From the NCBI RefSeq assembly GCF_024498195.1, contig NZ_CP101824.1, positions 2,914,001-2,978,000 of the forward strand: a DNA stretch of 64,000 nt, in the 5' to 3' direction. The position numbers and the translations under genes are program-made. Numbering within the stretch: position 1 is the first letter of the stretch; each line of letters opens with the position of its first letter. This document shows positions 1 to 64,000 of the stretch, one piece after another. This DNA is from Halovivax cerinus. Its GTDB lineage: Archaea; Halobacteriota; Halobacteria; Halobacteriales; Natrialbaceae. Under the pieces are notes generated by a model, which searched no databases, had not been told where the DNA came from, and saw only the letters and a list, made by a program, of their open reading frames with translations.

Positions 1-1
1 C

Positions 2-1600
2 AGCATGGTCCCCGACGCGCTCTCCGGCACGACCCTCGAGACGGATCTCGGGACCTTCCTCTCGACTGGGATCGGCGAGTCCATCGCGTTCTCGCTCCGG
101 GCCGACCGTCTGGGAGTCCTCTTCGCGCTGCTCGCTTCCTTCCTCTGGATCGCGACGAGTTTCTACTCCATCGGCTACATGCGCGGGCTCGACGAGCACG
201 ACCAGACGCGATTCTTCGCGGCGTTCGCCGCCAGCATCGCGTCGGCGATGGGGGTCGCGTTCGGGGCGAACCTCGTCACGCTGTTCGTCTTCTACGAGGT
301 CCTCTCGATTGCGACGTACCCGCTCGTGGCTCACGACGAGTCCGAGGAGGCGATCTGGGCCGGCCGCAAGTACCTGCTGTACACGCTGGGTGGCGGCGTC
401 GCCGTCCTCGCCGGGACGGTGCTGATCTACGCGATGACCGGGACGACGACGTTCGAGACTGGCGGCATCGCCGCACTCGGAAACGCGGATCCGCTGTACG
501 CTCGCGCCGCCTTCGGCCTGCTCGTCGGCGGGTTCGGTGTCAAGGCCGCGCTCATGCCGCTTCACTCCTGGTTGCCCGACGCGATGGTCGCGCCGACGCC
601 GGTCTCGGCGCTCCTGCACGCGGTCGCGGTCGTCAAGAGCGGCGTGTTCGGTATCGCCCGGGTCGTCCTCGACGTCTACGGTCCAGGTGCCGTCCAGGAC
701 CTGGGCGTTGGGATCCCCCTCGCCGCCGTCGCGGCGGTCACGCTACTCACCGCCAGCGTCATCGCGCTGAAGCAAGACAATCTGAAGCGACGGCTCGCGT
801 ACTCGACGGTGTCGCAGTTGTCCTACATCGTCCTGGGATTGGGACTCGCGAGTCCGGCCGCTCTCGTCGGTGCCTTGCTGCACATCCCCGCCCACGCGTT
901 CATGAAGATCACGCTGTTCTTCTGTGCCGGCGCCATCCACGTCGAGACCCACACCGACGACATCAGCGACATGGCCGGCATCGGTAAACGGATGCCACTG
1001 ACAATGTCGGCGTTCGCCGTCGCCGCGGCGGGAATGGCCGGTATGCCGCTACTGGCAGGTTTCGTGAGTAAGTGGTACCTGCTGGTCGGCGCCGTCGACC
1101 TGAACCTGGCGATCTTCGCGGTCGTCTTGCTTGTCTCTGGCGTCTTGAACGTCGCGTACTACTGGCCGATCGTCTACCAGGCGTTCTTCGAGGACGAGAC
1201 GAATCCGGATCCAAAACCGTTGCTAGAGTACCCGCCAGGCGGGCGCGCGGCCACTGATGCCGGCGCCGATGCGGACGTACCGCTCACGAACGGCGGCGTG
1301 CCGACCGGGGCCGCTGTGGCAGCACAGTCGACCGCCGATCCCGACACGGGTGACGGCCACTACGACGAGCACACCGACGAACGTAATGGTGACAGCCCGG
1401 ACGCGTCGGAGCACGAGTCACGTCCCACCGATTCGCGCTGGGAACGTCGGACCTGGCGCACCGAGAGTACGTGGTTCATGCTCGGACCGATCGTCCTCGC
1501 GGCGGTCGGTGCGGTGGTCCTCGGACTCGTTCCCGATCACGTGGTCTTTCTCGACCTGATCGAACGCGTCGTCGAAACCGCGACGGAGGTGTCCAACTGA
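2..1600 (+). CDS. Mrp-type Na+/H+ antiporter subunit D-like (5' truncated by window)
   Basis: Membrane subunit of a multisubunit cation/proton antiporter of the NuoL/M/N superfamily. About 13 hydrophobic segments are visible. The superfamily's conserved glutamate lies in FYEVLSIATYPL, its conserved lysine in KAALMPLHSWLP, and a second lysine in VVKSGVF; in relatives these carry protons. The frame is open to the left edge and the first visible Met (position 5) would skip the usual N-terminal helices, so the gene almost certainly starts outside the window. Roughly 95 Asp/Ser/Thr-rich residues (about 1190-1470) are inserted before the last helix. The stop overlaps the next start as ATGA, indicating one operon. 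Confidence 0.9.
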   Translation, partial: SMVPDALSGTTLETDLGTFLSTGIGESIAFSLRADRLGVLFALLASFLWIATSFYSIGYMRGLDEHDQTRFFAAFAASIASAMGVAFGANLVTLFVFYEVLSIATYPLVAHDESEEAIWAGRKYLLYTLGGGVAVLAGTVLIYAMTGTTTFETGGIAALGNADPLYARAAFGLLVGGFGVKAALMPLHSWLPDAMVAPTPVSALLHAVAVVKSGVFGIARVVLDVYGPGAVQDLGVGIPLAAVAAVTLLTASVIALKQDNLKRRLAYSTVSQLSYIVLGLGLASPAALVGALLHIPAHAFMKITLFFCAGAIHVETHTDDISDMAGIGKRMPLTMSAFAVAAAGMAGMPLLAGFVSKWYLLVGAVDLNLAIFAVVLLVSGVLNVAYYWPIVYQAFFEDETNPDPKPLLEYPPGGRAATDAGADADVPLTNGGVPTGAAVAAQSTADPDTGDGHYDEHTDERNGDSPDASEHESRPTDSRWERRTWRTESTWFMLGPIVLAAVGAVVLGLVPDHVVFLDLIERVVETATEVSN

Positions 1601-3399
1601 TGGCGATAGATCCATACGTCGTTCCGCCGGTACTGCTCGTCGCTGTCGCACTGCTCGCGTACGCCGTGCGCCCGCGATCGATCCATCCCGCCGGACTCGT
1701 CGTGACGGCGCTCGCCCTGGCGTACGCCGGATTCGTCCCGTCGGATTACGAACTGACGGGAACGCTCTTCGGCGGCGACGCAGTCGCCTTCGCCGGGTTC
1801 GACGTGGTGTTCGTCTCCGTCGACCCGTTCAGCCGGCTGATGGGCACGATATTCGCGTTCATCGGCTTCGTCGCGGTCCTGTACTCGTGGTCGACCGACG
1901 CGTCGCCCAGCCAGACTGCCTACGCCGTCTCGTACGTCGCGTCGAGTCTGCTGGCGGTCTACGCCGGCGACTGGCTCCTCCTGCTGTTCGCCTGGGAGCT
2001 CATGGCGATCACGTCGACCCTGCTCGTCTGGCACCACGGCGGCGCCGCGGTCAGGGCCGGCTTCCGGTACGCCGTCTGGCACGGCATCGGCGGTAGTCTG
2101 CTGATGGCCGCCGTCATCTGGCACTACCAGAGCCCCGGCGTCGGAACGTTCGTCATGACCGGGGACGGCATCGCGACCGGCATTCCGCAGGCGCTGGCCG
2201 CGCTCGGCATCGGCATCAACGTCGCGTTCGTCGGGTTCCACGCCTGGCTTCCCGACACGTACCCGCGCCCGCACGTCGCGGCGAGCGTCTTCCTCTGTGT
2301 CTACACCACCAAGACCGGCGTCTACGCGCTCTACCGGGCGTTCCCGGATGGTTCCCTGGCGCTCGCCTACATGGGCGGTGCGATGGCCGTCTTCGGCGTC
2401 ACCTTCGCGCTGCTGCAGAGTGACATGCGCCGTCTTCTCTCGTATCACATCCAGTCGCAGGTCGGCTACATGGTCGCCGGCGTCGGGATCGGCTCGACGC
2501 TCGCGGTCTCGGGTGCCTTCGCCCACGTCTTCAACCACATCCTCTACAAGGCGCTGCTGTTCATGACGGTCGGCGTCGTCATCTACCGCACCGGCGCCGA
2601 GAGCCTGAACAAGATCCACGGGATGCGCCGGGCGATGCCGATCACGTTCCTCGCCTTCACGATCGCCGCGCTCTCGATCGCCGGCTTCCCCGGCTTCAAC
2701 GGGTTCGTGAGCAAGGGGATGGTCCTCTACGAGGCCCACCACTATCCGGAGTACGAGGCGCTGTGGTACCTGCTCCTGCTCGGCGGCGTCGGCACGTTCA
2801 TGTCGTTCATCAAGCTCGGCTACTACGTGTTCTTCTACGGCGAGCAGACCCACGACGTCGACCGCGCGTCGGTCGGACAGTCGATCGCCATGCTGTCGGT
2901 CGCGGCGCTCTGTGTCCTCTACGGACTGTTCCCGGACGCGCTCTTCTCGATCCTGCCGGACGGAAACGCCGAAGCCATCGTCAAATTCGATGTGTTCTCT
3001 CTCGGTCACCTCCGGGAGGGCTTCGGTCTCGCCGCGGCCGGCGTCGTCGGCTTCGCGCTCCTCAAGCGGCCGCTCTCACGCGTCGGAATGATTCCCGACA
3101 TCGACTTCGCGTACAATCCGCTCTCGGTCGGGCTCGGTCGCGGCACGCTCCGTCTGATCAACGCCGTGATCGGCGTCATGGATCGCAACTCGACCCGGGC
3201 GGTACTCGGAACCCTCTCGCTCGGGGCGGTCGCGACCGGTGACGTCGAGACGCGTTCGACGGATCGATCCCTGGAGGGCGGCCCCGAACTCTTCGAACGG
3301 GGCCTCACCGCGGCCTTCACGAAACGGTCCGGCATCGGCGTCGCCGTCGCGATCGTCGTCGTCGCGACCACGGTACTACTCGTCCTGGGGTTCATCTGA
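1600..3399 (+). CDS. second Mrp D/NuoM-like antiporter subunit
   Basis: A 599-residue polytopic membrane protein paralogous to the preceding gene, probably part of the same Mrp-type antiporter complex. The start at 1600 is chosen because ATGA couples it to the upstream stop; an in-frame Met further upstream lies inside the previous gene. The conserved Glu is present in LLFAWELMAITST and the later Lys in TTKTGVY. The Lys that precedes the HxWLP motif in the first subunit aligns with Asn here (GINVAFVGFHAWLPD). The C-terminal 100 residues include a hydrophilic stretch and a final helix. No gene follows for about 600 bp, so this closes the operon. Confidence 0.88.
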   Translation: MAIDPYVVPPVLLVAVALLAYAVRPRSIHPAGLVVTALALAYAGFVPSDYELTGTLFGGDAVAFAGFDVVFVSVDPFSRLMGTIFAFIGFVAVLYSWSTDASPSQTAYAVSYVASSLLAVYAGDWLLLLFAWELMAITSTLLVWHHGGAAVRAGFRYAVWHGIGGSLLMAAVIWHYQSPGVGTFVMTGDGIATGIPQALAALGIGINVAFVGFHAWLPDTYPRPHVAASVFLCVYTTKTGVYALYRAFPDGSLALAYMGGAMAVFGVTFALLQSDMRRLLSYHIQSQVGYMVAGVGIGSTLAVSGAFAHVFNHILYKALLFMTVGVVIYRTGAESLNKIHGMRRAMPITFLAFTIAALSIAGFPGFNGFVSKGMVLYEAHHYPEYEALWYLLLLGGVGTFMSFIKLGYYVFFYGEQTHDVDRASVGQSIAMLSVAALCVLYGLFPDALFSILPDGNAEAIVKFDVFSLGHLREGFGLAAAGVVGFALLKRPLSRVGMIPDIDFAYNPLSVGLGRGTLRLINAVIGVMDRNSTRAVLGTLSLGAVATGDVETRSTDRSLEGGPELFERGLTAAFTKRSGIGVAVAIVVVATTVLLVLGFI

Positions 3400-4006
3400 G
3401 AACCGTCGACCGGCGCACTCGCCCCATCGGTGATCGGACGCACCAGCGTCTGTCAGCAAGCGTGTCACGTAACGCGGCCTGTCTATCAGCAAGCGTGTCA
3501 CGTAACGTGACCTGAGTGTCCGATTCGTGAGCGCAGTATCGTCTTCGAACGGACTCGAACGATCGGCGTACACCTGTTGTATGCCGTTCGTTGGTGATGA
3601 GTGTCCCGTCGGCGTGGTCGTAGGGCGTGTCGAACGCATCGCGATAGTCGGCCACCGGTCTCTGCGAGGCTGTCACCATCTGACGCCAGTTCACGTTCGG
3701 ACCTCGTCCGTACGCTCGTACCGACCGAATCCAGTGGGTTGGCGTGAGGGCCTCGTCGGTCGACCCAGGTGACGGGGACCGACGGTTCGACGGGGAGTGC
3801 GTGTACACGATTCGATGACCCTTTCGGCGACTGCAAATTCCGTCGATATCGTGATACAGAGGCGCTGTGAGGATACTTCGACCATAGCGGTCTGCATGCG
3901 ACGAATAACAATTGGCGCCAGGACGAGACCATCCTATGGATGACCGAGACCGGACGTCGAGTGGCCGATATCCCAGGATTGACCGGTGCGACCGGTGGGG
4001 TGAGAG
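3400..4006. other. intergenic region without a recognised gene
   Basis: 607 bp between the antiporter operon and the glycosyltransferase gene. Open frames here look like chance frames of GC-rich DNA (Arg/Ser-rich, no recognisable motif). It holds a pair of direct repeats at 3453-3507 and no clear promoter close to 4007. Confidence 0.6.
3453..3511. repeat. 33-bp-period direct repeat with palindrome
   Basis: A 22-bp sequence beginning tcagcaagcgtgtcacg occurs at 3453-3474 and identically at 3486-3507. The second copy runs into a perfect inverted repeat, GTCACG-TAA-CGTGAC (3497-3511). The pair lies about 55 bp after the antiporter operon stop. It could be a regulatory or terminator-like site or a decayed minisatellite. 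Confidence 0.7.
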
Positions 4007-5347
4007 ATGTATCGTGACCATCGCGTCGCCGTCGTGGTCCCGGCGTACAACGAAGCCGCGTTCGTCGGCGAGGTCCTGGAGACGATACCGGCTTACGTCG
4101 ATCGAGTCTACGCCGTCGACGATCGTTCGACCGACGGCACCTGGGCGGAACTCCGTCGACGGGCGGGTACCGAACCGATCGAAGAGCGCGCTGGGCGCCG
4201 CGATCGGGTGTCGTCGACAGAGGAGGTGCGATCGGAGCCAGCGACACCGGATCGCGCTCGCCCAGACGGCGGCGGACGGTCCATCGACGTCGGTGGCGCC
4301 GATTCGCCGGGGTCTGGACCGACCGGGAGTAACCCGTCGTCTCGGAGCGGATCGATCGATCTGGAGGGCATATTGAACGAGATGGATGACGAGCGCTCCC
4401 CGACGGCGACGGACGACGTGCTCGGATCGACGAGTGGTAACGGGGCTGGCGACAGGCCGACGAGTGGTGACGGGGACGGTGACGGGCCGACGGTGGTTCC
4501 GGTCCGGCACGCGGAGAACCGCGGCGTCGGCGCGGCGATCACGACGGGGTATCGACTGGCGCTCGCCGACGGGATCGACGTCACGGCCGTCATGGCGGGC
4601 GACGGACAGATGGATCCGGCACAGCTCTCGCGGTTACTGGATCCGATCGTCGAGGGGCGTGCGGCGTACGCGAAGGGGAATCGATTACGCGGACGGGAGC
4701 AGTTCGACTCGATGTCGTGGTTTCGATTCGGCGGGAACGTGCTCCTGTCGTTGCTGACGAAGGTCGCGAGCGGGTACTGGGGGATGCTCGACCCACAGAA
4801 CGGCTATACGGCGATCTCGCGTGAGGCCCTGGCGGCGATCGATCTCGATTCGCTCTACACGGAGTACGGGTTCGCGAACGACCTGCTCGTCGAACTGAAC
4901 ACGAACGGGTTCTCGATCGCGGACGTGGCGATGCCGGCCGTCTACGGCGACGAGCGGAGCCACATCGCGTATCGAACGTTCGTCCCCCGTCTCTCGTGGT
5001 TGCTCTGGCGCCGGTTTCTCCACCGCCTCGGCGTCACCTACATCCTCAGGGACTTCCACCCGCTCGTCGGCCTGTACGCGCTCGGAGTCGGCGGTCTCGC
5101 CGTCGGTCTCGGATCGATCGTCGGGTATATTCTCGGGTCCCGGTCAGCGACGAGCGACTCGCCTGCGACCGCCGACGGCGACCCGACGTCTCGACGGACC
5201 GCCGATCGCTCCGAGGCGGACTCGCTCCGACGGTCGGTTCGGTGGTGGGCGGCTGGGACGTGGGCGTTCGTCGCGGCGATCGCGCTCTGTCTCGCGATGG
5301 CCTTCGATCACGACTCGAACGACGGGTCGGTGGTGGTCGACGAATGA
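4007..5347 (+). CDS. GT2-family glycosyltransferase with internal disordered insert
   Basis: Probably transfers a sugar from a nucleotide sugar to a lipid carrier or glycan at the inner face of the membrane (dolichyl-phosphate-sugar-synthase-like GT-A fold). Visible motifs: VVVPAYNEAAFVGEVL (8-23), DDRSTDGT (38-45), ENRGVGAAITTGYRLA (170-185) and the acidic GDGQMDP (198-204). Residues 54-161 are a low-complexity Asp/Gly/Ser/Arg segment where relatives have a short loop. Two hydrophobic segments lie near the C-terminus (about 352-376 and 412-432). Its stop overlaps the DUF354 gene (ATGA), so both probably act in one polysaccharide or N-glycan pathway. The acceptor is unknown. Confidence 0.85.
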   Translation: MYRDHRVAVVVPAYNEAAFVGEVLETIPAYVDRVYAVDDRSTDGTWAELRRRAGTEPIEERAGRRDRVSSTEEVRSEPATPDRARPDGGGRSIDVGGADSPGSGPTGSNPSSRSGSIDLEGILNEMDDERSPTATDDVLGSTSGNGAGDRPTSGDGDGDGPTVVPVRHAENRGVGAAITTGYRLALADGIDVTAVMAGDGQMDPAQLSRLLDPIVEGRAAYAKGNRLRGREQFDSMSWFRFGGNVLLSLLTKVASGYWGMLDPQNGYTAISREALAAIDLDSLYTEYGFANDLLVELNTNGFSIADVAMPAVYGDERSHIAYRTFVPRLSWLLWRRFLHRLGVTYILRDFHPLVGLYALGVGGLAVGLGSIVGYILGSRSATSDSPATADGDPTSRRTADRSEADSLRRSVRWWAAGTWAFVAAIALCLAMAFDHDSNDGSVVVDE

Positions 5348-6417
5348 GGTGTATCGTTACGATACAACACCCTGCGCACGTCCACTTCTTCCGACACGCG
5401 ATCGGCGAACTCGAAGCAGACGGCCACGAGGTGTTCGTCTTCGCCCGCGAAAACGACCTCGCCGTCCCGTTACTGGAGGCGTACGACATTCCGCACGAGG
5501 TGCTCGCGGGGCCGCAGGACTCGCTCGTCTCCCTGGCGGCCGTCCAGGCGCGGTACGAGTGGCGGCTCCTTCGGCGAGCGAGGCGGCTCGATCCCGACGT
5601 CATGACGGCGATCGGCGGCGTCGCGGTCTCACACGTCGCGGCGCTGGTCGGGGCCCGGAGCGTGGTCTTCGTCGATAACGAAGGCGTCTGGTCGCATCGA
5701 CTCGTGGCACCGTTCGCCGACGTGATCGCGACACCGTCGACGTTCGAGGGCGACTTCGGTGACGGTCACGTCCGATACGATGGGTATCAGGAACTGGCGT
5801 ACCTGCACCCGGACCGATTCGAACCGTCACCCGAGACGCTCCGCGCGTACGGCGTGGATCCGGACGAGCGATACTTCTTCTGTCGGTTCCGGACCTGGGA
5901 CGCGCTCCACGACGTCGGACAGGGCGGACTCTCCCCGGCCGGCAAACGCGAACTGGTCGCTCGCTTTTCCGAACGCGGTTCCGTGTACATCTCGAGTTCC
6001 GATTCGCTCCCGGCGGATCTCGAACCGCATCGGGCGCCAGTCCCGCCGACTGCCGTCCACGACCTGCTCTACTTCGCCGACTGTTACGCCGGCGATTCGG
6101 GGACGATGGCGACGGAAGCCGCACTCCTCGGCACGCCGGCCGTTCGGATTCAGTCGTTCGCCGAGGACGCCGACACCGACATGAGTAACTTCGTCGTCAT
6201 GGAGCGCGAGTACGATCTCATGCGATCGACCGCCGACGAGGACGTCGCCATCGCCCTCGCAGACGAGTTGAGTGCGGACGAATCGGCGTCGGACCGGTGG
6301 CGACGCCGGCGGAATCGGGCGCTCACCGACCTGGCAGACGGAACGGACGTCGTCGTGGACCTGCTCACGAGGCCGCAACAGCGACGTCCGGCCCAGCCGG
6401 TGGTCGGACGCGAGTGA
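5344..6417 (+). CDS. DUF354 family protein (GT-B/epimerase-like)
   Basis: A 357-residue protein beginning MRCIVTIQHPAHVHFF, typical of the archaeal/bacterial DUF354 family, which is related to UDP-GlcNAc 2-epimerases and GT-B glycosyltransferases. The N-terminal Rossmann-like half carries the HPAHVHF signature. The C-terminal half has AGDSGTMATEAALLGTPAV, the nucleotide-sugar-binding loop type. The start at 5344 is favoured by the ATGA overlap with the upstream GT2 gene. The family is often found in surface polysaccharide clusters, consistent with its neighbour. The exact reaction is unproven. Confidence 0.82.
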   Translation: MRCIVTIQHPAHVHFFRHAIGELEADGHEVFVFARENDLAVPLLEAYDIPHEVLAGPQDSLVSLAAVQARYEWRLLRRARRLDPDVMTAIGGVAVSHVAALVGARSVVFVDNEGVWSHRLVAPFADVIATPSTFEGDFGDGHVRYDGYQELAYLHPDRFEPSPETLRAYGVDPDERYFFCRFRTWDALHDVGQGGLSPAGKRELVARFSERGSVYISSSDSLPADLEPHRAPVPPTAVHDLLYFADCYAGDSGTMATEAALLGTPAVRIQSFAEDADTDMSNFVVMEREYDLMRSTADEDVAIALADELSADESASDRWRRRRNRALTDLADGTDVVVDLLTRPQQRRPAQPVVGRE

Positions 6418-6446
6418 TCTCGACGGTGGTATCGTGATTACGACGA

Positions 6447-7529
6447 CTACTCACGTCCTGTCGATTCGTCAGATCCGTCCGTCGAATCGTCGACCGCGAC
6501 GAGCGACTGCTCCAGGAAACTCGTGCGAATTCCGCCACGGGGCCCGGAGGCCGCGGTCCTGTCGCCGTCACCATCGTGGGCCCGTCTCGCGTCGCCCGGC
6601 GTGAGATAGTCGCCGTCCACGGAAACGCCGGTGGTCCGACTGAGACGTTTCAGGATCGTGCGGGCACCTTCGGTGGTGATCGCTGGCGGGGCAATTCCGT
6701 GGGTTCGAGCGAGGTCGATGGCCGTCGACTCCGCGAAGCGGGCCTCGATCTCCTCTGCGTCGTGCCCGCGATCGGTGAGCGATTCGCGGACCGTCGCCGC
6801 GACGGTCGGTGCGTGGCGCGTCGGAAAGAGCGGCCAGTCCGTGGTCGGCGGATCGAGAGCGACCCGATACCGACGCAACGGCGTCCTCGCAGCCGCGGGG
6901 AGCGCGACGTCTTCGAGATCGTGTGCCGTCCCGAGAACCCTGATCGTTCCGTCGTAGAAATCGACGTCGTCCCAGGTCGCGCCGGTTCGTCTGTCGTCTT
7001 CAGGAACTCGGAACAGTTCACCGCCACGCAGGCCCGCGTGGGTGAGCAACGCGACCATCGCGTGTTCCCGTAGTCGTTCGACTCGTTCGTCCGTTCCGTC
7101 GTCTGCCTGCGCCGCGAGCCGTCGCACTTCGGCTTCGAGTTCGACCGCGGCCGTTCCCGCCCGGGTCGCGCTCGGCGTCGCTTCCGGTTGCGTCGGCAAG
7201 GCGTCGGTTGCGCGTGTGGCCGTCGCCGGGTTCGTCGGGAGCATCGATTCTTCGACACACCACGAGAGGAACGCCCGGACGACGGCGAAGTACGTTCGCG
7301 CCGTCGACGCGGCGTACTCCCCGCGGTTCGTCCGTCGCGTGAGCTCTCTAGCGTACGCTTCCAGGTGGGCCCGTTCTAACTCCTCGAGGGTCGCGACGCC
7401 GTACTCGTCGTCGAGCCAGGTCGCCCACCGGCCGAGGATCGAGGCGGCGTTCGACGCGTACGTGCCGTCCCCGTCCCCGACGGATTTCCGATCCAGGTAG
7501 TGCTCGACGACGGTCGAGATGGGTCTCAT
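6447..7529 (-). CDS. degenerate tyrosine recombinase/XerD-like protein
   Basis: 360 residues from the Met at 7529; an alternative start at 7568 adds 13 residues. The N-terminal SAM-like core-binding domain (about 1-110) and the start of the catalytic domain are clear, including the first catalytic Arg in LLTHAGLRGGELF (R168). The second box, normally PHxxRR, reads YLTPGDARRA and lacks the His. No C-terminal Tyr box follows; the tail RTSFLEQSLVAVDD is acidic and Ser/Asp-rich. The protein is therefore either a catalytically dead DNA-binding relative or a decayed integrase. It stands alone, convergent with the DUF354 gene, with no visible att site or phage genes. Confidence 0.75.
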   Translation of the reverse strand: MRPISTVVEHYLDRKSVGDGDGTYASNAASILGRWATWLDDEYGVATLEELERAHLEAYARELTRRTNRGEYAASTARTYFAVVRAFLSWCVEESMLPTNPATATRATDALPTQPEATPSATRAGTAAVELEAEVRRLAAQADDGTDERVERLREHAMVALLTHAGLRGGELFRVPEDDRRTGATWDDVDFYDGTIRVLGTAHDLEDVALPAAARTPLRRYRVALDPPTTDWPLFPTRHAPTVAATVRESLTDRGHDAEEIEARFAESTAIDLARTHGIAPPAITTEGARTILKRLSRTTGVSVDGDYLTPGDARRAHDGDGDRTAASGPRGGIRTSFLEQSLVAVDDSTDGSDESTGRE

Positions 7530-7778
7530 GGCTTGTCGTCCCGTAGATCGTGTCCCGGCGGACACCACGTTCGGCCGCGATTGCCCTCGGTGGCTCGACG
7601 CGACTGATACATCGTCTTACTCCTGGACGGGCACCCCCGTAAATCTGGTCATCACCGGGCTACGGGGCGGATACGCGGGACGGCCGAACGGACTGTTCCA
7701 CTGCGAGTCAACCCGTTCGGTACCGCTGTCGTCCGATCGGGTACCCGGCTTGGCCGCCCGTCGCGAGGACGGTCGCGC

Positions 7779-9227
7779 TCAATCGTCGGTCGCCGCCGTC
7801 GCCGGGCGGTAGGTACGACTTATCGCACGCCAGCGACCCGTCGTGAAGCGGTAGTAGGTCACCGCCGCCGGGATCGCAGTCTCGGCGACGAACGCGAGGA
7901 ACAGGCCGTAGAGCCCGAGACGGGTGGTCGCACCGAGGTACGCCAGCGGGATCGCGCCGCCGAACATGCCGAGAAACTGCCCGTAGAAGGGCCAGCGGGT
8001 GTCTCCGGCTGCGTTGAGTGCACCCTCCGCGGAGCCGACGATCCCACGCAGCAGGATTGCGACGCACGCGGCGTAGACGAGCGACACGGCGATCGGGATC
8101 ACCGGCGATCCGGCTTCGTCTACGAACGCCCGGACGATCGGCTCCGCGAAGATGAAGACGATCGCCGCCGACACCGCGTAGACGGCGACGGAGTACCGGA
8201 CGATCTCTCGACCGTACTGTTCTGCGGTGTCTTCGGCGCCGGTGCCCAGTGCCTGGCCCACGAGACTCGACGCCGCGAGGCTGAAGCCCCAGCCAGGCGT
8301 GTTCATCAGCCCCCAGATGCGTCGCGTGATGACGTACGCCGACGAGGTATCGGTCCCGAACATGTCGACGATCGACAGCAGGGGGATCTCCGCGACCGTC
8401 CAGACCAAGTTCCGGAAGAACACGGGCGTCCCGATTGTGACGAGCGATCGGATGATCTCGGCGTCGACGTAGGATCCGAACGGGTCGATCGTGACCACCA
8501 TGTCCGGGACACCCGGGAACGACCCACGGACGAGGAGCGTGGCGAACGCCCCCGAGACGACGACGTTCGCGAGGACGGTCCCGAGAGCCGCACCGGCGAC
8601 CCCGAGGTCGGCGACGAAGATGAAGATCGCACTGAAGGCGATGTTCGAGATGGCACCGCCAGCCCTGATCACCATCGGCGTCCAGGCGTCGTCCATACCG
8701 ACGAACGTGCGACTTCCGATCAGGTTGAGCCCGGCGAACGGGACGCCAAACGCGACGACCGCGAGGTAGGACGCACCGAGGGCGAGGGGTTCCGGTTTCG
8801 TCGTGATGACCGAGACCAGTTCGGTCGAGAACGTCGCGAAGAACGCCGTGACAGGGAGGCTGATGACGAGCACCAGCAAGACTGACGAGCGTATCGCCAG
8901 ACCGAGTTCGTCGAACTGTTCGGCCCCGTAGCGTTGTGAGACGAGGGCGATCGTCCCGCCCGCGACCCCGCCGCCGATGGTAAAGGCCAGCCCCCAGAAC
9001 GGCGTCGCGAACCCGACGCCGGCGATCGCTGCCTCGCCGACCGCGATACCGACCATCGCGACGTCGACCGCGCTCTTCGACATTCGCGCGAGTCCGGTCA
9101 CGATGCGCGGCCAGGCGAGGTCGGCCGTACGGACGGCGCGCTCCCGGTCGATCAGCCCCAGCCGTGCGAGGCCGAGACCGATCCACAGAATCACGAGTCG
9201 CATCGGATTCGGGAGGCGCGACGACAC
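7779..9227 (-). CDS. MATE family efflux transporter
   Basis: 482 residues with about 12 hydrophobic helices in two homologous halves, as in Na+- or H+-coupled MATE/DinF multidrug exporters. Typical family segments include VAMVGIAVGEAAIAG near the N-terminus, SRTFVGMDDAWTPM and NAAGDTRWPFYGQF. The GTG at 9227 is preferred over the ATG at 9203 because a TATA-like ctaaaagt element lies about 33 bp upstream of it. The gene is monocistronic. The substrate cannot be told from sequence. Confidence 0.9.
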   Translation of the reverse strand: MSSRLPNPMRLVILWIGLGLARLGLIDRERAVRTADLAWPRIVTGLARMSKSAVDVAMVGIAVGEAAIAGVGFATPFWGLAFTIGGGVAGGTIALVSQRYGAEQFDELGLAIRSSVLLVLVISLPVTAFFATFSTELVSVITTKPEPLALGASYLAVVAFGVPFAGLNLIGSRTFVGMDDAWTPMVIRAGGAISNIAFSAIFIFVADLGVAGAALGTVLANVVVSGAFATLLVRGSFPGVPDMVVTIDPFGSYVDAEIIRSLVTIGTPVFFRNLVWTVAEIPLLSIVDMFGTDTSSAYVITRRIWGLMNTPGWGFSLAASSLVGQALGTGAEDTAEQYGREIVRYSVAVYAVSAAIVFIFAEPIVRAFVDEAGSPVIPIAVSLVYAACVAILLRGIVGSAEGALNAAGDTRWPFYGQFLGMFGGAIPLAYLGATTRLGLYGLFLAFVAETAIPAAVTYYRFTTGRWRAISRTYRPATAATDD

Positions 9228-9647
9228 TGGAATCCTGCGGTGCTAGCCGACGGAGGCTAAAAGTAGTTCACGACCCGGCAGCCCCGACCGGTTGTCGAAT
9301 CGACACGCACGGGTGGGATTCTCACTGTCGGTGGCGTGTTGTGGCGGTGGCATCGGCGGGACCGTCGTTGCGAGGGAACTGGGTTACGAGGGAACGCAAG
9401 TGCGAACTCGTGAGCTCTGCGTAGCCCGCTCGAGTGTGGCGATATCAGCACACGTTTCGAAGTGCGACCACGCAGTGGTTCGAAAGACCGGACCACTCGC
9501 TGAACAACTGATCAGTCGAGGGAACGAATCGGCCCGGCGGACAGAATACCCGATAGAACGGCGTTCCCCGCCGATGTACCGGTCATACCGAGGAACACGA
9601 TGCTCCGCTACCGTATCGACGGTCGCCCAGAGAACGCGTCGTGGTGT
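9228..9647. other. gene-free spacer
   Basis: About 420 bp between the MATE gene start and the tandem repeat ahead of the chorismate mutase stop. It contains the MATE promoter element near 9256-9264. Open frames in this stretch have no recognisable content. Confidence 0.55.
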
Positions 9648-9752
9648 ATCGGTCGTCGATTGGAGCCTGTCGATCTTCGATTGGAGCCTGTCGATCGTCG
9701 ATTGGTACCTGTCGATCGTCGATTGGTACCCGTTGACCGTAGATAGTTACCT
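9648..9752. repeat. five-copy 21-bp minisatellite
   Basis: Five head-to-tail 21-bp units at 9648, 9669, 9690, 9711 and 9732. The common core is gtcgatcgtcgattgg followed by a variable ending. The two central copies differ at one base, while the outer copies are more diverged, as expected for an older edge. The last unit contains the TAA stop codon of the chorismate mutase gene (9747-9749). Confidence 0.9.
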
Positions 9753-10088
9753 GTTCTCTCGCTGTTCGACCTTGTTCAGTTCGATCAGTAACCGAAAAAT
9801 CGCCTTGACGAGGTTCGAATCGACGTCGAACCGGTCGGCGTTCTCGCCGGCGCGGTCCATGACGCGTTGCTCTTGCGTTTCGTCCGTCGTCGGGAGGTCT
9901 TCGGCGTCCTTGACGCTCGCGATCGAGTCGGCGACGTACGTCCGGCGCGCGATCAGTCGGACGAGTTCCTGATCGATCTCGTGGATCTCGGTCCGAAGGC
10001 CCTCTAACGACATATCGGTCGGTTCGGCGTCGGTCGGTTCGTCTCTGTCCTGTCCCGTCTCGGTGTCGGTTGAGTCGTTGTGAGTCAT
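9747..10088 (-). CDS. chorismate mutase (AroQ type)
   Basis: Rearranges chorismate to prephenate in phenylalanine/tyrosine synthesis. The 113-residue product has an acidic 25-residue N-terminal extension and then an all-helical AroQ domain: EGLRTEIHEIDQELVRLIARR, VADSIASVK, and a C-terminal helix IFRLLIELNKVEQRENR. Arg/Lys/Gln residues in these helices match the active-site pattern of the family. The start at 10088 is chosen because ATGA overlaps the shikimate kinase stop, so the two shikimate-pathway enzymes are translationally coupled. Confidence 0.88.
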   Translation of the reverse strand: MTHNDSTDTETGQDRDEPTDAEPTDMSLEGLRTEIHEIDQELVRLIARRTYVADSIASVKDAEDLPTTDETQEQRVMDRAGENADRFDVDSNLVKAIFRLLIELNKVEQRENR

Positions 10089-10957
10089 CCTGTCGTCGCT
10101 CCCTCCGTTCGCGTTCGTGTCCGCCGTACCGTCCCAGGTCGCTGGCACCACTCCTCGGCCGCGGCGTCGAGTGCCTCGCTCGTCCCGACGGCGACGACGC
10201 TCGGTCCCGTCCCCGAGAGGGAGACGCCGGACGCAGCTGGAAGCGCCTCCAGGAGCGGGCCGGGATCGAATCCCAGCGCCGCACAGTAGGCGAACCCGTT
10301 CACGGTCATCGCCTCCCCGTACCGGCCGTCGAGCGCGAGTTCGACGGCGAGATCCGCCATCGGCGCGACGCGTGCGCAGGCGTCGGCGTCAGCGTCGGCG
10401 CTGAAGGCCCGTTCGGGCGGCGTGTACACGAGCACCTCCCACTCGACGACGGCGCGCTGGCGAAGATCGTCGGTCGCGTTGTCGGTGACGGTGACGCCGC
10501 CCAGCATGCTCGCCGACGCGTCGTCGAACGCACCGGTGACGGTGACGCCGGCGTCGCGCGCCGCATCGACGCCGAGTCGACAGGCGTCGAGCGGGTCGAC
10601 TGCGTCGTCTCTATCGAGCGCGTCGAGCGTGGCCAGTACGGTCGCGTTGGCCGCGGCGCTGGAACTCTTCAACCCGGCGGCGATGGGGACATCACTCTCG
10701 GTCCGAATCCGGGCGCCGTACTCGGCGGGGTCGACGCCGGCCCGAGGGCCAACCGCATCGAGGGCGCGTCGAGCGCATCGTTCGATCAACGTCGTGTCGG
10801 CGTCCGGCGCCCCGGCGATCGTCCCGACAACGGCCCCGTCGGTCGTCAGTTCGACCGTCGCCGTCGTCTCGAGGTCGATAGCGAACGCCGAGCCCTGCCC
10901 TGTCGCGAGGGCGTTCACCACGGTCCCCGCAGCGGGTGCGACGGCTCGTCCCTCCAT
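10085..10957 (-). CDS. aroK: archaeal (GHMP-type) shikimate kinase
   Basis: Phosphorylates shikimate with ATP. Archaea use a GHMP-superfamily enzyme unrelated to bacterial AroK, and this one fits: MEGRAVAPAAGTVVNAL at the N-terminus, the ATP-binding loop PIAAGLKSSSAAANA (about residues 92-106) and the C-terminal GVSLSGTGPSVVAVG. The start at 10957 (290 residues) is favoured by homologous N-termini and a TATA-like element about 26 bp upstream (near 10979-10987). An upstream in-frame Met at 11035 would add 26 poorly conserved residues. Operon with chorismate mutase. Confidence 0.9.
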   Translation of the reverse strand: MEGRAVAPAAGTVVNALATGQGSAFAIDLETTATVELTTDGAVVGTIAGAPDADTTLIERCARRALDAVGPRAGVDPAEYGARIRTESDVPIAAGLKSSSAAANATVLATLDALDRDDAVDPLDACRLGVDAARDAGVTVTGAFDDASASMLGGVTVTDNATDDLRQRAVVEWEVLVYTPPERAFSADADADACARVAPMADLAVELALDGRYGEAMTVNGFAYCAALGFDPGPLLEALPAASGVSLSGTGPSVVAVGTSEALDAAAEEWCQRPGTVRRTRTRTEGATTG

Positions 10958-11181
10958 GTGTACCCTCGGTCGAGGGAGATACTTACGGCTAGCGGTGACC
11001 GCACCTTCTGCCACACATCGATCCTCCCCGGACAAATCGACTCAGAACTCGAAAACGCCCGACAGCGTCGTTCTCGCAGGGTCTGTGTCTCTATTCGCAC
11101 TTGGCGTATGCGACGTCGCTCAGCCGTGTGGTACTCGGTGACGCTGTATCGCGTCACGAGCGCTCGACGCGCGAAACACAG

Positions 11182-11189
11182 CCTTTAGA
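11182..11189 (+). promoter_or_regulatory. TATA element for the DUF5796-like gene
   Basis: cctttaga centred about 28 bp upstream of the ATG at 11213, the spacing expected for a leaderless haloarchaeal transcript. Confidence 0.55.
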
Positions 11190-11212
11190 CGGTCCGGCCC
11201 GTAGCGCTCGAC

Positions 11213-11641
11213 ATGAGCACCCGTTCGGACGTGGCACCGAGTACGCTCGAGGTGGACCTCGTCGACGGTGGGATCGTCGTTCGATACCTCGACGGTCGGG
11301 AGGTCTTCTACCACGGTCCACCCGAGACCGTCGAGTCGAGCGTGGCGACCCCTCCGGGAAAGTCGGTTCACGTTCTGGTGACCGACGAGGACGGCGTCGA
11401 AGGGGTGATGACCTACGTGAACGACCGAAAGACGGATTCGTCTATCCTCGAATCGACCGGTGTGGGGCGCATCTTCGTCGACAGCGGCGAATCGACGGTG
11501 TTGTTTCCGGGCGTTTCGGCGGCGGTGGACGGCCACGCCGTGACGATCGATGCAGACCTGGACGTCGTCGATGGCCGGGTATTCGTCTTCGCCGAGGATC
11601 AGTTCAGCGAGCGAGCGTACGAACTCGTTTCGGAAGCCTGA
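11213..11641 (+). CDS. DUF5796-like haloarchaeal protein
   Basis: 142 residues, acidic, soluble, beta-rich, with no transmembrane segment. The pattern STLEVDLVDGGIVVRYLDGR followed by EVFYHG resembles the halobacterial family catalogued as DUF5796 (recalled from memory, not searched). Function unknown. It has its own promoter and no operon partner; the next plus-strand gene, cdc48, starts 400 bp away. Confidence 0.75.
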   Translation: MSTRSDVAPSTLEVDLVDGGIVVRYLDGREVFYHGPPETVESSVATPPGKSVHVLVTDEDGVEGVMTYVNDRKTDSSILESTGVGRIFVDSGESTVLFPGVSAAVDGHAVTIDADLDVVDGRVFVFAEDQFSERAYELVSEA

Positions 11642-11735
11642 ATTGCGAACCCCCGTTCGGGCCCGATCGGCACGAGGAACGCGGTCGTAGAGCCGGAATT
11701 CCCTCGGGCCCTCACTGCACCAGACGTGAGCCCGG

Positions 11736-11903
11736 TCACTGGATGTACGTCGGGTCCTCGTCGTCGCAGTTCGCCTCGTGTGTCGCCGCGTCCTCACGGT
11801 CGTCGAATAGCATACCACACATCTCGCACTCGTACCACGTTTCTCCGTCCCGTTCGGTTTCGGCAACCATACCCTCCCAGACGGGGCCCTCCCAGAAAGG
11901 CAT
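11736..11903 (-). CDS. small zinc-finger protein (DUF7128-like)
   Basis: A 55-residue gene on the minus strand. The product has one CxxC...HxxxC finger, YECEMCGMLFDDREDAATHE followed by ANCD, preceded by VAETERDGETW. It ends DPTYIQ just before TGA. This matches the widespread single-finger micro-proteins of haloarchaea (family resembling DUF7128, from memory). The ATG at 11903 is the first start; the Met at 11873 (MVAETERD) would give 45 residues and may be the real one. Role unknown; it could bind zinc, nucleic acid or a partner protein. Confidence 0.75.
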   Translation of the reverse strand: MPFWEGPVWEGMVAETERDGETWYECEMCGMLFDDREDAATHEANCDDEDPTYIQ

Positions 11904-12041
11904 TGTGTCGTGTCACCGTATCACTCGGAACCGTCGATATCCGCCCGATCCGGGAGGGTGATACCCTCCACGTACTACAGCGTGCGGAGTTCCGATCGCT
12001 GGGATAATAATTCTCAAGGTGACAGCCCCGATAGGGATCGT

Positions 12042-14225
12042 ATGAGCGAGTCGGATGCGGATGGCGTTCGCCTCTCGGTGCGGGCGGCCGAGAAGCGAGA
12101 TGCGGGTCGGGGCGTCGCGCGGATTCCCGAATCCGCGCGCCGGAAGTTGGGTGTATTGAGCGGCGACGCCGTCGTCATCGAGGGCACGGAGTCGACCGTC
12201 GCGAAGATGTGGCCGGCAGATCCGACCGTCGACGAGACTGTCGTCCAGATCGACGCAGACGCGCGCGCGAACGCCGGCGTCCACGTCGGCGACAGCGTGA
12301 CGGTCAGACCGTTAGACGGGACGTCGATCGCCACCGCCGAGGAGGTCGTCCTCGCCGCACCGGTCGCGGCCGGCGAGGCGGAGACGAACCTCACCGAACG
12401 GGTCGCGAATCAGAAACTCAGAAATCGGCCAGTTCGGGCCGGTGAACAGGTTCGAATCGAAGGCGTCGCCGCCGAACCGTTTCGCGTGCTCTCGACGGTC
12501 CCCGATGGCGACGTGCGGATCACGACCGAGACGGACGTCGTCGTCCGGCAGGAACACCCCCGAACACCAGCGGCCGAGCGCTCCGGTTCCACGGCGGATT
12601 CGGGGAGTCGGACGAATCCCTCCGGAGCCGCGTCGCGCCCGTCGTCCGGTGCCACCTACGAGGACATCGGCGGGCTGGACGAGGAACTGGAACTCGTCCG
12701 GGAGATGATCGAATTGCCGCTGTCCGAACCGCAACTCTTCCAGCGACTCGGCGTCGAGCCGCCATCGGGCGTTCTCCTCTATGGCCCGCCCGGGACCGGC
12801 AAGACGCTGATCGCCCGGGCCGTGGCAAACGAGGTAGACGCTCACTTCATCTCGATCTCCGGTCCGGAGATCATGTCGAAGTACAAGGGTGAGTCCGAGG
12901 AGAAATTGCGCGAAGCCTTCGAACGGGCGCGAACGGAGTCACCCTCGATCATCTTCTTCGACGAGATCGACTCGATCGCGAGCGCGCGCGACGGCGACGC
13001 AGACGCCGAGAGTCGCATCGTCGGCCAGCTCCTGTCGCTGATGGACGGACTCGACGGCCGCGGCGACGTGATCGTTATCGGGGCGACGAACCGCGTGGAT
13101 TCGCTCGATCCGGCCCTCCGGCGGGGCGGACGCTTCGACCGCGAGATCCAGATCGGCGTCCCCGACGAATCCGGCAGACACGAGATCCTCGAGGTTCACA
13201 CCCGTGGAATGCCCCTCGCAGACGACGTCTCGATCGAGACGCTGGCCTCGCGCACCCACGGCTTCGTCGGCGCCGACCTGGATTCGGTCACCAGCGAGGC
13301 GGCGATGGCAGCGATCCGCAGACGGCCGACCGACGAGGACGACCGCGCCGAGTGGAACGCTGAACCGCTCGTCACGCGGGCCGACTTCGACACCGCACTC
13401 GCGTCGGTCGAGCCGTCCGCCATGCGCGAGTACGTCGCGGAATCTCCTGACACTGACTTCGGAGACGTCGGCGGCCTGGAGTCTGCCAAGCGGACTCTCA
13501 CCGAATCGGTCGAGTGGCCGCTCACGTACGACCGGCTCTTCGCCCGAACCAACACCGATCCGCCGGCCGGCGTCCTCCTCTACGGTCCGCCGGGAACCGG
13601 CAAGACGCTGCTCGCACGCGCCCTCGCCGGCGAGACCGACGTCAACTTCGTCCATGTTGCCGGTCCGGAGGTGCTCGATCGGTACGTTGGCGAGAGCGAG
13701 AAGGCGATCCGCAAGATCTTCGAGCGCGCCCGCCAGTCGGCGCCCTCGATCATCTTCATCGACGAGATCGACGCCCTCGTCGGGCGGCGCGGCGAGAGCC
13801 ACGAGGTCACGGAGCGTGTGGTCTCCCAACTGCTCACGGAGCTCGACGGGATGCGCGAGAACCCGAACCTCGTCGTCCTGGCCGCGACGAACCGGATGGA
13901 CGACATCGACCCCGCGCTCCTTCGGCCGGGCCGGCTCGACACGCACGTGCTCGTCCCGGAACCGGATCGCGAGGCGCGCGAGGAGATCCTCCGGGTGCAC
14001 GCCGGCGACAAACCCCTGTCTGACGACGTCGACCTGGCCGAACTCGCCGCGGAGCTCGACGGCGCGACCGGTGCAGACATCGAGGCGATCGTCCGCGACG
14101 CATCCATGCAGGCCATCCGCGAGATCGCCGACCGGTACGATGATCCCGAGGAGGCCAACGAGCGAGCCGACGAGGTCGTCATCGAACGCGAACACATCGA
14201 TCGTGCACGAGACGCCCTTGAGTGA
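12042..14225 (+). CDS. cdc48: Cdc48/p97-family AAA+ ATPase
   Basis: Unfolds or remodels protein complexes with ATP, probably delivering substrates to the proteasome. The 727 residues contain an N-domain with double-psi barrel (about 1-190), D1 with Walker A GPPGTGKT (about 248) and Walker B IIFFDEID (about 303), and D2 with a second GPPGTGKT (about 515) and IIFIDEID. The D2 arginine-finger region is intact (DPALLRPGRLD). A short Ser/Pro-rich linker precedes D1. The start at 12042 gives MSESDADGVRLSVRAAEKRD, the usual N-terminus. A TATA-like ataataat lies about 34 bp upstream. The psmB gene at 54.7 kb encodes a possible functional partner. Confidence 0.95.
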   Translation: MSESDADGVRLSVRAAEKRDAGRGVARIPESARRKLGVLSGDAVVIEGTESTVAKMWPADPTVDETVVQIDADARANAGVHVGDSVTVRPLDGTSIATAEEVVLAAPVAAGEAETNLTERVANQKLRNRPVRAGEQVRIEGVAAEPFRVLSTVPDGDVRITTETDVVVRQEHPRTPAAERSGSTADSGSRTNPSGAASRPSSGATYEDIGGLDEELELVREMIELPLSEPQLFQRLGVEPPSGVLLYGPPGTGKTLIARAVANEVDAHFISISGPEIMSKYKGESEEKLREAFERARTESPSIIFFDEIDSIASARDGDADAESRIVGQLLSLMDGLDGRGDVIVIGATNRVDSLDPALRRGGRFDREIQIGVPDESGRHEILEVHTRGMPLADDVSIETLASRTHGFVGADLDSVTSEAAMAAIRRRPTDEDDRAEWNAEPLVTRADFDTALASVEPSAMREYVAESPDTDFGDVGGLESAKRTLTESVEWPLTYDRLFARTNTDPPAGVLLYGPPGTGKTLLARALAGETDVNFVHVAGPEVLDRYVGESEKAIRKIFERARQSAPSIIFIDEIDALVGRRGESHEVTERVVSQLLTELDGMRENPNLVVLAATNRMDDIDPALLRPGRLDTHVLVPEPDREAREEILRVHAGDKPLSDDVDLAELAAELDGATGADIEAIVRDASMQAIREIADRYDDPEEANERADEVVIEREHIDRARDALE

Positions 14226-14260
14226 ACCGGACCGGTAGGTCCCGTTGGCCACGCCGTCGA

Positions 14261-14572
14261 CTACCCGTCAGAACCCGGATGCCCCGTCTCGTCGAGTCGC
14301 CGTTCGTACTTCTCCAGTGCGCGCTCGAACGCGTCCTCGGCATCGACGTCGACGGCGTGGGCGACGAGGAGCACGGAGAACAGGGCGTCGCCGATCTCGT
14401 CCGGTTCGATCGTCAATCCATCGGGATCGGCCCCGTACGCCGAAGATTTCGCCGCATCGGCGGCGATTTCGCCGACCTCCGCAGCGAGGTCGAGGACGCG
14501 ATAGGCCGGGTCGGCGTCGAGATCGTGCGTGTCGGCGAACGAGACGGCCCGATCCTGGAGCGAGTTGGCCAT
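14261..14572 (-). CDS. MazG-like nucleotide pyrophosphohydrolase
   Basis: 103 residues of the compact all-alpha MazG/dUTPase-like fold that hydrolyses nucleoside triphosphates to monophosphates. The metal-binding pattern is visible as LAAEVGEIAADAAK and, after a loop, EIGDALFSVLLVAHAV (ExxE...ExxD). The C-terminus is basic-acidic and short. It is convergent with cdc48 (35 bp between stops) and has a TATA-like element about 28 bp upstream of its start. Probably a house-cleaning enzyme; substrate unknown. Confidence 0.8.
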   Translation of the reverse strand: MANSLQDRAVSFADTHDLDADPAYRVLDLAAEVGEIAADAAKSSAYGADPDGLTIEPDEIGDALFSVLLVAHAVDVDAEDAFERALEKYERRLDETGHPGSDG

Positions 14573-14594
14573 AGCCGTCTGTCAGGCGGCGCCT

Positions 14595-14604
14595 GCAAAA
14601 TACC
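14595..14604 (-). promoter_or_regulatory. TATA element for the MazG-like gene
   Basis: On the minus strand ggtattttgc is centred 28 bp upstream of the start at 14572. Confidence 0.5.
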
Positions 14605-14694
14605 GTCGGTCGAGTGTCGTCTCTCGGAGGTCTTGCGCCCGTCGGTGGAGTCGGAGTCCGTCCGGCCGGGTGGCTACCGTCCGACGGGGCTCGG

Positions 14695-15315
14695 TCACGC
14701 GGGTTCGTCGAGAACGACCGTCTCGCCGGCCGTGGTGTGGTCACCCGGCGATACCTGGACGTCCTCGATGGATACCGATTCCGAGAAAACGACGTCGACC
14801 CGGCTCCCGAAGGCGATGTGCCCGATGCGTTCGCCCGGCGAAAGGTCGTCGTCCACCTCGGCGTACGGCGTGATCCGTCTGGCAAATGCGCCGGCGATAA
14901 GCGTCACCTCCTCTACAGGTAGTGAGGGTTCGGCCGCGTCGCCCGCGACGCTCACGTGGACGCGCTCGTTCCGATCGGAGTCCTTCGAGAACGCCGGGCG
15001 GTGGGCGCCGGGGGTGTGTTCGACGTCGGACACGCGTCCGTCGACGGGTGATCGGATCACGTGGACGTCCCAGACGTTCATGAAGATCCCCAGTCGGACG
15101 GTCTCGCCTTCTTCCCTGAGGACGGAGACCTTCCCGTGGGCTGGCGCGAGGGTTCCGGACGCAGGCGGTGAGCGTTCGGGGTCGCGAAAGAACCAGAGCA
15201 CGAATCCGCCCAGTGCGACCAGACCCAGACCGAGAGCCGGGTTCACGTAGAACCCGACCGGTGCGAGGAGTATCGGGGGGATCGCGTAGCGCCACGCCCC
15301 GGGTGCGACGTTCAT
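14695..15315 (-). CDS. asd: archaetidylserine/phosphatidylserine decarboxylase
   Basis: Makes archaetidylethanolamine by decarboxylating archaetidylserine at the membrane. 206 residues: two N-terminal hydrophobic segments (about 8-45), the family motif LGIFMNVWDVHVIRSPVDGR and, near the C-terminus, GHIAFGSRVDVVF. The GS pair there is where the proenzyme self-cleaves to form the pyruvoyl group. The length fits the short archaeal/bacterial type. It follows lhr by about 150 bp on the same strand, so co-transcription is possible but not required. Confidence 0.88.
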   Translation of the reverse strand: MNVAPGAWRYAIPPILLAPVGFYVNPALGLGLVALGGFVLWFFRDPERSPPASGTLAPAHGKVSVLREEGETVRLGIFMNVWDVHVIRSPVDGRVSDVEHTPGAHRPAFSKDSDRNERVHVSVAGDAAEPSLPVEEVTLIAGAFARRITPYAEVDDDLSPGERIGHIAFGSRVDVVFSESVSIEDVQVSPGDHTTAGETVVLDEPA

Positions 15316-15462
15316 ACACGCGGTTGGTCGTCCGATCGTTTGGACGTTTCGTCGCCCGCTGCCCTCGCCGACGCGCGTGGCTCACGGGTTCCTGACGGTG
15401 GCTCAGTTCCAGAACGATCTCCCGATGGTGGTTCGGTCCCAGTGCAATTTCCCGACAGTAGC

Positions 15463-18378
15463 TCAGTCCCAGAACGATTGCGTACGTGCGTACTGGCGTT
15501 CCTGTCGTAAGATATCGCGGTAGAACTCGTCTTCGTCTTCGCGGAGTTTGTTGATGATCCGAGCGGCGTTGTGCGGTCCGACGCCCCTGGCCGCCATGGC
15601 GATGACGGCCCGTTTGCCGTGGCTCTGGACGAGACTGGCCGAGTGAAACGCGCGTTCTGTCATCTCGCGTTGGTCTTCGGATTTCTCCTCGGCGCGGACC
15701 GCGTCGACCACCTCGTCGGCCCAGGGGTTGAGTGAGGCGATGCGGGTCGAGCCACACTCCGGACACTCCGGGTGGTCCGGGACGCGCCGTACTTTCGTGC
15801 GCGAGAGCCACTCCGTACAGTGCGTACACAGGAGGATGACGCGATCGTCGCGGATCCGCTCTCGCACCGTTTTGATGACGCTCGCGTCGGCGTTGTCGGG
15901 TGCGAGAAGCTCCTTTCCCGAGGAGTGCCCGCCGCTGCCTACCGACGTGCGCCCGCGGACGGTCTCGACGTCGATCTCGCCGGACTGGATCGCCTCCAGG
16001 ACGGCCGCCGCCGACTCCGGATTCAGGTCTTCGTGGAACACCTCGCGAACGGCTTCTTCGTACATCGGCGTGTCCGCGAGTGCGGCGAGGAGGCGATCGT
16101 TCGACAGTCGGGCCGATCCCTCCCAGCGCTTGAGCGCGCCGAACTTGCCGGAGACCTGCGCCAGACGGAACGCGAGCGCGTCAGAATTCTTGAGCCCGAG
16201 TTCGACGATCGTCTCGACGTGGGCGGGATCGGTATCCTCCAGCACCGCGACCACGTCGCTCGTCGCGACGCTCGTCGGCACCTCGAGTTCGATCCGGTAG
16301 GGGTCCGTCTCGAGGCCGATCGACGACCCCGATCGCTGGCCGAGCAGCGAGGAGAGGACGCGTCCCAGCGTCTCGTTCGTCTTGTGGCCGAGACAGGCGT
16401 TGACGACGACGTCACGACCCTGCCGTTCGAGGACGATTCGATCTCCTGTCGGCATCGGCTGGTCGGCGTCGATCTGGCGTTCGAGCTGCGAGAGCGCCGA
16501 CGCGAGCGTCTCGGGGTCGCTCGGATACCGCGTCGCCAGCTCGCGGGCGACCGCATCCTCGTCGGCGCCGCCGGCGAATTGCGGTTCGGCGACCTGCCGG
16601 ACCTCGCCGACCTCATGGGCGACGTCGTACGGAACAGGGATCTCCTGGCCGATCCATGAGGGGACTTCTCCGGCGGGATCTTCGATCGGGCTCACCTTGA
16701 CCACACCCTCGTCGTCGTCCACCTCCGCGATACGCCACATCTCGCCGCGCTGGATGAAGATCTCCCCCGGCGAGGCGAAGTTCACGACGAAGCGTTCGTC
16801 CAGCGTTCCGATCTGCCCGCCGGATGCGATGTCGTGGACCTCGTAGGTCTCCTCGTCTGGGATCATCGAGAGGTTAGCGTAGACGTACTGCCAGGTGCTC
16901 CCGCTGGATTCGATGCGGTCTTCGGCCTCGTCGAACCAGACGATCCGATTCCGGTGGAGTTCGGAGAGGACGCTCCTGAACGTCTCTTCCGTGAGGTCGC
17001 GGTAGGGGTAGGCCCGCGTGACGATCTCGAAGGCATCGTCGACGAACGTGTTCCCCGCGCTCTTGACGATCGCCGGAATCTGGTTCGCGACGACGTCCAG
17101 ACTCCCCTCGTGTATCTCCGCGTCCTCGACTTCGCCCTGTCGCGCGCGCCGGGCGATCGCGATGGCCTCGAAGGTGTCGTCCGCCCGGGTCGTCACGATC
17201 GTCCCAGAGGACACCTCGTCCATGCGGTGTCCGGCCCGACCGATGCGCTGGAGGAGCCGTGCGACCTGCCGCGGGCTCTGGTACTGGACCACGTGATCGA
17301 CGCGGCCGACGTCGATGCCCAGTTCCATCGACGAGGTACACAGGAGGGCGTCGAGCTCACCCGCTTTGAAATCGTCTTCGACCTCGATCCTGGCGGACTT
17401 CGACAGCGAGCCGTGGTGGACGCCGATCGGGAGGTCGAGTTCTCGAAACCGCGATCCCAGTGCCTCCGCTGTCTGACGCGTGTTGACGAAGACGAGCGTC
17501 GACTCGTTCTCGGCGACGATATCGCGAATGAGCCTGACGTGACTGGCCGTCGTCACCTCCGTCATCAGCGTTCCGGCCAGGTCGCGGTCCTCTTCGGTGA
17601 CGGTCGGCTCTCGCACCGTCACGTCGACGTTACTCCCGACGTCGATCTCGCGGATCTCGCACGGTCGACCGCCGGTCAAAAACTGGCCGACTTCGCCGGG
17701 ATCGCCCACCGTCGCGGAGAGGCCGATCCGCTGGAAGGGTCCGGCCAGTTCGCGCAACCGTTCCATCGCCACCGAGAGTTGTGCGCCCCGTTTCGACGCC
17801 GCGAGTTCGTGCACCTCGTCGATCACGACGTGGGTGAGGTCGGCGAACGCCTCGCGTAACCGTTCGCCGGTGAGCATCGCCTGGATCGTCTCCGGCGTCG
17901 TAATCAGGACGTCGGGTGGTTTCTCGGCCTGTTTACTCCGCTGGTACTGCGTCGTGTCGCCGTGACGGACGTCTACAGAGACGTCGAGGGCCTCACCCCA
18001 CCACTCCAGGCGATCGAGCATGTCGCGATTGAGCGCACGCAGCGGCGTCACGTAGAGCGCTCGAAATCCCTCCGTCTCCTCGTCGTCGCCCGAATCGGCG
18101 CCGCGGTTGGGCTCGTCCAGGGTGGACCGGCGTGTCTCACGATCGGCGACGATGTGATCGAAGACGGGCAGCATCGCCGTCTCGGTCTTGCCACTCCCCG
18201 TGGGGGCGATAACGAGCGTGTGTTCTCCAGCCGCGAGCGGTGGAATCGCCAGTCGCTGTGGCGCGGTCGGCGTCGAGAAGCCGCGGTCGGAGAGGGCCTC
18301 GCGAACGGCCGACCCCAGGTGGGTGAAGGCCGCCGCGTCCCCGTCGGTCATCGACCGCTCTAGGAACGAACGGCGCAT
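15463..18378 (-). CDS. lhr: Lhr-type DEAD/DEAH superfamily-2 DNA helicase
   Basis: ATP-dependent 3'-5' helicase of the Lhr-core family, linked in archaea to repair and recombination. Q-motif and Walker A APTGSGKTE, DEVH box VVIDEVHEL, motif III LSATV, motif VI QRIGRAGHR, then the winged-helix and long C-terminal domains. A CTHC...CPEC pair near residue 870 suggests a zinc site. About 971 residues from the Met at 18378; the Met at 18351 is the main alternative. A much longer open frame extends upstream but overlaps the phosphoesterase gene. It lies 80 bp after that gene, within the rpa block. Confidence 0.92.
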   Translation of the reverse strand: MRRSFLERSMTDGDAAAFTHLGSAVREALSDRGFSTPTAPQRLAIPPLAAGEHTLVIAPTGSGKTETAMLPVFDHIVADRETRRSTLDEPNRGADSGDDEETEGFRALYVTPLRALNRDMLDRLEWWGEALDVSVDVRHGDTTQYQRSKQAEKPPDVLITTPETIQAMLTGERLREAFADLTHVVIDEVHELAASKRGAQLSVAMERLRELAGPFQRIGLSATVGDPGEVGQFLTGGRPCEIREIDVGSNVDVTVREPTVTEEDRDLAGTLMTEVTTASHVRLIRDIVAENESTLVFVNTRQTAEALGSRFRELDLPIGVHHGSLSKSARIEVEDDFKAGELDALLCTSSMELGIDVGRVDHVVQYQSPRQVARLLQRIGRAGHRMDEVSSGTIVTTRADDTFEAIAIARRARQGEVEDAEIHEGSLDVVANQIPAIVKSAGNTFVDDAFEIVTRAYPYRDLTEETFRSVLSELHRNRIVWFDEAEDRIESSGSTWQYVYANLSMIPDEETYEVHDIASGGQIGTLDERFVVNFASPGEIFIQRGEMWRIAEVDDDEGVVKVSPIEDPAGEVPSWIGQEIPVPYDVAHEVGEVRQVAEPQFAGGADEDAVARELATRYPSDPETLASALSQLERQIDADQPMPTGDRIVLERQGRDVVVNACLGHKTNETLGRVLSSLLGQRSGSSIGLETDPYRIELEVPTSVATSDVVAVLEDTDPAHVETIVELGLKNSDALAFRLAQVSGKFGALKRWEGSARLSNDRLLAALADTPMYEEAVREVFHEDLNPESAAAVLEAIQSGEIDVETVRGRTSVGSGGHSSGKELLAPDNADASVIKTVRERIRDDRVILLCTHCTEWLSRTKVRRVPDHPECPECGSTRIASLNPWADEVVDAVRAEEKSEDQREMTERAFHSASLVQSHGKRAVIAMAARGVGPHNAARIINKLREDEDEFYRDILRQERQYARTQSFWD

Positions 18379-18458
18379 AAGCCCATTGCTATCGAGTCGG
18401 CCCGTCGACCCCCCAGCCCGGGCCGTTCGCTGGCGATACACACCGACACCGTTTGCCC

Positions 18459-19364
18459 CTAGATGGAGTGGTACGGACCCAGGCGGGTGCCGTCGAGCAG
18501 GTACGCCTCGCCGGTTTCGAGCCCGCCCGGGAGCACGGGTGAGAGGAACGACTGCCCCTCGACGTTGATCCAGGTGCCGCCGACGAGGTCGTTGAACGCC
18601 GGGAAGGCGACGAAGGGGATCGGATCGGGTTCCCGGCCGACGACACCTCCGGACGAGTCGCTCGACGACGCGTTTGGGCTCACCCCGTCGTCGGTCGATC
18701 GACCGGTATCCGACGGAGCATCGGTCCCTGCGTCGACGTGTGGCGATCGCCGAGCAGCCCATCTCCGGTCGAGCGTGCCCCGGAACCAGACCGGTTCGAC
18801 CCGGCTGCCGCCGACCTCGTCTTCGAGCCTGACGCAGGGGTGCTCGTGGCCCAGACAGAGGACGTCGGCTTCCAGTGCTGGTGCGGCTGGCCAGCTGTGG
18901 CCGTGACAGACACCGATATCGCCGAGCCGTCCACCTTCACCGTCCAGTACGTCGAGTTCAATCACTCCGGTCGAAGCGGCAGCGGGTGGACCGCGACTCG
19001 ATTCGGCGATCGTCTCGCCCAGCCACGTCTCGATCGCGCCGTCGTGGTTCCCTTTCACGAGCGTGACCGGAATCGGCGGCAGCGACTCGAAGAGCACCTC
19101 CAGTTCTCCGCGCTCTGCACCCCCAGGGTCGCCGATCGAGTGCATCAGGTCACCGAGGACGACCAGGCGGTCGACACCGGTCTCGTCGACGAGTCTGCAG
19201 AGTCGCTCCCGGCGCTCGTCGGCTCGACTTGGCACCTGGACGCCGCGTTCGTATCGGAGCGCGGCCTCGACACCGGCGTGGTAATCGGCGACGAACAGCG
19301 CTCGCTCGTCGTCGACCGTCCCGATCGCCGCCGGTTCGTCCGGGACCGGCTCGATCGCGTGCAT
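18459..19364 (-). CDS. calcineurin-like phosphoesterase of the RPA operon
   Basis: ICC-like metallophosphoesterase of 301 residues. Metal-binding motifs in order: VADYHAG (D-x-H), VVLGDLMH (GDxxH), LVKGNHDG (GNHD), VCHGHSWP and CLGHEHP (GH-x-H). About 40 Asp/Ser-rich residues (near 18618-18750) are inserted between the last metal motif and the C-terminal strands. The start at 19364 lies 3 bp after the upstream stop. In Haloferax, RPA genes are co-transcribed with an RPA-associated protein and a phosphoesterase of this type, and this arrangement matches. The substrate is unknown. Confidence 0.88.
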   Translation of the reverse strand: MHAIEPVPDEPAAIGTVDDERALFVADYHAGVEAALRYERGVQVPSRADERRERLCRLVDETGVDRLVVLGDLMHSIGDPGGAERGELEVLFESLPPIPVTLVKGNHDGAIETWLGETIAESSRGPPAAASTGVIELDVLDGEGGRLGDIGVCHGHSWPAAPALEADVLCLGHEHPCVRLEDEVGGSRVEPVWFRGTLDRRWAARRSPHVDAGTDAPSDTGRSTDDGVSPNASSSDSSGGVVGREPDPIPFVAFPAFNDLVGGTWINVEGQSFLSPVLPGGLETGEAYLLDGTRLGPYHSI

Positions 19365-19366
19365 GC

Positions 19367-21136
19367 TCAGATGGCCTGCAACCTGTCTTCCGACGGTTCG
19401 AAACACTCCCCGCCCATCAGCGCGTCCTGTATCGCCTGTTCGACGTCGTCTTCGGACGCGCCCGTCTCCTCGGTGACGGTCTCGACGATGGCCGATCGCT
19501 CGGCACCGTCGCCGTCGTCCAGGTCGTCCATCGTCTCGACGACCTGCGACTGCAAGTCGACTTCGTCGGCGGCATCGTCCTCGGTCGCATCGGCCGCTTC
19601 GTCTGTTCCGTCGTCCGAGGGTCCGTCGTCGGTTTCGCTCCGTCCGCCCGCGTCGTCGTCCGGCGAGGGCTGGTCGGGCTCTGATTCGGCCACCTCCGAC
19701 GCGACGTCGGTCGCGTCGGGAACGTCGATATCTGCTTCCCCGGGGTCGTCGACCTCCGTGCCGGTCGTGAAGTCGGTCCCGAACTCTTCTTCTACGGCCT
19801 GGCGTTCCTCCTCGTCGAGGTCGTACATGCCGTCGTCTCCCGCGTCGGGTGCCGGCTCGACGGCGTCGGATTCGGGTTCCGACTCGGTCTCGTTCGGTGC
19901 CGACGGTTCGGACCCTCCGTCGTCGGTCGTTCCATCATCGTCGGTCGGGACGTCGGTATCGGGTGCACCGTCCACGTCAGCCGCGACTCCGTCGCCGACC
20001 GCTTCATCGTCGGCCGTCGGTTCCGCGTCCGCTGTCCCGTCTTCGTTCGCCGTCTCGCCATCGTCGGCTGTCGTCGTGTCTCCGGGTTCGAAGTCCCCGA
20101 GGACGTCCTCGCCGTCCGAATCGTCGTCGACTGCCGACGGTTCGGCCGTATCAGTGTCTCCGGTCGACGGTTCGGTCGTATCGTTGGCTCCAGTCGACGG
20201 TTCGGTCGTCGACTCGACGTCGACGGCCGCTTCGTCGGCGTCCGCGTCGACGACCGGTTCACTCGCGGTCGCGGTGCCGACCGCCGCACCGGCCGCGGCG
20301 TCTGACGATGTCCCGGTGGGTGCGTCCGTCGTCACTGCATCGGACTCCGGTTCGTCTTCGGTCGTCCCGACGTCGTCCGGGACGGAGAACGTCGGCCCAT
20401 CGGCGGCGAGCGTCTCGTAGCTGGGGGCGTCGGGTCCCGTCGCGTCCGGCGACCCGACGCTCGCCTCGACCTGTGACTGCTCGCCGGAGACGACACGGAC
20501 GGCGTCGACGGCCACGTCGCGAAGGCCGTCGAGGTACGTCGGCGTCGTCCTGTAGTGGGCCATCGCGAGCGGTATCCCCTCGGCGAATCCCTCGGAGACG
20601 CCGTTCTCCCGAAGGACGTCGCCGAGCGCGTCCCCGTCCACGTCCAGTGTGACGGCTGCGGCGTACCGCCGAATTCGGTCGATAGTGTGCTCTGCAGCGT
20701 CGACCACCCAGCGGTCGCGTGTCTCCGCGTCGACGAGCGACAGGGTCTCGGGGCGGATGGATGTGTACACCTGATCGCCGTCGTCGGGCTCGAACGTCCG
20801 GGCTTTTCCGGAAACCGCGACGAAGGCCGGCGGATCGGCCCGTTCGAGAAACGCCAGCGCCTCGGGCTGGTACTGCCCGGCGTAGACGACGAACGCGCCC
20901 GTCGGATCGACCACGCGGGCCCGGACCATCTCCTCGTTGACGTCGGTGACTTCCGTGAGCGTCCCGACGACGAAGACGCGATTGAGCCGCGCACCGGTCG
21001 GCGAGATGACGTAGTTCGGTGCGCGCTCCTCGTCGCTCTCGGCGTACGACAGCGATGCGTCGTCGAACTCGGCGGCGAAGAGCCGGTATGCGACTTCACG
21101 GCCCGGTCGGCTGTCGCCGTCGCCGTTGGAACTCAC
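19367..21136 (-). CDS. RPA-associated protein (COG3390 type) with long acidic region
   Basis: 589 residues. The N-terminal 230 residues form the OB-fold-containing RPA-associated domain (REVAYRLFAAEFDDA, VFVVGTLTEVTDVNEE, VVDPTGAFVVYAGQYQPEAL). Residues about 235-520 are a Asp/Thr/Glu/Ser-rich disordered tract with short near-repeats (TTEPSTG). The final 60 residues look like a winged helix (ERSAIVETVTEETGASEDDV). The start is GTG at 21136, overlapping the rpa stop as GTGA. It likely forms a complex with the RPA encoded upstream on single-stranded DNA. Confidence 0.88.
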   Translation of the reverse strand: MSSNGDGDSRPGREVAYRLFAAEFDDASLSYAESDEERAPNYVISPTGARLNRVFVVGTLTEVTDVNEEMVRARVVDPTGAFVVYAGQYQPEALAFLERADPPAFVAVSGKARTFEPDDGDQVYTSIRPETLSLVDAETRDRWVVDAAEHTIDRIRRYAAAVTLDVDGDALGDVLRENGVSEGFAEGIPLAMAHYRTTPTYLDGLRDVAVDAVRVVSGEQSQVEASVGSPDATGPDAPSYETLAADGPTFSVPDDVGTTEDEPESDAVTTDAPTGTSSDAAAGAAVGTATASEPVVDADADEAAVDVESTTEPSTGANDTTEPSTGDTDTAEPSAVDDDSDGEDVLGDFEPGDTTTADDGETANEDGTADAEPTADDEAVGDGVAADVDGAPDTDVPTDDDGTTDDGGSEPSAPNETESEPESDAVEPAPDAGDDGMYDLDEEERQAVEEEFGTDFTTGTEVDDPGEADIDVPDATDVASEVAESEPDQPSPDDDAGGRSETDDGPSDDGTDEAADATEDDAADEVDLQSQVVETMDDLDDGDGAERSAIVETVTEETGASEDDVEQAIQDALMGGECFEPSEDRLQAI

Positions 21137-22404
21137 GCGTTCACCTCCGCGAGGAACGCGCTCGCACGGTCGGCCGGATCCTCGGCGACTTCGTCGAACG
21201 AATTGGCGTCAAGGTTGGCACCGTACTCGTCGACCGAGAGGTGCCCGCGAACCCGGTACGCGCGGCCGACGATCCGCTCGCGGATACGATCCGCGACGAC
21301 TTCCTGATCCATCGCCTCCCGTGCGGCCTCGCGGGCGTCGTCCAGGTCGCCGCCGTAGATCTCCTCGGTGAGTTCGTCGTCGAGGACGGCTGTCACGGTT
21401 CCCGTCCCGTCGTCGAGGATCGCCTTGACCCTGAGGTCGTCCTCGCCGTCGACGTCGCCGTGAGTGCGACACTGGCCCTTCTGTACGACCCGGCGACACT
21501 CCGGACAGCGCTGGATGAGTCCGGAGCCGTCGCGCACCTCGATGACGTTGCCCGTCAGTTCCACGTCGTAGATACCGCCACTGTCGACCGCTTGCCCGAT
21601 ACCGAGCGACGGAGCGTCGGTCCCGACCTCGATCGCTCTATCGAGCGTCTCGACGGTCGAGAATCGTGAGACGTTGACCTCGGGGACGCCTCGGAACTCA
21701 CGGACGTACACGTTTTCTGCGCGGACGGTGGCGTCCGTCTCGATCTCCGGCCTGGGATCCCAGCAGGTGAAGGGAAGACGGCCACTCTCGTCGCCGAACA
21801 CGCCGCTTAGAATCTCCGTCTCACCGTCACGTCCATCGATGGTCCGCGTCTCGCACTCGACGACCACGACCTCGACCGATCTGGCACGATCGCCGGTCTC
21901 GAGTTCGGCGAGCGTGGCCTCGCCGCCAATCTCGTACGGAACATCGAGCGATTCATCGGTGACCGAGATCGCGGCGTGTTCGCCGAGGTTGAGTTCGGGT
22001 TCACCGTCCCACTCCCGGACGCCAGCGTTCCCGACGGTGATCGTCTCTCCCGGTTCGAGGCCGAAGTCCTCCCAGGCGGTGTAGTCGATGCGTCCCGTCT
22101 CGTCGGCGAGTTCGCCCTCGACGATGACGTGGTCGTCTCCCTGGTAGCGAATCGACCGTTCGCCCGCAGTGAGAACGACGGCGGTCACGCTGACGTTCCC
22201 GGTGTCGGGCGTGATCTCGCCGATCGACTTCGTTGTCGGGCCGCCAGCGTCGGCGGAGCCGTCGCCGTACTTTCGGCGCAGACTCTGTTTGGCCTCGTCG
22301 ATGGGGACGCTGTACTCCACCAGATTCTGCAAGTCGACTTTGACCTCCTCGTTGTCGACACCGAGGGCGGAGGCGAGTTCCTCGGCGTGGCTGTCGAGAT
22401 CCAT
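21133..22404 (-). CDS. rpa: replication protein A, multi-OB-fold with zinc finger
   Basis: Binds and protects single-stranded DNA in replication and repair. 423 residues: a helical N-terminus (MDLDSHAEELASALG), then three OB folds (about 65-165, 175-275, 285-400). The third holds a zinc finger, CPECRRVVQKGQCRTHGD (Cys-x2-Cys...Cys-x2-His). Length and layout resemble the Haloferax RPA1 class. The ATG at 22404 is preferred over the GTG at 22413. A TATA-like cgcttttcac is about 29 bp upstream. First gene of the rpa-RPAP-phosphoesterase-lhr block. Confidence 0.92.
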   Translation of the reverse strand: MDLDSHAEELASALGVDNEEVKVDLQNLVEYSVPIDEAKQSLRRKYGDGSADAGGPTTKSIGEITPDTGNVSVTAVVLTAGERSIRYQGDDHVIVEGELADETGRIDYTAWEDFGLEPGETITVGNAGVREWDGEPELNLGEHAAISVTDESLDVPYEIGGEATLAELETGDRARSVEVVVVECETRTIDGRDGETEILSGVFGDESGRLPFTCWDPRPEIETDATVRAENVYVREFRGVPEVNVSRFSTVETLDRAIEVGTDAPSLGIGQAVDSGGIYDVELTGNVIEVRDGSGLIQRCPECRRVVQKGQCRTHGDVDGEDDLRVKAILDDGTGTVTAVLDDELTEEIYGGDLDDAREAAREAMDQEVVADRIRERIVGRAYRVRGHLSVDEYGANLDANSFDEVAEDPADRASAFLAEVNA

Positions 22405-22533
22405 TACGGACACCTATACGCGCGCCCGTGAAAAGCGTTCGTAGCGCGGAGCGAAAGTAAAGCCCTCCCGGGATTAGTGGAAGGCGGGCCGACGATCCTC
22501 TGACGCCCCTACCGATCCGACCCATAGATCGGC

Positions 22534-22647
22534 GGTCGACGAGCGGACAGACCATTCCATGGGCCGGCGATCGACGAGCTGACAGACCATTCCATGGGCC
22601 GGCGATCGACGAGCGGACAGACCATTCCATGGGCCGGCGATCGACGG
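22534..22647. repeat. 35-bp tandem repeat, three copies
   Basis: Copies at 22534-22568 (5' end diverged), 22569-22603 and 22604-22638, plus a 9-bp partial. Core gatcgacgag, then acagaccattccatgggccg. The second and third units differ at one base (g/t). It lies in the divergent spacer between rpa and arfC. Confidence 0.92.
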
Positions 22648-22756
22648 CGGGCGGGTCGTTCCGTGAACGTGAATCGTCGGAACCGGTGGTGAGCCCGGTT
22701 CCGCTCGGTCAGCCGGCGGTGGCGTTAACTCGGTGCCGCAGAAACCTCACGCATCC

Positions 22757-23422
22757 ATGCACGTGGTCGTCAACGCGGCGATGAGCGCGGACGGGAAGCT
22801 CTCGACGCGCGAGCGAACGCAGATCGTGATCAGCGGCGAGGCGGACTTCGATCGCGTCGATCGGCTCCGAGCCGACAGCGACGCCATCGTCGTCGGCGTC
22901 GGAACGGTGCTGGCAGACGATCCGAGCCTCACTGTCACGGCAGACGCGCTTCGCGACACCCGCATCGAATCCGATCGACCGGCGAACCCGGCGCGCGTCG
23001 TCGCCGATTCGCGGGCGCGGACTCCTGTTGACGCGTCCGTCCTCGACGACGCGGCCGAGACGTACGTACTCGTGAGCGAGGCCGCGCCGGTGGACCGGCG
23101 GTCGGCGTTGGCAGACCGCGGCGCGACACTGATCACGGCCGGTGCGGATCGTGTGGACCTCCTACGCGCGTTCGCTGCCCTGCAGGAGGCCGGTTTTCGG
23201 GACGTGATGGTCGAAGGGGGCGGTGAACTCATCTTCTCGCTGTTCGATGCGGGCCTCGTGGACGAGCTGATCACGTACGTCGGTTCCACGGTGTTCGGCG
23301 GACGCGACGCACCGACGCTGGCCGACGGCGAGGGATTCGTCACCGGCTTTCCCTCGTTATCATTGTCGTCGGTCGAGCGACTCGACGACGGCGTCGTCCT
23401 CTCTTGGACGGTGGATCGGTGA
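22757..23422 (+). CDS. arfC: 2,5-diamino-6-ribosylamino-pyrimidinone 5'-phosphate reductase
   Basis: NADPH-dependent reduction step of archaeal riboflavin synthesis (RibD C-terminal domain fold). 221 residues: MHVVVNAAMSADGKLST at the N-terminus, DAIVVGVGTVLADDPSLTV, then the NADPH-binding VMVEGGGELIFSLFDAGLVDE shortened here to its key VEGGGEL, and GSTVFGGRDAPT. No deaminase domain is present, as expected for archaea. The start at 22757 is chosen from the family N-terminus; a weak TATA-like gttaact lies about 27 bp upstream. GTP cyclohydrolase III, an early enzyme of the pathway, is encoded near 37.2 kb. Confidence 0.92.
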   Translation: MHVVVNAAMSADGKLSTRERTQIVISGEADFDRVDRLRADSDAIVVGVGTVLADDPSLTVTADALRDTRIESDRPANPARVVADSRARTPVDASVLDDAAETYVLVSEAAPVDRRSALADRGATLITAGADRVDLLRAFAALQEAGFRDVMVEGGGELIFSLFDAGLVDELITYVGSTVFGGRDAPTLADGEGFVTGFPSLSLSSVERLDDGVVLSWTVDR

Positions 23423-23514
23423 CCAGCGCACGGCCACGCGGTCACAGCCGAGATGGGTGTGAATCGATCCCTCAGTCGGAACCACTTTCACCGGCTGGAT
23501 AGACACTCGGCCCT

Positions 23515-24174
23515 ATGGGGGAGAAGTTGGCACCGGAGTCTACGGAGTCGTCGGACGTCAGGTCGATTGCCCGGACGTATTTCGCGGATGCGCCGCCCGC
23601 TCACGATTGGCTACACGTCCGTCGTGTCGAGCGACTCGCCGAACAGCTCGCCGCAGGGCGCGACGACGTCGACGACTCGGTACTCCGGTACGCGGTCTGG
23701 TTGCACGACGTCGGACGCCAGCGTGAAGACGCGGGTGCAATCGACGACCACGCCAACTGGGGCGCCCGGGAGGCCGAGTCGATCCTCGAATCTATCGGGC
23801 TCGATCGGGAGACGATCGACGCGGTCGCCCATTGCATCCGTGCGCACCGCTTCTCGAACGACGTCGAACCGCGTTCGCCGGAGGCTCGCATCCTCTGCGA
23901 CGCCGACAACCTGGACGCGATCGGCGCGGTCGGGATCGCCAGGGTGTTCTCACACGGCGGTTCGAACGGGTTTCCCATGCACGGAATCGAACCGTCTACC
24001 GACGGGAACGACAAAAGCGCGGGTGCACCGTCGCGCACCCACTTCACGGAGAAGATTCTCACGCTGTCTGACCGGATGTACACCGACGCCGGGCGCGACC
24101 TCGCCGCGGAGCGCCACGCATTCTGTGAACGGTTTCTCGAACGGTTCGACCGCGAGAGCACGGGCGCAGTCTGA
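23515..24174 (+). CDS. HD-domain phosphohydrolase
   Basis: 219 residues of the YpgQ/YfdR-like HD family. The metal ligands are visible: HDWLHVRRV, WLHDVGRQ (the HD pair), CIRAHRFS and DADNLDAIG. The C-terminus has ILTLSDRMYTDAGRDLAAERH, usual for this family. Members hydrolyse nucleotides or other phosphate esters; the substrate is not evident. Divergently spaced from nothing obvious; it stands between arfC and azlC on the same strand. Confidence 0.85.
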   Translation: MGEKLAPESTESSDVRSIARTYFADAPPAHDWLHVRRVERLAEQLAAGRDDVDDSVLRYAVWLHDVGRQREDAGAIDDHANWGAREAESILESIGLDRETIDAVAHCIRAHRFSNDVEPRSPEARILCDADNLDAIGAVGIARVFSHGGSNGFPMHGIEPSTDGNDKSAGAPSRTHFTEKILTLSDRMYTDAGRDLAAERHAFCERFLERFDRESTGAV

Positions 24175-24349
24175 CCCGAGCGGTCGGACCGACCTGACGT
24201 GAGGGCTGGCGGACTCGTCCTGCTACACGCACCTACGTCGATACCCGCTTCCGAGACGACTTTAGCGGTCCGTTACCCAGTCCCCGTATACTGATGGCCG
24301 CACGACTGACGACCGAAACCGGGGCACTCGTGCGAGACGAGCGCCCGCG

Positions 24350-25123
24350 ATGACCGGATCGTCCGAAGAGATGGCTGGTGACCACGATCGAGCGAGTGCG
24401 ACCGACGACGGGCACGCGTCGAGCGGTGCGGGTCACACAGACGTGACGTTCGGCTGGGCCGGACTCAGACGAGGGTTCACGACGGGTGTTCCCGTCGCGA
24501 TCGGCGTCGCCGGCTACGGTGTCGCGTTCGGGATGCTCGCCGATCGGGCCGGCCTGAGTGTCGCCGAGGCCGCGCTGATGAGCGCGACCGTCCTCGCGGG
24601 CGCCTCACAGATGGTCGCCGTCGAACTGTGGTCAGATCCGATCCCCGTGGCGACGATCCTGCTCGCGACGGTCGCGATCAACCTCCGGTACTCGATCATG
24701 GGAGCGGCGCTCGAGCCGTGGTTCCGGTCACTGTCGCCCCGACAGGCGTACGGAAGCCTGTTCTTCATGGCCGACGAGAACTGGGCGCTGACGATGCGGG
24801 ACCTCGCCGGCGGAAGCGGACGCGGCGCGTTCCTCGTCGGGAGCGGAATCGCCCTCTGGCTGTTCTGGATCGCCTCGACCGTCGTCGGCGCGGTCGCCGG
24901 GGGAGCGATCGGTGAACCCGCACGGTTCGGTCTCGATTTCGTCCTCGCCGCCGTCTTCGTCGCGCTCCTCGTCGATCTCTGGGAGGGCCGCTCGAATCTC
25001 TTCCCGTGGGCCGTCGCGCTCGCCGTCTCCGTGACGGCCGCGGAACTGCTTCCCGGCCAGTGGTACATCGTCGTCGGCGGTGGTGCGGCCGCGGTCGCCG
25101 AGGTGATTCGTCACGATGAGTGA
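24350..25123 (+). CDS. azlC: AzlC family branched-chain amino-acid exporter large subunit
   Basis: 257 residues: a hydrophilic 35-residue N-terminal extension, then about seven or eight hydrophobic helices with the AzlC signatures GVPVAIGVAGYGVAFGMLA, AGASQMVAVELW and FFMADENWAL. With AzlD it forms an exporter of branched-chain amino acids or analogues. The stop overlaps the azlD start by 8 bp. Confidence 0.9.
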   Translation: MTGSSEEMAGDHDRASATDDGHASSGAGHTDVTFGWAGLRRGFTTGVPVAIGVAGYGVAFGMLADRAGLSVAEAALMSATVLAGASQMVAVELWSDPIPVATILLATVAINLRYSIMGAALEPWFRSLSPRQAYGSLFFMADENWALTMRDLAGGSGRGAFLVGSGIALWLFWIASTVVGAVAGGAIGEPARFGLDFVLAAVFVALLVDLWEGRSNLFPWAVALAVSVTAAELLPGQWYIVVGGGAAAVAEVIRHDE

Positions 25124-25448
25124 GTACGTCGCGTGGGCCCCCGGAATCGGCCTGGATCCGTTCGTCGTCGCTGTGATCCTGGCGATGGCCGCCGCCACGG
25201 TCGCGACGAAGGTCGGTGGACTCTGGTTCCTGAGTCAGGTCGACGTGAGTGAACGCGTGGAGGCAGGCCTTTCGGCTCTCCCCGGAGCGATCGTCGTCTC
25301 GATCCTCGGCCCGGAACTGGTAGAGAGCGGGCCGCCCGAGTGGGCCGCTGCTGGCGTCGTCGCGTTCGTCGCCTGGCGAACGAATCGACTGCTCGTCGCC
25401 CTGGCCGCCGGACTCGTCGCCGTCGTCGGATTCAGGGCGCTGCTGTGA
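25116..25448 (+). CDS. azlD: AzlD family transport small subunit
   Basis: 110 residues with three or four hydrophobic helices; family features are MAAATVATKVGGLWFL and LPGAIVVSILGPELV. Small partner of AzlC, with which it overlaps by 8 bp, so the two are translationally coupled. Confidence 0.88.
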   Translation: MSEYVAWAPGIGLDPFVVAVILAMAAATVATKVGGLWFLSQVDVSERVEAGLSALPGAIVVSILGPELVESGPPEWAAAGVVAFVAWRTNRLLVALAAGLVAVVGFRALL

Positions 25449-25562
25449 CACGGATCGTCGTTCGACGGCGGTGGGTCCGACCGAATCGGCGAGCCTGGAG
25501 GTGCTTCCGTGCGAACGGAACCGATTAGGGGCACGCGACCTACCTGCAGGTAGAACGTGGCC

Positions 25563-26228
25563 ATGGTGACGTACGATCTCTCACAGCAGATCCGAGACGG
25601 CATGCCGGTCTATCCGGGCGACCCGACGTCGACGGTTCGACCGCTCGCGACCGTCCCCGACGACGGCTACCGGGTGACGGGCCTGGAACTCGATAGTCAC
25701 ACGGGCACACACGTCGACGCCCCTGCACACATGCTCGAGACAGGCCGATCGATCGACGAGTACGACCCCGCGACGTTCCGGTTCGCTGCCCTCGTGGCCG
25801 ATCTGGCGCCGCTCGCCTCCCGGGCGTCCATCACGGCGGAACAGCTCCGTCGGGCGGTGGCGCCCTGCTCTCTCGACGGGGTCGATCTGCTCGTGATCCG
25901 CACCGGCTGGGACGACCACTGGGGCTCGGACCGCTACTTCGACCATCCGTCTCTCACGGCCGACGCGGCCGCACAGATCGTTGACTGGGGCTGTCACGTT
26001 GGGGTCGACGCGCCGAGTGTCGACCCGACGCCGACGGACCGCGCGGGTGCGGACGATCCGGACGGGTATCCGGCTCACCAGATCCTGTTCGAGGCTGACC
26101 GCCTGATCGTCGAGAACCTCCGTGGTCTCGATCGACTTCCGACTGGGGAGTCGTTCGTCGTTCACGCCTACCCCCTTCCGATTGCACGCGGCGACGGCGC
26201 GCCGGTTCGGGCGGTCGCGTCCGTCTAA
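25563..26228 (+). CDS. cyclase-family hydrolase (kynurenine formamidase-like)
   Basis: 221-residue member of the cyclase/arylformamidase superfamily (PF04199). The metal-binding motif HTGTHVDAPAHM is intact. Other family segments are YDLSQQIRDGMPVYPGDP, LVIRTGWDDHWG and GVDAPSVDPTP. The ATG at 25563 is favoured over the GTG at 25557. Such enzymes hydrolyse N-formylkynurenine, isatin or other cyclic amides; no tryptophan-degradation gene is nearby, so the substrate is open. Confidence 0.85.
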   Translation: MVTYDLSQQIRDGMPVYPGDPTSTVRPLATVPDDGYRVTGLELDSHTGTHVDAPAHMLETGRSIDEYDPATFRFAALVADLAPLASRASITAEQLRRAVAPCSLDGVDLLVIRTGWDDHWGSDRYFDHPSLTADAAAQIVDWGCHVGVDAPSVDPTPTDRAGADDPDGYPAHQILFEADRLIVENLRGLDRLPTGESFVVHAYPLPIARGDGAPVRAVASV

Positions 26229-26416
26229 CTCGCTCTCTACCGATCGAACCGATTGGGGGGATCTCCCACGGTCCTGTTCGGCTCGTTCGCACACCGGTTT
26301 GCGATCGGACAGATGACGTCGACCGTACCGAACTACGGTCTCACGCAGATGCCAGGACGATCGATTCACACGTCGTTTCCGACGGAATCGATCCCGCGCT
26401 GGTGTCCGTTCGAATT

Positions 26417-26497
26417 CCCCGTCACCCATTCGTTCGCGGACCGTCCCCGTCACCCATTCGTTCGCGGACCGTCCCCGTCACCCATTTGTTCGCTCAC
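26417..26497. repeat. 28-bp tandem repeat, about three copies
   Basis: Units at 26417-26444, 26445-26472 and 26473-26497 (truncated, two substitutions), core gtcacccattcgttcgcgga. The array ends 15 bp before the msrA start, so it occupies the msrA promoter position. Confidence 0.92.
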
Positions 26498-26511
26498 CTC
26501 CTGGGTAGTGT

Positions 26512-27054
26512 ATGGAACACGCAACGTTCGGCGGCGGCTGTTTCTGGTGTATCGAGGGCGCGTTCGAACAGCTCGCGGGCGTCGAGTCGGTCACATCGGG
26601 TTACGCAGGGGGTCACACCGCAGACCCGACGTACGAGGACGTGTGCAGCGGTCAGACCGGGCACGCCGAAGTCGTCCAGGTCGCGTACGATTCCGACGTC
26701 ATCGGGTACGAGGACCTCCTCGAGGTTTTCTTCACGGTCCACGATCCGACCCAACTGAACCGGCAGGGACCCGACGTGGGAACGCAGTATCGGTCGATCG
26801 TCCTCGCACACGACGAGCACCAGGAGTCGCTGGTGCGAGCATTCGTCGACGAACTCGACGACCAGGGCGTCTACGACGAGCCGGTGGTCACCGAGATCGA
26901 CCAGCTTTCGACGTTCTACGAGGCCGAAGCGCATCACCAGAACTACTTCGAGAAGAACCCAAACGACGCGTACTGTCGAATGCACGCGGCACCGAAACTG
27001 GAGACAGTCCGTGAGCAGTTCGCCGATCGCGTCGAAACCGAGCCCAACCCGTAA
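26512..27054 (+). CDS. msrA: peptide methionine-S-sulfoxide reductase
   Basis: Repairs oxidised methionine (S epimer). 180 residues with the catalytic GGCFWCIEG loop (Cys10) and the family motifs GVESVTSGYAGG, YDSDVIGYEDLLEVFF, DPTQLNRQGPDVGTQYRS and YFEKNP. The resolving Cys region is short. The start at 26512 is the family N-terminus. No TATA is visible at the normal distance because a 28-bp tandem repeat fills that position. Confidence 0.95.
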   Translation: MEHATFGGGCFWCIEGAFEQLAGVESVTSGYAGGHTADPTYEDVCSGQTGHAEVVQVAYDSDVIGYEDLLEVFFTVHDPTQLNRQGPDVGTQYRSIVLAHDEHQESLVRAFVDELDDQGVYDEPVVTEIDQLSTFYEAEAHHQNYFEKNPNDAYCRMHAAPKLETVREQFADRVETEPNP

Positions 27055-27250
27055 CGGTCGGCACTCGTCGCTAGTCACCGTTTGGTCGACCCACACGGTG
27101 GTCGACCGATCCCGACCCACACAGTCACCTCCAGTCGACGGAGACGAGTCTCCGTTCGGTCGACGTATACGGGTCTCTGGTCGGTACCTCCGCGTCACGG
27201 TCGGTGCCGATTCCAACAACGATACGTAGGGGTGTTCCCTCTCTTCAGTC

Positions 27251-28231
27251 GTGAACCTGGAGGCAATTTCGCTCGGAAACCACGAGTTCGAGGGGGAGAA
27301 TAACGCCTACCTCCTCGAATCGGAGGGGCAGACGGCGTTGATCGACACGGGCATTCACCGGCCGGACATTCGGGAACAACTGGTGGCTGGTGTGGAGTCG
27401 ACCGGACAGTCGATCGGGGACATCGGCGTCGTGGTCCTGACGCATCACCACCACGATCACGCGGCGCTAGCCGGTTCGATCGCAAACGAAGCCGGCGTAC
27501 CCGTCTACGCACACGAACGGACGGCACCGCTCGTATCGCGCGATCCAGACGCACTTGAGGAGTACGACGAGTTACAGGAGCACCGATTCGAATCCTGGGG
27601 CATGCCGGCAGAGAAACGAGACGAACTGCGTTCGTTCTTCGACGCGATCCCGCCGATCGAAGCGCCCGAGGACCTCGTCGTGATCGACGACGGCGACGAC
27701 ATCGAGATTGGTGACGTCACGCTCTCTGTAACCCACGCGCCGGGGCACGCGGCTGGTCATTGCACGTTCGGGTTCGAACGAGACGGCTCCGCGGAAGCGT
27801 TCGTCGGCGACGTGATCTTGCCGGTCTACACGCCGAACGTCGGTGGCGCCGACCTCCGCCTCGAACGACCGTTAGAGCGCTACGTTGAGACGCTCGCTGC
27901 GATCGTGGAGACCGAGTACGATCGGGTCTGGCCCGGCCACAGGGAGGTGATCGAGTCGCCCGCGGCGCGCGCACGGACGATCGTCGAGCACCACCACGAA
28001 CGAACCGACAACGTACTCTCAGTGCTTCGTACCGTTGAATCGGCGACACCCTGGGAGGTGAGCGCCGAACTCTTCGGGTCGCTCGAGAACATTCACATCC
28101 TCCACGGTCCTGGCGAAGCGTTCGCTCACCTCGACCACCTGGCTCGGGCCGGCGCGGTGGAGGTGACGAACGACGGGTATCGACTCGGTGCCGAGGACGT
28201 CACGGCGGCGGACGTCCTTCCGACGCTGTGA
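27251..28231 (+). CDS. MBL-fold metallohydrolase
   Basis: 326 residues starting with GTG. The metallo-beta-lactamase motif LTHHHHDHAALAG (about 60-72) is complete, followed by APGHAAGHCTFGF, VGDVILP and VWPGHREVI for the remaining metal ligands. The C-terminal 70 residues form a winged-helix-like region (TDNVLSVLRTVESATPWEV). This matches the LACTB2-like group that includes glyoxalase-II-type hydrolases and RNases. Substrate not deducible. The GTG is preferred because a TATA-like gatacgta sits about 28 bp upstream. Confidence 0.88.
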   Translation: MNLEAISLGNHEFEGENNAYLLESEGQTALIDTGIHRPDIREQLVAGVESTGQSIGDIGVVVLTHHHHDHAALAGSIANEAGVPVYAHERTAPLVSRDPDALEEYDELQEHRFESWGMPAEKRDELRSFFDAIPPIEAPEDLVVIDDGDDIEIGDVTLSVTHAPGHAAGHCTFGFERDGSAEAFVGDVILPVYTPNVGGADLRLERPLERYVETLAAIVETEYDRVWPGHREVIESPAARARTIVEHHHERTDNVLSVLRTVESATPWEVSAELFGSLENIHILHGPGEAFAHLDHLARAGAVEVTNDGYRLGAEDVTAADVLPTL

Positions 28232-28561
28232 GTCGATCGGCGAGACGGGTACCCTGGCGGATACGGCCGCTGGATACAACGACAGTGTCCAATCCGCCGC
28301 TTCCGGGGACGACACCTAGAGACAGGACGCTCTCACGAAGGGCTGATCTCGTCCGCTCACGTGTGACGATCGACTTCCGACATTGCTGATCGACCTCCGA
28401 CATTGCCGATCGACTTCCGCCGTGTGACAACTACGTGATCATATTCGTTCGAAAATGGAACTGTGATCGATACGCTGCGTGACCCACGAATTCCACCGAT
28501 CCGGCGAAAGCCCGTCTCGGTCGACTGTGACGAGACGTCTCTCGGGTGGACGCGAGACTCG
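28232..28561. other. gene-free spacer with tandem repeat
   Basis: 330 bp between the convergent MBL-fold and acidic-protein genes. It holds a three-copy 20-bp repeat and otherwise nothing recognised. Confidence 0.55.
28368..28427. repeat. 20-bp tandem repeat, three copies
   Basis: Units at 28368, 28388 and 28408, each starting gatcgac-t/c-tccg; the first two read gatcgacttccgacattgct and a two-base variant, and the third is diverged at its end. Confidence 0.9.
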
Positions 28562-29476
28562 TCAATCCTCCTCGTTCGCCTCGTCTCCAGGGTCGTCACC
28601 GTCAACAGATTCGGTCGGCCCCGTGTCGGTCTGCGACGAGTCGGGAGCGTCGGTACCGTTCGGCTCCTCGACGTCCGCCTCGTCGGATTCCGACGGGGTC
28701 GAATCGCTTACATCGGGAGATTCCGATTCATCCGCACGAGTGTCTTCCGATCGATCGGTACCATCGGTTTTCGGTCGATCTGCACCGGCGTCTGCCGATT
28801 CGACCGTGTCGTGTTCTGTCGATCCGTTTCTCCCGTCGTCGGCGCCGTATCGATCACGGAGTGTCTGGAGCTCGGCGTCCACGTCGACGTGATCGCCGGC
28901 TGACGTCGGTTGTCGACCGTCAGATCGCTCTCCGTCGTGTTTCCCACGGTCGGCTGCTTCGTCCGGGTCCGTGTCGGGCGATCCGTCGTCTATCTCGATA
29001 CGGTAGCCATCGGATCGGTTCTCCGGGGAGTGATCCGAGAGGCGGCGGTCTATCTCCTCGTACAGCGAGCGAGTTCGTTCGAGCAGGGCGCGCGTCTCCG
29101 CGTCGGACGAATCTCCGAGCCGATTCTGGATCTCGTCGATCGTCTCCCCCATCCGGTCTACGATCGGTGCGGCGGTACGATCGATGCTGGACCCGTCTCC
29201 GGTCGCCTCCCGAAGGCGGGTGTTCACGTCGCGCCCTCGGCGGACGGCGCGGGACCCTCGTTGCAACAGTGTGAGCGCCCGTATCTGGGCTTCGAGGAGC
29301 CCGATCAGGGCCGGAATCGCGCGTTCGTCGGTCACTTTGAGAACGTCGTCGAGCGTGGGGAGTTCTCGAGAACGCGCAGGCGGTTCGTCACCGGCGGTGT
29401 CCGCTATCGTCCCTTCGAGGCCTCGAATCGCCGCCGCGAGGTCTTCCAGTGCGACCGCGATATCGTCCCGACTCAT
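28562..29476 (-). CDS. acidic haloarchaeal protein of unknown function (DUF7547-like)
   Basis: 304 residues from the ATG at 29476; a TTG at 29497 would add 7. The N-terminal third is helical and conserved-looking (DDIAVALEDLAAAIRGLE, LPTLDDVLKVTDERAIPALI, LLEAQIRALTLLQRG) and resembles a halobacterial family I recall as DUF7547. Residues about 110-165 could form a coiled coil (MGETIDEIQNRLGD, LYEEIDRRLSD). The last 140 residues are a disordered Asp/Ser/Thr/Glu tail. No catalytic motif is seen. Divergent from the DUF7504-like gene. Confidence 0.7.
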   Translation of the reverse strand: MSRDDIAVALEDLAAAIRGLEGTIADTAGDEPPARSRELPTLDDVLKVTDERAIPALIGLLEAQIRALTLLQRGSRAVRRGRDVNTRLREATGDGSSIDRTAAPIVDRMGETIDEIQNRLGDSSDAETRALLERTRSLYEEIDRRLSDHSPENRSDGYRIEIDDGSPDTDPDEAADRGKHDGERSDGRQPTSAGDHVDVDAELQTLRDRYGADDGRNGSTEHDTVESADAGADRPKTDGTDRSEDTRADESESPDVSDSTPSESDEADVEEPNGTDAPDSSQTDTGPTESVDGDDPGDEANEED

Positions 29477-29660
29477 ACCGGTATCGTCACCGTCCAACGG
29501 AATAAGCGTCCGGTTCCCCCGGTTTGGACGATACGTATCGGTACTCCGCGGGGAAGCACGATTCGAGGCGCCGAATTACCCGCCTGTCGCTTCGATGCGA
29601 TATGGATGCCGAGTATAAATTACCGTTGGATGCACCTAACAGATGATTTTATGGCCGCAA

Positions 29661-29668
29661 TACTTATT
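29661..29668 (+). promoter_or_regulatory. TATA element for the DUF7504-like gene
   Basis: tacttatt in an AT-rich stretch, centred 30 bp before the ATG at 29695; typical leaderless haloarchaeal promoter. Confidence 0.65.
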
Positions 29669-29694
29669 TGCAATTGAATCAATTTACTGATTGA

Positions 29695-30345
29695 ATGGGT
29701 AGCGAGCTTGGGGTTGGCGTGCCAGAGAGCACATCGTTCGCGCAGGCGCTGGGAACGCTCAAACGAAATGGCAGCAACGTACTGCTCGTCGGCGAACCGG
29801 TCGCGACGACCCACGAACACGTCTGCGACACGTTTCTCGGCTCGAACGACTCGGCCCAGCGGCGGATCGTCGTCTCGACTGACCGGACGCGAATTCCACG
29901 CGATGGGTCGACGGACACCGACTATCTCGTGCTCGACCCCGAATCGTCGGCGTCGGCCCTGGATCTCTCGCCGAGCGAGTCGATTACCGAACTGTCCGTC
30001 CTCGGGATGGTCGGTCGTGAGTTCGTCAATCGGGTCGACGAACTCGACCGACTCGATGACCTGGATCCGGCCACGCTCCGGGTCTGCGTGAACGCGGTGG
30101 ACGAACTCCTGGAGCGACACGATTCGGAAGTGGTCTTTCGCCTGCTCCACGTCATCACGACACGCACCCGACGCAGCCGCGGAATGGGACACTATCACCT
30201 GCCGATCGATCGTGAGTCAGAAGCCGTTCGACTCTTCGAACCACTCTTCGACGCGGTCGTGTGTCTTCGGACGATCGGTGGGGAACTGGAACACCGATGG
30301 CACCTTCGAGATGGCGAGACGTCGACGGACTGGATTCCGCTGTGA
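29695..30345 (+). CDS. DUF7504-like RecA-fold protein
   Basis: 216 residues. The layout SFAQALGTLKRNGSNVLLVG, HVCDTFLG, RRIVVSTDRTRIP, LSVLGMVGREFVNRVDEL and RVCVNAVDELLERHDSE follows a KaiC/RecA-like fold without a Walker A lysine. This matches the many haloarchaeal DUF7504 (formerly HTR-like) proteins, which often occur beside signalling genes. Role unknown; possibly a non-hydrolysing adaptor. Strong upstream TATA. The next gene begins 235 bp downstream with its own promoter. Confidence 0.72.
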   Translation: MGSELGVGVPESTSFAQALGTLKRNGSNVLLVGEPVATTHEHVCDTFLGSNDSAQRRIVVSTDRTRIPRDGSTDTDYLVLDPESSASALDLSPSESITELSVLGMVGREFVNRVDELDRLDDLDPATLRVCVNAVDELLERHDSEVVFRLLHVITTRTRRSRGMGHYHLPIDRESEAVRLFEPLFDAVVCLRTIGGELEHRWHLRDGETSTDWIPL

Positions 30346-30543
30346 GTACCGGAGAGCCGTCAGTCGATGAGCGCCGAGGTGTCCCCGGACCACCCGTCGG
30401 TGCTCCGATCGAGCCACGAATCGGACGGTGATTCGGAGTTCAGTGTGAATCGGTGTCTGTCGCACGGTTCGGCGGGTCGCCGCCGCGGCGTAACGCCCGG
30501 ATTACCCTCTCCTCAGCGTCTCTCGTTCGAATCGGCAACAAAC

Positions 30544-30551
30544 ACTATATG
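30544..30551 (+). promoter_or_regulatory. TATA element for the membrane-anchored acidic protein gene
   Basis: actatatg centred about 32 bp upstream of the ATG at 30580. It supports that start over in-frame codons further upstream. Confidence 0.6.
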
Positions 30552-30579
30552 GCGATCGTTCGATTGCCGTATCAGTACT

Positions 30580-32670
30580 ATGGTCGCAGTCGACGCACAG
30601 ATTCTCGGCGGTGTTGCGGTGACGGTGTTGCTCGCCCTCCTGTTCTTCGGCGTCGTCGTCCTCTGGGACGTCGCACTGGCGCTTCGCGGCGTGGCGGACA
30701 AGGTCGACAAACTCGAAGATACGGTCGACGACGATCTCACGGACCTGGAACGAGCGGTGGCCGGTTCGTCGGGGGCCGGCGGTCCGCAGGTACACCTTCG
30801 CGGTGGAGGAACGATTACCCCGGGTGGGACGCACACGGCCCCCCAGGCGGACTCCCGAGCGCAGACAACCGAGCGACCCACGCAACCGTCGCACGTATCG
30901 ACTCCGGGACAGCGGTCCGGTGCCCCACGGTCCGAACCGCGCGCGGATCGACGGACCTCCCCTGAAGCACGGCAGGCGAACACCGGTCCCGACCACCGAC
31001 CGACCGACGGTGCCGACGAACGTTCTGACGAACCGGTAGAGTCAGATACCGACGTGGCGGAGCGATCTGAGTCGACTGACGAGTCGCCCAGGGACGAATC
31101 GACCGCTTCGCGCGAACGCCTCGGTGCGGATCCGACACCCGTCAACCGATCCCATCGCGACCCCCGTGAGACGGACTCGAGCCGGACAGATCGAGACGAG
31201 CGATCGGAAGTGAGTAATCGCGGACGGTTCGTCGCGTCACCCGACAGAACCCCGTGGTACCGAACGGAACTCGATCGGGCGGCCGTCAGCGACGGTCGGT
31301 CCCCGATCGCCGGTGAACTCGAATCCGGTGACGCCCCTGAAACGCCATCGGGCGACGTCACCGTGGAGACCGACGGACCACCGAACGAGAGTGACGATCC
31401 GATCGTGGTCGATCGGGACGGTGCCGCGTCGATGAGTCCATCTGACGATGGTTCCGGTTCAGCAGGCACGGACGCGTCCCTGTCGTCGGGATCGGAATCG
31501 GACGGAATCGGTGAACGGGAAGGGGAGGAGGAGCCCACTGATGCGTCTCCATCCCTGGATACCGAGACGGCCACAGACGAAACCACTGCTGCATCGACCG
31601 ACGACGACGGCGGACGGAACGCTGTCACCAGCGACCACCACGACGCCGTCGATCGGGACGATCCCACTGCCGCAGAGTCGACCGAAGACGGGTCGATCGT
31701 GACGACGTCGGAGAACGCTGCTGGGACAGAACATGGCGACGACGAACGGTCGATCGTCAGAGACGTCCAGTCTGACACGGAACCGAGTGACGACGTCGAG
31801 GCTGGCCGCAGTGAGGGGGCTGAAACGGACACCCCGGTCGAGGAAGGAGTGACCGAATCGGCGGCGTCAGACGACGGAGCGGTGACCGAGGAGGCGGCGG
31901 GCGCTGACGACGAGGCGGCGGGCGCTGACGACGAAGCGGCGGGCGATGACGACGAGGCGGCGGGCGCTGACGACGAAGCGGGCATGGGTGGTGACGAAGC
32001 ACCTGTGCCGGAGACCGATTCACCGACGCCGATCGTGGATCGCGTGGAATCGGAATCGGATCCCCAATCTGGCACCGACGAGGACGCCTCGAATTCTGGA
32101 TCCGGTAGCGACACCACGGCCGCCGGGCAGAGCGAAACTGCGGGTGACGACCCGACCGCAGCGGACGACGAATCGGAGACGGGGGACGACCCCTCTCTTC
32201 AGGACGGCGATGAACCAGGCGACGGTTCAGAGACGGGTGATGGGTTCGAAACGGATGATACCCTCGACCCGGACGACGGAATCGAGTTCACGTTCGAAGA
32301 GTTTTCCCCGCCGGAGACGACTGAGCCGTCGATCACGATCGACGACGCCGTCGAGGCGATCAACGACAGTGTTCCGGAGCTATCGCGCTCCACTCACGGT
32401 GTCGACGCGTCGGCCGAGGTAGACGACGACGCCGTCGTTCTCGTCTACGACCTCGAAACGACCGACGCGACGGACGCGTCGACGCGCCTGCTCCGCTACC
32501 AGTTACAGAGCTTCGCTGCCCAAAGCGACGCCGACGTCGACGTCACGGTCTCCGGGAACCGAATCGTCGTCGACATCCCGGACGCTGACGGGACCGACGT
32601 CTCACAGTGGGAGGCAGCCATCGTCGAAGTCATCGACCGAACACTCTATCTCTCTGACACCGGCGAGTAA
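30580..32670 (+). CDS. membrane-anchored, highly acidic protein of unknown function
   Basis: 696 residues. One N-terminal transmembrane helix (GGVAVTVLLALLFFGVVVLW, about 9-29) is followed by a short coiled coil (VADKVDKLEDTVDDDLTDLE). About 500 residues are disordered, rich in Asp, Glu, Ser, Thr and Arg, with an internal Glu/Ala/Asp repeat (EAAGADD, four or five copies, near 31890-31985). The last 110 residues form a folded domain (ITIDDAVEAINDSVPEL ... ADVDVTVSGNRIVVDIPDAD) that I do not recognise. Most of the protein is probably cytoplasmic, acting as a tether that positions the C-terminal domain away from the membrane. Function unknown. Confidence 0.75.
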   Translation: MVAVDAQILGGVAVTVLLALLFFGVVVLWDVALALRGVADKVDKLEDTVDDDLTDLERAVAGSSGAGGPQVHLRGGGTITPGGTHTAPQADSRAQTTERPTQPSHVSTPGQRSGAPRSEPRADRRTSPEARQANTGPDHRPTDGADERSDEPVESDTDVAERSESTDESPRDESTASRERLGADPTPVNRSHRDPRETDSSRTDRDERSEVSNRGRFVASPDRTPWYRTELDRAAVSDGRSPIAGELESGDAPETPSGDVTVETDGPPNESDDPIVVDRDGAASMSPSDDGSGSAGTDASLSSGSESDGIGEREGEEEPTDASPSLDTETATDETTAASTDDDGGRNAVTSDHHDAVDRDDPTAAESTEDGSIVTTSENAAGTEHGDDERSIVRDVQSDTEPSDDVEAGRSEGAETDTPVEEGVTESAASDDGAVTEEAAGADDEAAGADDEAAGDDDEAAGADDEAGMGGDEAPVPETDSPTPIVDRVESESDPQSGTDEDASNSGSGSDTTAAGQSETAGDDPTAADDESETGDDPSLQDGDEPGDGSETGDGFETDDTLDPDDGIEFTFEEFSPPETTEPSITIDDAVEAINDSVPELSRSTHGVDASAEVDDDAVVLVYDLETTDATDASTRLLRYQLQSFAAQSDADVDVTVSGNRIVVDIPDADGTDVSQWEAAIVEVIDRTLYLSDTGE

Positions 32671-32836
32671 CGCACACGTCCATCGAGTCTCACCTGATCG
32701 CCCCCCTCGGTCGGATCCCCTAGATCGTGTCGACAGATCCTCACTACTTTTAGTCGCCCAGTGGAACGATCGCGCCCCGGTCGCGTGCGAACCCGTCGAT
32801 CGAGCCCTTTTTCGTGGTGGCCGATCCAGTCCGTCT

Positions 32837-33598
32837 GTGCGTATCGAGAACAGCTTCATTCCCGTGCGGGGCGTCGGGGAGAAGACCGAACGCAAACTGT
32901 GGAAGGCGGGGGTGACACACTGGGACGAGTTCGAGCACGACGTTGTCGGTCCGACGCTTTCGACTCGTATCGAGACGTTTATCGAAACTGCCAGCGATCG
33001 ACTCGAACGGGCCCAGTACGGGTTCTTCGCCGACTGCCTCCCAGCAAACTCCCAGTGGCGGCTCTTCGAGAACGCAGGATCGGACGCCTGTTATCTCGAC
33101 ATCGAGACGACCGGATTGAGTCGCCACCGGGACGTGGTCACGACCGTATCGATGCACCAGGGCGGGTCGACCGAAACGCTCGTTCGAGGGCGCGACCTCA
33201 CGCGGCAGCGACTGGCGGAGCGACTGGCCGATGCTCCCTTGCTCGTCACGTTCAACGGACGACGGTTCGACGTGCCGTTCATCGAGCACGCCTTCGACCT
33301 GGACCTCCAGGTGCCACACATGGATCTCTACTCCGCTTGCCGTACCGTCGGGTTGTCCGGTGGTCTCTCCGACGTCGAACGTCAGTTCGGAATCGAACGG
33401 GACGACCCAGATATCTCGGGCCGGGACGCCGTCCGCCTGTGGCACGAGTACGAACGCGGCGACGAGGCGGCGCTCGAGACGCTCGTCCGCTACAACCAGG
33501 CAGACACGATCAACCTGGAACCGATCGCGCGCGACGTCACGAGTCGACTCCACGACTCGGTGTTCGGGACCGTTCGACGATCGGGCGACGAGACGTGA
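32837..33598 (+). CDS. RNase H-like (YprB-type) 3'-5' exonuclease
   Basis: 253 residues starting with GTG, no upstream ATG available. Residues 1-75 contain a helix-hairpin-helix-like segment (FIPVRGVGEKTERKLWKAG). The exonuclease domain shows YLDIETTGLS (D-x-E), LVTFNGRRFDVPFIE, MDLYSACRTV and YNQADTINLEPIA, the DEDD ligands of the YprB group. Probably a DNA or RNA 3'-5' exonuclease. It is preceded by the acidic membrane protein gene at 165 bp. Confidence 0.85.
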   Translation: MRIENSFIPVRGVGEKTERKLWKAGVTHWDEFEHDVVGPTLSTRIETFIETASDRLERAQYGFFADCLPANSQWRLFENAGSDACYLDIETTGLSRHRDVVTTVSMHQGGSTETLVRGRDLTRQRLAERLADAPLLVTFNGRRFDVPFIEHAFDLDLQVPHMDLYSACRTVGLSGGLSDVERQFGIERDDPDISGRDAVRLWHEYERGDEAALETLVRYNQADTINLEPIARDVTSRLHDSVFGTVRRSGDET

Positions 33599-33623
33599 CG
33601 CGCCGCTGGTACCGACGCGGTGG

Positions 33624-33896
33624 CTACTGGACGTTCGGATCGACGACGGAGACGGTCCCCTCGCTCGTCACCTCGACTTCGTACCCGCAGAAGCGAAAGC
33701 AAACCGACCCCTTCGTCGTGCTATCGGACGCAAACAACGCGTCCAGCGCGTCCGGATCACACACCCGATAGAGCGAGTCGTACTCAGGCGGTCTGAGTGC
33801 CGTCGGATCGACGCCCTCGTGTTCTGCGACCGCCGTGACGATCGCGATACTCGGTGGCTCTTCTACCCCCCGGGATCGGTCCGCTGAGGCCAGCAT
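33624..33896 (-). CDS. HalOD1 output-domain protein
   Basis: 90-residue stand-alone HalOD1 domain: PSIAIVTAVAEHEGVDPTAL, PPEYDSLYRVCDPDALDALF, and the beta-hairpin VCFRFCGYEVEVTSEGTVSV. In haloarchaea this domain is an output module of signalling systems and also occurs alone. The start at 33896 is supported by a TATA at the leaderless distance. Convergent with the exonuclease gene (25 bp apart). Confidence 0.82.
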   Translation of the reverse strand: MLASADRSRGVEEPPSIAIVTAVAEHEGVDPTALRPPEYDSLYRVCDPDALDALFASDSTTKGSVCFRFCGYEVEVTSEGTVSVVDPNVQ

Positions 33897-34321
33897 TGGC
33901 ACACTCCAACCCTCCGGTAGCCATAAACCTACCGAGATCTGTCTATTCTTCCAAAAATTTGTAACTGAATCCGCCAATTGACTATTTAGAATTCTGAGAT
34001 ATGCAGAAACCGCTCTATGGGCCAGATAGACCAGCACGACAGTCACACGGTTGGTGCCGAGACGGCGGTCGGAGCGTCTGCTATCGGGTCCCACTCCTCA
34101 CAAGCTGGATCTGCGCATCCTTCGACTACCCCCGTGTCTCACTATCGTATACGTGGACAGGACCCGTGGAATTGGATGTCCAACCGTGGCTACGACAGTC
34201 TCCACCGAAAAATTCTGGGGAACTCGTAATTCGAGGCGGGAACTCCTTTTTTGCTGGACAGCCCCCATCCGCTCCGCTCACCGTTGGTGTCCTCGCGATA
34301 CGAACGAAGTGTCCCCCTCGC
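33897..34321. other. gene-free AT-richer spacer
   Basis: Upstream region of the HalOD1 gene; 33930-34010 is notably AT-rich. No convincing reading frame. It grades into the tRNA-associated repeat region at about 34260. Confidence 0.55.
33921..33928 (-). promoter_or_regulatory. TATA element for the HalOD1 gene
   Basis: gtttatgg on the minus strand, centred 28 bp from the start at 33896. Confidence 0.6.
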
Positions 34322-34619
34322 AAGCCAGGGGTGGATTGTGAACCACCTGAATTTCGGTCGCTTTGCTCCCTCGTTCCGTACTTCACATCCCACGTCCGCA
34401 CTTCGCGCCTCCCTTCGTTCGACGCAGACTGCCTCGCGGTTCGCTCCGCTCATTGCTCGGGACACCGTGATTCTCACTCCGTTCGAATCACGCAAGCCAG
34501 GGGTGGATTGTGAACCACGGTCGATCGCTTCCGCGCTCACTCCGTTCGCGAGACTGCGCTCTCCCTGATTCAAATCCCACAGACGGATCGTGCCGCTCGC
34601 GAATTGCTCGCGGCACCGA
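34322..34619 (-). repeat. repeat-rich 3' flank of tRNA-Thr with partial tRNA-tail copies
   Basis: Two identical 23-bp copies of a sequence related to the tRNA-Thr 3' end (T arm plus acceptor strand) lie at 34324-34346 and 34495-34517. Both carry the same altered T-stem (ggattgtgaacc instead of ggatttgaaccc), so one copy arose from the other. Each is paired with an inverted T-arm-like sequence (ttcacatcccac near 34382, ttcaaatcccac near 34569). Hairpins with purine-rich loops lie between them, for example the perfect 8-bp stem at 34466-34492. No complete second tRNA is present. Confidence 0.8.
34590..34616 (-). other. hairpin 3 nt downstream of tRNA-Thr
   Basis: 27 nt with a 7-bp perfect stem (GTGCCGC/GCGGCAC) and a 13-nt loop, GAGCAATTCGCGA, on the tRNA strand. 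It ends 3 nt from the discriminator base. The counterpart after tRNA-Ser has the same geometry and a near-identical loop. Confidence 0.8.
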
Positions 34620-34693
34620 AGCCAGGGGTGGGATTTGAACCCACGAAGTCTCGATTACAAGTCGAGTGCATGAACCGCCCATGCTCCCCTGGC
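34620..34693 (-). tRNA. tRNA-Thr (anticodon UGU)
   Basis: 74 nt. Acceptor GCCAGGG/CCCTGGC, anticodon stem CTCGA/TCGAG with loop CTTGTAA (anticodon TGT), T arm GTGGG-TTCAAAT-CCCAC, discriminator T as in archaeal tRNA-Thr. The CCA end is not encoded. The D arm is unusual: positions 8 and 14 are both G, and the stem GCATG/CATGC can form five pairs. No intron. Confidence 0.88.
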
Positions 34694-34716
34694 GCGACGT
34701 GGCACGCAATCGGTGG

Positions 34717-35253
34717 TTAGCGGTCGCCCTTTGAGTGTGTATCGCTTTTGTCTTTCCCGTCCAGGGACCGTTCCAGGACGCGGCGGCGGGTTTCGTAGCC
34801 GTGATCGTCGTAAAACGCCCGGGCGCGTTCGTTCGCTTCGAGTACCTCCAGTCGGCAGACGTCGGCCCCTCGCTCGGCGAGGGCGGTTTCGGCCGCTTCG
34901 AGTAACTCACCACCGATTCCCTGCCCACGGTGGTCGGGCCGAACCCAGATATTCGAGAGCAGTCCCCGTGTCTCATCGAAGGCGATGGTCTGCGTTTCGA
35001 TCGTCACCGTCGCGAACCCGACGATAGATCCAGTCTCCGACGACGCGTCGGAGCCGGGCCGGCGAGCGACGATGAGGCCGCCTGCCGACTGGTGGGCCGA
35101 GAGGAGGTGAGAGATCGCCTGGCGGTTCTCTTCGACGGAGACCGCGGAACCGTGCTCGCGCTGTTCGGCGGCGAGGCGAAGCCAGCACTCGACGACCACA
35201 TCCACGTCGTCGGGCGTCGCCGGTTCAATCACCGGCCGATCGTTTCGGGGCAT
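34717..35253 (-). CDS. GNAT-family N-acetyltransferase
   Basis: 178 residues with the GNAT fold: PATPDDVDVVVECWLRLA, then motif A WVRPDHRGQGIGGELLEAA (acetyl-CoA pyrophosphate loop R/Q-x-x-G-x-G) and motif B ANERARAFYDDHGYETRRR. RimI/PhnO-like; substrate unknown. Its start lies 29 bp inside the end of pgk, so it is probably co-transcribed and translationally coupled. Confidence 0.87.
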   Translation of the reverse strand: MPRNDRPVIEPATPDDVDVVVECWLRLAAEQREHGSAVSVEENRQAISHLLSAHQSAGGLIVARRPGSDASSETGSIVGFATVTIETQTIAFDETRGLLSNIWVRPDHRGQGIGGELLEAAETALAERGADVCRLEVLEANERARAFYDDHGYETRRRVLERSLDGKDKSDTHSKGDR

Positions 35254-36445
35254 CTGCTATGGCGTCGACGGCGACGAGCGAGTCGCCGGTCAAGAGCGTG
35301 AGAGCGGCACCGCCGCCCGTACTCACGTGCGTGAATCCGTCGATCCCGAGGGCGTTCATGGCAGAGGCGGTGTCGCCGCCACCGACGATGCTCGTCTCCA
35401 CGTCGGCCGCAGCCCGGTACAGCGTTCGCGTGCCGGTCGCAAAGACATCTCTCTCGTAGACACCGGCCGGTCCGTTCAGAATCACTGTCCGCGACTCGTC
35501 GAGGACGGTCTCGTATCGGTCTAGCGTCTCCTGGCCGACGTCCATGGCCGGTTCGTCGTCGCCGGGCGGGAGGTCATCGAGGCCGAGTTCTACCCGCTCA
35601 CCGTCTCGGTCCACGGCAACGTCTGACGGGAACTCGATCCGATCGCCGTAGTCGTCGAGGAGTAACGCCGCGCGCTCGATCTCGTCCCAGTATCCCCGTT
35701 CGTATATGAAGTCAGTACTCGCTTTGCCGATGTCCTCGTCGGCGGCCGCCAGAAAGACGTTTCCCACGACGCCGGCGGTGAGAACGGTGTCGGCGAGGTC
35801 GCGTGCGAGTACATCGCGCGCCGCGTCGATCGATCCGGACACTTTCGCACCCCCCAGGACGTAGGTTCTTGGGTTGTCGGTGGTAGCGATATCGTCCAGT
35901 ACTTCGAGTTCGCGCTCCATGACGAGTCCAGCGTAACTCGGCAGCACGCGTGGAAAACCGACCAGGGATGGTTGCGATCGGTGGGACGCTGCGAAGGCAT
36001 CGTTGACGTAGACGTCGAAGACGGGCGCGAGTCGTGTGACGAGGTGTGTCGACGCCGCGACGTCCGGTTCGAGCGTCATGTACTCCTCGCTGTAAAAGCG
36101 CGTATTCTCGAGAACGACACATTCGCCGTCGTCGAGTGCGTCGACGGCCGCCCTGGCGGACTTACCGTGCGTTTCGTCGACGTACCCGACCGGCGCGTCG
36201 AGGAGGGTGTCCAACCGACGGGCGTGCGGTTCCAGCGTCGAAAACGAGTCACCGCCGCCAGGGCGTCCCTGGTGGGCTAACACCGCGACGCGGGCGTCCG
36301 CTTCGAGGAGAGTTTCGAGCGTACCGACGTGTGCCCGAATTCGAGAATCGTCGAGGAGCGAACCGTCTTCGACGGGGCTGTTGATGTCCACGCGACAGCC
36401 GACGACGGTCCCTCGGGCGTCGAGATCGTCGAGGGTGTTGATCAT
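35225..36445 (-). CDS. pgk: phosphoglycerate kinase
   Basis: Interconverts 1,3-bisphosphoglycerate and 3-phosphoglycerate with ADP/ATP. About 406 residues: VVGCRVDINSPV, VLAHQGRPGGGD, VLENTRFYSEEY, VYVNDAFAASHRSQPSLVG, YVLGGAKVSGSIDAA, VILNGPAGVYE and the C-terminal SIVGGGDTASAMNALG and HVSTGGGAALTLL. The ATG at 36445 fits the family N-terminus better than the GTG at 36460. It overlaps the acetyltransferase start by 29 bp. Confidence 0.95.
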   Translation of the reverse strand: MINTLDDLDARGTVVGCRVDINSPVEDGSLLDDSRIRAHVGTLETLLEADARVAVLAHQGRPGGGDSFSTLEPHARRLDTLLDAPVGYVDETHGKSARAAVDALDDGECVVLENTRFYSEEYMTLEPDVAASTHLVTRLAPVFDVYVNDAFAASHRSQPSLVGFPRVLPSYAGLVMERELEVLDDIATTDNPRTYVLGGAKVSGSIDAARDVLARDLADTVLTAGVVGNVFLAAADEDIGKASTDFIYERGYWDEIERAALLLDDYGDRIEFPSDVAVDRDGERVELGLDDLPPGDDEPAMDVGQETLDRYETVLDESRTVILNGPAGVYERDVFATGTRTLYRAAADVETSIVGGGDTASAMNALGIDGFTHVSTGGGAALTLLTGDSLVAVDAIADAPKRSAGD

Positions 36446-36510
36446 CAGTCGGAGGTCCACTGGCCGGCCCGAAAGGTCTTACTATCGGACCGATACGCGA
36501 TCGAACGTCG

Positions 36511-37080
36511 TCAGATCGATCGACAATCGTTGCAGACGAGCTGGCCGTTTCGTTCCCGAAGCGACTCGGCGAACGTCCCGCAACTGTCACAGACTCCCTG
36601 CGTGGTGTAGTCCGTCCCGCCGTTCGTTTCGACACCCTGAGCGACAGTGTCGGCCGCCATCGCCATCGGTTCGGAGTTGCCGACGGTCGTCGTCCCGCTG
36701 AACGACCCCGCGGCGGCGATGACGTCGCGCTGTGTCAACACGCCGACGATACCCTCGTCGTCTTCGACGACCAGGTTCCTGATCGCGTCTCTCGCCATCA
36801 CGCCCGCTGCGTCGGTGAGCGATCTGTCCGGCTCGATAGTGAGTACCGGCGAGGACATGACCGATCCGACGGTGACCGTATCCGGATCCTGGCCGGCTTC
36901 GACGACACCCATGACGTCCCACTCGGTCATGATGCCGACCGCACTCGAACCCCTGACAACGAGAACTGATCCCGCTCGCTCGGCCCGCATGAGTTCGACT
37001 GCACCTCGAACGCTGTCCGATTCGCTGACGCCGACGTACGACGTCGTCAGGACGTCTTTGACCGACACCTCCGTTTCCAT
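36511..37080 (-). CDS. CBS-pair protein with C-terminal zinc ribbon
   Basis: 189 residues. Two CBS repeats (about 7-60 and 72-125; VLVVRGSSAVGIMTEWDV and VLTQRDVI) form an adenine-nucleotide-sensing Bateman module. A spacer is followed by a zinc ribbon, VCDSCGTFAESL...QLVCNDCRS (CxxC...CxxC). Possibly a regulator or nucleotide sensor; partner unknown. A TATA-like gcttttagg lies about 28 bp upstream. Confidence 0.85.
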   Translation of the reverse strand: METEVSVKDVLTTSYVGVSESDSVRGAVELMRAERAGSVLVVRGSSAVGIMTEWDVMGVVEAGQDPDTVTVGSVMSSPVLTIEPDRSLTDAAGVMARDAIRNLVVEDDEGIVGVLTQRDVIAAAGSFSGTTTVGNSEPMAMAADTVAQGVETNGGTDYTTQGVCDSCGTFAESLRERNGQLVCNDCRSI

Positions 37081-37103
37081 GATAGTCTATAACACACAGT
37101 TGC

Positions 37104-37112
37104 CCTAAAAGC
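37104..37112 (-). promoter_or_regulatory. TATA element for the CBS protein gene
   Basis: gcttttagg on the minus strand centred 28 bp from the start at 37080. Confidence 0.55.
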
Positions 37113-37197
37113 TAGCCCCGATACGCTTATTCCCGCCTGACGAGTAGTACTCACGGACGATTCAACGGTCCACTGACCGCCGTTCGCGGGCGTCAGA

Positions 37198-37962
37198 TCA
37201 CTCCCAGCCGAGGGAGAGTCGCCGTCCATCTGCCCGGCAGTGTTCGAGTTCGTGCTTGGCGCTCATTCCGGCTTCGTGTGCCGTCTCGCCACGACCGACG
37301 CCGACGCGCAGTTCGACCTCGACTGCCGATTCGACGTGGTCGACGGCGTCCTCGTAGGCCGTCCGATCCAGATCGGGACAGACGGCGATGACGTTGTCAC
37401 CCCCGACGAAGAACGAGAGACTGTCGTGGGCGCGTCGCATGTACCGCATCAGCGCGGCGTAGCCCTGTTCGATCTCGATGAAGCTGTCGAACGCGTTGAG
37501 TTCGTCGGTGTACTCGCCCGTCGCGTCGACGACGTCGAAGTGTGCGATCTGTACGTCGTCCGGAGCTCGAAACTCGTCGTCGACGATACGGCCGTCCAGT
37601 ATCTCCCGGCGCCCATCGTCCTGGGCGCTGCCGGCGTCCTGAACGAGTGTCGTGGCGTCGGACAGTGCCTGGATCGGTGTTCGTCCCGTCGCCACGCCGA
37701 TACTGACCGTCACGGGATAGCGATTCGAGATGGATTCCTGGAGCAACTCGTGATCCGTCACGTCCAGCCCGTTGGTCACCGCGATCATGTTGTCGAAGCG
37801 GGTGAAGAAGACGTAGCCGTCCCTCGCGCCGACGTACTGCGAGATATCGGCGAAGAGGCGAGATTGGAGCGTCTGGAGGTCCGCTTCGCGTCGCGGCTCG
37901 GGAGTGACCGTCCACGGCCCGTAATTGTCTATCTGGAAGAGTGTAACCTGCGTGTTCGTCAC
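37198..37962 (-). CDS. arfA: GTP cyclohydrolase III
   Basis: Archaeal enzyme that converts GTP to the formamidopyrimidine FAPy, the first step toward riboflavin and deazaflavin (F420). 254 residues from a GTG: VTLFQIDNYGPWTVTPEPRR, then two related halves, each with a cyclase-like core (GYVFFTRFDNMIAVTNGL and SLSFFVGGDNVIAVCPDL) and PVTVSIGVATGRTPIQAL / ELRVGVGRGETAHEAG. The GTG at 37962 is chosen because it starts the family N-terminus and a TATA lies 31 bp upstream. ArfC is encoded at 22.7 kb. Confidence 0.9.
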   Translation of the reverse strand: MTNTQVTLFQIDNYGPWTVTPEPRREADLQTLQSRLFADISQYVGARDGYVFFTRFDNMIAVTNGLDVTDHELLQESISNRYPVTVSIGVATGRTPIQALSDATTLVQDAGSAQDDGRREILDGRIVDDEFRAPDDVQIAHFDVVDATGEYTDELNAFDSFIEIEQGYAALMRYMRRAHDSLSFFVGGDNVIAVCPDLDRTAYEDAVDHVESAVEVELRVGVGRGETAHEAGMSAKHELEHCRADGRRLSLGWE

Positions 37963-37987
37963 GGTGAGTGAACGATGCCACCACCAT

Positions 37988-37997
37988 CGGATAAGTG
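37988..37997 (-). promoter_or_regulatory. TATA element for arfA
   Basis: cacttatccg on the minus strand, about 31 bp upstream of the GTG start; supports that start. Confidence 0.6.
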
Positions 37998-38048
37998 ATA
38001 CGCAATCCAAATTCGTGATGGAGCGGTAGCTGTCCAGACGGTCACGCC

Positions 38049-38369
38049 TCAGGCGGGCTTTCGCTCCGGCTCTGCACCCTGCGGGTGATACTCCCAGCAA
38101 TCGCCCGAACGCATGGCGTCGCCGACGGCCTGGTGCATGTCGACGATAGTCTCGAACTCGTCCGGTTCGACGTACTCGAAGATGTCGGAGAGTGCGACGA
38201 CGCGTCGGTGGTTGACGCGGATGGGATCGTCGCCGAATTCAGCGACGAACGCGTCTCGGTCGAGCGGGAAGTCCTCGTCCTCGTCGACCTTCTTGGCGAT
38301 GATGGCCATGTCGTACTTGCGGCCCTCCTCGCTTCCCTCCTCGCCGTCCGGGTCGTGCGGCCAGTCCAT
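38049..38369 (-). CDS. DUF5785-like small haloarchaeal protein
   Basis: 106 residues beginning MDWPHDPDGEEGSEEGRKYD, with AIIAKKVDEDEDFPLDRDAF and ALSDIFEYVEPDEFETIVDM. The pattern matches a conserved halobacterial family I recall as DUF5785. Acidic, soluble, no known function. The Met at 38369 is taken as start because the upstream 13 residues look unrelated. Confidence 0.75.
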   Translation of the reverse strand: MDWPHDPDGEEGSEEGRKYDMAIIAKKVDEDEDFPLDRDAFVAEFGDDPIRVNHRRVVALSDIFEYVEPDEFETIVDMHQAVGDAMRSGDCWEYHPQGAEPERKPA

Positions 38370-38482
38370 ACGTCGTCTCTCGTCGGTGGCGGCAAAAACG
38401 TTACTCACGCACTATCTGTCAGGGTTCGGTCACAGACTCGTTCGCCAGGCGTCGATCACCGACCGCATCTCACACCCGGCGT

Positions 38483-39661
38483 TCACTCTCGAATCGCTCG
38501 ATCCTGCGCGGCCAGTTCCGCCAGCAGTTCGTCCCGGTGTTCGTCGAGCAACGGTGCACGGGAGCGTGGTTCAGGGTTCGTCTCGGTCATCTTGATAGCG
38601 CTTCCGGCGATGTGAACGGACTCGTCCGTCCCCGGTTGGTCGACCTCGTAGAGCATATCGCGGTCGTGGACGTGGGAGTCAGAGAAGATGTCCTCTGTGT
38701 TCTGGACGGGCGCTACGGGGACGTCACCTTCGAGTCGGTCGATTACGTCGGCCGTCTCGTGCTCGCGCATCCAGGCGGCGAGTTCGTCGTAGAGGACGTC
38801 GCGATCGGCCAGCCGGTCGGCAGGGGTCGGATAGTCCGCCGCGAGGTCCGGTCGATCGATCGCCTCGCAGAACCGACGCCAGTGATTGGTCCCGAACGCG
38901 GAGACCACGACGTACCCGTCTTCGACTTCGAACGCGTTGTACGGAAAGAGGGTGGGGTGTGCGTTGCCACAGCGAGTCGGCGGCTCCCCCTCGTAGGACT
39001 GGAGGTAGATGGCACGCTCGGTCATGCTGATCATCGAGTCGTACATCGCCGTGTCGACGTACTGTCCCTCACCCGTTCGGTCGCGGTGATGGACCGCGCC
39101 GAGGATGCCGATACAGTTGAGCGTCGCGGTAAACAGGTCACCGATCCCTGGACCGACTTTCATCGGCGTCCCGTCCGCCTCTCCGGTGATCTCCATGACG
39201 CCGCCGAGCGCCTGCGCGATGATGTCGAAGGCCGGCTGACCCTGCCGGTCGGTCTCGCCCGTCCGCGGGTCGCCGAAACCCCTGATCGAGGCGTAGATCA
39301 GTTCGGGATTCCGATCCAACAGGTGCTCGTAGGAGAGATCGAACGACTCCATCGTCCCGGCGCGATAGTTCTCGACGACGACGTCAGCCGTCTCGACGAG
39401 ATCCAGGAACGTCTCGCGGCCCGCTTCGCTCCCGAGATCGAGTTCGATGCTCCGTTTGCCGCGATTTACGCTCTGGAAGTAGCCGCCGTAGGGTTCCTCG
39501 TCCGGGTCGTCGACGAACGGTGGATTCGATCGAATCAGGTCGCCACCAGGTCGTTCCACCTTCACGACGTCCGCGCCCATGTCCGCGAGCAACATCGTAC
39601 AGTACGGCCCGGCGAGCACCTGCGTCAGGTCTAGTACGCGCAGGTCCGAGAGTGCTCCCAT
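38483..39661 (-). CDS. mct: succinyl-CoA:mesaconate CoA-transferase
   Basis: CaiB/BaiF (family III) CoA-transferase of 392 residues that activates mesaconate in the methylaspartate cycle. Visible: LRVLDLTQVLAGPYCTMLLA, DVVKVERPGGD (the catalytic Asp follows in this class near GDLIRSNPPF), NRGKRSIELDLGSEAGR, VENYRAGTMESFDL and QALGGVMEITGEADGTPMKVG. The start at 39661 is the family N-terminus. The gene is divergent from mamA, whose operon encodes the rest of the pathway. The assignment rests on family plus context. Confidence 0.88.
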   Translation of the reverse strand: MGALSDLRVLDLTQVLAGPYCTMLLADMGADVVKVERPGGDLIRSNPPFVDDPDEEPYGGYFQSVNRGKRSIELDLGSEAGRETFLDLVETADVVVENYRAGTMESFDLSYEHLLDRNPELIYASIRGFGDPRTGETDRQGQPAFDIIAQALGGVMEITGEADGTPMKVGPGIGDLFTATLNCIGILGAVHHRDRTGEGQYVDTAMYDSMISMTERAIYLQSYEGEPPTRCGNAHPTLFPYNAFEVEDGYVVVSAFGTNHWRRFCEAIDRPDLAADYPTPADRLADRDVLYDELAAWMREHETADVIDRLEGDVPVAPVQNTEDIFSDSHVHDRDMLYEVDQPGTDESVHIAGSAIKMTETNPEPRSRAPLLDEHRDELLAELAAQDRAIRE

Positions 39662-39683
39662 GACGCGGCATAACGCGAAGACT

Positions 39684-39693
39684 GGGTTAACCC
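39684..39693. promoter_or_regulatory. 10-bp palindrome upstream of mct
   Basis: GGGTTAACCC, a perfect palindrome 23-32 bp before the mct start, overlapping where a TATA element would sit. Could be the core promoter or an operator. Confidence 0.45.
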
Positions 39694-39784
39694 TTACTAC
39701 ACCCCCGAGCGTTGCGATGGACTTTCCCGCCCGGGACTGCTGCGGGCCATGGTACAGACACACATTCAATGGCATATAAGGCGT

Positions 39785-39798
39785 TTTATCATGATAAA
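39785..39798. promoter_or_regulatory. 14-bp perfect palindrome upstream of mamA (operator candidate)
   Basis: TTTATCATGATAAA, perfectly self-complementary, 41-54 bp before the mamA start and directly upstream of its TATA element, in the divergent mct-mamA spacer. The position fits a regulator-binding site that could affect both directions. Confidence 0.55.
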
Positions 39799-39804
39799 CC
39801 ATTA

Positions 39805-39812
39805 TCTTTAAG
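39805..39812 (+). promoter_or_regulatory. TATA element for mamA
   Basis: tctttaag centred 30 bp upstream of the ATG at 39839. Confidence 0.6.
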
Positions 39813-39838
39813 CCCCAATCTATCATGGTTCCGCATCC

Positions 39839-40279
39839 ATGCCGACAACCGTCGTCCTCGGGGTGATCGGTTCCGACGCGCACGTCGTCGGAGTGACGAT
39901 CCTCGAACGGGCACTGGAAGGGGCGGAGTTCGACGTGATCAATCTCGGCGTCCAGAGTAGCCAGGCCGAGTTCGTCGATGCCGCGGCGGCGCACGACGCC
40001 GAGGCGATCCTCGTCTCGTCGCTGTACGGACACGCCGAACAGGACTGTGCGGGCCTCCACGACCGTCTCGAGGACGCGGGTGTAGACGCCGTTACGTACA
40101 TCGGCGGAAATCTCTCAGTGGGGCAGGACGACTTCGAGAAGACGCGAGCGACCTTCGAGACGCTCGGGTTCGACCGCGTCTTCGACCCGGAGTCGGGTCC
40201 GACCGAGGCTATCGCCGCACTCCGTCGCGATCTGCAGCTGAACGCGACCGAAAGCGAACGGCTTCGGGTGTCGTCCTGA
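39839..40279 (+). CDS. mamA: glutamate mutase sigma (B12-binding) subunit
   Basis: Small subunit of coenzyme B12-dependent glutamate mutase, which rearranges glutamate to 3-methylaspartate. 146 residues with the cobalamin-binding signature GSDAHVVGVTILERAL (D-x-H-x-x-G), SSLYGHAEQDC and the lower-ligand loop region TYIGGNLSVGQ. The stop is 5 bp before mamB. First gene of the methylaspartate operon, with its own TATA and a palindrome upstream. Confidence 0.93.
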   Translation: MPTTVVLGVIGSDAHVVGVTILERALEGAEFDVINLGVQSSQAEFVDAAAAHDAEAILVSSLYGHAEQDCAGLHDRLEDAGVDAVTYIGGNLSVGQDDFEKTRATFETLGFDRVFDPESGPTEAIAALRRDLQLNATESERLRVSS

Positions 40280-40283
40280 CCGA

Positions 40284-41744
40284 ATGGTTCGAGACGAACG
40301 CCTCGCGTCTGACGAGTTACGGCGGATCGACGAGAGCGTGCGAGGGACCTATCCGACCGGCGACGAGGTCGACTTCGAGGATGCGCTCGCGTTTCACGAC
40401 TCGCTCGCACCGGAGAAGTCGTTCGCGACCGTTCTCGAGTCCGCGACGGGACCGCTCTTGCAGCCACGTGCCGGCGTCGCGCGGCTCGACGAGCAGATCG
40501 ATCTCCTCGCGTTCCTCCACGAACGGGGTGGCGCAGATCTCCTCCCGACGACGATCGATTCGTACACGCGCGACAACGAGTACGGGAAAGCCAGCACCGG
40601 TCTCGAACGGACACGAGAGACGGGTGCGGACGCGCTCAACGGCTTTCCAGCTGTCAATCACGGCGTCGAAGGCTGCCGTGAACTGATCACGTCCGTCGAC
40701 GCCCCGATCGAAGTGCGCCACGGCACGCCCGACGCCCGGTTGCTCGCCGCTATCACCCTCGCTGGCGGCTTCCAGAGCTTCGAAGGAGGTCCGATCTCCT
40801 ACAACATCCCGTACACGAAGCGTGGGAACCTGGCCGAGACGATCGAACACTGGCAGTTCGTGGACCGCCTCGCAGGACTCTACACCGAACACGGCGTGCG
40901 CATCAACCGCGAACCGTTCGGTCCACTGACCGGAACGCTGGTCCCACCCTCGATCGCCATCGCGATAATGGTGATCGAAGGACTTCTTGCGGCGACGCAG
41001 GGCGTCCGCTCACTGACGCTCGGGTACGGCCAGGTGGGGAACGTCGTCCAGGACGTCGCCGCGCTGCGAGCGCTGCGGGCGCTCGGCGAGGAGTACCTGC
41101 CAGACGAGGTCACGGTCACGACCGTCTTTCACGAGTGGATGGGCGGGTTTCCACCGGACGAAGCACGCGCGAACGGCGTCATCGGCCTCGGTGCCGTGAC
41201 GGCCGCGATCGCGCGACCGGACAAGGTGATCACCAAGTCCCCACAGGAGTTCCAGGGCGTCCCGACCAAGGAAGCGAACGCCGCCGGACTGCGAACGACG
41301 AGACAACTCATGGACATGGCGATGGAGCAGCGACTGGACATCGACGGCATCGAGGCGGAACGGGACCTGATCGAGCGCGAAACCAGATGTCTGATAGACG
41401 CCGTCTTCGAACACGGTGACGGTGACGTCGCGGCGGGAACCGTCCGCGCGTTCGAAACCGGCGCGCTCGACGTCCCATTCGCGCCGAGCGAGAGTGCGAA
41501 CGGGGCCTGCCTGCCCGCGCGAGACGACGACGGTCGAGTGCGACTCTTCGACCCGGGGGACCTGGCGCTCGACGACGAGCTCGTAGAGATTCACGCGGCG
41601 CGGCTCGAACGCCGAGCCGAGACGGAAGACCGTTCCACCTCGTTCCACATGGTCGCCGACGACGTCGACGCGATCAGCAACGGCCGCCTCATCGGCCGAC
41701 CGACCGACGCCGACGGATCCGGAGGGGTGTCGGATGCAGATTGA
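40284..41744 (+). CDS. mamB: glutamate mutase epsilon (catalytic) subunit
   Basis: 486-residue TIM-barrel catalytic subunit that works with MamA. Family segments: DLLPTTIDSYTRDNEYGKA, NGFPAVNHGVEGCRELI, RHGTPDARLLAAITLAGG, EGGPISYNIPYTKRGNL and FHEWMGGFPPDEARANGV. It ends with a short acidic tail that overlaps mal by 11 bp. Second gene of the operon. Confidence 0.93.
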   Translation: MVRDERLASDELRRIDESVRGTYPTGDEVDFEDALAFHDSLAPEKSFATVLESATGPLLQPRAGVARLDEQIDLLAFLHERGGADLLPTTIDSYTRDNEYGKASTGLERTRETGADALNGFPAVNHGVEGCRELITSVDAPIEVRHGTPDARLLAAITLAGGFQSFEGGPISYNIPYTKRGNLAETIEHWQFVDRLAGLYTEHGVRINREPFGPLTGTLVPPSIAIAIMVIEGLLAATQGVRSLTLGYGQVGNVVQDVAALRALRALGEEYLPDEVTVTTVFHEWMGGFPPDEARANGVIGLGAVTAAIARPDKVITKSPQEFQGVPTKEANAAGLRTTRQLMDMAMEQRLDIDGIEAERDLIERETRCLIDAVFEHGDGDVAAGTVRAFETGALDVPFAPSESANGACLPARDDDGRVRLFDPGDLALDDELVEIHAARLERRAETEDRSTSFHMVADDVDAISNGRLIGRPTDADGSGGVSDAD

Positions 41745-43023
41745 GTCGATCTCGGCGACACCGGGTGTCACCGGCTTCTACGCGGACGACCAGCGAGCCA
41801 TCGCGGACGGCGCCTCCCAGGACGGATTCGTCTACGAGGGCGACCCCGTCACCGAGGGCTTCGATCGGATTCGACAACCCGGCGAATCGCTCATCGTCAC
41901 GATAGATCTGTCAGACGGCGACGCAGTCCGCGGGGACTGCGCCGCGGTCCAGTACAGCGGCGCCGGTGGCCGGGACCCACTGTTCCGTGCTACGGACCAC
42001 GTATCTACGGTGGAGGGGCCGATCCAGGACGCGTTATCCGGACACTCTGCCGACGCCTTTGCGGAGAACGCAGCGACGATCGAGGAGCTGTCGGTCGACG
42101 GCGATCGGCTGCACACGGCGATACGGTACGGCATCTCGCAGGCGTTGCTCGCGGCCGCGGCGAGAGCGAGGCGCACGACGATGACCGACGTCGTCGCCGA
42201 CGCGATCGACGCGACGCCGGCGACGAGGCCGATTCCGGTCTTCGGCCAGTCCGGCGACGAGAGGTACGAAAACGCGGAGAAGATGCTCCTCTCCAGGGTT
42301 CCCGTCCTGCCCCACGGACTGTTCAACAGCGTCGAGAAGGTCGGTACCGACGGCGACCGGTTACGGCAGTATCTCGAGTGGCTCTCCGATCGAACCGCGG
42401 AACTCGGCGGTCGCGAGTACGAGCCGACGTTCCACGTCGACGTCTACGGGACGATCGGCACGCTATTCGATCCGCCGTACGACCGTCCCGCGGTCGTCGA
42501 GTACGTCGCCGAACTGGCCGCCGCCGCGGCGCCGTACTCGCTCCAGATCGAAGGTCCGGTGGACGCCGGCGACCGCGAGGCCCAGCTCGCGGCCATGGGC
42601 GAACTCCGCGACGGTCTCGCCGACGCGGGCGTCGACGTGGACATCGTGGCGGACGAGTGGTGTAACACCCTAGACGACGTGCAGGCGTTCGTCGACGCGG
42701 GCGCCGCGGACGTGGTTCAGGTGAAGACACCGGACCTCGGCGGTCTGCAACGGAGCGCGGCGGCCGTCCGCTACTGCGAGGGGACGGAGACCCGGGCGTA
42801 CCTCGGCGGCACCTGTAACGAGACCGCGACGTCTGCCCGGGCGACGGCCCACGTCGCACTCGCGACGAAGGCCGCCCAGGTGCTCGCCAAACCGGGAATG
42901 GGCTTCGACGAGGGCCACATGATCGTCGAGAACGAGATGCGACGAACCGTCGACAGGCGGCGACGGCGTACGACAGACGCCTCGCAAACGGACGTCGCCG
43001 GACGTGGCGGTGACGCCAGATGA
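41734..43023 (+). CDS. mal: methylaspartate ammonia-lyase
   Basis: Deaminates 3-methylaspartate to mesaconate. 429 residues of the enolase superfamily: ARRTTMTDVVADAI, PVFGQSGDERYENAEKML, FHVDVYGTIGTLFD, LQIEGPVDAGDREAQ, IVADEWCNTLDD and VQVKTPDLGGLQRS (the metal ligands D, E, D and a catalytic Lys fall in the last five). The final 30 residues are a hydrophilic tail. It overlaps mamB by 11 bp and mch by 4 bp. Confidence 0.93.
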   Translation: MQIESISATPGVTGFYADDQRAIADGASQDGFVYEGDPVTEGFDRIRQPGESLIVTIDLSDGDAVRGDCAAVQYSGAGGRDPLFRATDHVSTVEGPIQDALSGHSADAFAENAATIEELSVDGDRLHTAIRYGISQALLAAAARARRTTMTDVVADAIDATPATRPIPVFGQSGDERYENAEKMLLSRVPVLPHGLFNSVEKVGTDGDRLRQYLEWLSDRTAELGGREYEPTFHVDVYGTIGTLFDPPYDRPAVVEYVAELAAAAAPYSLQIEGPVDAGDREAQLAAMGELRDGLADAGVDVDIVADEWCNTLDDVQAFVDAGAADVVQVKTPDLGGLQRSAAAVRYCEGTETRAYLGGTCNETATSARATAHVALATKAAQVLAKPGMGFDEGHMIVENEMRRTVDRRRRRTTDASQTDVAGRGGDAR

Positions 43024-44246
43024 CCGAGTGGACCGACCCCGAAACGTTCGGTCGTCTCGTCGACGCGACGACTACGCTTGAAACCGGCCACTACGCCGAT
43101 TTCTTCGAAGAAGGTGACGTTATCGAGCACGACCCAGGCCTGACGCTCTCTCGCTGGGGGGCCGAGCAGTGGACCGGCCAGACGCTCAATCACGATCCGA
43201 CGTACTGGCGGTCGGACCGCGCGAGCGAGAACGGGTACGACGAACCGCCGATCCATCCCGACTACGTGCTCGCCGCGACACTCGGCGTCACCGTCTGCGA
43301 CTTGAGCGAGAAGGGCGGCTACTTCCTCGGTCGCACCGACGTTCGGTTTCACCGGGACGTGTATCCGGGAACCGAACTCAGGGTCGAGAGTCGAGTGCTG
43401 TCCGTCGACGAATCCCGCTCTCGCCCATCCTATTCCATCGTAACCTGGCGAACGACTGGAACCGACGCGGTGACTGGCGACGCCCTGTGCTCGTACGAAC
43501 GGACGAACATGATTCCACGCCGGGAACCCGTCCGCACGGACGACCCGACCGATTCGGGCGCCGATACGGACGAATCGACTGTCGACAGGAACGGTTCGAC
43601 TGACGAATCGATGGACGAATCCACTGACGACCCGACCGGTTCGAGTGACGATTCGGCGGACGAATCGACCGTCGACGACGGGCCGACCGGGCCGTTCGTC
43701 GCGCCGGACGGCCCGTACTTCGAGGACCTCGTCGAGGCGCTCGAAACGGCGTCCGACCGGGGCGGCCACGTCGCCTACACCCACGAACGCGGCCGCACCA
43801 TCGACGACGTGACGGTCGCCGCGCTCCCGCTCTCGACGTTGAACACGGCGAAGCAACACCACAACGCGGACGCTATGGCCGACGCGCCGTCGGGCGACGT
43901 CGTCGCGTACGGCGACGTCACCAGATCGATCGCACTCGGCCACGCTCGATCCGACGAGGCGACGTACCGAGAACTCGGCTTCGACGACGAGCGATTCCAC
44001 GCGTTCGTCACGCCTGGGGATACGATCTACGGGTTTACTCGCGTCCTCGAAGCCGTCGACGACACAGCGTCGGATCGACCAGCTACCGAGCCGGCAGCTG
44101 AGTTCGCGGGGGCTGTGCCCGACGATCGAGCCGGAATAGTCCGGTTCGAACACGTCGCCTTCAACCAGGCCGAGGAACCGGTGTACTCGGGCTTCCGAAC
44201 GGCCGCGATTCGAAAACGAGCGACCCACCACTCACAGACCATATGA
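43020..44246 (+). CDS. mch: mesaconyl-C1-CoA hydratase (MaoC-like, double hotdog)
   Basis: Hydrates mesaconyl-CoA to beta-methylmalyl-CoA. 408 residues with two hotdog halves: the N-terminal half (FEEGDVIEHDPGLTLSRWG, PIHPDYVLAATLG) and the C-terminal half (HARSDEATYRELGFDDERFH, FVTPGDTIYGFTRV). About 50 Asp/Ser/Thr-rich residues near 175-225 link them (nt 43541-43695), an unusually long, nearly repetitive linker. ATGA overlap with mal. Confidence 0.9.
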   Translation: MTEWTDPETFGRLVDATTTLETGHYADFFEEGDVIEHDPGLTLSRWGAEQWTGQTLNHDPTYWRSDRASENGYDEPPIHPDYVLAATLGVTVCDLSEKGGYFLGRTDVRFHRDVYPGTELRVESRVLSVDESRSRPSYSIVTWRTTGTDAVTGDALCSYERTNMIPRREPVRTDDPTDSGADTDESTVDRNGSTDESMDESTDDPTGSSDDSADESTVDDGPTGPFVAPDGPYFEDLVEALETASDRGGHVAYTHERGRTIDDVTVAALPLSTLNTAKQHHNADAMADAPSGDVVAYGDVTRSIALGHARSDEATYRELGFDDERFHAFVTPGDTIYGFTRVLEAVDDTASDRPATEPAAEFAGAVPDDRAGIVRFEHVAFNQAEEPVYSGFRTAAIRKRATHHSQTI

Positions 44247-45292
44247 ACACGAACCACACGACACGACTCTGCCGAAGCTTCCAGACCGCCCCGGCGGCCG
44301 TCGCGAAAGCCGACACGGCGAAGTACCTGCGATCGGGACTCACAGCCGAGGGATTCGAGGCACCCGACTGGCTCGTTCCGGACCTGGAGGACGGAACGGC
44401 ACCGTCGATGAAGGATGCGGCCCTCGAGAACACGATCGAGCTGCTCGACGAGCACGAGTTCGCCGGTGAGATCTGGCCCCGCGTCGAGTGGAGCTACGAC
44501 GATGCACGGCTCCGAGAGCGTGGCGGCGAGCAGATCCAGTCGCTCGTCGCCGAAGCGACGGAGTCGATCGACGGCGTCGTGGTCCCGAAGGTCGGCGGCG
44601 TCGACGATTTCCGGCGCGTGCTAACCGTCCTCGACGACGTGACCGAGTCGGCGGGCGTCTCGTCCGAGGCGGTCGGACTCGCGATAATCCTCGAGACGGC
44701 TCGGGCTCGATCGGCAGTGGGCGACATCGCTCGAATCGGGGCCGACTCGGTCCTCGAGGCCATCGTCTTCGGCCCAGTCGACTACACCGCCGAGCTCGGC
44801 GGGCGTGATCTCGGCGACGGCCGGCCCCGGTGGGACAACGTACTGGAAGCGCTCTCCATCGAGACCAGCGCGAACGGACTTCTGTCCATCGGCGGGCCGT
44901 TCGACCAATTGTATACGACGCGGGCGGGCGTGACTGCGTATCGCGCCGACGAGTACGCGTCGCAGGTCGAACGCGAGGCCCACCTCGGCCTCGACGGCTC
45001 CTGGTCGCTCCACCCGAAGCAAACCGTCCAGGCGAATCACGTCCACATGCCACGCCCAGCAGAACTCGACCGGGCGATCGACCGCATCGAACGTGCGACG
45101 GCCGCCCTCGAGGACGGTACCGGCGCTGTCGCGATCGACGGCCAGATGATCGACGAGGCGACGATCAAGAACTTTCGAAACGCCGTCTCGATGGTCAGGA
45201 CGATCGACGAGCGCGCACCGGCACAGACCGCCGCCCAGTACGACGACGAATCGCTCGAACGGGCCCGGGCGATCGATATCTCTTCACCGTAA
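44243..45292 (+). CDS. HpcH/HpaI-CitE family lyase, probable beta-methylmalyl-CoA lyase
   Basis: Cleaves beta-methylmalyl-CoA to glyoxylate and propionyl-CoA, completing the pathway encoded upstream. 349 residues: LVPDLEDGTAPSMKD (metal/acid loop), WPRVEWSYDDAR, VVVPKVGGVDDFRR, LAIILETARARSAVGDI and VFGPVDYTAELGG; GSWSLHPKQTVQANH is the C-terminal family motif. It overlaps mch (ATGA). The alternative is a malyl-CoA thioesterase of the same family; the operon position favours the lyase. Confidence 0.88.
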   Translation: MNTNHTTRLCRSFQTAPAAVAKADTAKYLRSGLTAEGFEAPDWLVPDLEDGTAPSMKDAALENTIELLDEHEFAGEIWPRVEWSYDDARLRERGGEQIQSLVAEATESIDGVVVPKVGGVDDFRRVLTVLDDVTESAGVSSEAVGLAIILETARARSAVGDIARIGADSVLEAIVFGPVDYTAELGGRDLGDGRPRWDNVLEALSIETSANGLLSIGGPFDQLYTTRAGVTAYRADEYASQVEREAHLGLDGSWSLHPKQTVQANHVHMPRPAELDRAIDRIERATAALEDGTGAVAIDGQMIDEATIKNFRNAVSMVRTIDERAPAQTAAQYDDESLERARAIDISSP

Positions 45293-45400
45293 CGTCCGTC
45301 GGTCTCACAGCGACCGGTCGGCCGGACCTCCTTTCGAACGGACATCCGATAGTTTTACAACGTCGAGTTGAGTACCGTGGTGGCGAGTTGACCCACACGA

Positions 45401-45781
45401 ATGGCGACGGACGATAGCCGACGATGTATCCGCTGTCGGTGCGAGCCAGGCTACAACAGGGCCGTCATCGATCTCGTCACGAACACCGCGGTGGGAGCGC
45501 TCTGTCGAAATTGCGAACTCGACGTGGTTCCCGATACCGATCGGTTCGAACGCGATTCCGCAGACGGCACCTGCGGGTGCCCTGGCTGTGCCCGCGACAG
45601 CACCGTCTCGTTCCCGCGCTGGCTCCCACAGACGACCGTCTCTAACGGCGTGGTCGAATCGCGCGTCGACTACACGAGAGACGACCGGCCGTTCGCCCTC
45701 TGTGACGAACACGTCGACACACTCGTCTCCGGCGAATCGCTTCTCTCACCCCCGACACCTGCCGCGTCGGAACACCGGTAG
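45401..45781 (+). CDS. cysteine-rich zinc-binding protein of unknown function
   Basis: 126 residues with several paired cysteines: RRCIRCRCEPG, ALCRNCELD, TCGCPGCARDS and a late ALCDEHVD. These suggest one or two structural zinc sites. No enzymatic or DNA-binding motif is recognised. It begins 108 bp after the lyase gene and could be read through from it; no obvious TATA of its own. Confidence 0.65.
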   Translation: MATDDSRRCIRCRCEPGYNRAVIDLVTNTAVGALCRNCELDVVPDTDRFERDSADGTCGCPGCARDSTVSFPRWLPQTTVSNGVVESRVDYTRDDRPFALCDEHVDTLVSGESLLSPPTPAASEHR

Positions 45782-46080
45782 GCAGACCGACGGACACGCG
45801 ATTCAGTTGGGTGGATCGCGTCGCTCTCCCTCATCGGTGGTCTCGAAGTGACTACGAGTCGTCTGTGGGAGTGGGCTTCGACCCACGTGAAGACGGTCCT
45901 GCGAACCTCCCTCCGTTCGGCTGCGCGGACTGAGACTGGTTTCCTTCAAATCCAACGTGTCCGCTTCGCTCCTCACGTCCGTTCGTCGCAGAAGCGGTGG
46001 GATGGGATTTGAACTACCCCCGAGAACCTGTTCGCTACGCTCACAGAACCTCGGTATAATTCAAATCCCACCATACCTCG
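45782..46080 (-). repeat. repeat-rich 3' flank of tRNA-Ser with tRNA-tail-like fragments
   Basis: Contains a T-arm-like fragment at about 45992-46011 (ggtgggatgggatttgaac) facing an inverted match near 46052-46067 (attcaaatcccacc), giving a long-armed inverted repeat. Between them is a hairpin with ACAG/CTGT arms and loop GAGCGTAGCGA on the minus strand. Further left are a second hairpin (ACGTG/CACGT, about 45956-45982), a lone ttcaaatcc at 45945 and a degenerate gtgggagtgggcttcgaccc at about 45866. No coding sequence is seen in the 45782-46110 spacer. Confidence 0.75.
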
Positions 46081-46107
46081 CTGTCGCTCACGGATTGTTC
46101 GCGACAG
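46081..46107 (-). other. hairpin 3 nt downstream of tRNA-Ser
   Basis: 27 nt: 7-bp perfect stem (CTGTCGC/GCGACAG), 13-nt loop GAACAATCCGTGA on the tRNA strand. Its distance to the discriminator base is 3 nt, identical to the tRNA-Thr case, and the stem shows two compensatory changes relative to it. Confidence 0.8.
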
Positions 46108-46110
46108 CAA

Positions 46111-46192
46111 CGGTGGGGATGGGATTTGAACCCATGAGGCTGACGCCACCTGCTTTCAAGGCAGGCGCAATAGGCCGCTCTGCCACCCCACC
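46111..46192 (-). tRNA. tRNA-Ser (anticodon UGA)
   Basis: 82 nt class II tRNA. Acceptor GGTGGGG/CCCCACC, T8, A14, anticodon stem CCTGC/GCAGG with loop CTTGAAA (anticodon TGA), long variable arm, T loop TTCAAAT, discriminator G typical of tRNA-Ser. CCA is not encoded. No intron. Confidence 0.93.
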
Positions 46193-46238
46193 ACACGTGG
46201 TGGTTTTCGGTCCGGTACAAAAGCGTTGTCGGTCCCAC

Positions 46239-46976
46239 TTATCGACTGTCTTCGGAGCGGAGAACGTGGGCGTCAAGTTCGAGCCGATCGATAGCCGTCG
46301 CCGTCGATTCGGGGATCGGGTCCCCCGCGGCGCGGCGGGCATCGATTCCGGCGATCGTGGCGGCGAGTCCCGTCACCGTCGTGAGTCGAGGCACCATGGG
46401 AGTGAAACCGATCGGGAGTCCAGTCGCCGCTGCTCGGTCGGCGAGCGTCGACAGCGCAGGGAATTCGAAGCCGTCTTCGAAATCGATCGGATCGGTAAAG
46501 GCGGCGAGGTAGACGTCGCCCGCACCGTCAGACCCGAGAACGATCGCGTCCCGTCGTGCTTTCATCGGGACGCCGTCGACGTCCGATCTGCGAACCAGCG
46601 GTGCCAGCGGATCGACGACGCAGACGGAGGCGGCGTCTTCCCGTTCGAGCAGGTGCGTGACGGTGTTTCCCATTCGCGCGGCGTGAGTCGAGCCGACCTG
46701 ACGTTCGAATCGGACCTCCTCGCTCCCGAGCGCGCCCTCCACCAGGTCCCGACAGGCCGCTTCGGGATCGTCGGGTCGATCCGTTTCGGGAAGCGTTTCT
46801 CCGTCGCGATAATTGACGAGCAGTTGACCACCACTCGCGTGTGCAGTATTCAGGACGTCCGTGACGGACGCCTCGTAGAGCGCCTCGACGGCGCTATCGT
46901 CGAGTTGATCCGCTATCGACAGTCGAGACGACGCACACTCCGCCCACGGTGGATCGACGGGCACGACGACGATCAT
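46239..46976 (-). CDS. DUF2064-like GT-A-fold protein
   Basis: 245 residues beginning MIVVVPVDPPW. The order of segments (LYEASVTDVLNTAHASGGQL, FERQVGSTHAARMGNTVTHL, SVCVVDPLAPLVRRSDVD, DAIVLGSDGAGDVYLAAFTD) matches the nucleotidyltransferase/glycosyltransferase-like DUF2064 group as seen in haloarchaea. Metal-binding DxD is not obvious. Function unknown. Start chosen at the compact Met; Met codons further upstream lack family similarity. Divergent from the small membrane protein gene. Confidence 0.62.
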   Translation of the reverse strand: MIVVVPVDPPWAECASSRLSIADQLDDSAVEALYEASVTDVLNTAHASGGQLLVNYRDGETLPETDRPDDPEAACRDLVEGALGSEEVRFERQVGSTHAARMGNTVTHLLEREDAASVCVVDPLAPLVRRSDVDGVPMKARRDAIVLGSDGAGDVYLAAFTDPIDFEDGFEFPALSTLADRAAATGLPIGFTPMVPRLTTVTGLAATIAGIDARRAAGDPIPESTATAIDRLELDAHVLRSEDSR

Positions 46977-47076
46977 GGACCCACCGACGCGTTCGGGGCC
47001 CATGAACGCGCCGTTTCGACTCCGGGTGTCGCCGTCTACCCCTACGATTACATCGGAGCGGGTACTCCGTTGACCC

Positions 47077-47325
47077 ATGCATCCGCGAACCAATGGATCG
47101 CGAACGCTGAAACGACGACTCGGTGGCGCGCTCGGCACGCTGGTCGTGATTCTCACCGCCACACTCGGTACGTACGGCCTCGTCAGCGGCTACGTTCTCG
47201 ACCCGACCTCGGCGCTCTCGACGACGGCGGCCGCTCTCGTCGCTCTCGCCGTGATCGCCTTCGTCGCGATTCTGTCCACGATCGGTTCCCGCGGTGGTGG
47301 GTGGCTGGACACGCCGTACTGGTGA
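47077..47325 (+). CDS. small two-helix membrane protein
   Basis: 82 residues: a basic N-terminus (NGSRTLKRRLGG), then two transmembrane helices (about 16-38 and 48-68) and a short Gly/Trp tail ending LDTPYW. Not recognised beyond being a typical haloarchaeal small membrane protein. A weak TATA-like cgattaca is about 31 bp upstream. Its stop is 1 bp from the end of the convergent UDG-like gene. Confidence 0.7.
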   Translation: MHPRTNGSRTLKRRLGGALGTLVVILTATLGTYGLVSGYVLDPTSALSTTAAALVALAVIAFVAILSTIGSRGGGWLDTPYW

Positions 47326-47326
47326 G

Positions 47327-47953
47327 TCACCGATCGCGTCGCCCCTTCGTCTGCCGATAGTCCGAAGCCATGATCTCGGCGAAGGCGACGACCCAGTCGT
47401 CCAGTCGCTCGTCCGTCGCAGCCGTCGGGGCGACCATCGGAACGAGTTCGAACCCGCGTCCGCGAATCGGTTCGGCGTGGCAGTCGTCGATGTGAAGGTC
47501 GTCCGGGTTGCGGGTCGTGTACTCGGCGCCGAGTCTCGAGAGCGCCCGCTGGCCGATCGGGACCAGCAACTGCGGGTTGATCATCCGTATCTCGGCGTCG
47601 AGAAACGATTCGCAGGTACCAACCTCGTCGTCGGTCGGCCCGCGATCGGGGTGACGACACCGCGTCAGGGCCGTTACGTACGCGTTCTCGAGCCGGGGAG
47701 CGGCTGGATCGCTCGTCAAATCGCACAGACCCAGCCGACCGAGCGCCCGATGGAGGCGTGAGAAGTCGTCGACGCCAGCGAATGGGATCCCGGTCCGATC
47801 CGCCCGCCGGGTGGGTCGCTCGCTCACGAAGCAGAAGTCGGCCGCGACGTCGCCGTACCCGTGGACGACGGTCTCACGCGTCTCGCAGAGTCCAGGACAG
47901 TTCTGACAGTCCTCGTCCATCCCGAACGGATTCGACCGCGTCTCCGGTTCCAT
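47327..47953 (-). CDS. uracil-DNA glycosylase family 4-like protein
   Basis: 208 residues. The Fe-S cysteine pattern of family-4 UDGs is visible: DCQNCPGLCETRETVVHGYG and later LTRCRHPDRGPTDDEVGTCE. The catalytic loop, usually GEAPG followed by GxPF, here reads SERPT...TGIPFAG, so the GEAPG part is replaced. The later PIGQRALSRLG segment is conserved. It may be an altered-specificity glycosylase. Start at 47953 (MEPETRS). Last gene of a minus-strand trio with the 73-residue protein and the Mrp ATPase. Confidence 0.78.
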   Translation of the reverse strand: MEPETRSNPFGMDEDCQNCPGLCETRETVVHGYGDVAADFCFVSERPTRRADRTGIPFAGVDDFSRLHRALGRLGLCDLTSDPAAPRLENAYVTALTRCRHPDRGPTDDEVGTCESFLDAEIRMINPQLLVPIGQRALSRLGAEYTTRNPDDLHIDDCHAEPIRGRGFELVPMVAPTAATDERLDDWVVAFAEIMASDYRQTKGRRDR

Positions 47954-48022
47954 CGTCCGACGGTGGGCGGCCCGGACAAAAAAGCGACGCGGTGGGGCGG
48001 TCGTCGACACCGTCCGAGCGAC

Positions 48023-48244
48023 CTAGCGGTCGAGGCCGCCTCGTTCGACGACTTCGAGGATGAACTTGACGTTGCGAATCACGTCTTCGGGATCGGTCTG
48101 CTCGTCGGGATCGTAGATGTCGCTCGTGCGATAGAGGATGTTCGAAAGTTGCTTGCGCTCGCTCGAATCGCCACGAACGTCGTCTGCGATCTCGCGAAGC
48201 ACGGCCACGTGTTCGGGATCGGGTTCGAACTCGTCATCTGTCAT
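48023..48244 (-). CDS. small acidic helical protein, unknown
   Basis: 73 residues, acidic and probably all helical (PEHVAVLREIADDVRGDSSE, VIRNVKFILEVVERGG). No motif recognised. It lies 23 bp after the Mrp ATPase gene and 69 bp before the UDG-like gene on the same strand, so it is probably co-transcribed with both. Confidence 0.7.
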   Translation of the reverse strand: MTDDEFEPDPEHVAVLREIADDVRGDSSERKQLSNILYRTSDIYDPDEQTDPEDVIRNVKFILEVVERGGLDR

Positions 48245-48267
48245 GGGATCGTCGTCGGTCGTCGACC

Positions 48268-49341
48268 TCAGTCGTCGATCGGCGGAGCCGACCGGTTCGT
48301 TTCCGTGGCGATCGCCTGGCGGTGGACGATGCCGACGTTGTCCGTGATCTCGGCGGTCGCGTCGGCGAACGCCTCGGCCGTCTCGCCGTCACCGAGGACG
48401 GTCGGTTCACCCGCGTCCCCGCCCGCACGGACAGCAGGATCGAGCGGGATCGAACCGAGGAACGGGAGATCGTGGACGTCGGCGAAGGATTCACCGCCGC
48501 CGCTACCGAAGATGTCGTGCTGGCTCCCGCAGTCGGGACAGGCGAAGCTGGCCATGTTTTCTAAGATTCCCAGGACGACCGTCTCGTGTTCGGCGAACAT
48601 CTCGAGTCCCTTGCGTGCGTCGTCGAGCGCGACGTCCTGCGGCGTCGTGACGATGACGGCACCGGTCACCGGCATCGTCTGGAGCATCGTCAGTTGCGTG
48701 TCGCCGGTTCCCGGCGGGAGGTCGACCACCAGGTAGTCCAGGTGGCCCCACTCGACGTCCTCGGTGAGTTGCGTGATGACCTTGTGGACCATCGGGCCGC
48801 GCCAGATGACGGGGTCGTCCTCGCCGACGAGAAACGCCATCGACATCAGCTTCACGCCGTACTTCTCGGGCGGAACGAGCGTCTCCTCGGCCGTGGCCAT
48901 CGGCGGTTCGTCCGCATCTATCATCCGCGGCACGTTTGGGCCGTAGATGTCGGCGTCGAAGAGCCCGACCCGAGCGCCACGATCGGCAAGGCCGGCCGCG
49001 AGATTGACCGCCACAGTCGACTTGCCGACACCTCCCTTCCCGGAGGCGACCGCGATCACGTTTTTCACGTTCGGCAGTACCGCTTCTTCGTCGGGACGAT
49101 CGTCCCGACCGGGGATACTCGCCGTGAGGTCTACGTCGACGTCCTCGTCGCTCAGTCGATTCGTGATCTCGCCGGCGAGATCGGTCTCCGCCGGTGAGTA
49201 CGGTGCGCCGAGGGCGAGGTCGACCCGGACCGTCCCGTCGTCGACCGTCACGTCGTTTACCAGTCCGAGCGAGACGATGTCGTCGTCGAGGACGGGGTCC
49301 TCAATCTCCCGCAGGCAGTCGCGAACTGCGGCTTCGTCCAT
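48268..49341 (-). CDS. Mrp/NBP35-family Fe-S cluster carrier ATPase (ApbC-like)
   Basis: Binds and transfers Fe-S clusters with a P-loop ATPase. 357 residues: an N-terminal MIP18/DUF59 domain (about 1-85; VRDCLREIEDPVLDDDIVSL), the deviant Walker A ASGKGGVGKST, DADIYGPNVPRM, VDLPPGTGDTQ and a FACPDCGSQHDIF CxxC that can bind the cluster between two subunits. The start at 49341 is the family N-terminus. The downstream UDG-like gene encodes a likely Fe-S protein, which suits the pairing. Confidence 0.92.
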   Translation of the reverse strand: MDEAAVRDCLREIEDPVLDDDIVSLGLVNDVTVDDGTVRVDLALGAPYSPAETDLAGEITNRLSDEDVDVDLTASIPGRDDRPDEEAVLPNVKNVIAVASGKGGVGKSTVAVNLAAGLADRGARVGLFDADIYGPNVPRMIDADEPPMATAEETLVPPEKYGVKLMSMAFLVGEDDPVIWRGPMVHKVITQLTEDVEWGHLDYLVVDLPPGTGDTQLTMLQTMPVTGAVIVTTPQDVALDDARKGLEMFAEHETVVLGILENMASFACPDCGSQHDIFGSGGGESFADVHDLPFLGSIPLDPAVRAGGDAGEPTVLGDGETAEAFADATAEITDNVGIVHRQAIATETNRSAPPIDD

Positions 49342-49718
49342 GTCGGAACATCGCGGTCGACGGTCGAAAAGGGTTGTGCTCGGCGGATGGCGGACACGAA
49401 CCTCGTCACCCGACGAAGTCGAACTACGGTCCGCCGTCAGTCGGTGGGTCGGGTCGAGTTCCACGCCTCCGCTCGAAGCGACGACGTTGAGGGAGAACGG
49501 CGTCCACAGCAATCGATCGCTTCCCCCTAAGACATCGCCAAAATCTGCAGGGAGTGTCGACGAAATCTCTATCACTGTCGGAGAGGACAATGGAAGTGTA
49601 CCTGTGATACCCCGAACAATCTCCGATGAATCAAAATAATAATCCAAATAAAATATATGTGCCGAAGGGACCAGTCACTGAAAATGGACGTTCAGATATA
49701 TTCGATGCGTTACTACAA
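49342..49718. other. spacer leading into an AT-rich islet
   Basis: 377 bp between the Mrp start and the lipoprotein start. To about 49600 the DNA is GC-rich like its surroundings; after that it turns sharply AT-rich. Two TATA-like sites precede the lipoprotein gene (aaatatat at 49651-49658 and gatatatt at 49695-49702). Confidence 0.55.
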
Positions 49719-50102
49719 ATGAGACGACGGCAACTGGTTATAAGCTTGTGTGCTGGACTGCTAATTATCCCTTCCGGATGTATAAACATTTTTGACAATA
49801 GGGGTGTTGATATGTACCTAGCGAATGCGACTACCAATCGGGCAGTATTCAGAATACAGTTTCGAACCCCATCTGGAGACTTAATAGCCGGTGATACGTA
49901 TGAGCTTGAACCGAATACTCGGAGGCGTATCGAAAACGTTGTTCCTCATGGCAAGTACTCTGTATCAGTAACTATAAATGGTGAAATTGTCGACGAACGT
50001 TACCCGTTTACCGAGACTAGTTGTGAACAACAAAAACTGACTGCTGAAATTTGGGAAGAAGATGAGGATCGGCAAACTAAATTGGATCAAAATAGATGTT
50101 AA
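49719..50102 (+). CDS. AT-rich secreted lipoprotein, probably horizontally acquired
   Basis: 127 residues starting MRRRQLVISLCAGLLIIPSG followed by the Cys of a lipobox: a twin-arginine-like signal then lipid anchor. The mature part is a small beta-rich domain (VDMYLANATTNRAVFRIQF, YELEPNTRRRIENVVPHGKY) of unknown function. An in-frame Met at 49626 would put 31 hydrophilic residues before the signal and is unlikely. Base composition and codon use (ATA, AAA, TTA frequent) differ strikingly from all neighbours. It ends at the edge of the AT-rich islet. Confidence 0.75.
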   Translation: MRRRQLVISLCAGLLIIPSGCINIFDNRGVDMYLANATTNRAVFRIQFRTPSGDLIAGDTYELEPNTRRRIENVVPHGKYSVSVTINGEIVDERYPFTETSCEQQKLTAEIWEEDEDRQTKLDQNRC

Positions 50103-50217
50103 CTAATCCCGCTTGGGTCCAGTTCGCAACCGAGCTGAGATTCTATCCCAGCACCGGTTACCGGATTTCAGATCATTCCACTGCCGGATTCTGGAGCGAC
50201 CGTATCCGTTTCCGGTC

Positions 50218-50400
50218 AAAGAAACCGATCTGGCCGAATTCGATCCCGAAAAGTTCGAAGAGAAGTACGTCCACTACTTCGAGGAACTGGAAGAGGCGTA
50301 CTCGAACGTCTACCAGCAGTTGCACGGTAGCTACGACACCGAGGGGCTCCGCGCGATCAATCGGCAGGTAACCACGTTTCGCGTACACTCACCGAAACGG
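50218..50400 (+). pseudogene. 5'-truncated DUF5783-like gene remnant
   Basis: The segment EFDPEKFEEKYVHYFEELEE, then AYSNVYQQLHGSYDTEGLRA and INRQV, strongly resembles the N-terminus of a small haloarchaeal family I recall as DUF5783. The Met expected just before it is missing, and the family-typical continuation after INRQV is lost: the frame runs on into unrelated sequence. The fragment begins about 115 bp after the AT-rich lipoprotein gene. I read it as a gene broken by recombination or insertion. Confidence 0.55.
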
Positions 50401-50713
50401 GGCATGGAGCCGGACGGGCTCGCGGAACTCGCCGCCCACCACTTCGTGATGCTGGTGATCTTGTTTCTCGCGCTCATGGCGTTAGACGCGGTGGTCGACG
50501 TGCCGGGTCTCCACCTCGAACGCGCCGTCGTCTACGGGTGGCGTTCTCGTATCGACCGAACTTGTTCAGGCTCGGAACCATCCCGAATCGATGGGAGCGG
50601 GAGTACGGCGGCCGCCGTCGCAGAGCGCGGCGCGGCGAACCACGGTCGGGTCGACTGGCTCGTCGCTGAGACTACCCGAAACGGCTTTGGCCCGGACGGC
50701 CGACGGCTGAGAC
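50401..50713. other. stretch of unclear coding status
   Basis: A frame from the ATG at 50404 encodes one hydrophobic helix (FVMLVILFLALMALDAVVDV) and then hydrophilic sequence running into the next gene without a stop. It may be part of the broken gene just upstream or non-coding. I would not call it a gene. Confidence 0.4.
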
Positions 50714-51565
50714 ATGATCGACGAAACGGCCGAGGAGATCCGACGGATGCAGACACACAGCTCCTCGGCGGTCGCCATCAGGGCGACCCGTGCGCTCGAA
50801 GCGCTGCTCGACCGCGAGTACGCCTCGATCGAGGAATTTCACACCGCGCTCGACCAGAACGCGCGGGTGCTCCGTCGGTCGAATCCCTCGCACGCGTCGC
50901 TACAGAACGCTCTCCGGAAAGTCGTCGACGAGAGTACCGGTGCGGACGTCGCCGACGTCGAGGAAGCGAAGTCCGTCACGCAGGCGGTCATCGAGGACGT
51001 CGCCGCCAGGGTCGAGTCGGGTAAACGCCGCGCGGCCGAGAACGCAGTCTCGCTCCTTTCGGGTGACGCGACGCTCATGACCCACGATTACTCCTCGACC
51101 GTGCTCGAAGCCCTCGAACTCGCGACGGCCGAGGGAGCGACGTTCGATCTCTACGTGACGGAGGCCCGCCCACGCTACATCGGCCGGAAGGCGGCGCGTG
51201 AGTTCGCCGCCGTCGACGGGGTCGACGTGACGCTCATCACCGACGCGGCGGGTGGCTTTCACCTGCGAGAGTGCGACCGGCTGATCGTCGGGATGGATTG
51301 CATCGTCGACGACGTACTCTACAACCGGGTCGGTACGTTCCCACTCGCGGCGGCCGCGAACCAGTGTGACGTCCCCGTCACGGTACTCGGAGCGGCCTCG
51401 AAGATCATCACACAGGGGTTCGTCTTCGAGAACGAGTTCCGCTCGGAGAGCGAAGTCATGCTGGAGCCGACGACAGCGTTTACCGTCTCCAATCCAGCAT
51501 ACGACGAGACCCCGATCGAACTGGTCGATCGGATCGTGACCGACGACGGCGTTCGCTCCGACTAA
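50714..51565 (+). CDS. ribose-1,5-bisphosphate isomerase / eIF-2B-like protein
   Basis: 283 residues of the eIF-2B alpha/MtnA/R15P isomerase superfamily. Segments: IDETAEEIRRMQTHSSSAVA, SNPSHASLQNALRKVV, LMTHDYSSTVLEALELA, VTEARPRYIGRKAAREFA and GMDCIVDDVLYNRVGTFPLA. The HSSSAVA and GMD/D-x-x-x-N-x-x-G motifs fit R15P isomerases, which make ribulose-1,5-bisphosphate from AMP-derived sugar in archaea. AMP phosphorylase and RuBisCO, its usual partners, are not in this window. The alternative is a regulatory eIF-2B homologue. Confidence 0.8.
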   Translation: MIDETAEEIRRMQTHSSSAVAIRATRALEALLDREYASIEEFHTALDQNARVLRRSNPSHASLQNALRKVVDESTGADVADVEEAKSVTQAVIEDVAARVESGKRRAAENAVSLLSGDATLMTHDYSSTVLEALELATAEGATFDLYVTEARPRYIGRKAAREFAAVDGVDVTLITDAAGGFHLRECDRLIVGMDCIVDDVLYNRVGTFPLAAAANQCDVPVTVLGAASKIITQGFVFENEFRSESEVMLEPTTAFTVSNPAYDETPIELVDRIVTDDGVRSD

Positions 51566-51636
51566 CGTCGGTCTGCCTACCGATATTAGATCGGATACAC
51601 CGATCCTTCTTTCTCGCGGTTCGTGGTGGACGCGCT

Positions 51637-52920
51637 ATGCGACTCGTGCAACTGTACGTCCCGCGCGGTGAGCGCGAGACCGTCCTTGCCACGCTGGATG
51701 CGGCGGGGGTCGAGTACGGCCTCCTGGACGAGACGAGCGATGGCGCGTACGAGGCCGTCGCGTCGATTCCTGTCCCGACCGGAGCCGTCGACTCACTCCT
51801 CGCGAGGATCCGGGACGCCGGTCTCCACGATGACACGAGAATCGTCGTGCTGGGGGTCGAAGCGTCGGTCGGCGGTGCCGACGCGGACGCTGACCGCGAC
51901 GATGGTGGTCAGCTTGCGCGTGACGAACTTCGGGCTCGCGCCATCGATCTGGCGCCAGCCTTTTCGACGTTCGCCGTCCTGCTCGTGCTGAGTAGCGTCA
52001 TCGCGACGGCGGGGTTGCTGACCGACTCGGCGGCGACGATCATCGGCGCGATGGTGGTCGCTCCGCTGATGGGGCCGGCCCTGACGGCGAGTGTCGGCGT
52101 GGTCGTCGACGACGACGAACTCGCGTCACGCGGTGTGACGTTGCAACTCGTGGGCCTCGTCCTCACCGTCGTCACGGCCGCTCTCCTGGGGTACCTCCTC
52201 AGGGGAACCGTATTGTTGCCGCCAGGACTCGATATCGTGGCCATTCCACAGGTCGCCGAGCGGGTGACGCCGTCACTGCTGTCGCTGTTTCTGGCGCTCG
52301 GGTCCGGTGCGGCCGCGGTCGTGAGCCTGACGCGAAACGTTGGGTCGGTGCTGGTCGGCGTGGCGATAGCCGTCGCGCTCGTGCCGCCCGCCGCGACGGC
52401 GGGACTCGGTATCGCCTGGGGCGATCCGATGGTGGTCCTCACCGCGGGCACGCTCGTCCTCGTCAACGTACTGGCGATCAACCTGAGCGCCCTGGTGCTC
52501 CTGTGGATGCTCGGGTACCGACCGCACAGTGTCGACGGACTGGATCGAACCGTCCGTCGACTCGTCGCCAGATCCGCGATACTCTTCGTCTCGATCGGCC
52601 TGCTCTCCGTCGTACTGATCGGGATGACGGTCGGCACCTACCAGGTAGCGAGTGTAACCCACGACGTGGATACGGAACTCGAGTCGATGAACGATGCCGC
52701 AGCGTTCGACGCCTACGAGTTCCACGAAGTCGACGTCTCGTACGCCGTTCACGACGTGTACACCGGAGAGCCGGCGAGCGTCACGGTGCTCGCCGAGCGA
52801 CCGCCGGGAAACGTCGATACCACTGGGCTGGCAGATCGCGTTCGCGATCGTCTGGAATCGGCTACCGGAAGGGAGGTAGACGTCGTCGTCGAACTCGTCG
52901 ACACACAGCGAAGCAGCTGA
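51637..52920 (+). CDS. DUF389/TIGR00341 family membrane protein
   Basis: 427 residues. The N-terminal 90 residues are a soluble alpha/beta domain (MRLVQLYVPRGERETVLATL). Five or six helices then carry the DUF389 signatures IIGAMVVAPLMGPALTASVG and VGVAIAVALVPPAATAGLG. The C-terminus is a soluble tail of about 85 residues. Widely conserved in bacteria and archaea; the transport function is unproven. Its stop is followed closely by a C-free repeat tract. Confidence 0.87.
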   Translation: MRLVQLYVPRGERETVLATLDAAGVEYGLLDETSDGAYEAVASIPVPTGAVDSLLARIRDAGLHDDTRIVVLGVEASVGGADADADRDDGGQLARDELRARAIDLAPAFSTFAVLLVLSSVIATAGLLTDSAATIIGAMVVAPLMGPALTASVGVVVDDDELASRGVTLQLVGLVLTVVTAALLGYLLRGTVLLPPGLDIVAIPQVAERVTPSLLSLFLALGSGAAAVVSLTRNVGSVLVGVAIAVALVPPAATAGLGIAWGDPMVVLTAGTLVLVNVLAINLSALVLLWMLGYRPHSVDGLDRTVRRLVARSAILFVSIGLLSVVLIGMTVGTYQVASVTHDVDTELESMNDAAAFDAYEFHEVDVSYAVHDVYTGEPASVTVLAERPPGNVDTTGLADRVRDRLESATGREVDVVVELVDTQRSS

Positions 52921-52947
52921 CGGTGAAGCCGAACGGTAGAACGAGGC

Positions 52948-53090
52948 GAGAGGGAGAGAAAGAGTGTGTGAGTGAGAGAGTAAGAGAGTGTGAAAGTAAG
53001 AGAGTGTGAGAGTAAGAGTGTGTGAGAGTAAGAGTGTGGGAGTGAGAGAGTAAGAGTGTGTGAGTGAGAGAATTAGATTGGGAGAGTGAG
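52948..53090 (+). repeat. 143-nt C-free tandem repeat tract
   Basis: No C occurs on the plus strand for 143 nt. From 52961 the tract is built of units of 22, 16, 16, 16, 22 and 22 nt (starts 52961, 52983, 52999, 53015, 53031, 53053), each beginning agag and most ending agagta or agta, such as agagagtgtgagagta. It starts about 28 bp after the DUF389 stop. Confidence 0.9.
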
Positions 53091-53301
53091 CAGGTAGCCG
53101 ACTGTGACAGAATTGTGTGAATAATACTAGATATTATTCGAGAGGTCTGAAAGTCACACGTATGAGTGCTTCTCGGGTCAAAAAAGTTATTTCGTCCGCG
53201 TACCTGGGTTCGTCAATGCGACCCCGGTATTCCACCATTTCCTCCGAGAAAGTGTCGATTACACGGCCAGGCTCACCGGCGCCGACACCGGGTGAGAGTA
53301 C
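53091..53301. other. AT-richer spacer upstream of the oxidoreductase gene
   Basis: A short frame at 53117-53305 is Ser/Arg-rich without motif and is not called. AT-rich runs (aaaaaagttattt near 53182) could hold a promoter for the oxidoreductase gene with a leader of about 80 nt. Confidence 0.5.
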
Positions 53302-54429
53302 GTGAGAAGTGTCGGCGTCGGAATCGTCGGCCTCGGCGGGATGGGACACCTCCACGCCCGAACGGTCGCGGACCTCGGCGCCACCGTCGTCGCCGGGGCG
53401 GACGTCAGCCCCGATTCGAGGGCCGAGTTTAACACGACGTTCGACGCGCGGACCTACGAACGCTACGAGGACCTCGTCGTCGACGACGAGGTGGAGGCGG
53501 TCGTCGTGACGACACCGAATCGCTTTCACGAACCGATCGCCGTCGCCGCACTCGAGGCTGGTCGATCGGTCCTCGTCGAGAAACCGCTCGCCCACACGAT
53601 CGAGAGTGCACGTCGCATCCGCGAAGCGGCGATGGACGCACCAGGGTGTACGATGGTCGGCTTTCACAACCGGCACTCGGCGTCCGCTCGACTCTTCGAC
53701 GCGCAGAACGAACGTGGACGCTTCGGCGACATACAGCACGTTGAGGCCAACTACGTCCGTCGGCGCGGCGTTCCGGGAACCGGGTCGTGGTTCACAGAGG
53801 AAGCGCTCGCCGGCGGCGGTGCGCTCATCGACATCGGCGTCCACGCGATCGACCTCGCACTTTCTACCATGGATTTCCCCGATATCGTCGAGGTCTCCGG
53901 TACGACACGGTCACTCTTCGACGATCCGGACGGGTACGCGGACCCCGACGACTTCGGCGGGACCGCACCCGATGGCCGCGCTTCGTACGACGTCGACGAC
54001 TCGGTCTCCGCGTTCGTGCGAACGGCGGACGGACGGACGATATCGCTCGAAGCGGCCTGGGCGTCGAATCGCGAGCCATCGATGGATATCCACGTACGCG
54101 GGTCCCGTGCAGGCGCGCAATTCGAGATCGGCGAGACGTCCTGTCGAATACTTTCAGCCGGGACGTCCGGAGTGGACCACTACGAAGACGCCGTCCTCTC
54201 GACCGACGCTGCCGAGCCGGGATATCGAATCCAGGATCGACACTTCCTCGAGTGCGTCGAGACCGGTTCCGACCCGACGACCAACACCGTCACCGAGGCG
54301 TTCCAGGTTCAGCGTGTGATCGACGCGATCTACGAATCCGCCGCCCACAATCGGAGCGTCCGACTCGACTCTCCGGAAGACGGCACTGTCGAACCGCAAC
54401 AGGCCGCAGGCGTACAGTTTCAGCGGTGA
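53302..54429 (+). CDS. Gfo/Idh/MocA-family NAD(P)-dependent oxidoreductase
   Basis: 375 residues from a GTG; an in-frame TGA at 53293 leaves no earlier start. Rossmann NAD(P)-binding motif VGIVGLGGMGHLHA (G-x-G-x-x-G), TTPNRFHEPIAVAALEAG, and the family signature LVEKPLAHTI with the catalytic Lys. A second conserved element is GGGALIDIGVHAIDLAL. Acts on a sugar, inositol or related polyol; substrate not deducible. Monocistronic. Confidence 0.9.
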   Translation: MRSVGVGIVGLGGMGHLHARTVADLGATVVAGADVSPDSRAEFNTTFDARTYERYEDLVVDDEVEAVVVTTPNRFHEPIAVAALEAGRSVLVEKPLAHTIESARRIREAAMDAPGCTMVGFHNRHSASARLFDAQNERGRFGDIQHVEANYVRRRGVPGTGSWFTEEALAGGGALIDIGVHAIDLALSTMDFPDIVEVSGTTRSLFDDPDGYADPDDFGGTAPDGRASYDVDDSVSAFVRTADGRTISLEAAWASNREPSMDIHVRGSRAGAQFEIGETSCRILSAGTSGVDHYEDAVLSTDAAEPGYRIQDRHFLECVETGSDPTTNTVTEAFQVQRVIDAIYESAAHNRSVRLDSPEDGTVEPQQAAGVQFQR

Positions 54430-54730
54430 GCACCGACGCGTGAGACCACGTGCCCAGCGAATCGAAAGTGTCAGGTGAGCCTCTAGAGTGGCGCTCCCGT
54501 TCGTCGAACGATGGGACGACCCGGATTGGATCGCACCGCTATCTATCGCTGGCGGGACGCGCGACTGATCCGTCGGCCGCCCTTCGACCACCGTGTGTAG
54601 ACAGTGGTTCGGGGTGGGCGACGCGTCCGATATCTGATGCTACATCTCGGATATCGACGTGCGAGCGCCTCGGCACGCCACTGGCCGAGTGGCGTCGCAT
54701 CGAGAAGTGGATCGGTGTTCGAGTTCGGCC
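54430..54730. other. gene-free convergent spacer
   Basis: 301 bp between the convergent oxidoreductase and psmB genes. No reading frame, repeat or RNA structure recognised. Confidence 0.5.
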
Positions 54731-55459
54731 TTAGATGACGTCGTCGAAGTCGTGGTGGCCCTGGATCTCGACACCGTCGTCGGTGATCTCACAGAGGAAG
54801 ACGCCGTTGCCGGAGCCGGTGTCACGCTCGGCGGCCGATTTGATGCCCTGTGCGGCGATCGTCTTCGCCTCGTCGTTCGAGAGGTCCGCTTCGTACGTCT
54901 GTTCCAGGTGCCCGTATGCGAGTTGCATCCCGGAGCCGGTGACGGTGTAGTCGTCTTCCATCACGCCGCCAGCGGGATCGATGCTGTAGACGTGGCTTCC
55001 CTCCTCGTCGACGCCGCCGAGGATCGGATGGATGGCGAAGAACGGGCCGCCGCGGGCGAAGTTACCGGCGAGTGTGGCCAGCGCGTCGATGCTCATGTTC
55101 TCGCCGCGTCGGGCCTCGTAGAGGTTCACCTCGGCCCGGAGGGACGAGATGAACGACTGAGCGCCGCCGACGCTGCCCACCATCGTGAGCGCAGCCGTCG
55201 GGTGGATCTGTTCGACCTTCTGGACGTTCTTGTTCGAGACGAATCGGCCACCGAGACTCGCGCGCATGTCCGTCGCGATGACGACACCGTCCGCCGTCGT
55301 GATCCCGATCGTGGTCGTCCCGGTTTTGTTGACGTTGTCGAGGTCGCCTTCGTCGACGTCGTTTTGCGGGAGCGAACCGAGTTCTGGGCTGTACGGGTCA
55401 CGGTTACCGGCGAGTCGATCGGCGGTCGTCGAGAAATCGTCGACAGTCGGTGTACGCAT
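54731..55459 (-). CDS. psmB: proteasome beta subunit
   Basis: Catalytic subunit of the archaeal 20S proteasome. 242 residues. A propeptide of 47 residues ends in Gly; autocleavage before TTTIGITT exposes the catalytic Thr (precursor T48). The active-site Asp (ATDMRA, D64) and Lys (KNVQKVEQ, K81) are present, as is the C-terminal SGNGVFLCEITDDG strand region. Strong TATA 29 bp upstream. Cdc48, a likely unfoldase for it, is encoded at 12 kb. Confidence 0.96.
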   Translation of the reverse strand: MRTPTVDDFSTTADRLAGNRDPYSPELGSLPQNDVDEGDLDNVNKTGTTTIGITTADGVVIATDMRASLGGRFVSNKNVQKVEQIHPTAALTMVGSVGGAQSFISSLRAEVNLYEARRGENMSIDALATLAGNFARGGPFFAIHPILGGVDEEGSHVYSIDPAGGVMEDDYTVTGSGMQLAYGHLEQTYEADLSNDEAKTIAAQGIKSAAERDTGSGNGVFLCEITDDGVEIQGHHDFDDVI

Positions 55460-55483
55460 TAGGCGACACTAAGGCACGGGACA

Positions 55484-55491
55484 GTATAAAA
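55484..55491 (-). promoter_or_regulatory. TATA element for psmB
   Basis: ttttatac on the minus strand centred 29 bp upstream of the start; a strong leaderless-type promoter. Confidence 0.7.
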
Positions 55492-55755
55492 CATCGGCGG
55501 TAACGGACCCCGGATTCGAGGGCGTGCCTGTCGTCGTTCACGTCGGTGGGTCAGCTGGCGGTGCGGTCGCCGGCAGCTGACCGGTCGTGAAAGGGGAGGT
55601 GCTCGATCGAGCGGCATCCTGGACGCATCGGTGGGTTGCGAATAGGACTGTGCGAGAATCGGGTCGCGTCGATCAGCCTCGACGTACCGACTCGAGCCAA
55701 CGGTGAAACTCGTGACCGATGCGGTGACGGGACGCTAGAGGGTGTGAGAATCCGA

Positions 55756-55926
55756 TCAGGGCTTGGTGTTCTCGTACGCTGATTCCGCCCGGACGATCAG
55801 TCGGCGAATCGGAACCGAGACGCCGACCTGTCTGGTCAGTAGCGCGAACGGCATCAACAGGATGCCGAACAGGATAGTCAACTGGTACAGGGTGAACACG
55901 AGCGCACGGTGGGCGCGGGTTGTCAT
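55756..55926 (-). CDS. small single-pass membrane protein
   Basis: 56 residues from the Met at 55926: MTTRAHRALVFTLYQLTILF, one hydrophobic helix (about 10-32), then a basic/polar tail (RRLIVRAESAYENTKP). A Met 25 codons upstream exists, but a TATA at the leaderless distance supports the shorter start. Resembles conserved haloarchaeal micro-membrane proteins; no function known. Confidence 0.65.
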   Translation of the reverse strand: MTTRAHRALVFTLYQLTILFGILLMPFALLTRQVGVSVPIRRLIVRAESAYENTKP

Positions 55927-56338
55927 CGCGTGGTCGGTCCTCTGCGGCAGGGGATACATAAGCTTTCCTGCCGGGGCCGCTCTGTCAGGATTCTTCATCA
56001 CCGATTGGGCCCGGCGCAGTCTTGCGATTCAAGTACACTTTACCCGTTCGAAACTCGACTTGGACTCAGTCGATCGACACGTAATGTGGGCGGCTTGTAT
56101 CCGCACGTTGTTCGTAACGTATGGCCATGATTCACCTCTCGTGCGGGTCGTGAACCCGACCGTGACGTCGCCACTGCTCTGACGAGGCGTTCGAGTGTCC
56201 CACCAGTCGCGGATCGCCAGCGGTAGTCGCTTGGGTTCGACGTGGCCGGATCGACCGAGATCGCTGTCGCTCGATCGGCTCGCCCGCAGCGTCGAGAGAA
56301 ACCGCAAAGAACGTAGCCCGTCGGCCCGACGTGGGCGT
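55927..56338. other. divergent spacer
   Basis: 412 bp between the small membrane protein gene (minus) and the DUF555 gene (plus). It contains the TATA of the former near 55953-55962. No gene recognised. Confidence 0.5.
55953..55962 (-). promoter_or_regulatory. TATA element for the small membrane protein gene
   Basis: cttatgtatc on the minus strand centred 31 bp upstream of the Met at 55926. Confidence 0.6.
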
Positions 56339-56698
56339 ATGAGCAACTATCTCGTTGCGATGGAAGCGGCCTGGCTGGTACGCGACGTAGACGGCGTCGA
56401 CGACGCGATCGGCGTAGCCGTCAGCGAAGCCGGGAAACGACTGAACCAGGCCGACATGACGTACGTCGAGGTGGAAGTGGGCGCGACTGGGTGTCCCGCG
56501 TGCGGCGAACCGTTCGACTCCGCGTTCATCGCGGCCGAGACGGCGCTCGTCGGCCTCGCGCTCGAGATGGAGGTGTTCAACGCCGAGGGCGAAGAACACG
56601 CGAGCCGCATCGCCAAGAGCGAAGTCGGCGGCGCGCTCAAAGACGTCCCGCTCGACGTGGTCGAAGTCTTCGAGGAACCGGACGACGAGACCGCCTGA
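56339..56698 (+). CDS. DUF555/UPF0212 family protein
   Basis: 119 residues: MSNYLVAMEAAWLVRDVDGV, DDAIGVAVSEAGKRLN, YVEVEVGATGCPACGEPFDS (single CxxC) and ALVGLALEMEVFNAEGEEHA. This matches the archaeal UPF0212 family, whose function is unknown. Start chosen at the family N-terminus; the frame is open further upstream without similarity. Confidence 0.88.
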   Translation: MSNYLVAMEAAWLVRDVDGVDDAIGVAVSEAGKRLNQADMTYVEVEVGATGCPACGEPFDSAFIAAETALVGLALEMEVFNAEGEEHASRIAKSEVGGALKDVPLDVVEVFEEPDDETA

Positions 56699-56771
56699 CC
56701 GTCGATCGATTGCCCGAACCACCGGCTGGGGCTGATCTGGCGACACCTGGATCCGTTCGACCCAAACACCT

Positions 56772-56790
56772 TTCTATAACCCATAGTTAT
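56772..56790 (+). promoter_or_regulatory. TATA element with inverted repeat for the XRE-CBS gene
   Basis: ttctataa (56772-56779) overlaps the inverted repeat ATAAC-CCATA-GTTAT (56776-56790), which ends 8 bp before the ATG at 56799. A protein bound there would block transcription start, so autoregulation by the gene's own XRE domain is plausible. Confidence 0.5.
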
Positions 56791-56798
56791 GTACAGCT

Positions 56799-57338
56799 AT
56801 GGAACTGCCGACGCCAGCCGATCTCCGTCAACGGCGGACGGACCTCGATCTGACGCAGAGCCAATTGGCCGATCGCGCCGACGTCTCCCAGCCACTCATC
56901 GCCAGGATCGAGGGTGGTGACGTCGATCCGCGACTCTCGACGCTTCGTCGAATCGTAACGGCCCTGGACGAAGCAGCGGGCGACATCATTCGAGCGGGCG
57001 ACCTGATGAACGAGGACGTCGTCAGCGTCTCACCGACCGATCCGGTCGGCGAGGCGGCCCGACTGATGGAATCCGAGGCGTACTCACAGTTGGCCGTCAT
57101 CCAGGACGGTGTTCCGGTCGGCTCCATCAGCCAGGGTGACCTGGTTCACCTGGACGAGGACGCGCGAACGGAACCCGTCTCGGAGCACATGGCCGAAAGT
57201 TTCCCCACCGTCTCTTCGGACGCGACGGTCGACGAAGTGAGTAGTCTTCTCGACCACTACAAAGCAGTGATGATTACCGACGCTGGCGAGACGATCGGGA
57301 TCATTACCGAAGCAGACCTGGCGGCGAGACTCTCCTGA
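56799..57338 (+). CDS. XRE-type HTH transcription regulator with CBS pair
   Basis: 179 residues. Residues 7-60 form a lambda-repressor-like HTH (RQRRTDLDLTQSQLADRADV, SQPLIARIEGGDVDPRLSTL). A CBS pair follows (about 68-178; MNEDVVSVSPTDPVGEAARL, GVPVGSISQGDLV, EHMAESFPTV, ETIGIITEADL) that can bind adenine nucleotides. This is a typical archaeal one-component regulator. Target genes unknown; an inverted repeat at its own promoter suggests autoregulation. Confidence 0.88.
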   Translation: MELPTPADLRQRRTDLDLTQSQLADRADVSQPLIARIEGGDVDPRLSTLRRIVTALDEAAGDIIRAGDLMNEDVVSVSPTDPVGEAARLMESEAYSQLAVIQDGVPVGSISQGDLVHLDEDARTEPVSEHMAESFPTVSSDATVDEVSSLLDHYKAVMITDAGETIGIITEADLAARLS

Positions 57339-57422
57339 GTTGCGACGCAACTCCGTGAAGAGACGGTTCTGCGTTCAGGCGTCGACGTCGCAGTGGGATT
57401 CTTCCGTGTTCGTCTCTGGCAG

Positions 57423-58181
57423 CTACGAGTTATCGTCTGAACACGCCGACGAGGCGGTCGAGAGCGTCGTGGAACACAGCTCCGTCAACGCACGTCGGAG
57501 TCGCTGTGAGATCGCTGATTTGGAGACACCGAGGCGTTCTGCGAGCTGGTCCTGTGAGATTCCGCGCGGCACTTCGAAGTACCCCTCGTCGAAGGCGACG
57601 GCGAGCAATTCCTCCTGTTTCGCCGTCAGACCGACGACCGGATCCGACGAGTCGTCCGCCGAGCGCAGGTGTGTGACCTGTAGAGAGATATCGATATCTT
57701 TGCACGCTTCGTTGAACGACACGAGTGCCTCGCGGGCGGGGAACCTGAGCTGGACGACCCACGCCGTTTGCGTACAGCGGGCGTCGACGATGCGACCACC
57801 CTGCTCTGCGATCGCACCGTGGACCGTGAGCGCCCGTTCGGTGACGTCCAGCCGGTAGACCAGTCGCCCGCCATTCCGATCGACCAGAACCGGATTCGTC
57901 ACGGTTCGATCCCGTTCGAGTGCAGCCTCGAGTGCGGTCTCGTCGGCGACCGAGAACGAGACGAACTGGTAGCGACGGTCCGGTCCGCCGGCGTGGTACT
58001 CGGGGACGGCCGTCGCATCGTCGAGGCGGCGAAGCGTCGGTCGCAACAGCAAGCGATCGTGATCCAGGTGTACCTCGGCGACGACGCCTGGTCCATCCGT
58101 GGGCGGCGTCGAGACGAGTTCTTCTCCGATCCCGGCATCGGCCGGGTCCCGAGAAGCCGCGCCACCGGCGTCAATACTCAC
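57423..58181 (-). CDS. bat-type HTH_10 transcription regulator
   Basis: About 252 residues. The N-terminal 190 residues are a bacterio-opsin-activator-like regulatory domain (YQFVSFSVADETALEAALER, VHGAIAEQGGRIVDARC). The C-terminal HTH_10 reads GLTAKQEELLAVAFDEGYFE, VPRGISQDQLAERLGVSKSA, ISQRLRRAL. The start is uncertain: GTG at 58181 (SIDAGG) or GTG at 58208. It lies downstream of the large sensor-regulator on the same strand and carries the same class of output domain. Confidence 0.85.
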   Translation of the reverse strand: MSIDAGGAASRDPADAGIGEELVSTPPTDGPGVVAEVHLDHDRLLLRPTLRRLDDATAVPEYHAGGPDRRYQFVSFSVADETALEAALERDRTVTNPVLVDRNGGRLVYRLDVTERALTVHGAIAEQGGRIVDARCTQTAWVVQLRFPAREALVSFNEACKDIDISLQVTHLRSADDSSDPVVGLTAKQEELLAVAFDEGYFEVPRGISQDQLAERLGVSKSAISQRLRRALTELCSTTLSTASSACSDDNS

Positions 58182-58520
58182 GACGATCACCCGCGTGGGT
58201 GGAAGCACCCGCCCGCCCGGTATCGACGCCGTCCGTCACAGATTCGATCGCATCCGTCACAGATTCGATCACGTAATCAGCCGTTTCCGTCCCTAGCATC
58301 GGTACTCGCCAGTTATCACGCCGACGTCATCGACGGTGGCGCTAGGTGTATTCACGCCGGCCGCGTCCTGGCTATCAATATTCACTGATTAGCGAGGGTA
58401 TCGGTTACGGAAACGGCGTGAAACACAGGATTATCACCACCCAGTCCCGGGTAAGCATCGGTTGAAGCGAGGTGATCGACGATCGGTGAATGGAGTCGCG
58501 CGCGACGAACTGGTCGGCCG
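58182..58520. other. spacer with short direct repeat
   Basis: Region between the two bat-type regulators. It holds an 18-bp direct repeat (tccgtcacagattcgatc) at 58232-58249 and 58253-58270, period 21, close upstream of the smaller regulator gene, where it could be an activator-binding site. Confidence 0.55.
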
Positions 58521-61500
58521 TCACGACCCGTCCGACTCGAACAGCAGGTCGAAGATTCGTCGCTCGGCGGCTCGAAAGTGTCGGGTAAAGGTCGGTTGCG
58601 AGATATCGAGCCGGTCGGCGATCTCCTCTCCGGTTCGTTCACGCGGCCACTCGAAGTACCCGGCCGCGTGCGCCGTCCGGAGGATCTGGCGCTGGCGATC
58701 TGTAAGCGAGTCGAGAACGGACGAGACGGACGGATCCGGTTCGTCCGCACGCGATGCCGGTCGCCGAGTGGCGAGTGCCGTCGTCGGGATGGTCGATCGG
58801 ACCGTCTCGACCAGGGCTCTGACGTCGCGGTCTGATGGTAGATCGACACCGACTGTCGCATCCCCATCCCGGACCTCGACGGATGTGACGACACCTCCGT
58901 GGGACGCGACGGCCTCGACGTACGGGTGCTCGTCCACGAGAAGTTCCAGTCGGGTTCCGCGATCGGTCTCTTGCAGGCGCTCGATACGATCGATAGGGCC
59001 GATGGCTTCCACGAGCCCCGACGGGTCGACGTCGACGTCCTCCTGGACGGTCACGTAACACGTGAGTCCGTTCCCAGCGGGTACGACGGCGTCGAGGTCG
59101 ACGCGGGTGTCGAGGGTGGATGCCAGCATCGCGAGCGCGTCGGTCCGTGAAACATCCATCGTGAGTTCCAGTTCGATCGATTCGCTCGCGTGAAGGGCCC
59201 GTATGGATTCGATGGCGTCGATTCCGAGGGCTGTCACCGTCGCCACGTGTTGACCGAGCCGTTCGTACAGGTCCCGATCGTTCACTGCGTCGACGTACAC
59301 GAGGAGGACACCCTCCTGGAGCGTTCGACCGTCGAGTGGCGTGACGATGACGGCGCCCTCGGTGCCGGTCTCGTCGTCGGGTTCGGCCCGATCACCCGGA
59401 TGCGGATCGACCCGTTCGACCACCTGCTCCCCGGAGTCGAGAACGTGGCCGACGACGTCGACGAGGGGGCCGCGAACTCGCTCGGTACCCTCCGGCGAGT
59501 CGCCTGTGTCGTCCCGTTGGTCGACGACGGTCGCTATCGACTGCGGGATCGATCCCGATCGTGCACGGACCGTCACCGGCTCTGTCCCCGACAGCACCGC
59601 AACCGTGGCAACCTCGTCGAGCGCTTCGACGGTTCCGCAGATCCGCTGTTCGAGTCGCTTACGCGTCGGGGCCGTCAGCGCGACGTCGACGAGTTCGTCG
59701 TACCGGTCGAAGACGGACGCGATTCGACCCCGCCGTCGTTCTTCCGACCGCAGCGCCGCCTGAAGTTCACGCGTGTCGGCGCGACACGACACGAGGGTGC
59801 GCTCGATCCTGACGAACGTCCTGAGGATGGGCGTGAGCACGGCGAGTCTGGAATCCGGTCCCGGCGCAGGTTCGCCCGACCACCGACCGTCGGCGTCTCT
59901 GGGAACTGTAGCGGCGTCGATGTCTCGGCCCCGACGGCCGGGGCCCGATTCGGTGCCGGAGCTGGAGAGCGACGTCGGCGACGAACCGACGACGACCACC
60001 TCGTCGGTGGAGAGTGCCAGCGCAATCGCGTTCTCTATGACTGTGTCCGAGGATATCGGAATTCGACCGACTGGGCCGAAGTCAGCCGGGTCCTCCGCTA
60101 GCGACGGGATCGTCCCTGGATCTATGGCGACGGTCGGGACGGATCCGTCGGGCGTTCCGACGCTCGTGACCGGTGAGAGTCGATCGTCGGTACGCCGGTA
60201 CCAGATGCCGACAGAAACGTCGAGGGCCGTCACCAGTGCGGTCAACGTCCGCCGACGAGTCGACTGAATCGTCTCGGCGAACCGAGGGTCGTCGGTCGCC
60301 TGGTTGAGGGCGATGGCCGCGTCTCGTACTCGTCTGTGGTCGGTCACGTCGCGACCAGCGACCGCGATTCGATCGTGTACCGTGTCGACCGTGAGGGCGA
60401 CCGTTCGTTCCTCGCCCCCGACCGTCGGATGCCACTCGATAGGGTCGACACGTCGGATCGACGCGCTCGCCCGCTCCTGGATCGTCGCAGCGGTCCGGTC
60501 GCCGACGACAGTCGCGAGCGGCCGCCCCACCACCGAATCGACCGACGCGTAGTCGATCGTCGCCCTGTTGGCCGTCGATACAGCCCCGTCGTGAACGAGG
60601 AACGCCGGCCCGGGGACGACGTCCAGAAGTGCGGCCGTTCGTTCGAGATCGAACCGGTATCGATCGACCAGGGTTCCCTCGCGACGCTGTGCTATGAGCG
60701 TGACGCGCTTCTCGTCGGGATACACGGTAACGACGTCGATGTCGTCACCGGTCGGTCCGTCGACGACGAACGAGCCGGTGGATCCCCTGGCAGCGACCTC
60801 GGAAACGCCCTCGTACCACGTGTCCAGGGTCTCTCCGGGGACGAGTTCCCAGAATTCGAACCCGATGGGGGCGTCTCCACGCGGGCCGAACCGCCGCGTT
60901 GCCGCATCGTTCGCCGCTGTAACGGTCCGCTCCTCGTCGAGCGTGACCACCGGATCGTCGAACTGCTCGATGGTCGCGTCTGGAACGTCGACCTGCTCCG
61001 GCTCGGTGACGGGGACCACGGTCCAGACGAGTCCGTTCAGCGCGGGATCGGCCAGCCGATTTCTGACGGTGATCTGCACGTGCTCGGTTCCGCCGGACCG
61101 ACGCCGGACCCGCGCCGAGAACGATTCGGTCGCGTCGAGCGAGGACTCGGCCACCGATCGCCGATGGTCCGAAACTGTCCGGCGATACCCCTCCGGAACG
61201 ATCGAGTCGAGCGGCTCGTCACGGAGCGTCTCCGGGGTGTAGCCGAGTGCACGATCGACTGCGCCGCCCACTCGATCGATCCGTCCCTCCGGCGTGGTCA
61301 CCGCGACGACGGCTTCGGACGAGTCCAGCAGGACTCCTCCGCGCTCGCTGGCTCGCGTTTTCGACGCGTTCACGACGTTACGGACCCGAGCTGTCGCCAG
61401 TTCCCGCGCTACGTCCGACTGGATGACGTCCGTCGCTCCCGCCGTCATCTCGTCGACCGAATCGGTCACGAGCGACAGGATCGGCAGGTCGGTCCGGTCT

Positions 61501-61700
61501 CGAAGGGCGGAGACGTGCGACTCGTCGCTGATGAGACAATCCGCCTGCCGGACCGGTTCGTCGGCCTCGCTCGGCGTCGTGACTGATCGGACATCCACGT
61601 CCGGCGAGAGGATTCGACCGAGCCGATCGAGGGCCTCGGACCGACCGACCAGAAGGACCCGGATGCCCGTTTCACTCGCCGGTTCCTGATACTCACTCAT
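58521..61700 (-). CDS. large multi-domain sensor/bat-type transcription regulator
   Basis: 1059 residues. Order: receiver-like domain (about 12-115; IRVLLVGRSEALDRLGRILS), three PAS-like domains (about 120-235, 240-345, 350-455), two GAF-like regions (about 460-640 and 665-840), a bacterio-opsin-activator GAF/HTH-associated domain (about 845-990) and HTH_10 at the end (SLTDRQRQILRTAHAAGYFE, DRLDISQPTFTRHFRAAERR). No histidine kinase. It probably senses redox, light or small molecules and acts directly on DNA. The receiver has a candidate phosphoacceptor Asp in ADCLISDES, but phosphorylation is unproven. Confidence 0.87.
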   Translation of the reverse strand: MSEYQEPASETGIRVLLVGRSEALDRLGRILSPDVDVRSVTTPSEADEPVRQADCLISDESHVSALRDRTDLPILSLVTDSVDEMTAGATDVIQSDVARELATARVRNVVNASKTRASERGGVLLDSSEAVVAVTTPEGRIDRVGGAVDRALGYTPETLRDEPLDSIVPEGYRRTVSDHRRSVAESSLDATESFSARVRRRSGGTEHVQITVRNRLADPALNGLVWTVVPVTEPEQVDVPDATIEQFDDPVVTLDEERTVTAANDAATRRFGPRGDAPIGFEFWELVPGETLDTWYEGVSEVAARGSTGSFVVDGPTGDDIDVVTVYPDEKRVTLIAQRREGTLVDRYRFDLERTAALLDVVPGPAFLVHDGAVSTANRATIDYASVDSVVGRPLATVVGDRTAATIQERASASIRRVDPIEWHPTVGGEERTVALTVDTVHDRIAVAGRDVTDHRRVRDAAIALNQATDDPRFAETIQSTRRRTLTALVTALDVSVGIWYRRTDDRLSPVTSVGTPDGSVPTVAIDPGTIPSLAEDPADFGPVGRIPISSDTVIENAIALALSTDEVVVVGSSPTSLSSSGTESGPGRRGRDIDAATVPRDADGRWSGEPAPGPDSRLAVLTPILRTFVRIERTLVSCRADTRELQAALRSEERRRGRIASVFDRYDELVDVALTAPTRKRLEQRICGTVEALDEVATVAVLSGTEPVTVRARSGSIPQSIATVVDQRDDTGDSPEGTERVRGPLVDVVGHVLDSGEQVVERVDPHPGDRAEPDDETGTEGAVIVTPLDGRTLQEGVLLVYVDAVNDRDLYERLGQHVATVTALGIDAIESIRALHASESIELELTMDVSRTDALAMLASTLDTRVDLDAVVPAGNGLTCYVTVQEDVDVDPSGLVEAIGPIDRIERLQETDRGTRLELLVDEHPYVEAVASHGGVVTSVEVRDGDATVGVDLPSDRDVRALVETVRSTIPTTALATRRPASRADEPDPSVSSVLDSLTDRQRQILRTAHAAGYFEWPRERTGEEIADRLDISQPTFTRHFRAAERRIFDLLFESDGS

Positions 61701-62132
61701 GGCTCACTGGGCGCGGGAACGTATGGTCTGGCGGAGCGACCACTGTCGAACTGTTGCGGCCGTTGGACGGACGGTGCTAGTTCGTTTCGTTCGACTGCCC
61801 GGACTATTCGATCATCTCGCCGGTTCGATCGTCCGCGTCGTCCGTCCATCTGGACCGTCCTCGTCCGGGTGGTTCGACCGTCTGGGCCGGATCCCGCCAC
61901 GTTCGACGCTCTCCGTCCCCTCTCGAAACAACGTCTGACCGTTCATCGAAGTAGCCGGGGCGTACGCCGATCGCAGACGCACTAGGCGTCCGTTACCCCT
62001 CCGTTCGATCGGGTGTAGATACCGGCCGCTCCCCGGCTTCCCGAAGACTGAACCACGAGTTGGATGGCCGAACCTGGCGGCCACCTACAACCTGCGCCAT
62101 AACTATGCTGGCGCGCGGTGATCGACGGGTCC
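61701..62132. other. gene-free divergent spacer
   Basis: 432 bp between the large regulator and the zinc-ribbon gene. Open frames are Arg/Ser-rich shadows; no promoter, repeat or RNA gene stands out. Confidence 0.5.
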
Positions 62133-62303
62133 ATGTCGACAGCAGTCCGCATCGGGTGCCCCGAATGTGATCGATCGGTCCGAGCGGCGATTCCGAGTGG
62201 AGATGGCCTCCGGTCGCCCGCGGAGGGTACTCGAAACAGGCTCAACGGTAGCGAAACGGCGTGTACCAACTGCGGACACGAACTCTTCATCTACTATTAC
62301 TGA
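62133..62303 (+). CDS. small zinc-ribbon protein
   Basis: 56 residues with two CxxC knuckles: IGCPECDRSV near the start and TACTNCGHELFIYYY at the end, consistent with a single zinc ribbon. Such micro-proteins are common in haloarchaea and mostly uncharacterised. The Met at 62133 is preferred over the Met at 62118. Confidence 0.68.
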   Translation: MSTAVRIGCPECDRSVRAAIPSGDGLRSPAEGTRNRLNGSETACTNCGHELFIYYY

Positions 62304-62467
62304 GCGGGGGCAGTGATCGATCGCACTGGCGTCCGCCACCTACTGGTGACGCAACTGGTAGTGGTCGTCAGTAGCTGCTGCCGGTATCGTGGTCGGCGTC
62401 CACGGCGTGCTCGCCCGGCGTGTGCAAGCGAGGAGCGGACCACCACCGACGATGTGGGGTGAGGAGA

Positions 62468-64000
62468 ATGCGAAACTTCGCATACGAATCGGACTCGGAC
62501 GAGTCGTCGACCGGGAGTGCCGACACGACGCCGTCCCGGGACTGGGAGACGCCACTCGATTCGTTCGACACCCTCGTAGTGCTCTCGAACCGGCAGCCGT
62601 ATCGCCACACACGTGATGCTGACGGGTCCCTCGCGGTCGACAGGCCGACGGGTGGACTCACCGCGGCACTCGATCCGGTGTGCCAGCGCGCTGGCGGAAC
62701 CTGGATCGCGTGGGGCGACGGCGACGGCGACCGACAGGTCGTCGACGAGAACGATCGTGTCGACGTGCCGCCGACCGACCCGTCGTACACCTTAGAACGC
62801 GTGTGGATCGACGACGATCTCGCCGACACCTACTACAGCGGGTACAGCAACCGGTTACTGTGGCCGATCTGTCACGGGGCCGTAGACGAAGCGAAGATCC
62901 GTCCGGGCGATTACGACGGATATCGACGCGTCAACGAACGGTTCGCCGAGCGCGTCGTCCCGCACGTCTCGGGCGAGTCGTTGATCTGGGTGCAAGACTA
63001 CCACTTCGCGTTGGTTCCGGCGATGATTCGAGAGCGGGTCCCACCATCGACGACGATCGGTCAGTTCTGGCACGTTCCCTGGCCGAAACCCGAAACGTTC
63101 TCACGGGTTCCGCAGGCACGTGCGCTGCTAGACGGGTTGCTCGGCGCCGACGTCCTCTCCTTCCACGTGCGTCGCTTCGCGGATCGGTTTCTCACCTGTG
63201 TCGAGTACTTTCTCGACGATGCGTCGGTCGACTGGGACGCGTCGGTCGTCTCGTACGACGGCTCGGACACGCAGGTCGTGGCCGTCCCACTCGGGATCGA
63301 CGCCGACGAGCACGCCCGGCGGAGTCAGAATCTGGACGACGGCGTGTACGAGACCCTGTCGGCGGAACTGTCGATACCGGATGGGACGCTCCTCGGACTC
63401 GGGGTGGATCGTCTCGACTACGCGAAGGGGATCGAAGAACGGCTTGAGGCCATCGAGACCCTCTTCGAGCGCCGACCGAGGTGGCGCGAATCGGTCACGT
63501 TCGTGCAGACGACGACCCCCAGCCGAACCGACATCCCGGCCTACGCAGCGTACGGAAAACGGGTCAGACGAGTCGTCGATCGTGTCAACGAACGGTTCGG
63601 GACGGACTCGTGGCAACCGATCGTGTACACCGAATCGTACCTCACACGGGACCAGCTAACCGCACTCTACCGAAACGCCGACTGTCTGCTCGTCACCTCG
63701 CTCGCCGACGGCATGAACCTGGTTTCGAAAGAGTTCGTCGCGGCGAGCGTGGACGAAACGGGCGTTCTCTGCCTGAGTGACCAAACCGGCGCACACGACG
63801 CACTCGGAGACGTGGCCAACACGATCGACCCGACCGATCGCGAGTCGGTGTGGCGGACGATAGACGACGCCTTGCGGATGCCGGTCCGAGAACAGCGCGT
63901 GCGGATGCGGACGCTCCGGGCGAGGACGGCCGAACGGTCGCTCTCGTGGTGGATGTCGACTCTATTCGAAACGTTCGCGGCGGCGACGCCGGATCGGTCG
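62468..64000 (+). CDS. otsA: trehalose-6-phosphate synthase (GT20), 3' end outside window
   Basis: Makes trehalose-6-phosphate from UDP-glucose and glucose-6-phosphate, a compatible-solute pathway in halophiles. 511 codons are visible and the frame runs through the right edge. A 33-residue acidic N-terminus precedes LVVLSNRQPYRH, PTGGLTAALDPV, YSGYSNRLLWPICH, WVQDYHFALVPAMI, QFWHVPWPKPETFS, GLGVDRLDYAKGIEERLEA and DGMNLVSKEFVAA. These are the GT20 donor- and acceptor-site blocks. A purine-rich ggtgaggag precedes the ATG. A phosphatase (OtsB) domain or gene may follow outside the window. Confidence 0.93.
   Translation, partial: MRNFAYESDSDESSTGSADTTPSRDWETPLDSFDTLVVLSNRQPYRHTRDADGSLAVDRPTGGLTAALDPVCQRAGGTWIAWGDGDGDRQVVDENDRVDVPPTDPSYTLERVWIDDDLADTYYSGYSNRLLWPICHGAVDEAKIRPGDYDGYRRVNERFAERVVPHVSGESLIWVQDYHFALVPAMIRERVPPSTTIGQFWHVPWPKPETFSRVPQARALLDGLLGADVLSFHVRRFADRFLTCVEYFLDDASVDWDASVVSYDGSDTQVVAVPLGIDADEHARRSQNLDDGVYETLSAELSIPDGTLLGLGVDRLDYAKGIEERLEAIETLFERRPRWRESVTFVQTTTPSRTDIPAYAAYGKRVRRVVDRVNERFGTDSWQPIVYTESYLTRDQLTALYRNADCLLVTSLADGMNLVSKEFVAASVDETGVLCLSDQTGAHDALGDVANTIDPTDRESVWRTIDDALRMPVREQRVRMRTLRARTAERSLSWWMSTLFETFAAATPDRS

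Follow-up and report, generated by a model that had tools for sequence, protein, structure and literature searches.

Tandem non-coding hairpin repeats with fixed edges behind haloarchaeal tRNA genes

Repeat arrays at the tRNA-Thr and tRNA-Ser loci

The window, a stretch of 64,000 nt (G000:C1:2914001-2978000) from a 3.90-Mb single-contig haloarchaeal genome, carries genes for tRNA-Thr(UGU) and tRNA-Ser(UGA). Both are followed by a hairpin on the minus strand. The order is tRNA-Thr, TCG and GTGCCGC-GAGCAATTCGCGA-GCGGCAC at the first locus and tRNA-Ser, TTG and CTGTCGC-GAACAATCCGTGA-GCGACAG at the second. The first-pass annotation had correctly described both hairpins as 27 nt long and starting 3 nt past the discriminator base, with two compensated stem differences and three loop differences, all transitions, between them. 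The 13-nt loop has the length given there but is not wholly unpaired, as part of it is stem: it reads C.GA.RC-AAYYC-GY.GA.G, i.e. tandem sheared-type G.A pairs and a covarying 2-bp stem. This inner stem is GC/GC in one window hairpin and AC/GT in the other, and two of the three loop transitions are mutually compensatory. Within the window, the hairpin motif is only weakly above chance (3 matches versus 1.04 expected), so that its significance rests on copies beyond the window.

The two hairpins are the first A elements of two arrays with the architecture X-A-X'-B-X-A-X'-B-X, in which the unit X-A-X'-B is tandemly repeated (Table 1). X is a copy of the local tRNA's own T54-N73, and X' is an inverted copy comprising T54-C62 only. 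A and B are hairpins, and no unit encodes a protein. Both arrays contain two units, the second of which is partly decayed. The B1 type of the Ser locus is also present behind tRNA-Met, tRNA-Val and tRNA-Glu. In an Rfam 15 scan of the window above gathering score, the two tRNAs were matched and none of the array units.

Table 1. Components of the two tRNA-linked arrays, in window coordinates
Feature	Position	Strand	Remarks
tRNA-Thr(UGU)	34620..34693	-	last 20 nt (34620-34639, T54-N73) = X, repeated downstream
Hairpin A1, Thr locus	34590..34616	-	first hairpin of the first-pass annotation; 3 nt past discriminator base
X', Thr locus	34569..34578	-	inverted copy of T-loop core (GGGATTTGAA)
Hairpin B1, Thr locus	34515..34568	-	tip CGAACGGAGTGAG, GGA triloop
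Partial tRNA-Thr copy X1	34495..34514	-	TTCACAATCCACCCCTGGCT
Second A region, Thr locus	34394..34492	-	hairpin CGTGATTCGAACGGAGTGAGAATCACG (34466-34492) and more hairpin sequence
X' of second Thr unit	34382..34393	-	degenerate; GTGGGATGTGAA
Hairpin B2, Thr locus	34343..34381	-	
Partial tRNA-Thr copy X2	34323..34342	-	
tRNA-Ser(UGA)	46111..46192	-	X = 46111-46130
Hairpin A1, Ser locus	46081..46107	-	second hairpin of the first-pass annotation
X', Ser locus	46060..46070	-	TGGGATTTGAA
Hairpin B1, Ser locus	46014..46059	-	ACCGAGGTTCTGTGAGCGTAGCGAACAGGTTCTCGG type, GTA triloop
Partial tRNA-Ser copy X1	45994..46013	-	TTCAAATCCCATCCCACCGC
Hairpin A2, Ser locus	45964..45991	-	GCGACGAACGGACGTGAGGAGC type
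X' of second Ser unit	45945..45955	-	TTGGATTTGAA
Hairpin B2, Ser locus	45883..45944	-	CAGTCTCAGTCCGCGCAG...GGACCGTCT type
Decayed X2, Ser locus	45863..45882	-	GTCGAAGCCCACTCCCACAG; below 5-mismatch limit of tRNA-end copy search

For the genome that contains the window, genome-wide counts were obtained from pattern searches and retrieved loci. Hairpins of the window kind are located behind most of its 41 tRNA genes. Downstream of 25 of the 41, one to five extra copies of the tRNA's own last 22 nt were found at a spacing of 99-178 nt; upstream of the 41 genes, no copies of the tRNA 3' end were detected.

Edges, fold and variation of the repeats

The anatomy of the repeats was determined at 129 tRNA loci from five genomes of the same genus, 71 of which carry a total of 119 X copies. 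The edges of X, G53|T54 and N73, are identical over all 119 copies and for every isoacceptor. Up to position 51, identity to the tRNA is at the chance level (about 0.3). It rises to 0.66 at position 52 and 0.92 at G53, amounts to 0.92-0.99 over T54-C72 (T loop, T stem and acceptor strand) and is still 0.90 at the discriminator N73, with 0.55 beyond. X' matches the local tRNA, too: at T-loop base 57, tRNA and X' combine as A-T in 77 and G-C in 28 cases, with 7 mismatches, and even the rare T loops TTCAATT, TTCAACT and TTCGATC are matched exactly. Either X'-B-X must fold, or its arms correct each other.

The hairpin type noted first occurs in 47 copies (46 distinct) downstream of tRNA genes in these five genomes, and 32 of the 47 begin 1-6 nt past the tRNA end. 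This disposes of a coincidence of two matches, which the first-pass annotation had considered. The exact Thr-hairpin pattern, when searched in relatives, matched in the own genome only; it is too specific because the stem is free to vary. Among 42 aligned copies, 96.3% of the pair cells hold standard pairs, and pairing falls to 14-20% when partners are slid by one column. Two-sided changes affect 84 cells versus 20.6 in shuffles (0/500), a shuffle count that does not equal a probability, as the aligned hairpins are related by descent.

A and B hairpins have a common tip, C.GA.RC-loop-GY.GA.G, composed of facing GA steps, two base pairs and a loop. Tip hairpins of the five genomes lie nearly all on the tRNA-sense strand (140, versus 6 on the opposite one). 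The inner tip pair is GC..GC in 78, AC..GT in 60 and GC..GT in 2 cases, and AC..GC was not found. In the outer five stem pairs, G.T (21) far exceeds A.C (2; p about 7e-5), which indicates that folding of the sense strand matters. The proposal of selection on structure is backed by the compensation, the one-strand bias and the X'-X covariation.

The short tip loops provide a hint as to the nucleic acid that folds. GNA triloops account for 51 of 61 three-base loops. The four-base loops comprise 15 GNNA with a pyrimidine as third base, 8 GNAB, 2 GNRA and 4 others. The d(GCGAAGC) mini-hairpins are stable, and RNA tetraloops favour GNRA. The short loops found here fit d(cGNAg), d(cGNNAg) and d(cGNABg), the latter two of which are named as stable DNA motifs in the title of Nakano et al. 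(2002), as given in PMC2984261; extraordinarily stable mini-hairpins in general are treated in PMC10527192. The tip loops follow the DNA and not the RNA stable-loop code, and loop identity points to single-stranded DNA. The A hairpins of the type noted first have 5-6-nt AA...C loops, which are uninformative in this respect. In a single-stranded DNA fold of the Ser array, the sense strand is predicted to form hairpin A and a long X'-B-X hairpin (z = -6.3), and the opposite strand is less stable. Hairpin A and the X'-B-X hairpin are also predicted for the Thr array, where the stretch as a whole does not exceed shuffles significantly in stability (z = -1.7).

At orthologous tRNA loci within the genus, the number of copies ranges from 0 to 5 and mostly differs between species. 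As loci from three of the other genomes (G001, G002, G004) were picked mainly where the own genome has arrays, unit frequencies per genome outside the latter are biased. Clean empty sites were found at Ala-CGC, Leu-CAA, Arg-UCG and Arg-UCU: what lies past the last X in one species aligns directly to what lies downstream of the bare tRNA in another and beats all 300 shuffles. They are compatible with gain as well as with loss, because a precise recombinational loss between two X copies looks identical. In 68 of 109 cases, the nearest B neighbour is located at another tRNA; one B pair, at Glu-CUC in one species and at Gly-GCC in another, is identical over 41 nt. Orthologous loci provide the nearest neighbour in 41 of 109 cases and make up 3.4% of the pairs. 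This over-representation means that much array inheritance is vertical.

An independent case that places the joint at the same G53|T54 bond is a split tRNA-Cys gene on the Haloarcula halophila plasmid NZ_CP119561.1. It is interrupted exactly at this bond by 69 nt consisting of X' and a standard B. ARAGORN recognised a complete tRNA-Cys once the insert was removed, and none with the insert in place. On the same plasmid, 23 predicted tRNA genes (858-5673) adjoin a gene for a TROVE-domain (Ro60-like) protein, and another tRNA with an insert or intron is located at about 2059-2185.

The arrays are not confined to one genus. A looser array pattern hit 374 of 392 Halobacteriales genomes, and the reversed-pattern control yielded 0 in every genome. 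Outside the order, 14 of 204 genomes matched, and the listed cases are mostly tRNA genes that by chance follow GATTTGA. A stricter pattern returned 57 stretches from 84,980 species scanned, 55 of them haloarchaeal, in genera including Halorientalis, Haloarcula, Halorubrum, Natrialba, Halococcus, Natronomonas and Halobacterium. At 51 of 58 such sites the own tRNA is located upstream and the 3' edge is the same; the stricter pattern itself fixes two bases before T54, and the 5' edge at these sites is no proof. It appears that a whole archaeal order carries non-coding repeats behind its tRNA genes.

The tip is not unique to tRNA arrays because tip hairpins occur far from tRNAs as well. In the own genome, the strict tip motif was found 93 times versus 16 times for the reversed control. 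About 30 of the 93 are downstream of tRNAs, others directly after stop codons or inside genes. The tip is a general haloarchaeal feature, and the tRNA-specific part is the X repeat with its fixed edges.

Several hairpins of this kind lie in or next to coding sequences of the own genome. Pairs of the same tip class occupy the same position within several paralogous HELAHV.QQ-type genes, which we take to be DUF4157-like (G000:C1:141298, 410156, 1086312, 1196484, 2852567, 3000626 and 3002454). Where checked, they are in frame, between QQ.GG and ..AISMMP. A 63-nt hairpin unit (GEGRAKRVPRTGERGAKR...) is present three times in frame in a PLP-enzyme/threonine synthase-like gene (G000:C1:1072397-1072535). 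REP-like two-hairpin units, some in tandem, start at or just after a TAG that is the apparent stop codon of a gene; one example comprises five copies of 77 nt (1582589-1582909).

Origin of the arrays

In the favoured reading, the arrays would consist of tiny integrative cassettes that encode nothing and have the tRNA T loop as their target. Judged from the sequences, we give this reading an even chance. Entry would be site-specific: a cassette would recombine at G53|T54, where the 7-nt T loop begins on its 5' side, and a tyrosine recombinase would use this loop as crossover region. As the cassette would bring its own copy of T54-N73, the tRNA would stay intact, and the old 3' end would be displaced downstream to become the next X. 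The 7-nt T loop is established as crossover region for one class of tRNA-targeting tyrosine recombinases. The X'-B-X palindrome would fold as a hairpin on the tRNA-sense strand, so that a single DNA strand would again provide the T-loop core in double-stranded form, in the manner of integron attC sites. Such an integron-like exchange would explain X', because a normal double-stranded site needs no inverted core. Archaeal att sites have been reviewed, and many archaeal integrases use a core that extends from the T loop to the 3' end (PMC8371274).

A tentative and rather doubtful extension is an integron-like archaeal system that would employ tRNA genes as sites and exchange folded single-stranded DNA cassettes at G53|T54, possibly by a housekeeping XerA-like recombinase; it would have built the arrays behind the majority of tRNAs in almost all haloarchaea, with the cassettes supplying the tRNA 3' end that keeps the gene whole. 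One candidate enzyme among several is a XerA-like tyrosine recombinase of 337 aa (G000:C1:3164908-3165918), which shares 47-84% identity across haloarchaeal families. All well-assembled Halobacteriales genomes tested contain it, whether or not they match the strict pattern, and this makes its co-occurrence uninformative. The integron-integrase model gave it 19.6 bits at a cut-off of 265, in a scan that covered this recombinase only. A point against the cassettes is that ordinary recombination from one X repeat to another could alter the arrays as well. Furthermore, the local match of X', rare T loops included, is not automatic for a cassette that moves between tRNAs, so that arm correction or selection would be needed.

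This local match is at home in the main rival, which is possible though not probable: no dedicated enzyme would act today, and old palindromic repeats would grow, shrink and be reshuffled through RecA-type recombination, through slippage and through template switches at hairpins, with quasi-palindrome correction keeping X' matched to X. Template switching is worth weighing because away from tRNAs, too, X' has the look of a local copy. Several observations are in favour of this rival: units at Arg-CCU are identical and tandem, Gly-UCC shows a period-2 duplication, the copy number varies at most loci, X' is nearly always local, and similar alternating hairpin arrays occur within coding genes and behind stop codons. 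However, breakpoints fixed at G53|T54 and N73 in all isoacceptors and families are not expected from random template switches, nor is a tRNA split at the same G53|T54 bond. The first insertion at unit-free tRNAs is not explained either, and the strand bias as well as the bias of G.T over A.C need selection or a one-strand process. As an origin, random template switching is therefore disfavoured by the sharp breakpoints.

An RNA function is unlikely. Here, the downstream hairpins would act as 3' trailers in the termination or processing of pre-tRNAs, be it as terminator, by positioning tRNase Z or as small RNA. The location of the first hairpin 1-6 nt past the tRNA, on the transcribed strand, and the tolerance of G.T over A.C agree with this. 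Yet many tRNAs lack a hairpin and orthologues gain or lose it, and GNRA represents 2 of 29 tetraloops compared to 15 GNYA, with GNA in 51 triloops. In addition, some A hairpins pair an early T run itself (TTTTTC...GAAAAA), and a transcript that ends in this run would presumably miss the 3' arm. A tRNA 3'-processing signal or terminator, two of the three roles suggested in the first-pass annotation, was rejected as a general role: about one third of this genome's tRNAs have no adjoining structure, orthologous tRNAs lost or never had it, and up to five unit repeats follow a single tRNA. The processing signal thus fails under the refuting condition set in that annotation, absence after other tRNAs and from orthologous loci, and a mere coincidence fails far more strongly. 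From that interpretation, selection on structure is supported. Among its three guesses, a mobile hairpin that targets tRNA ends fits best because presence and copy number vary among congeners, empty sites are clean and the breakpoints in the tRNA are fixed.

Movement by a Y1 transposase (IS200/IS605, RAYT), with the units as REP/BIME-like palindromes or PATEs, is very unlikely. The alternation of two hairpin kinds is reminiscent of BIMEs (PMC2817692), and haloarchaea do carry PATEs and SMRs of about 110 bp (PMC3119063). Against this, the distribution of Y1 genes does not follow that of the units: Y1 is missing from G004, where units are present, and ten Y1 genes occur in the unit-poor G070. 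We know of no 20-nt target duplication in Y1 transposition. PATEs and SMRs cause no target duplication (PMC3119063).

Two further explanations start from larger integrated elements, and both meet evidence from the own genome. There, tRNA-Ser-GGA is followed by an integrase-bearing region (G000:C1:1714343-1730150), whose far end is a tRNA fragment and then an array. Likewise, tRNA-Phe is followed by a probable 51-kb element (G000:C1:1782970-1834178), a far tRNA fragment and an array. Both regions are probable integrated elements. It is highly improbable that the arrays are scars of ordinary proviruses or plasmids once integrated into tRNA 3' ends and later deleted. Although large elements do integrate here, as these two regions illustrate, a conserved internal unit architecture common to unrelated tRNAs and families, conserved B modules, and units that lack gene remnants and are in several cases tandem and identical speak against it. 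Hardly credible is a role of the X copies as decoy att sites that divert incoming elements from the real tRNA. Each X does contain the core from T loop to 3' end used by many archaeal integrases (PMC8371274), but the two larger elements sit between tRNA and array. The real tRNA was used, which speaks against effective decoys.

Viruses and plasmids were also considered as vehicles and found little support. The viral pattern scans revealed no unit carrier among the matches listed, which are unrelated or chance palindromes. The phage scan gave no match, and the plasmid scan 7 weak ones. GC-rich, probably bacterial contigs in IMG/VR contain near-perfect palindromes, GATTTGAACC(A/G)TG...CA(T/C)GGTTCAAATC, in which the T-arm core is inverted around a hairpin; they are apparently unrelated to the haloarchaeal units despite a curious resemblance.

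Relation to known systems and significance

Cassettes of the proposed kind would share properties with several known systems. Like integron attC sites and CALINs, the arrays contain tandem palindromic sites whose outer arms pair on one strand and combine variable sequence with a conserved fold. The structure is strand-specific (here X'-X covariation and 140:6), and exchange is proposed to occur next to G|TT at the core edge. In contrast to attC, the R box GTTRRRY/RYYYAAC is absent; X has GTTCRAATCC and X' GGATTYGAA, and the structured strand carries G|TTC. Moreover, there are no coding cassettes, and each array is tied to a single tRNA. Archaeal integrons have been reported, with haloarchaea not mentioned in the main text (PMC9668308).

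With elements that use tyrosine recombinases and target tRNAs, the arrays have in common a direct repeat of the tRNA 3' end (T54-N73), the T-loop breakpoint G53|T54 and an intact tRNA. However, such elements comprise kilobases and their own integrase, whereas the haloarchaeal units are gene-free, about 100-180 nt long and tandem, with an inverted core. Bacterial RAYT-associated REPs/BIMEs also consist of two kinds of short palindrome in alternating, mostly intergenic arrays. They differ in that the target repeat X is here the local tRNA end, with no correlation to Y1 and no apparent GTAG-type requirement at tRNAs. The PATEs and SMRs of Haloquadratum are short non-coding haloarchaeal elements as well, some of about 110 bp, with palindromes. 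They make no target duplication, and SMRs target other mobile elements and not tRNAs (PMC3119063), whereas X is duplicated at every tRNA-array unit and the units lie behind tRNAs. Judged by membership tests, the arrays fall outside integrons, REPs, PATEs and ordinary integrative elements, although they may work like the first and the last of these four.

In the open-paper literature on haloarchaeal tRNA-linked repeats, no description of these arrays was found; the nearest entries are prophage-type partial tRNAs, PATEs, SMRs, REPs and archaeal integrons. Thus, non-coding tRNA-linked repeats with fixed breakpoints and strong structural selection, distributed order-wide, are apparently undescribed in open papers. 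If they represent a mutational process, nature would have preserved in them an exceptionally clear trace of how hairpins drive DNA rearrangement. If they represent a recombination system, folded single-strand recombination, known from integrons, would be extended to tRNA targets. This would explain the strong variation of haloarchaeal tRNA ends and could yield a T-loop-targeted genetic tool.
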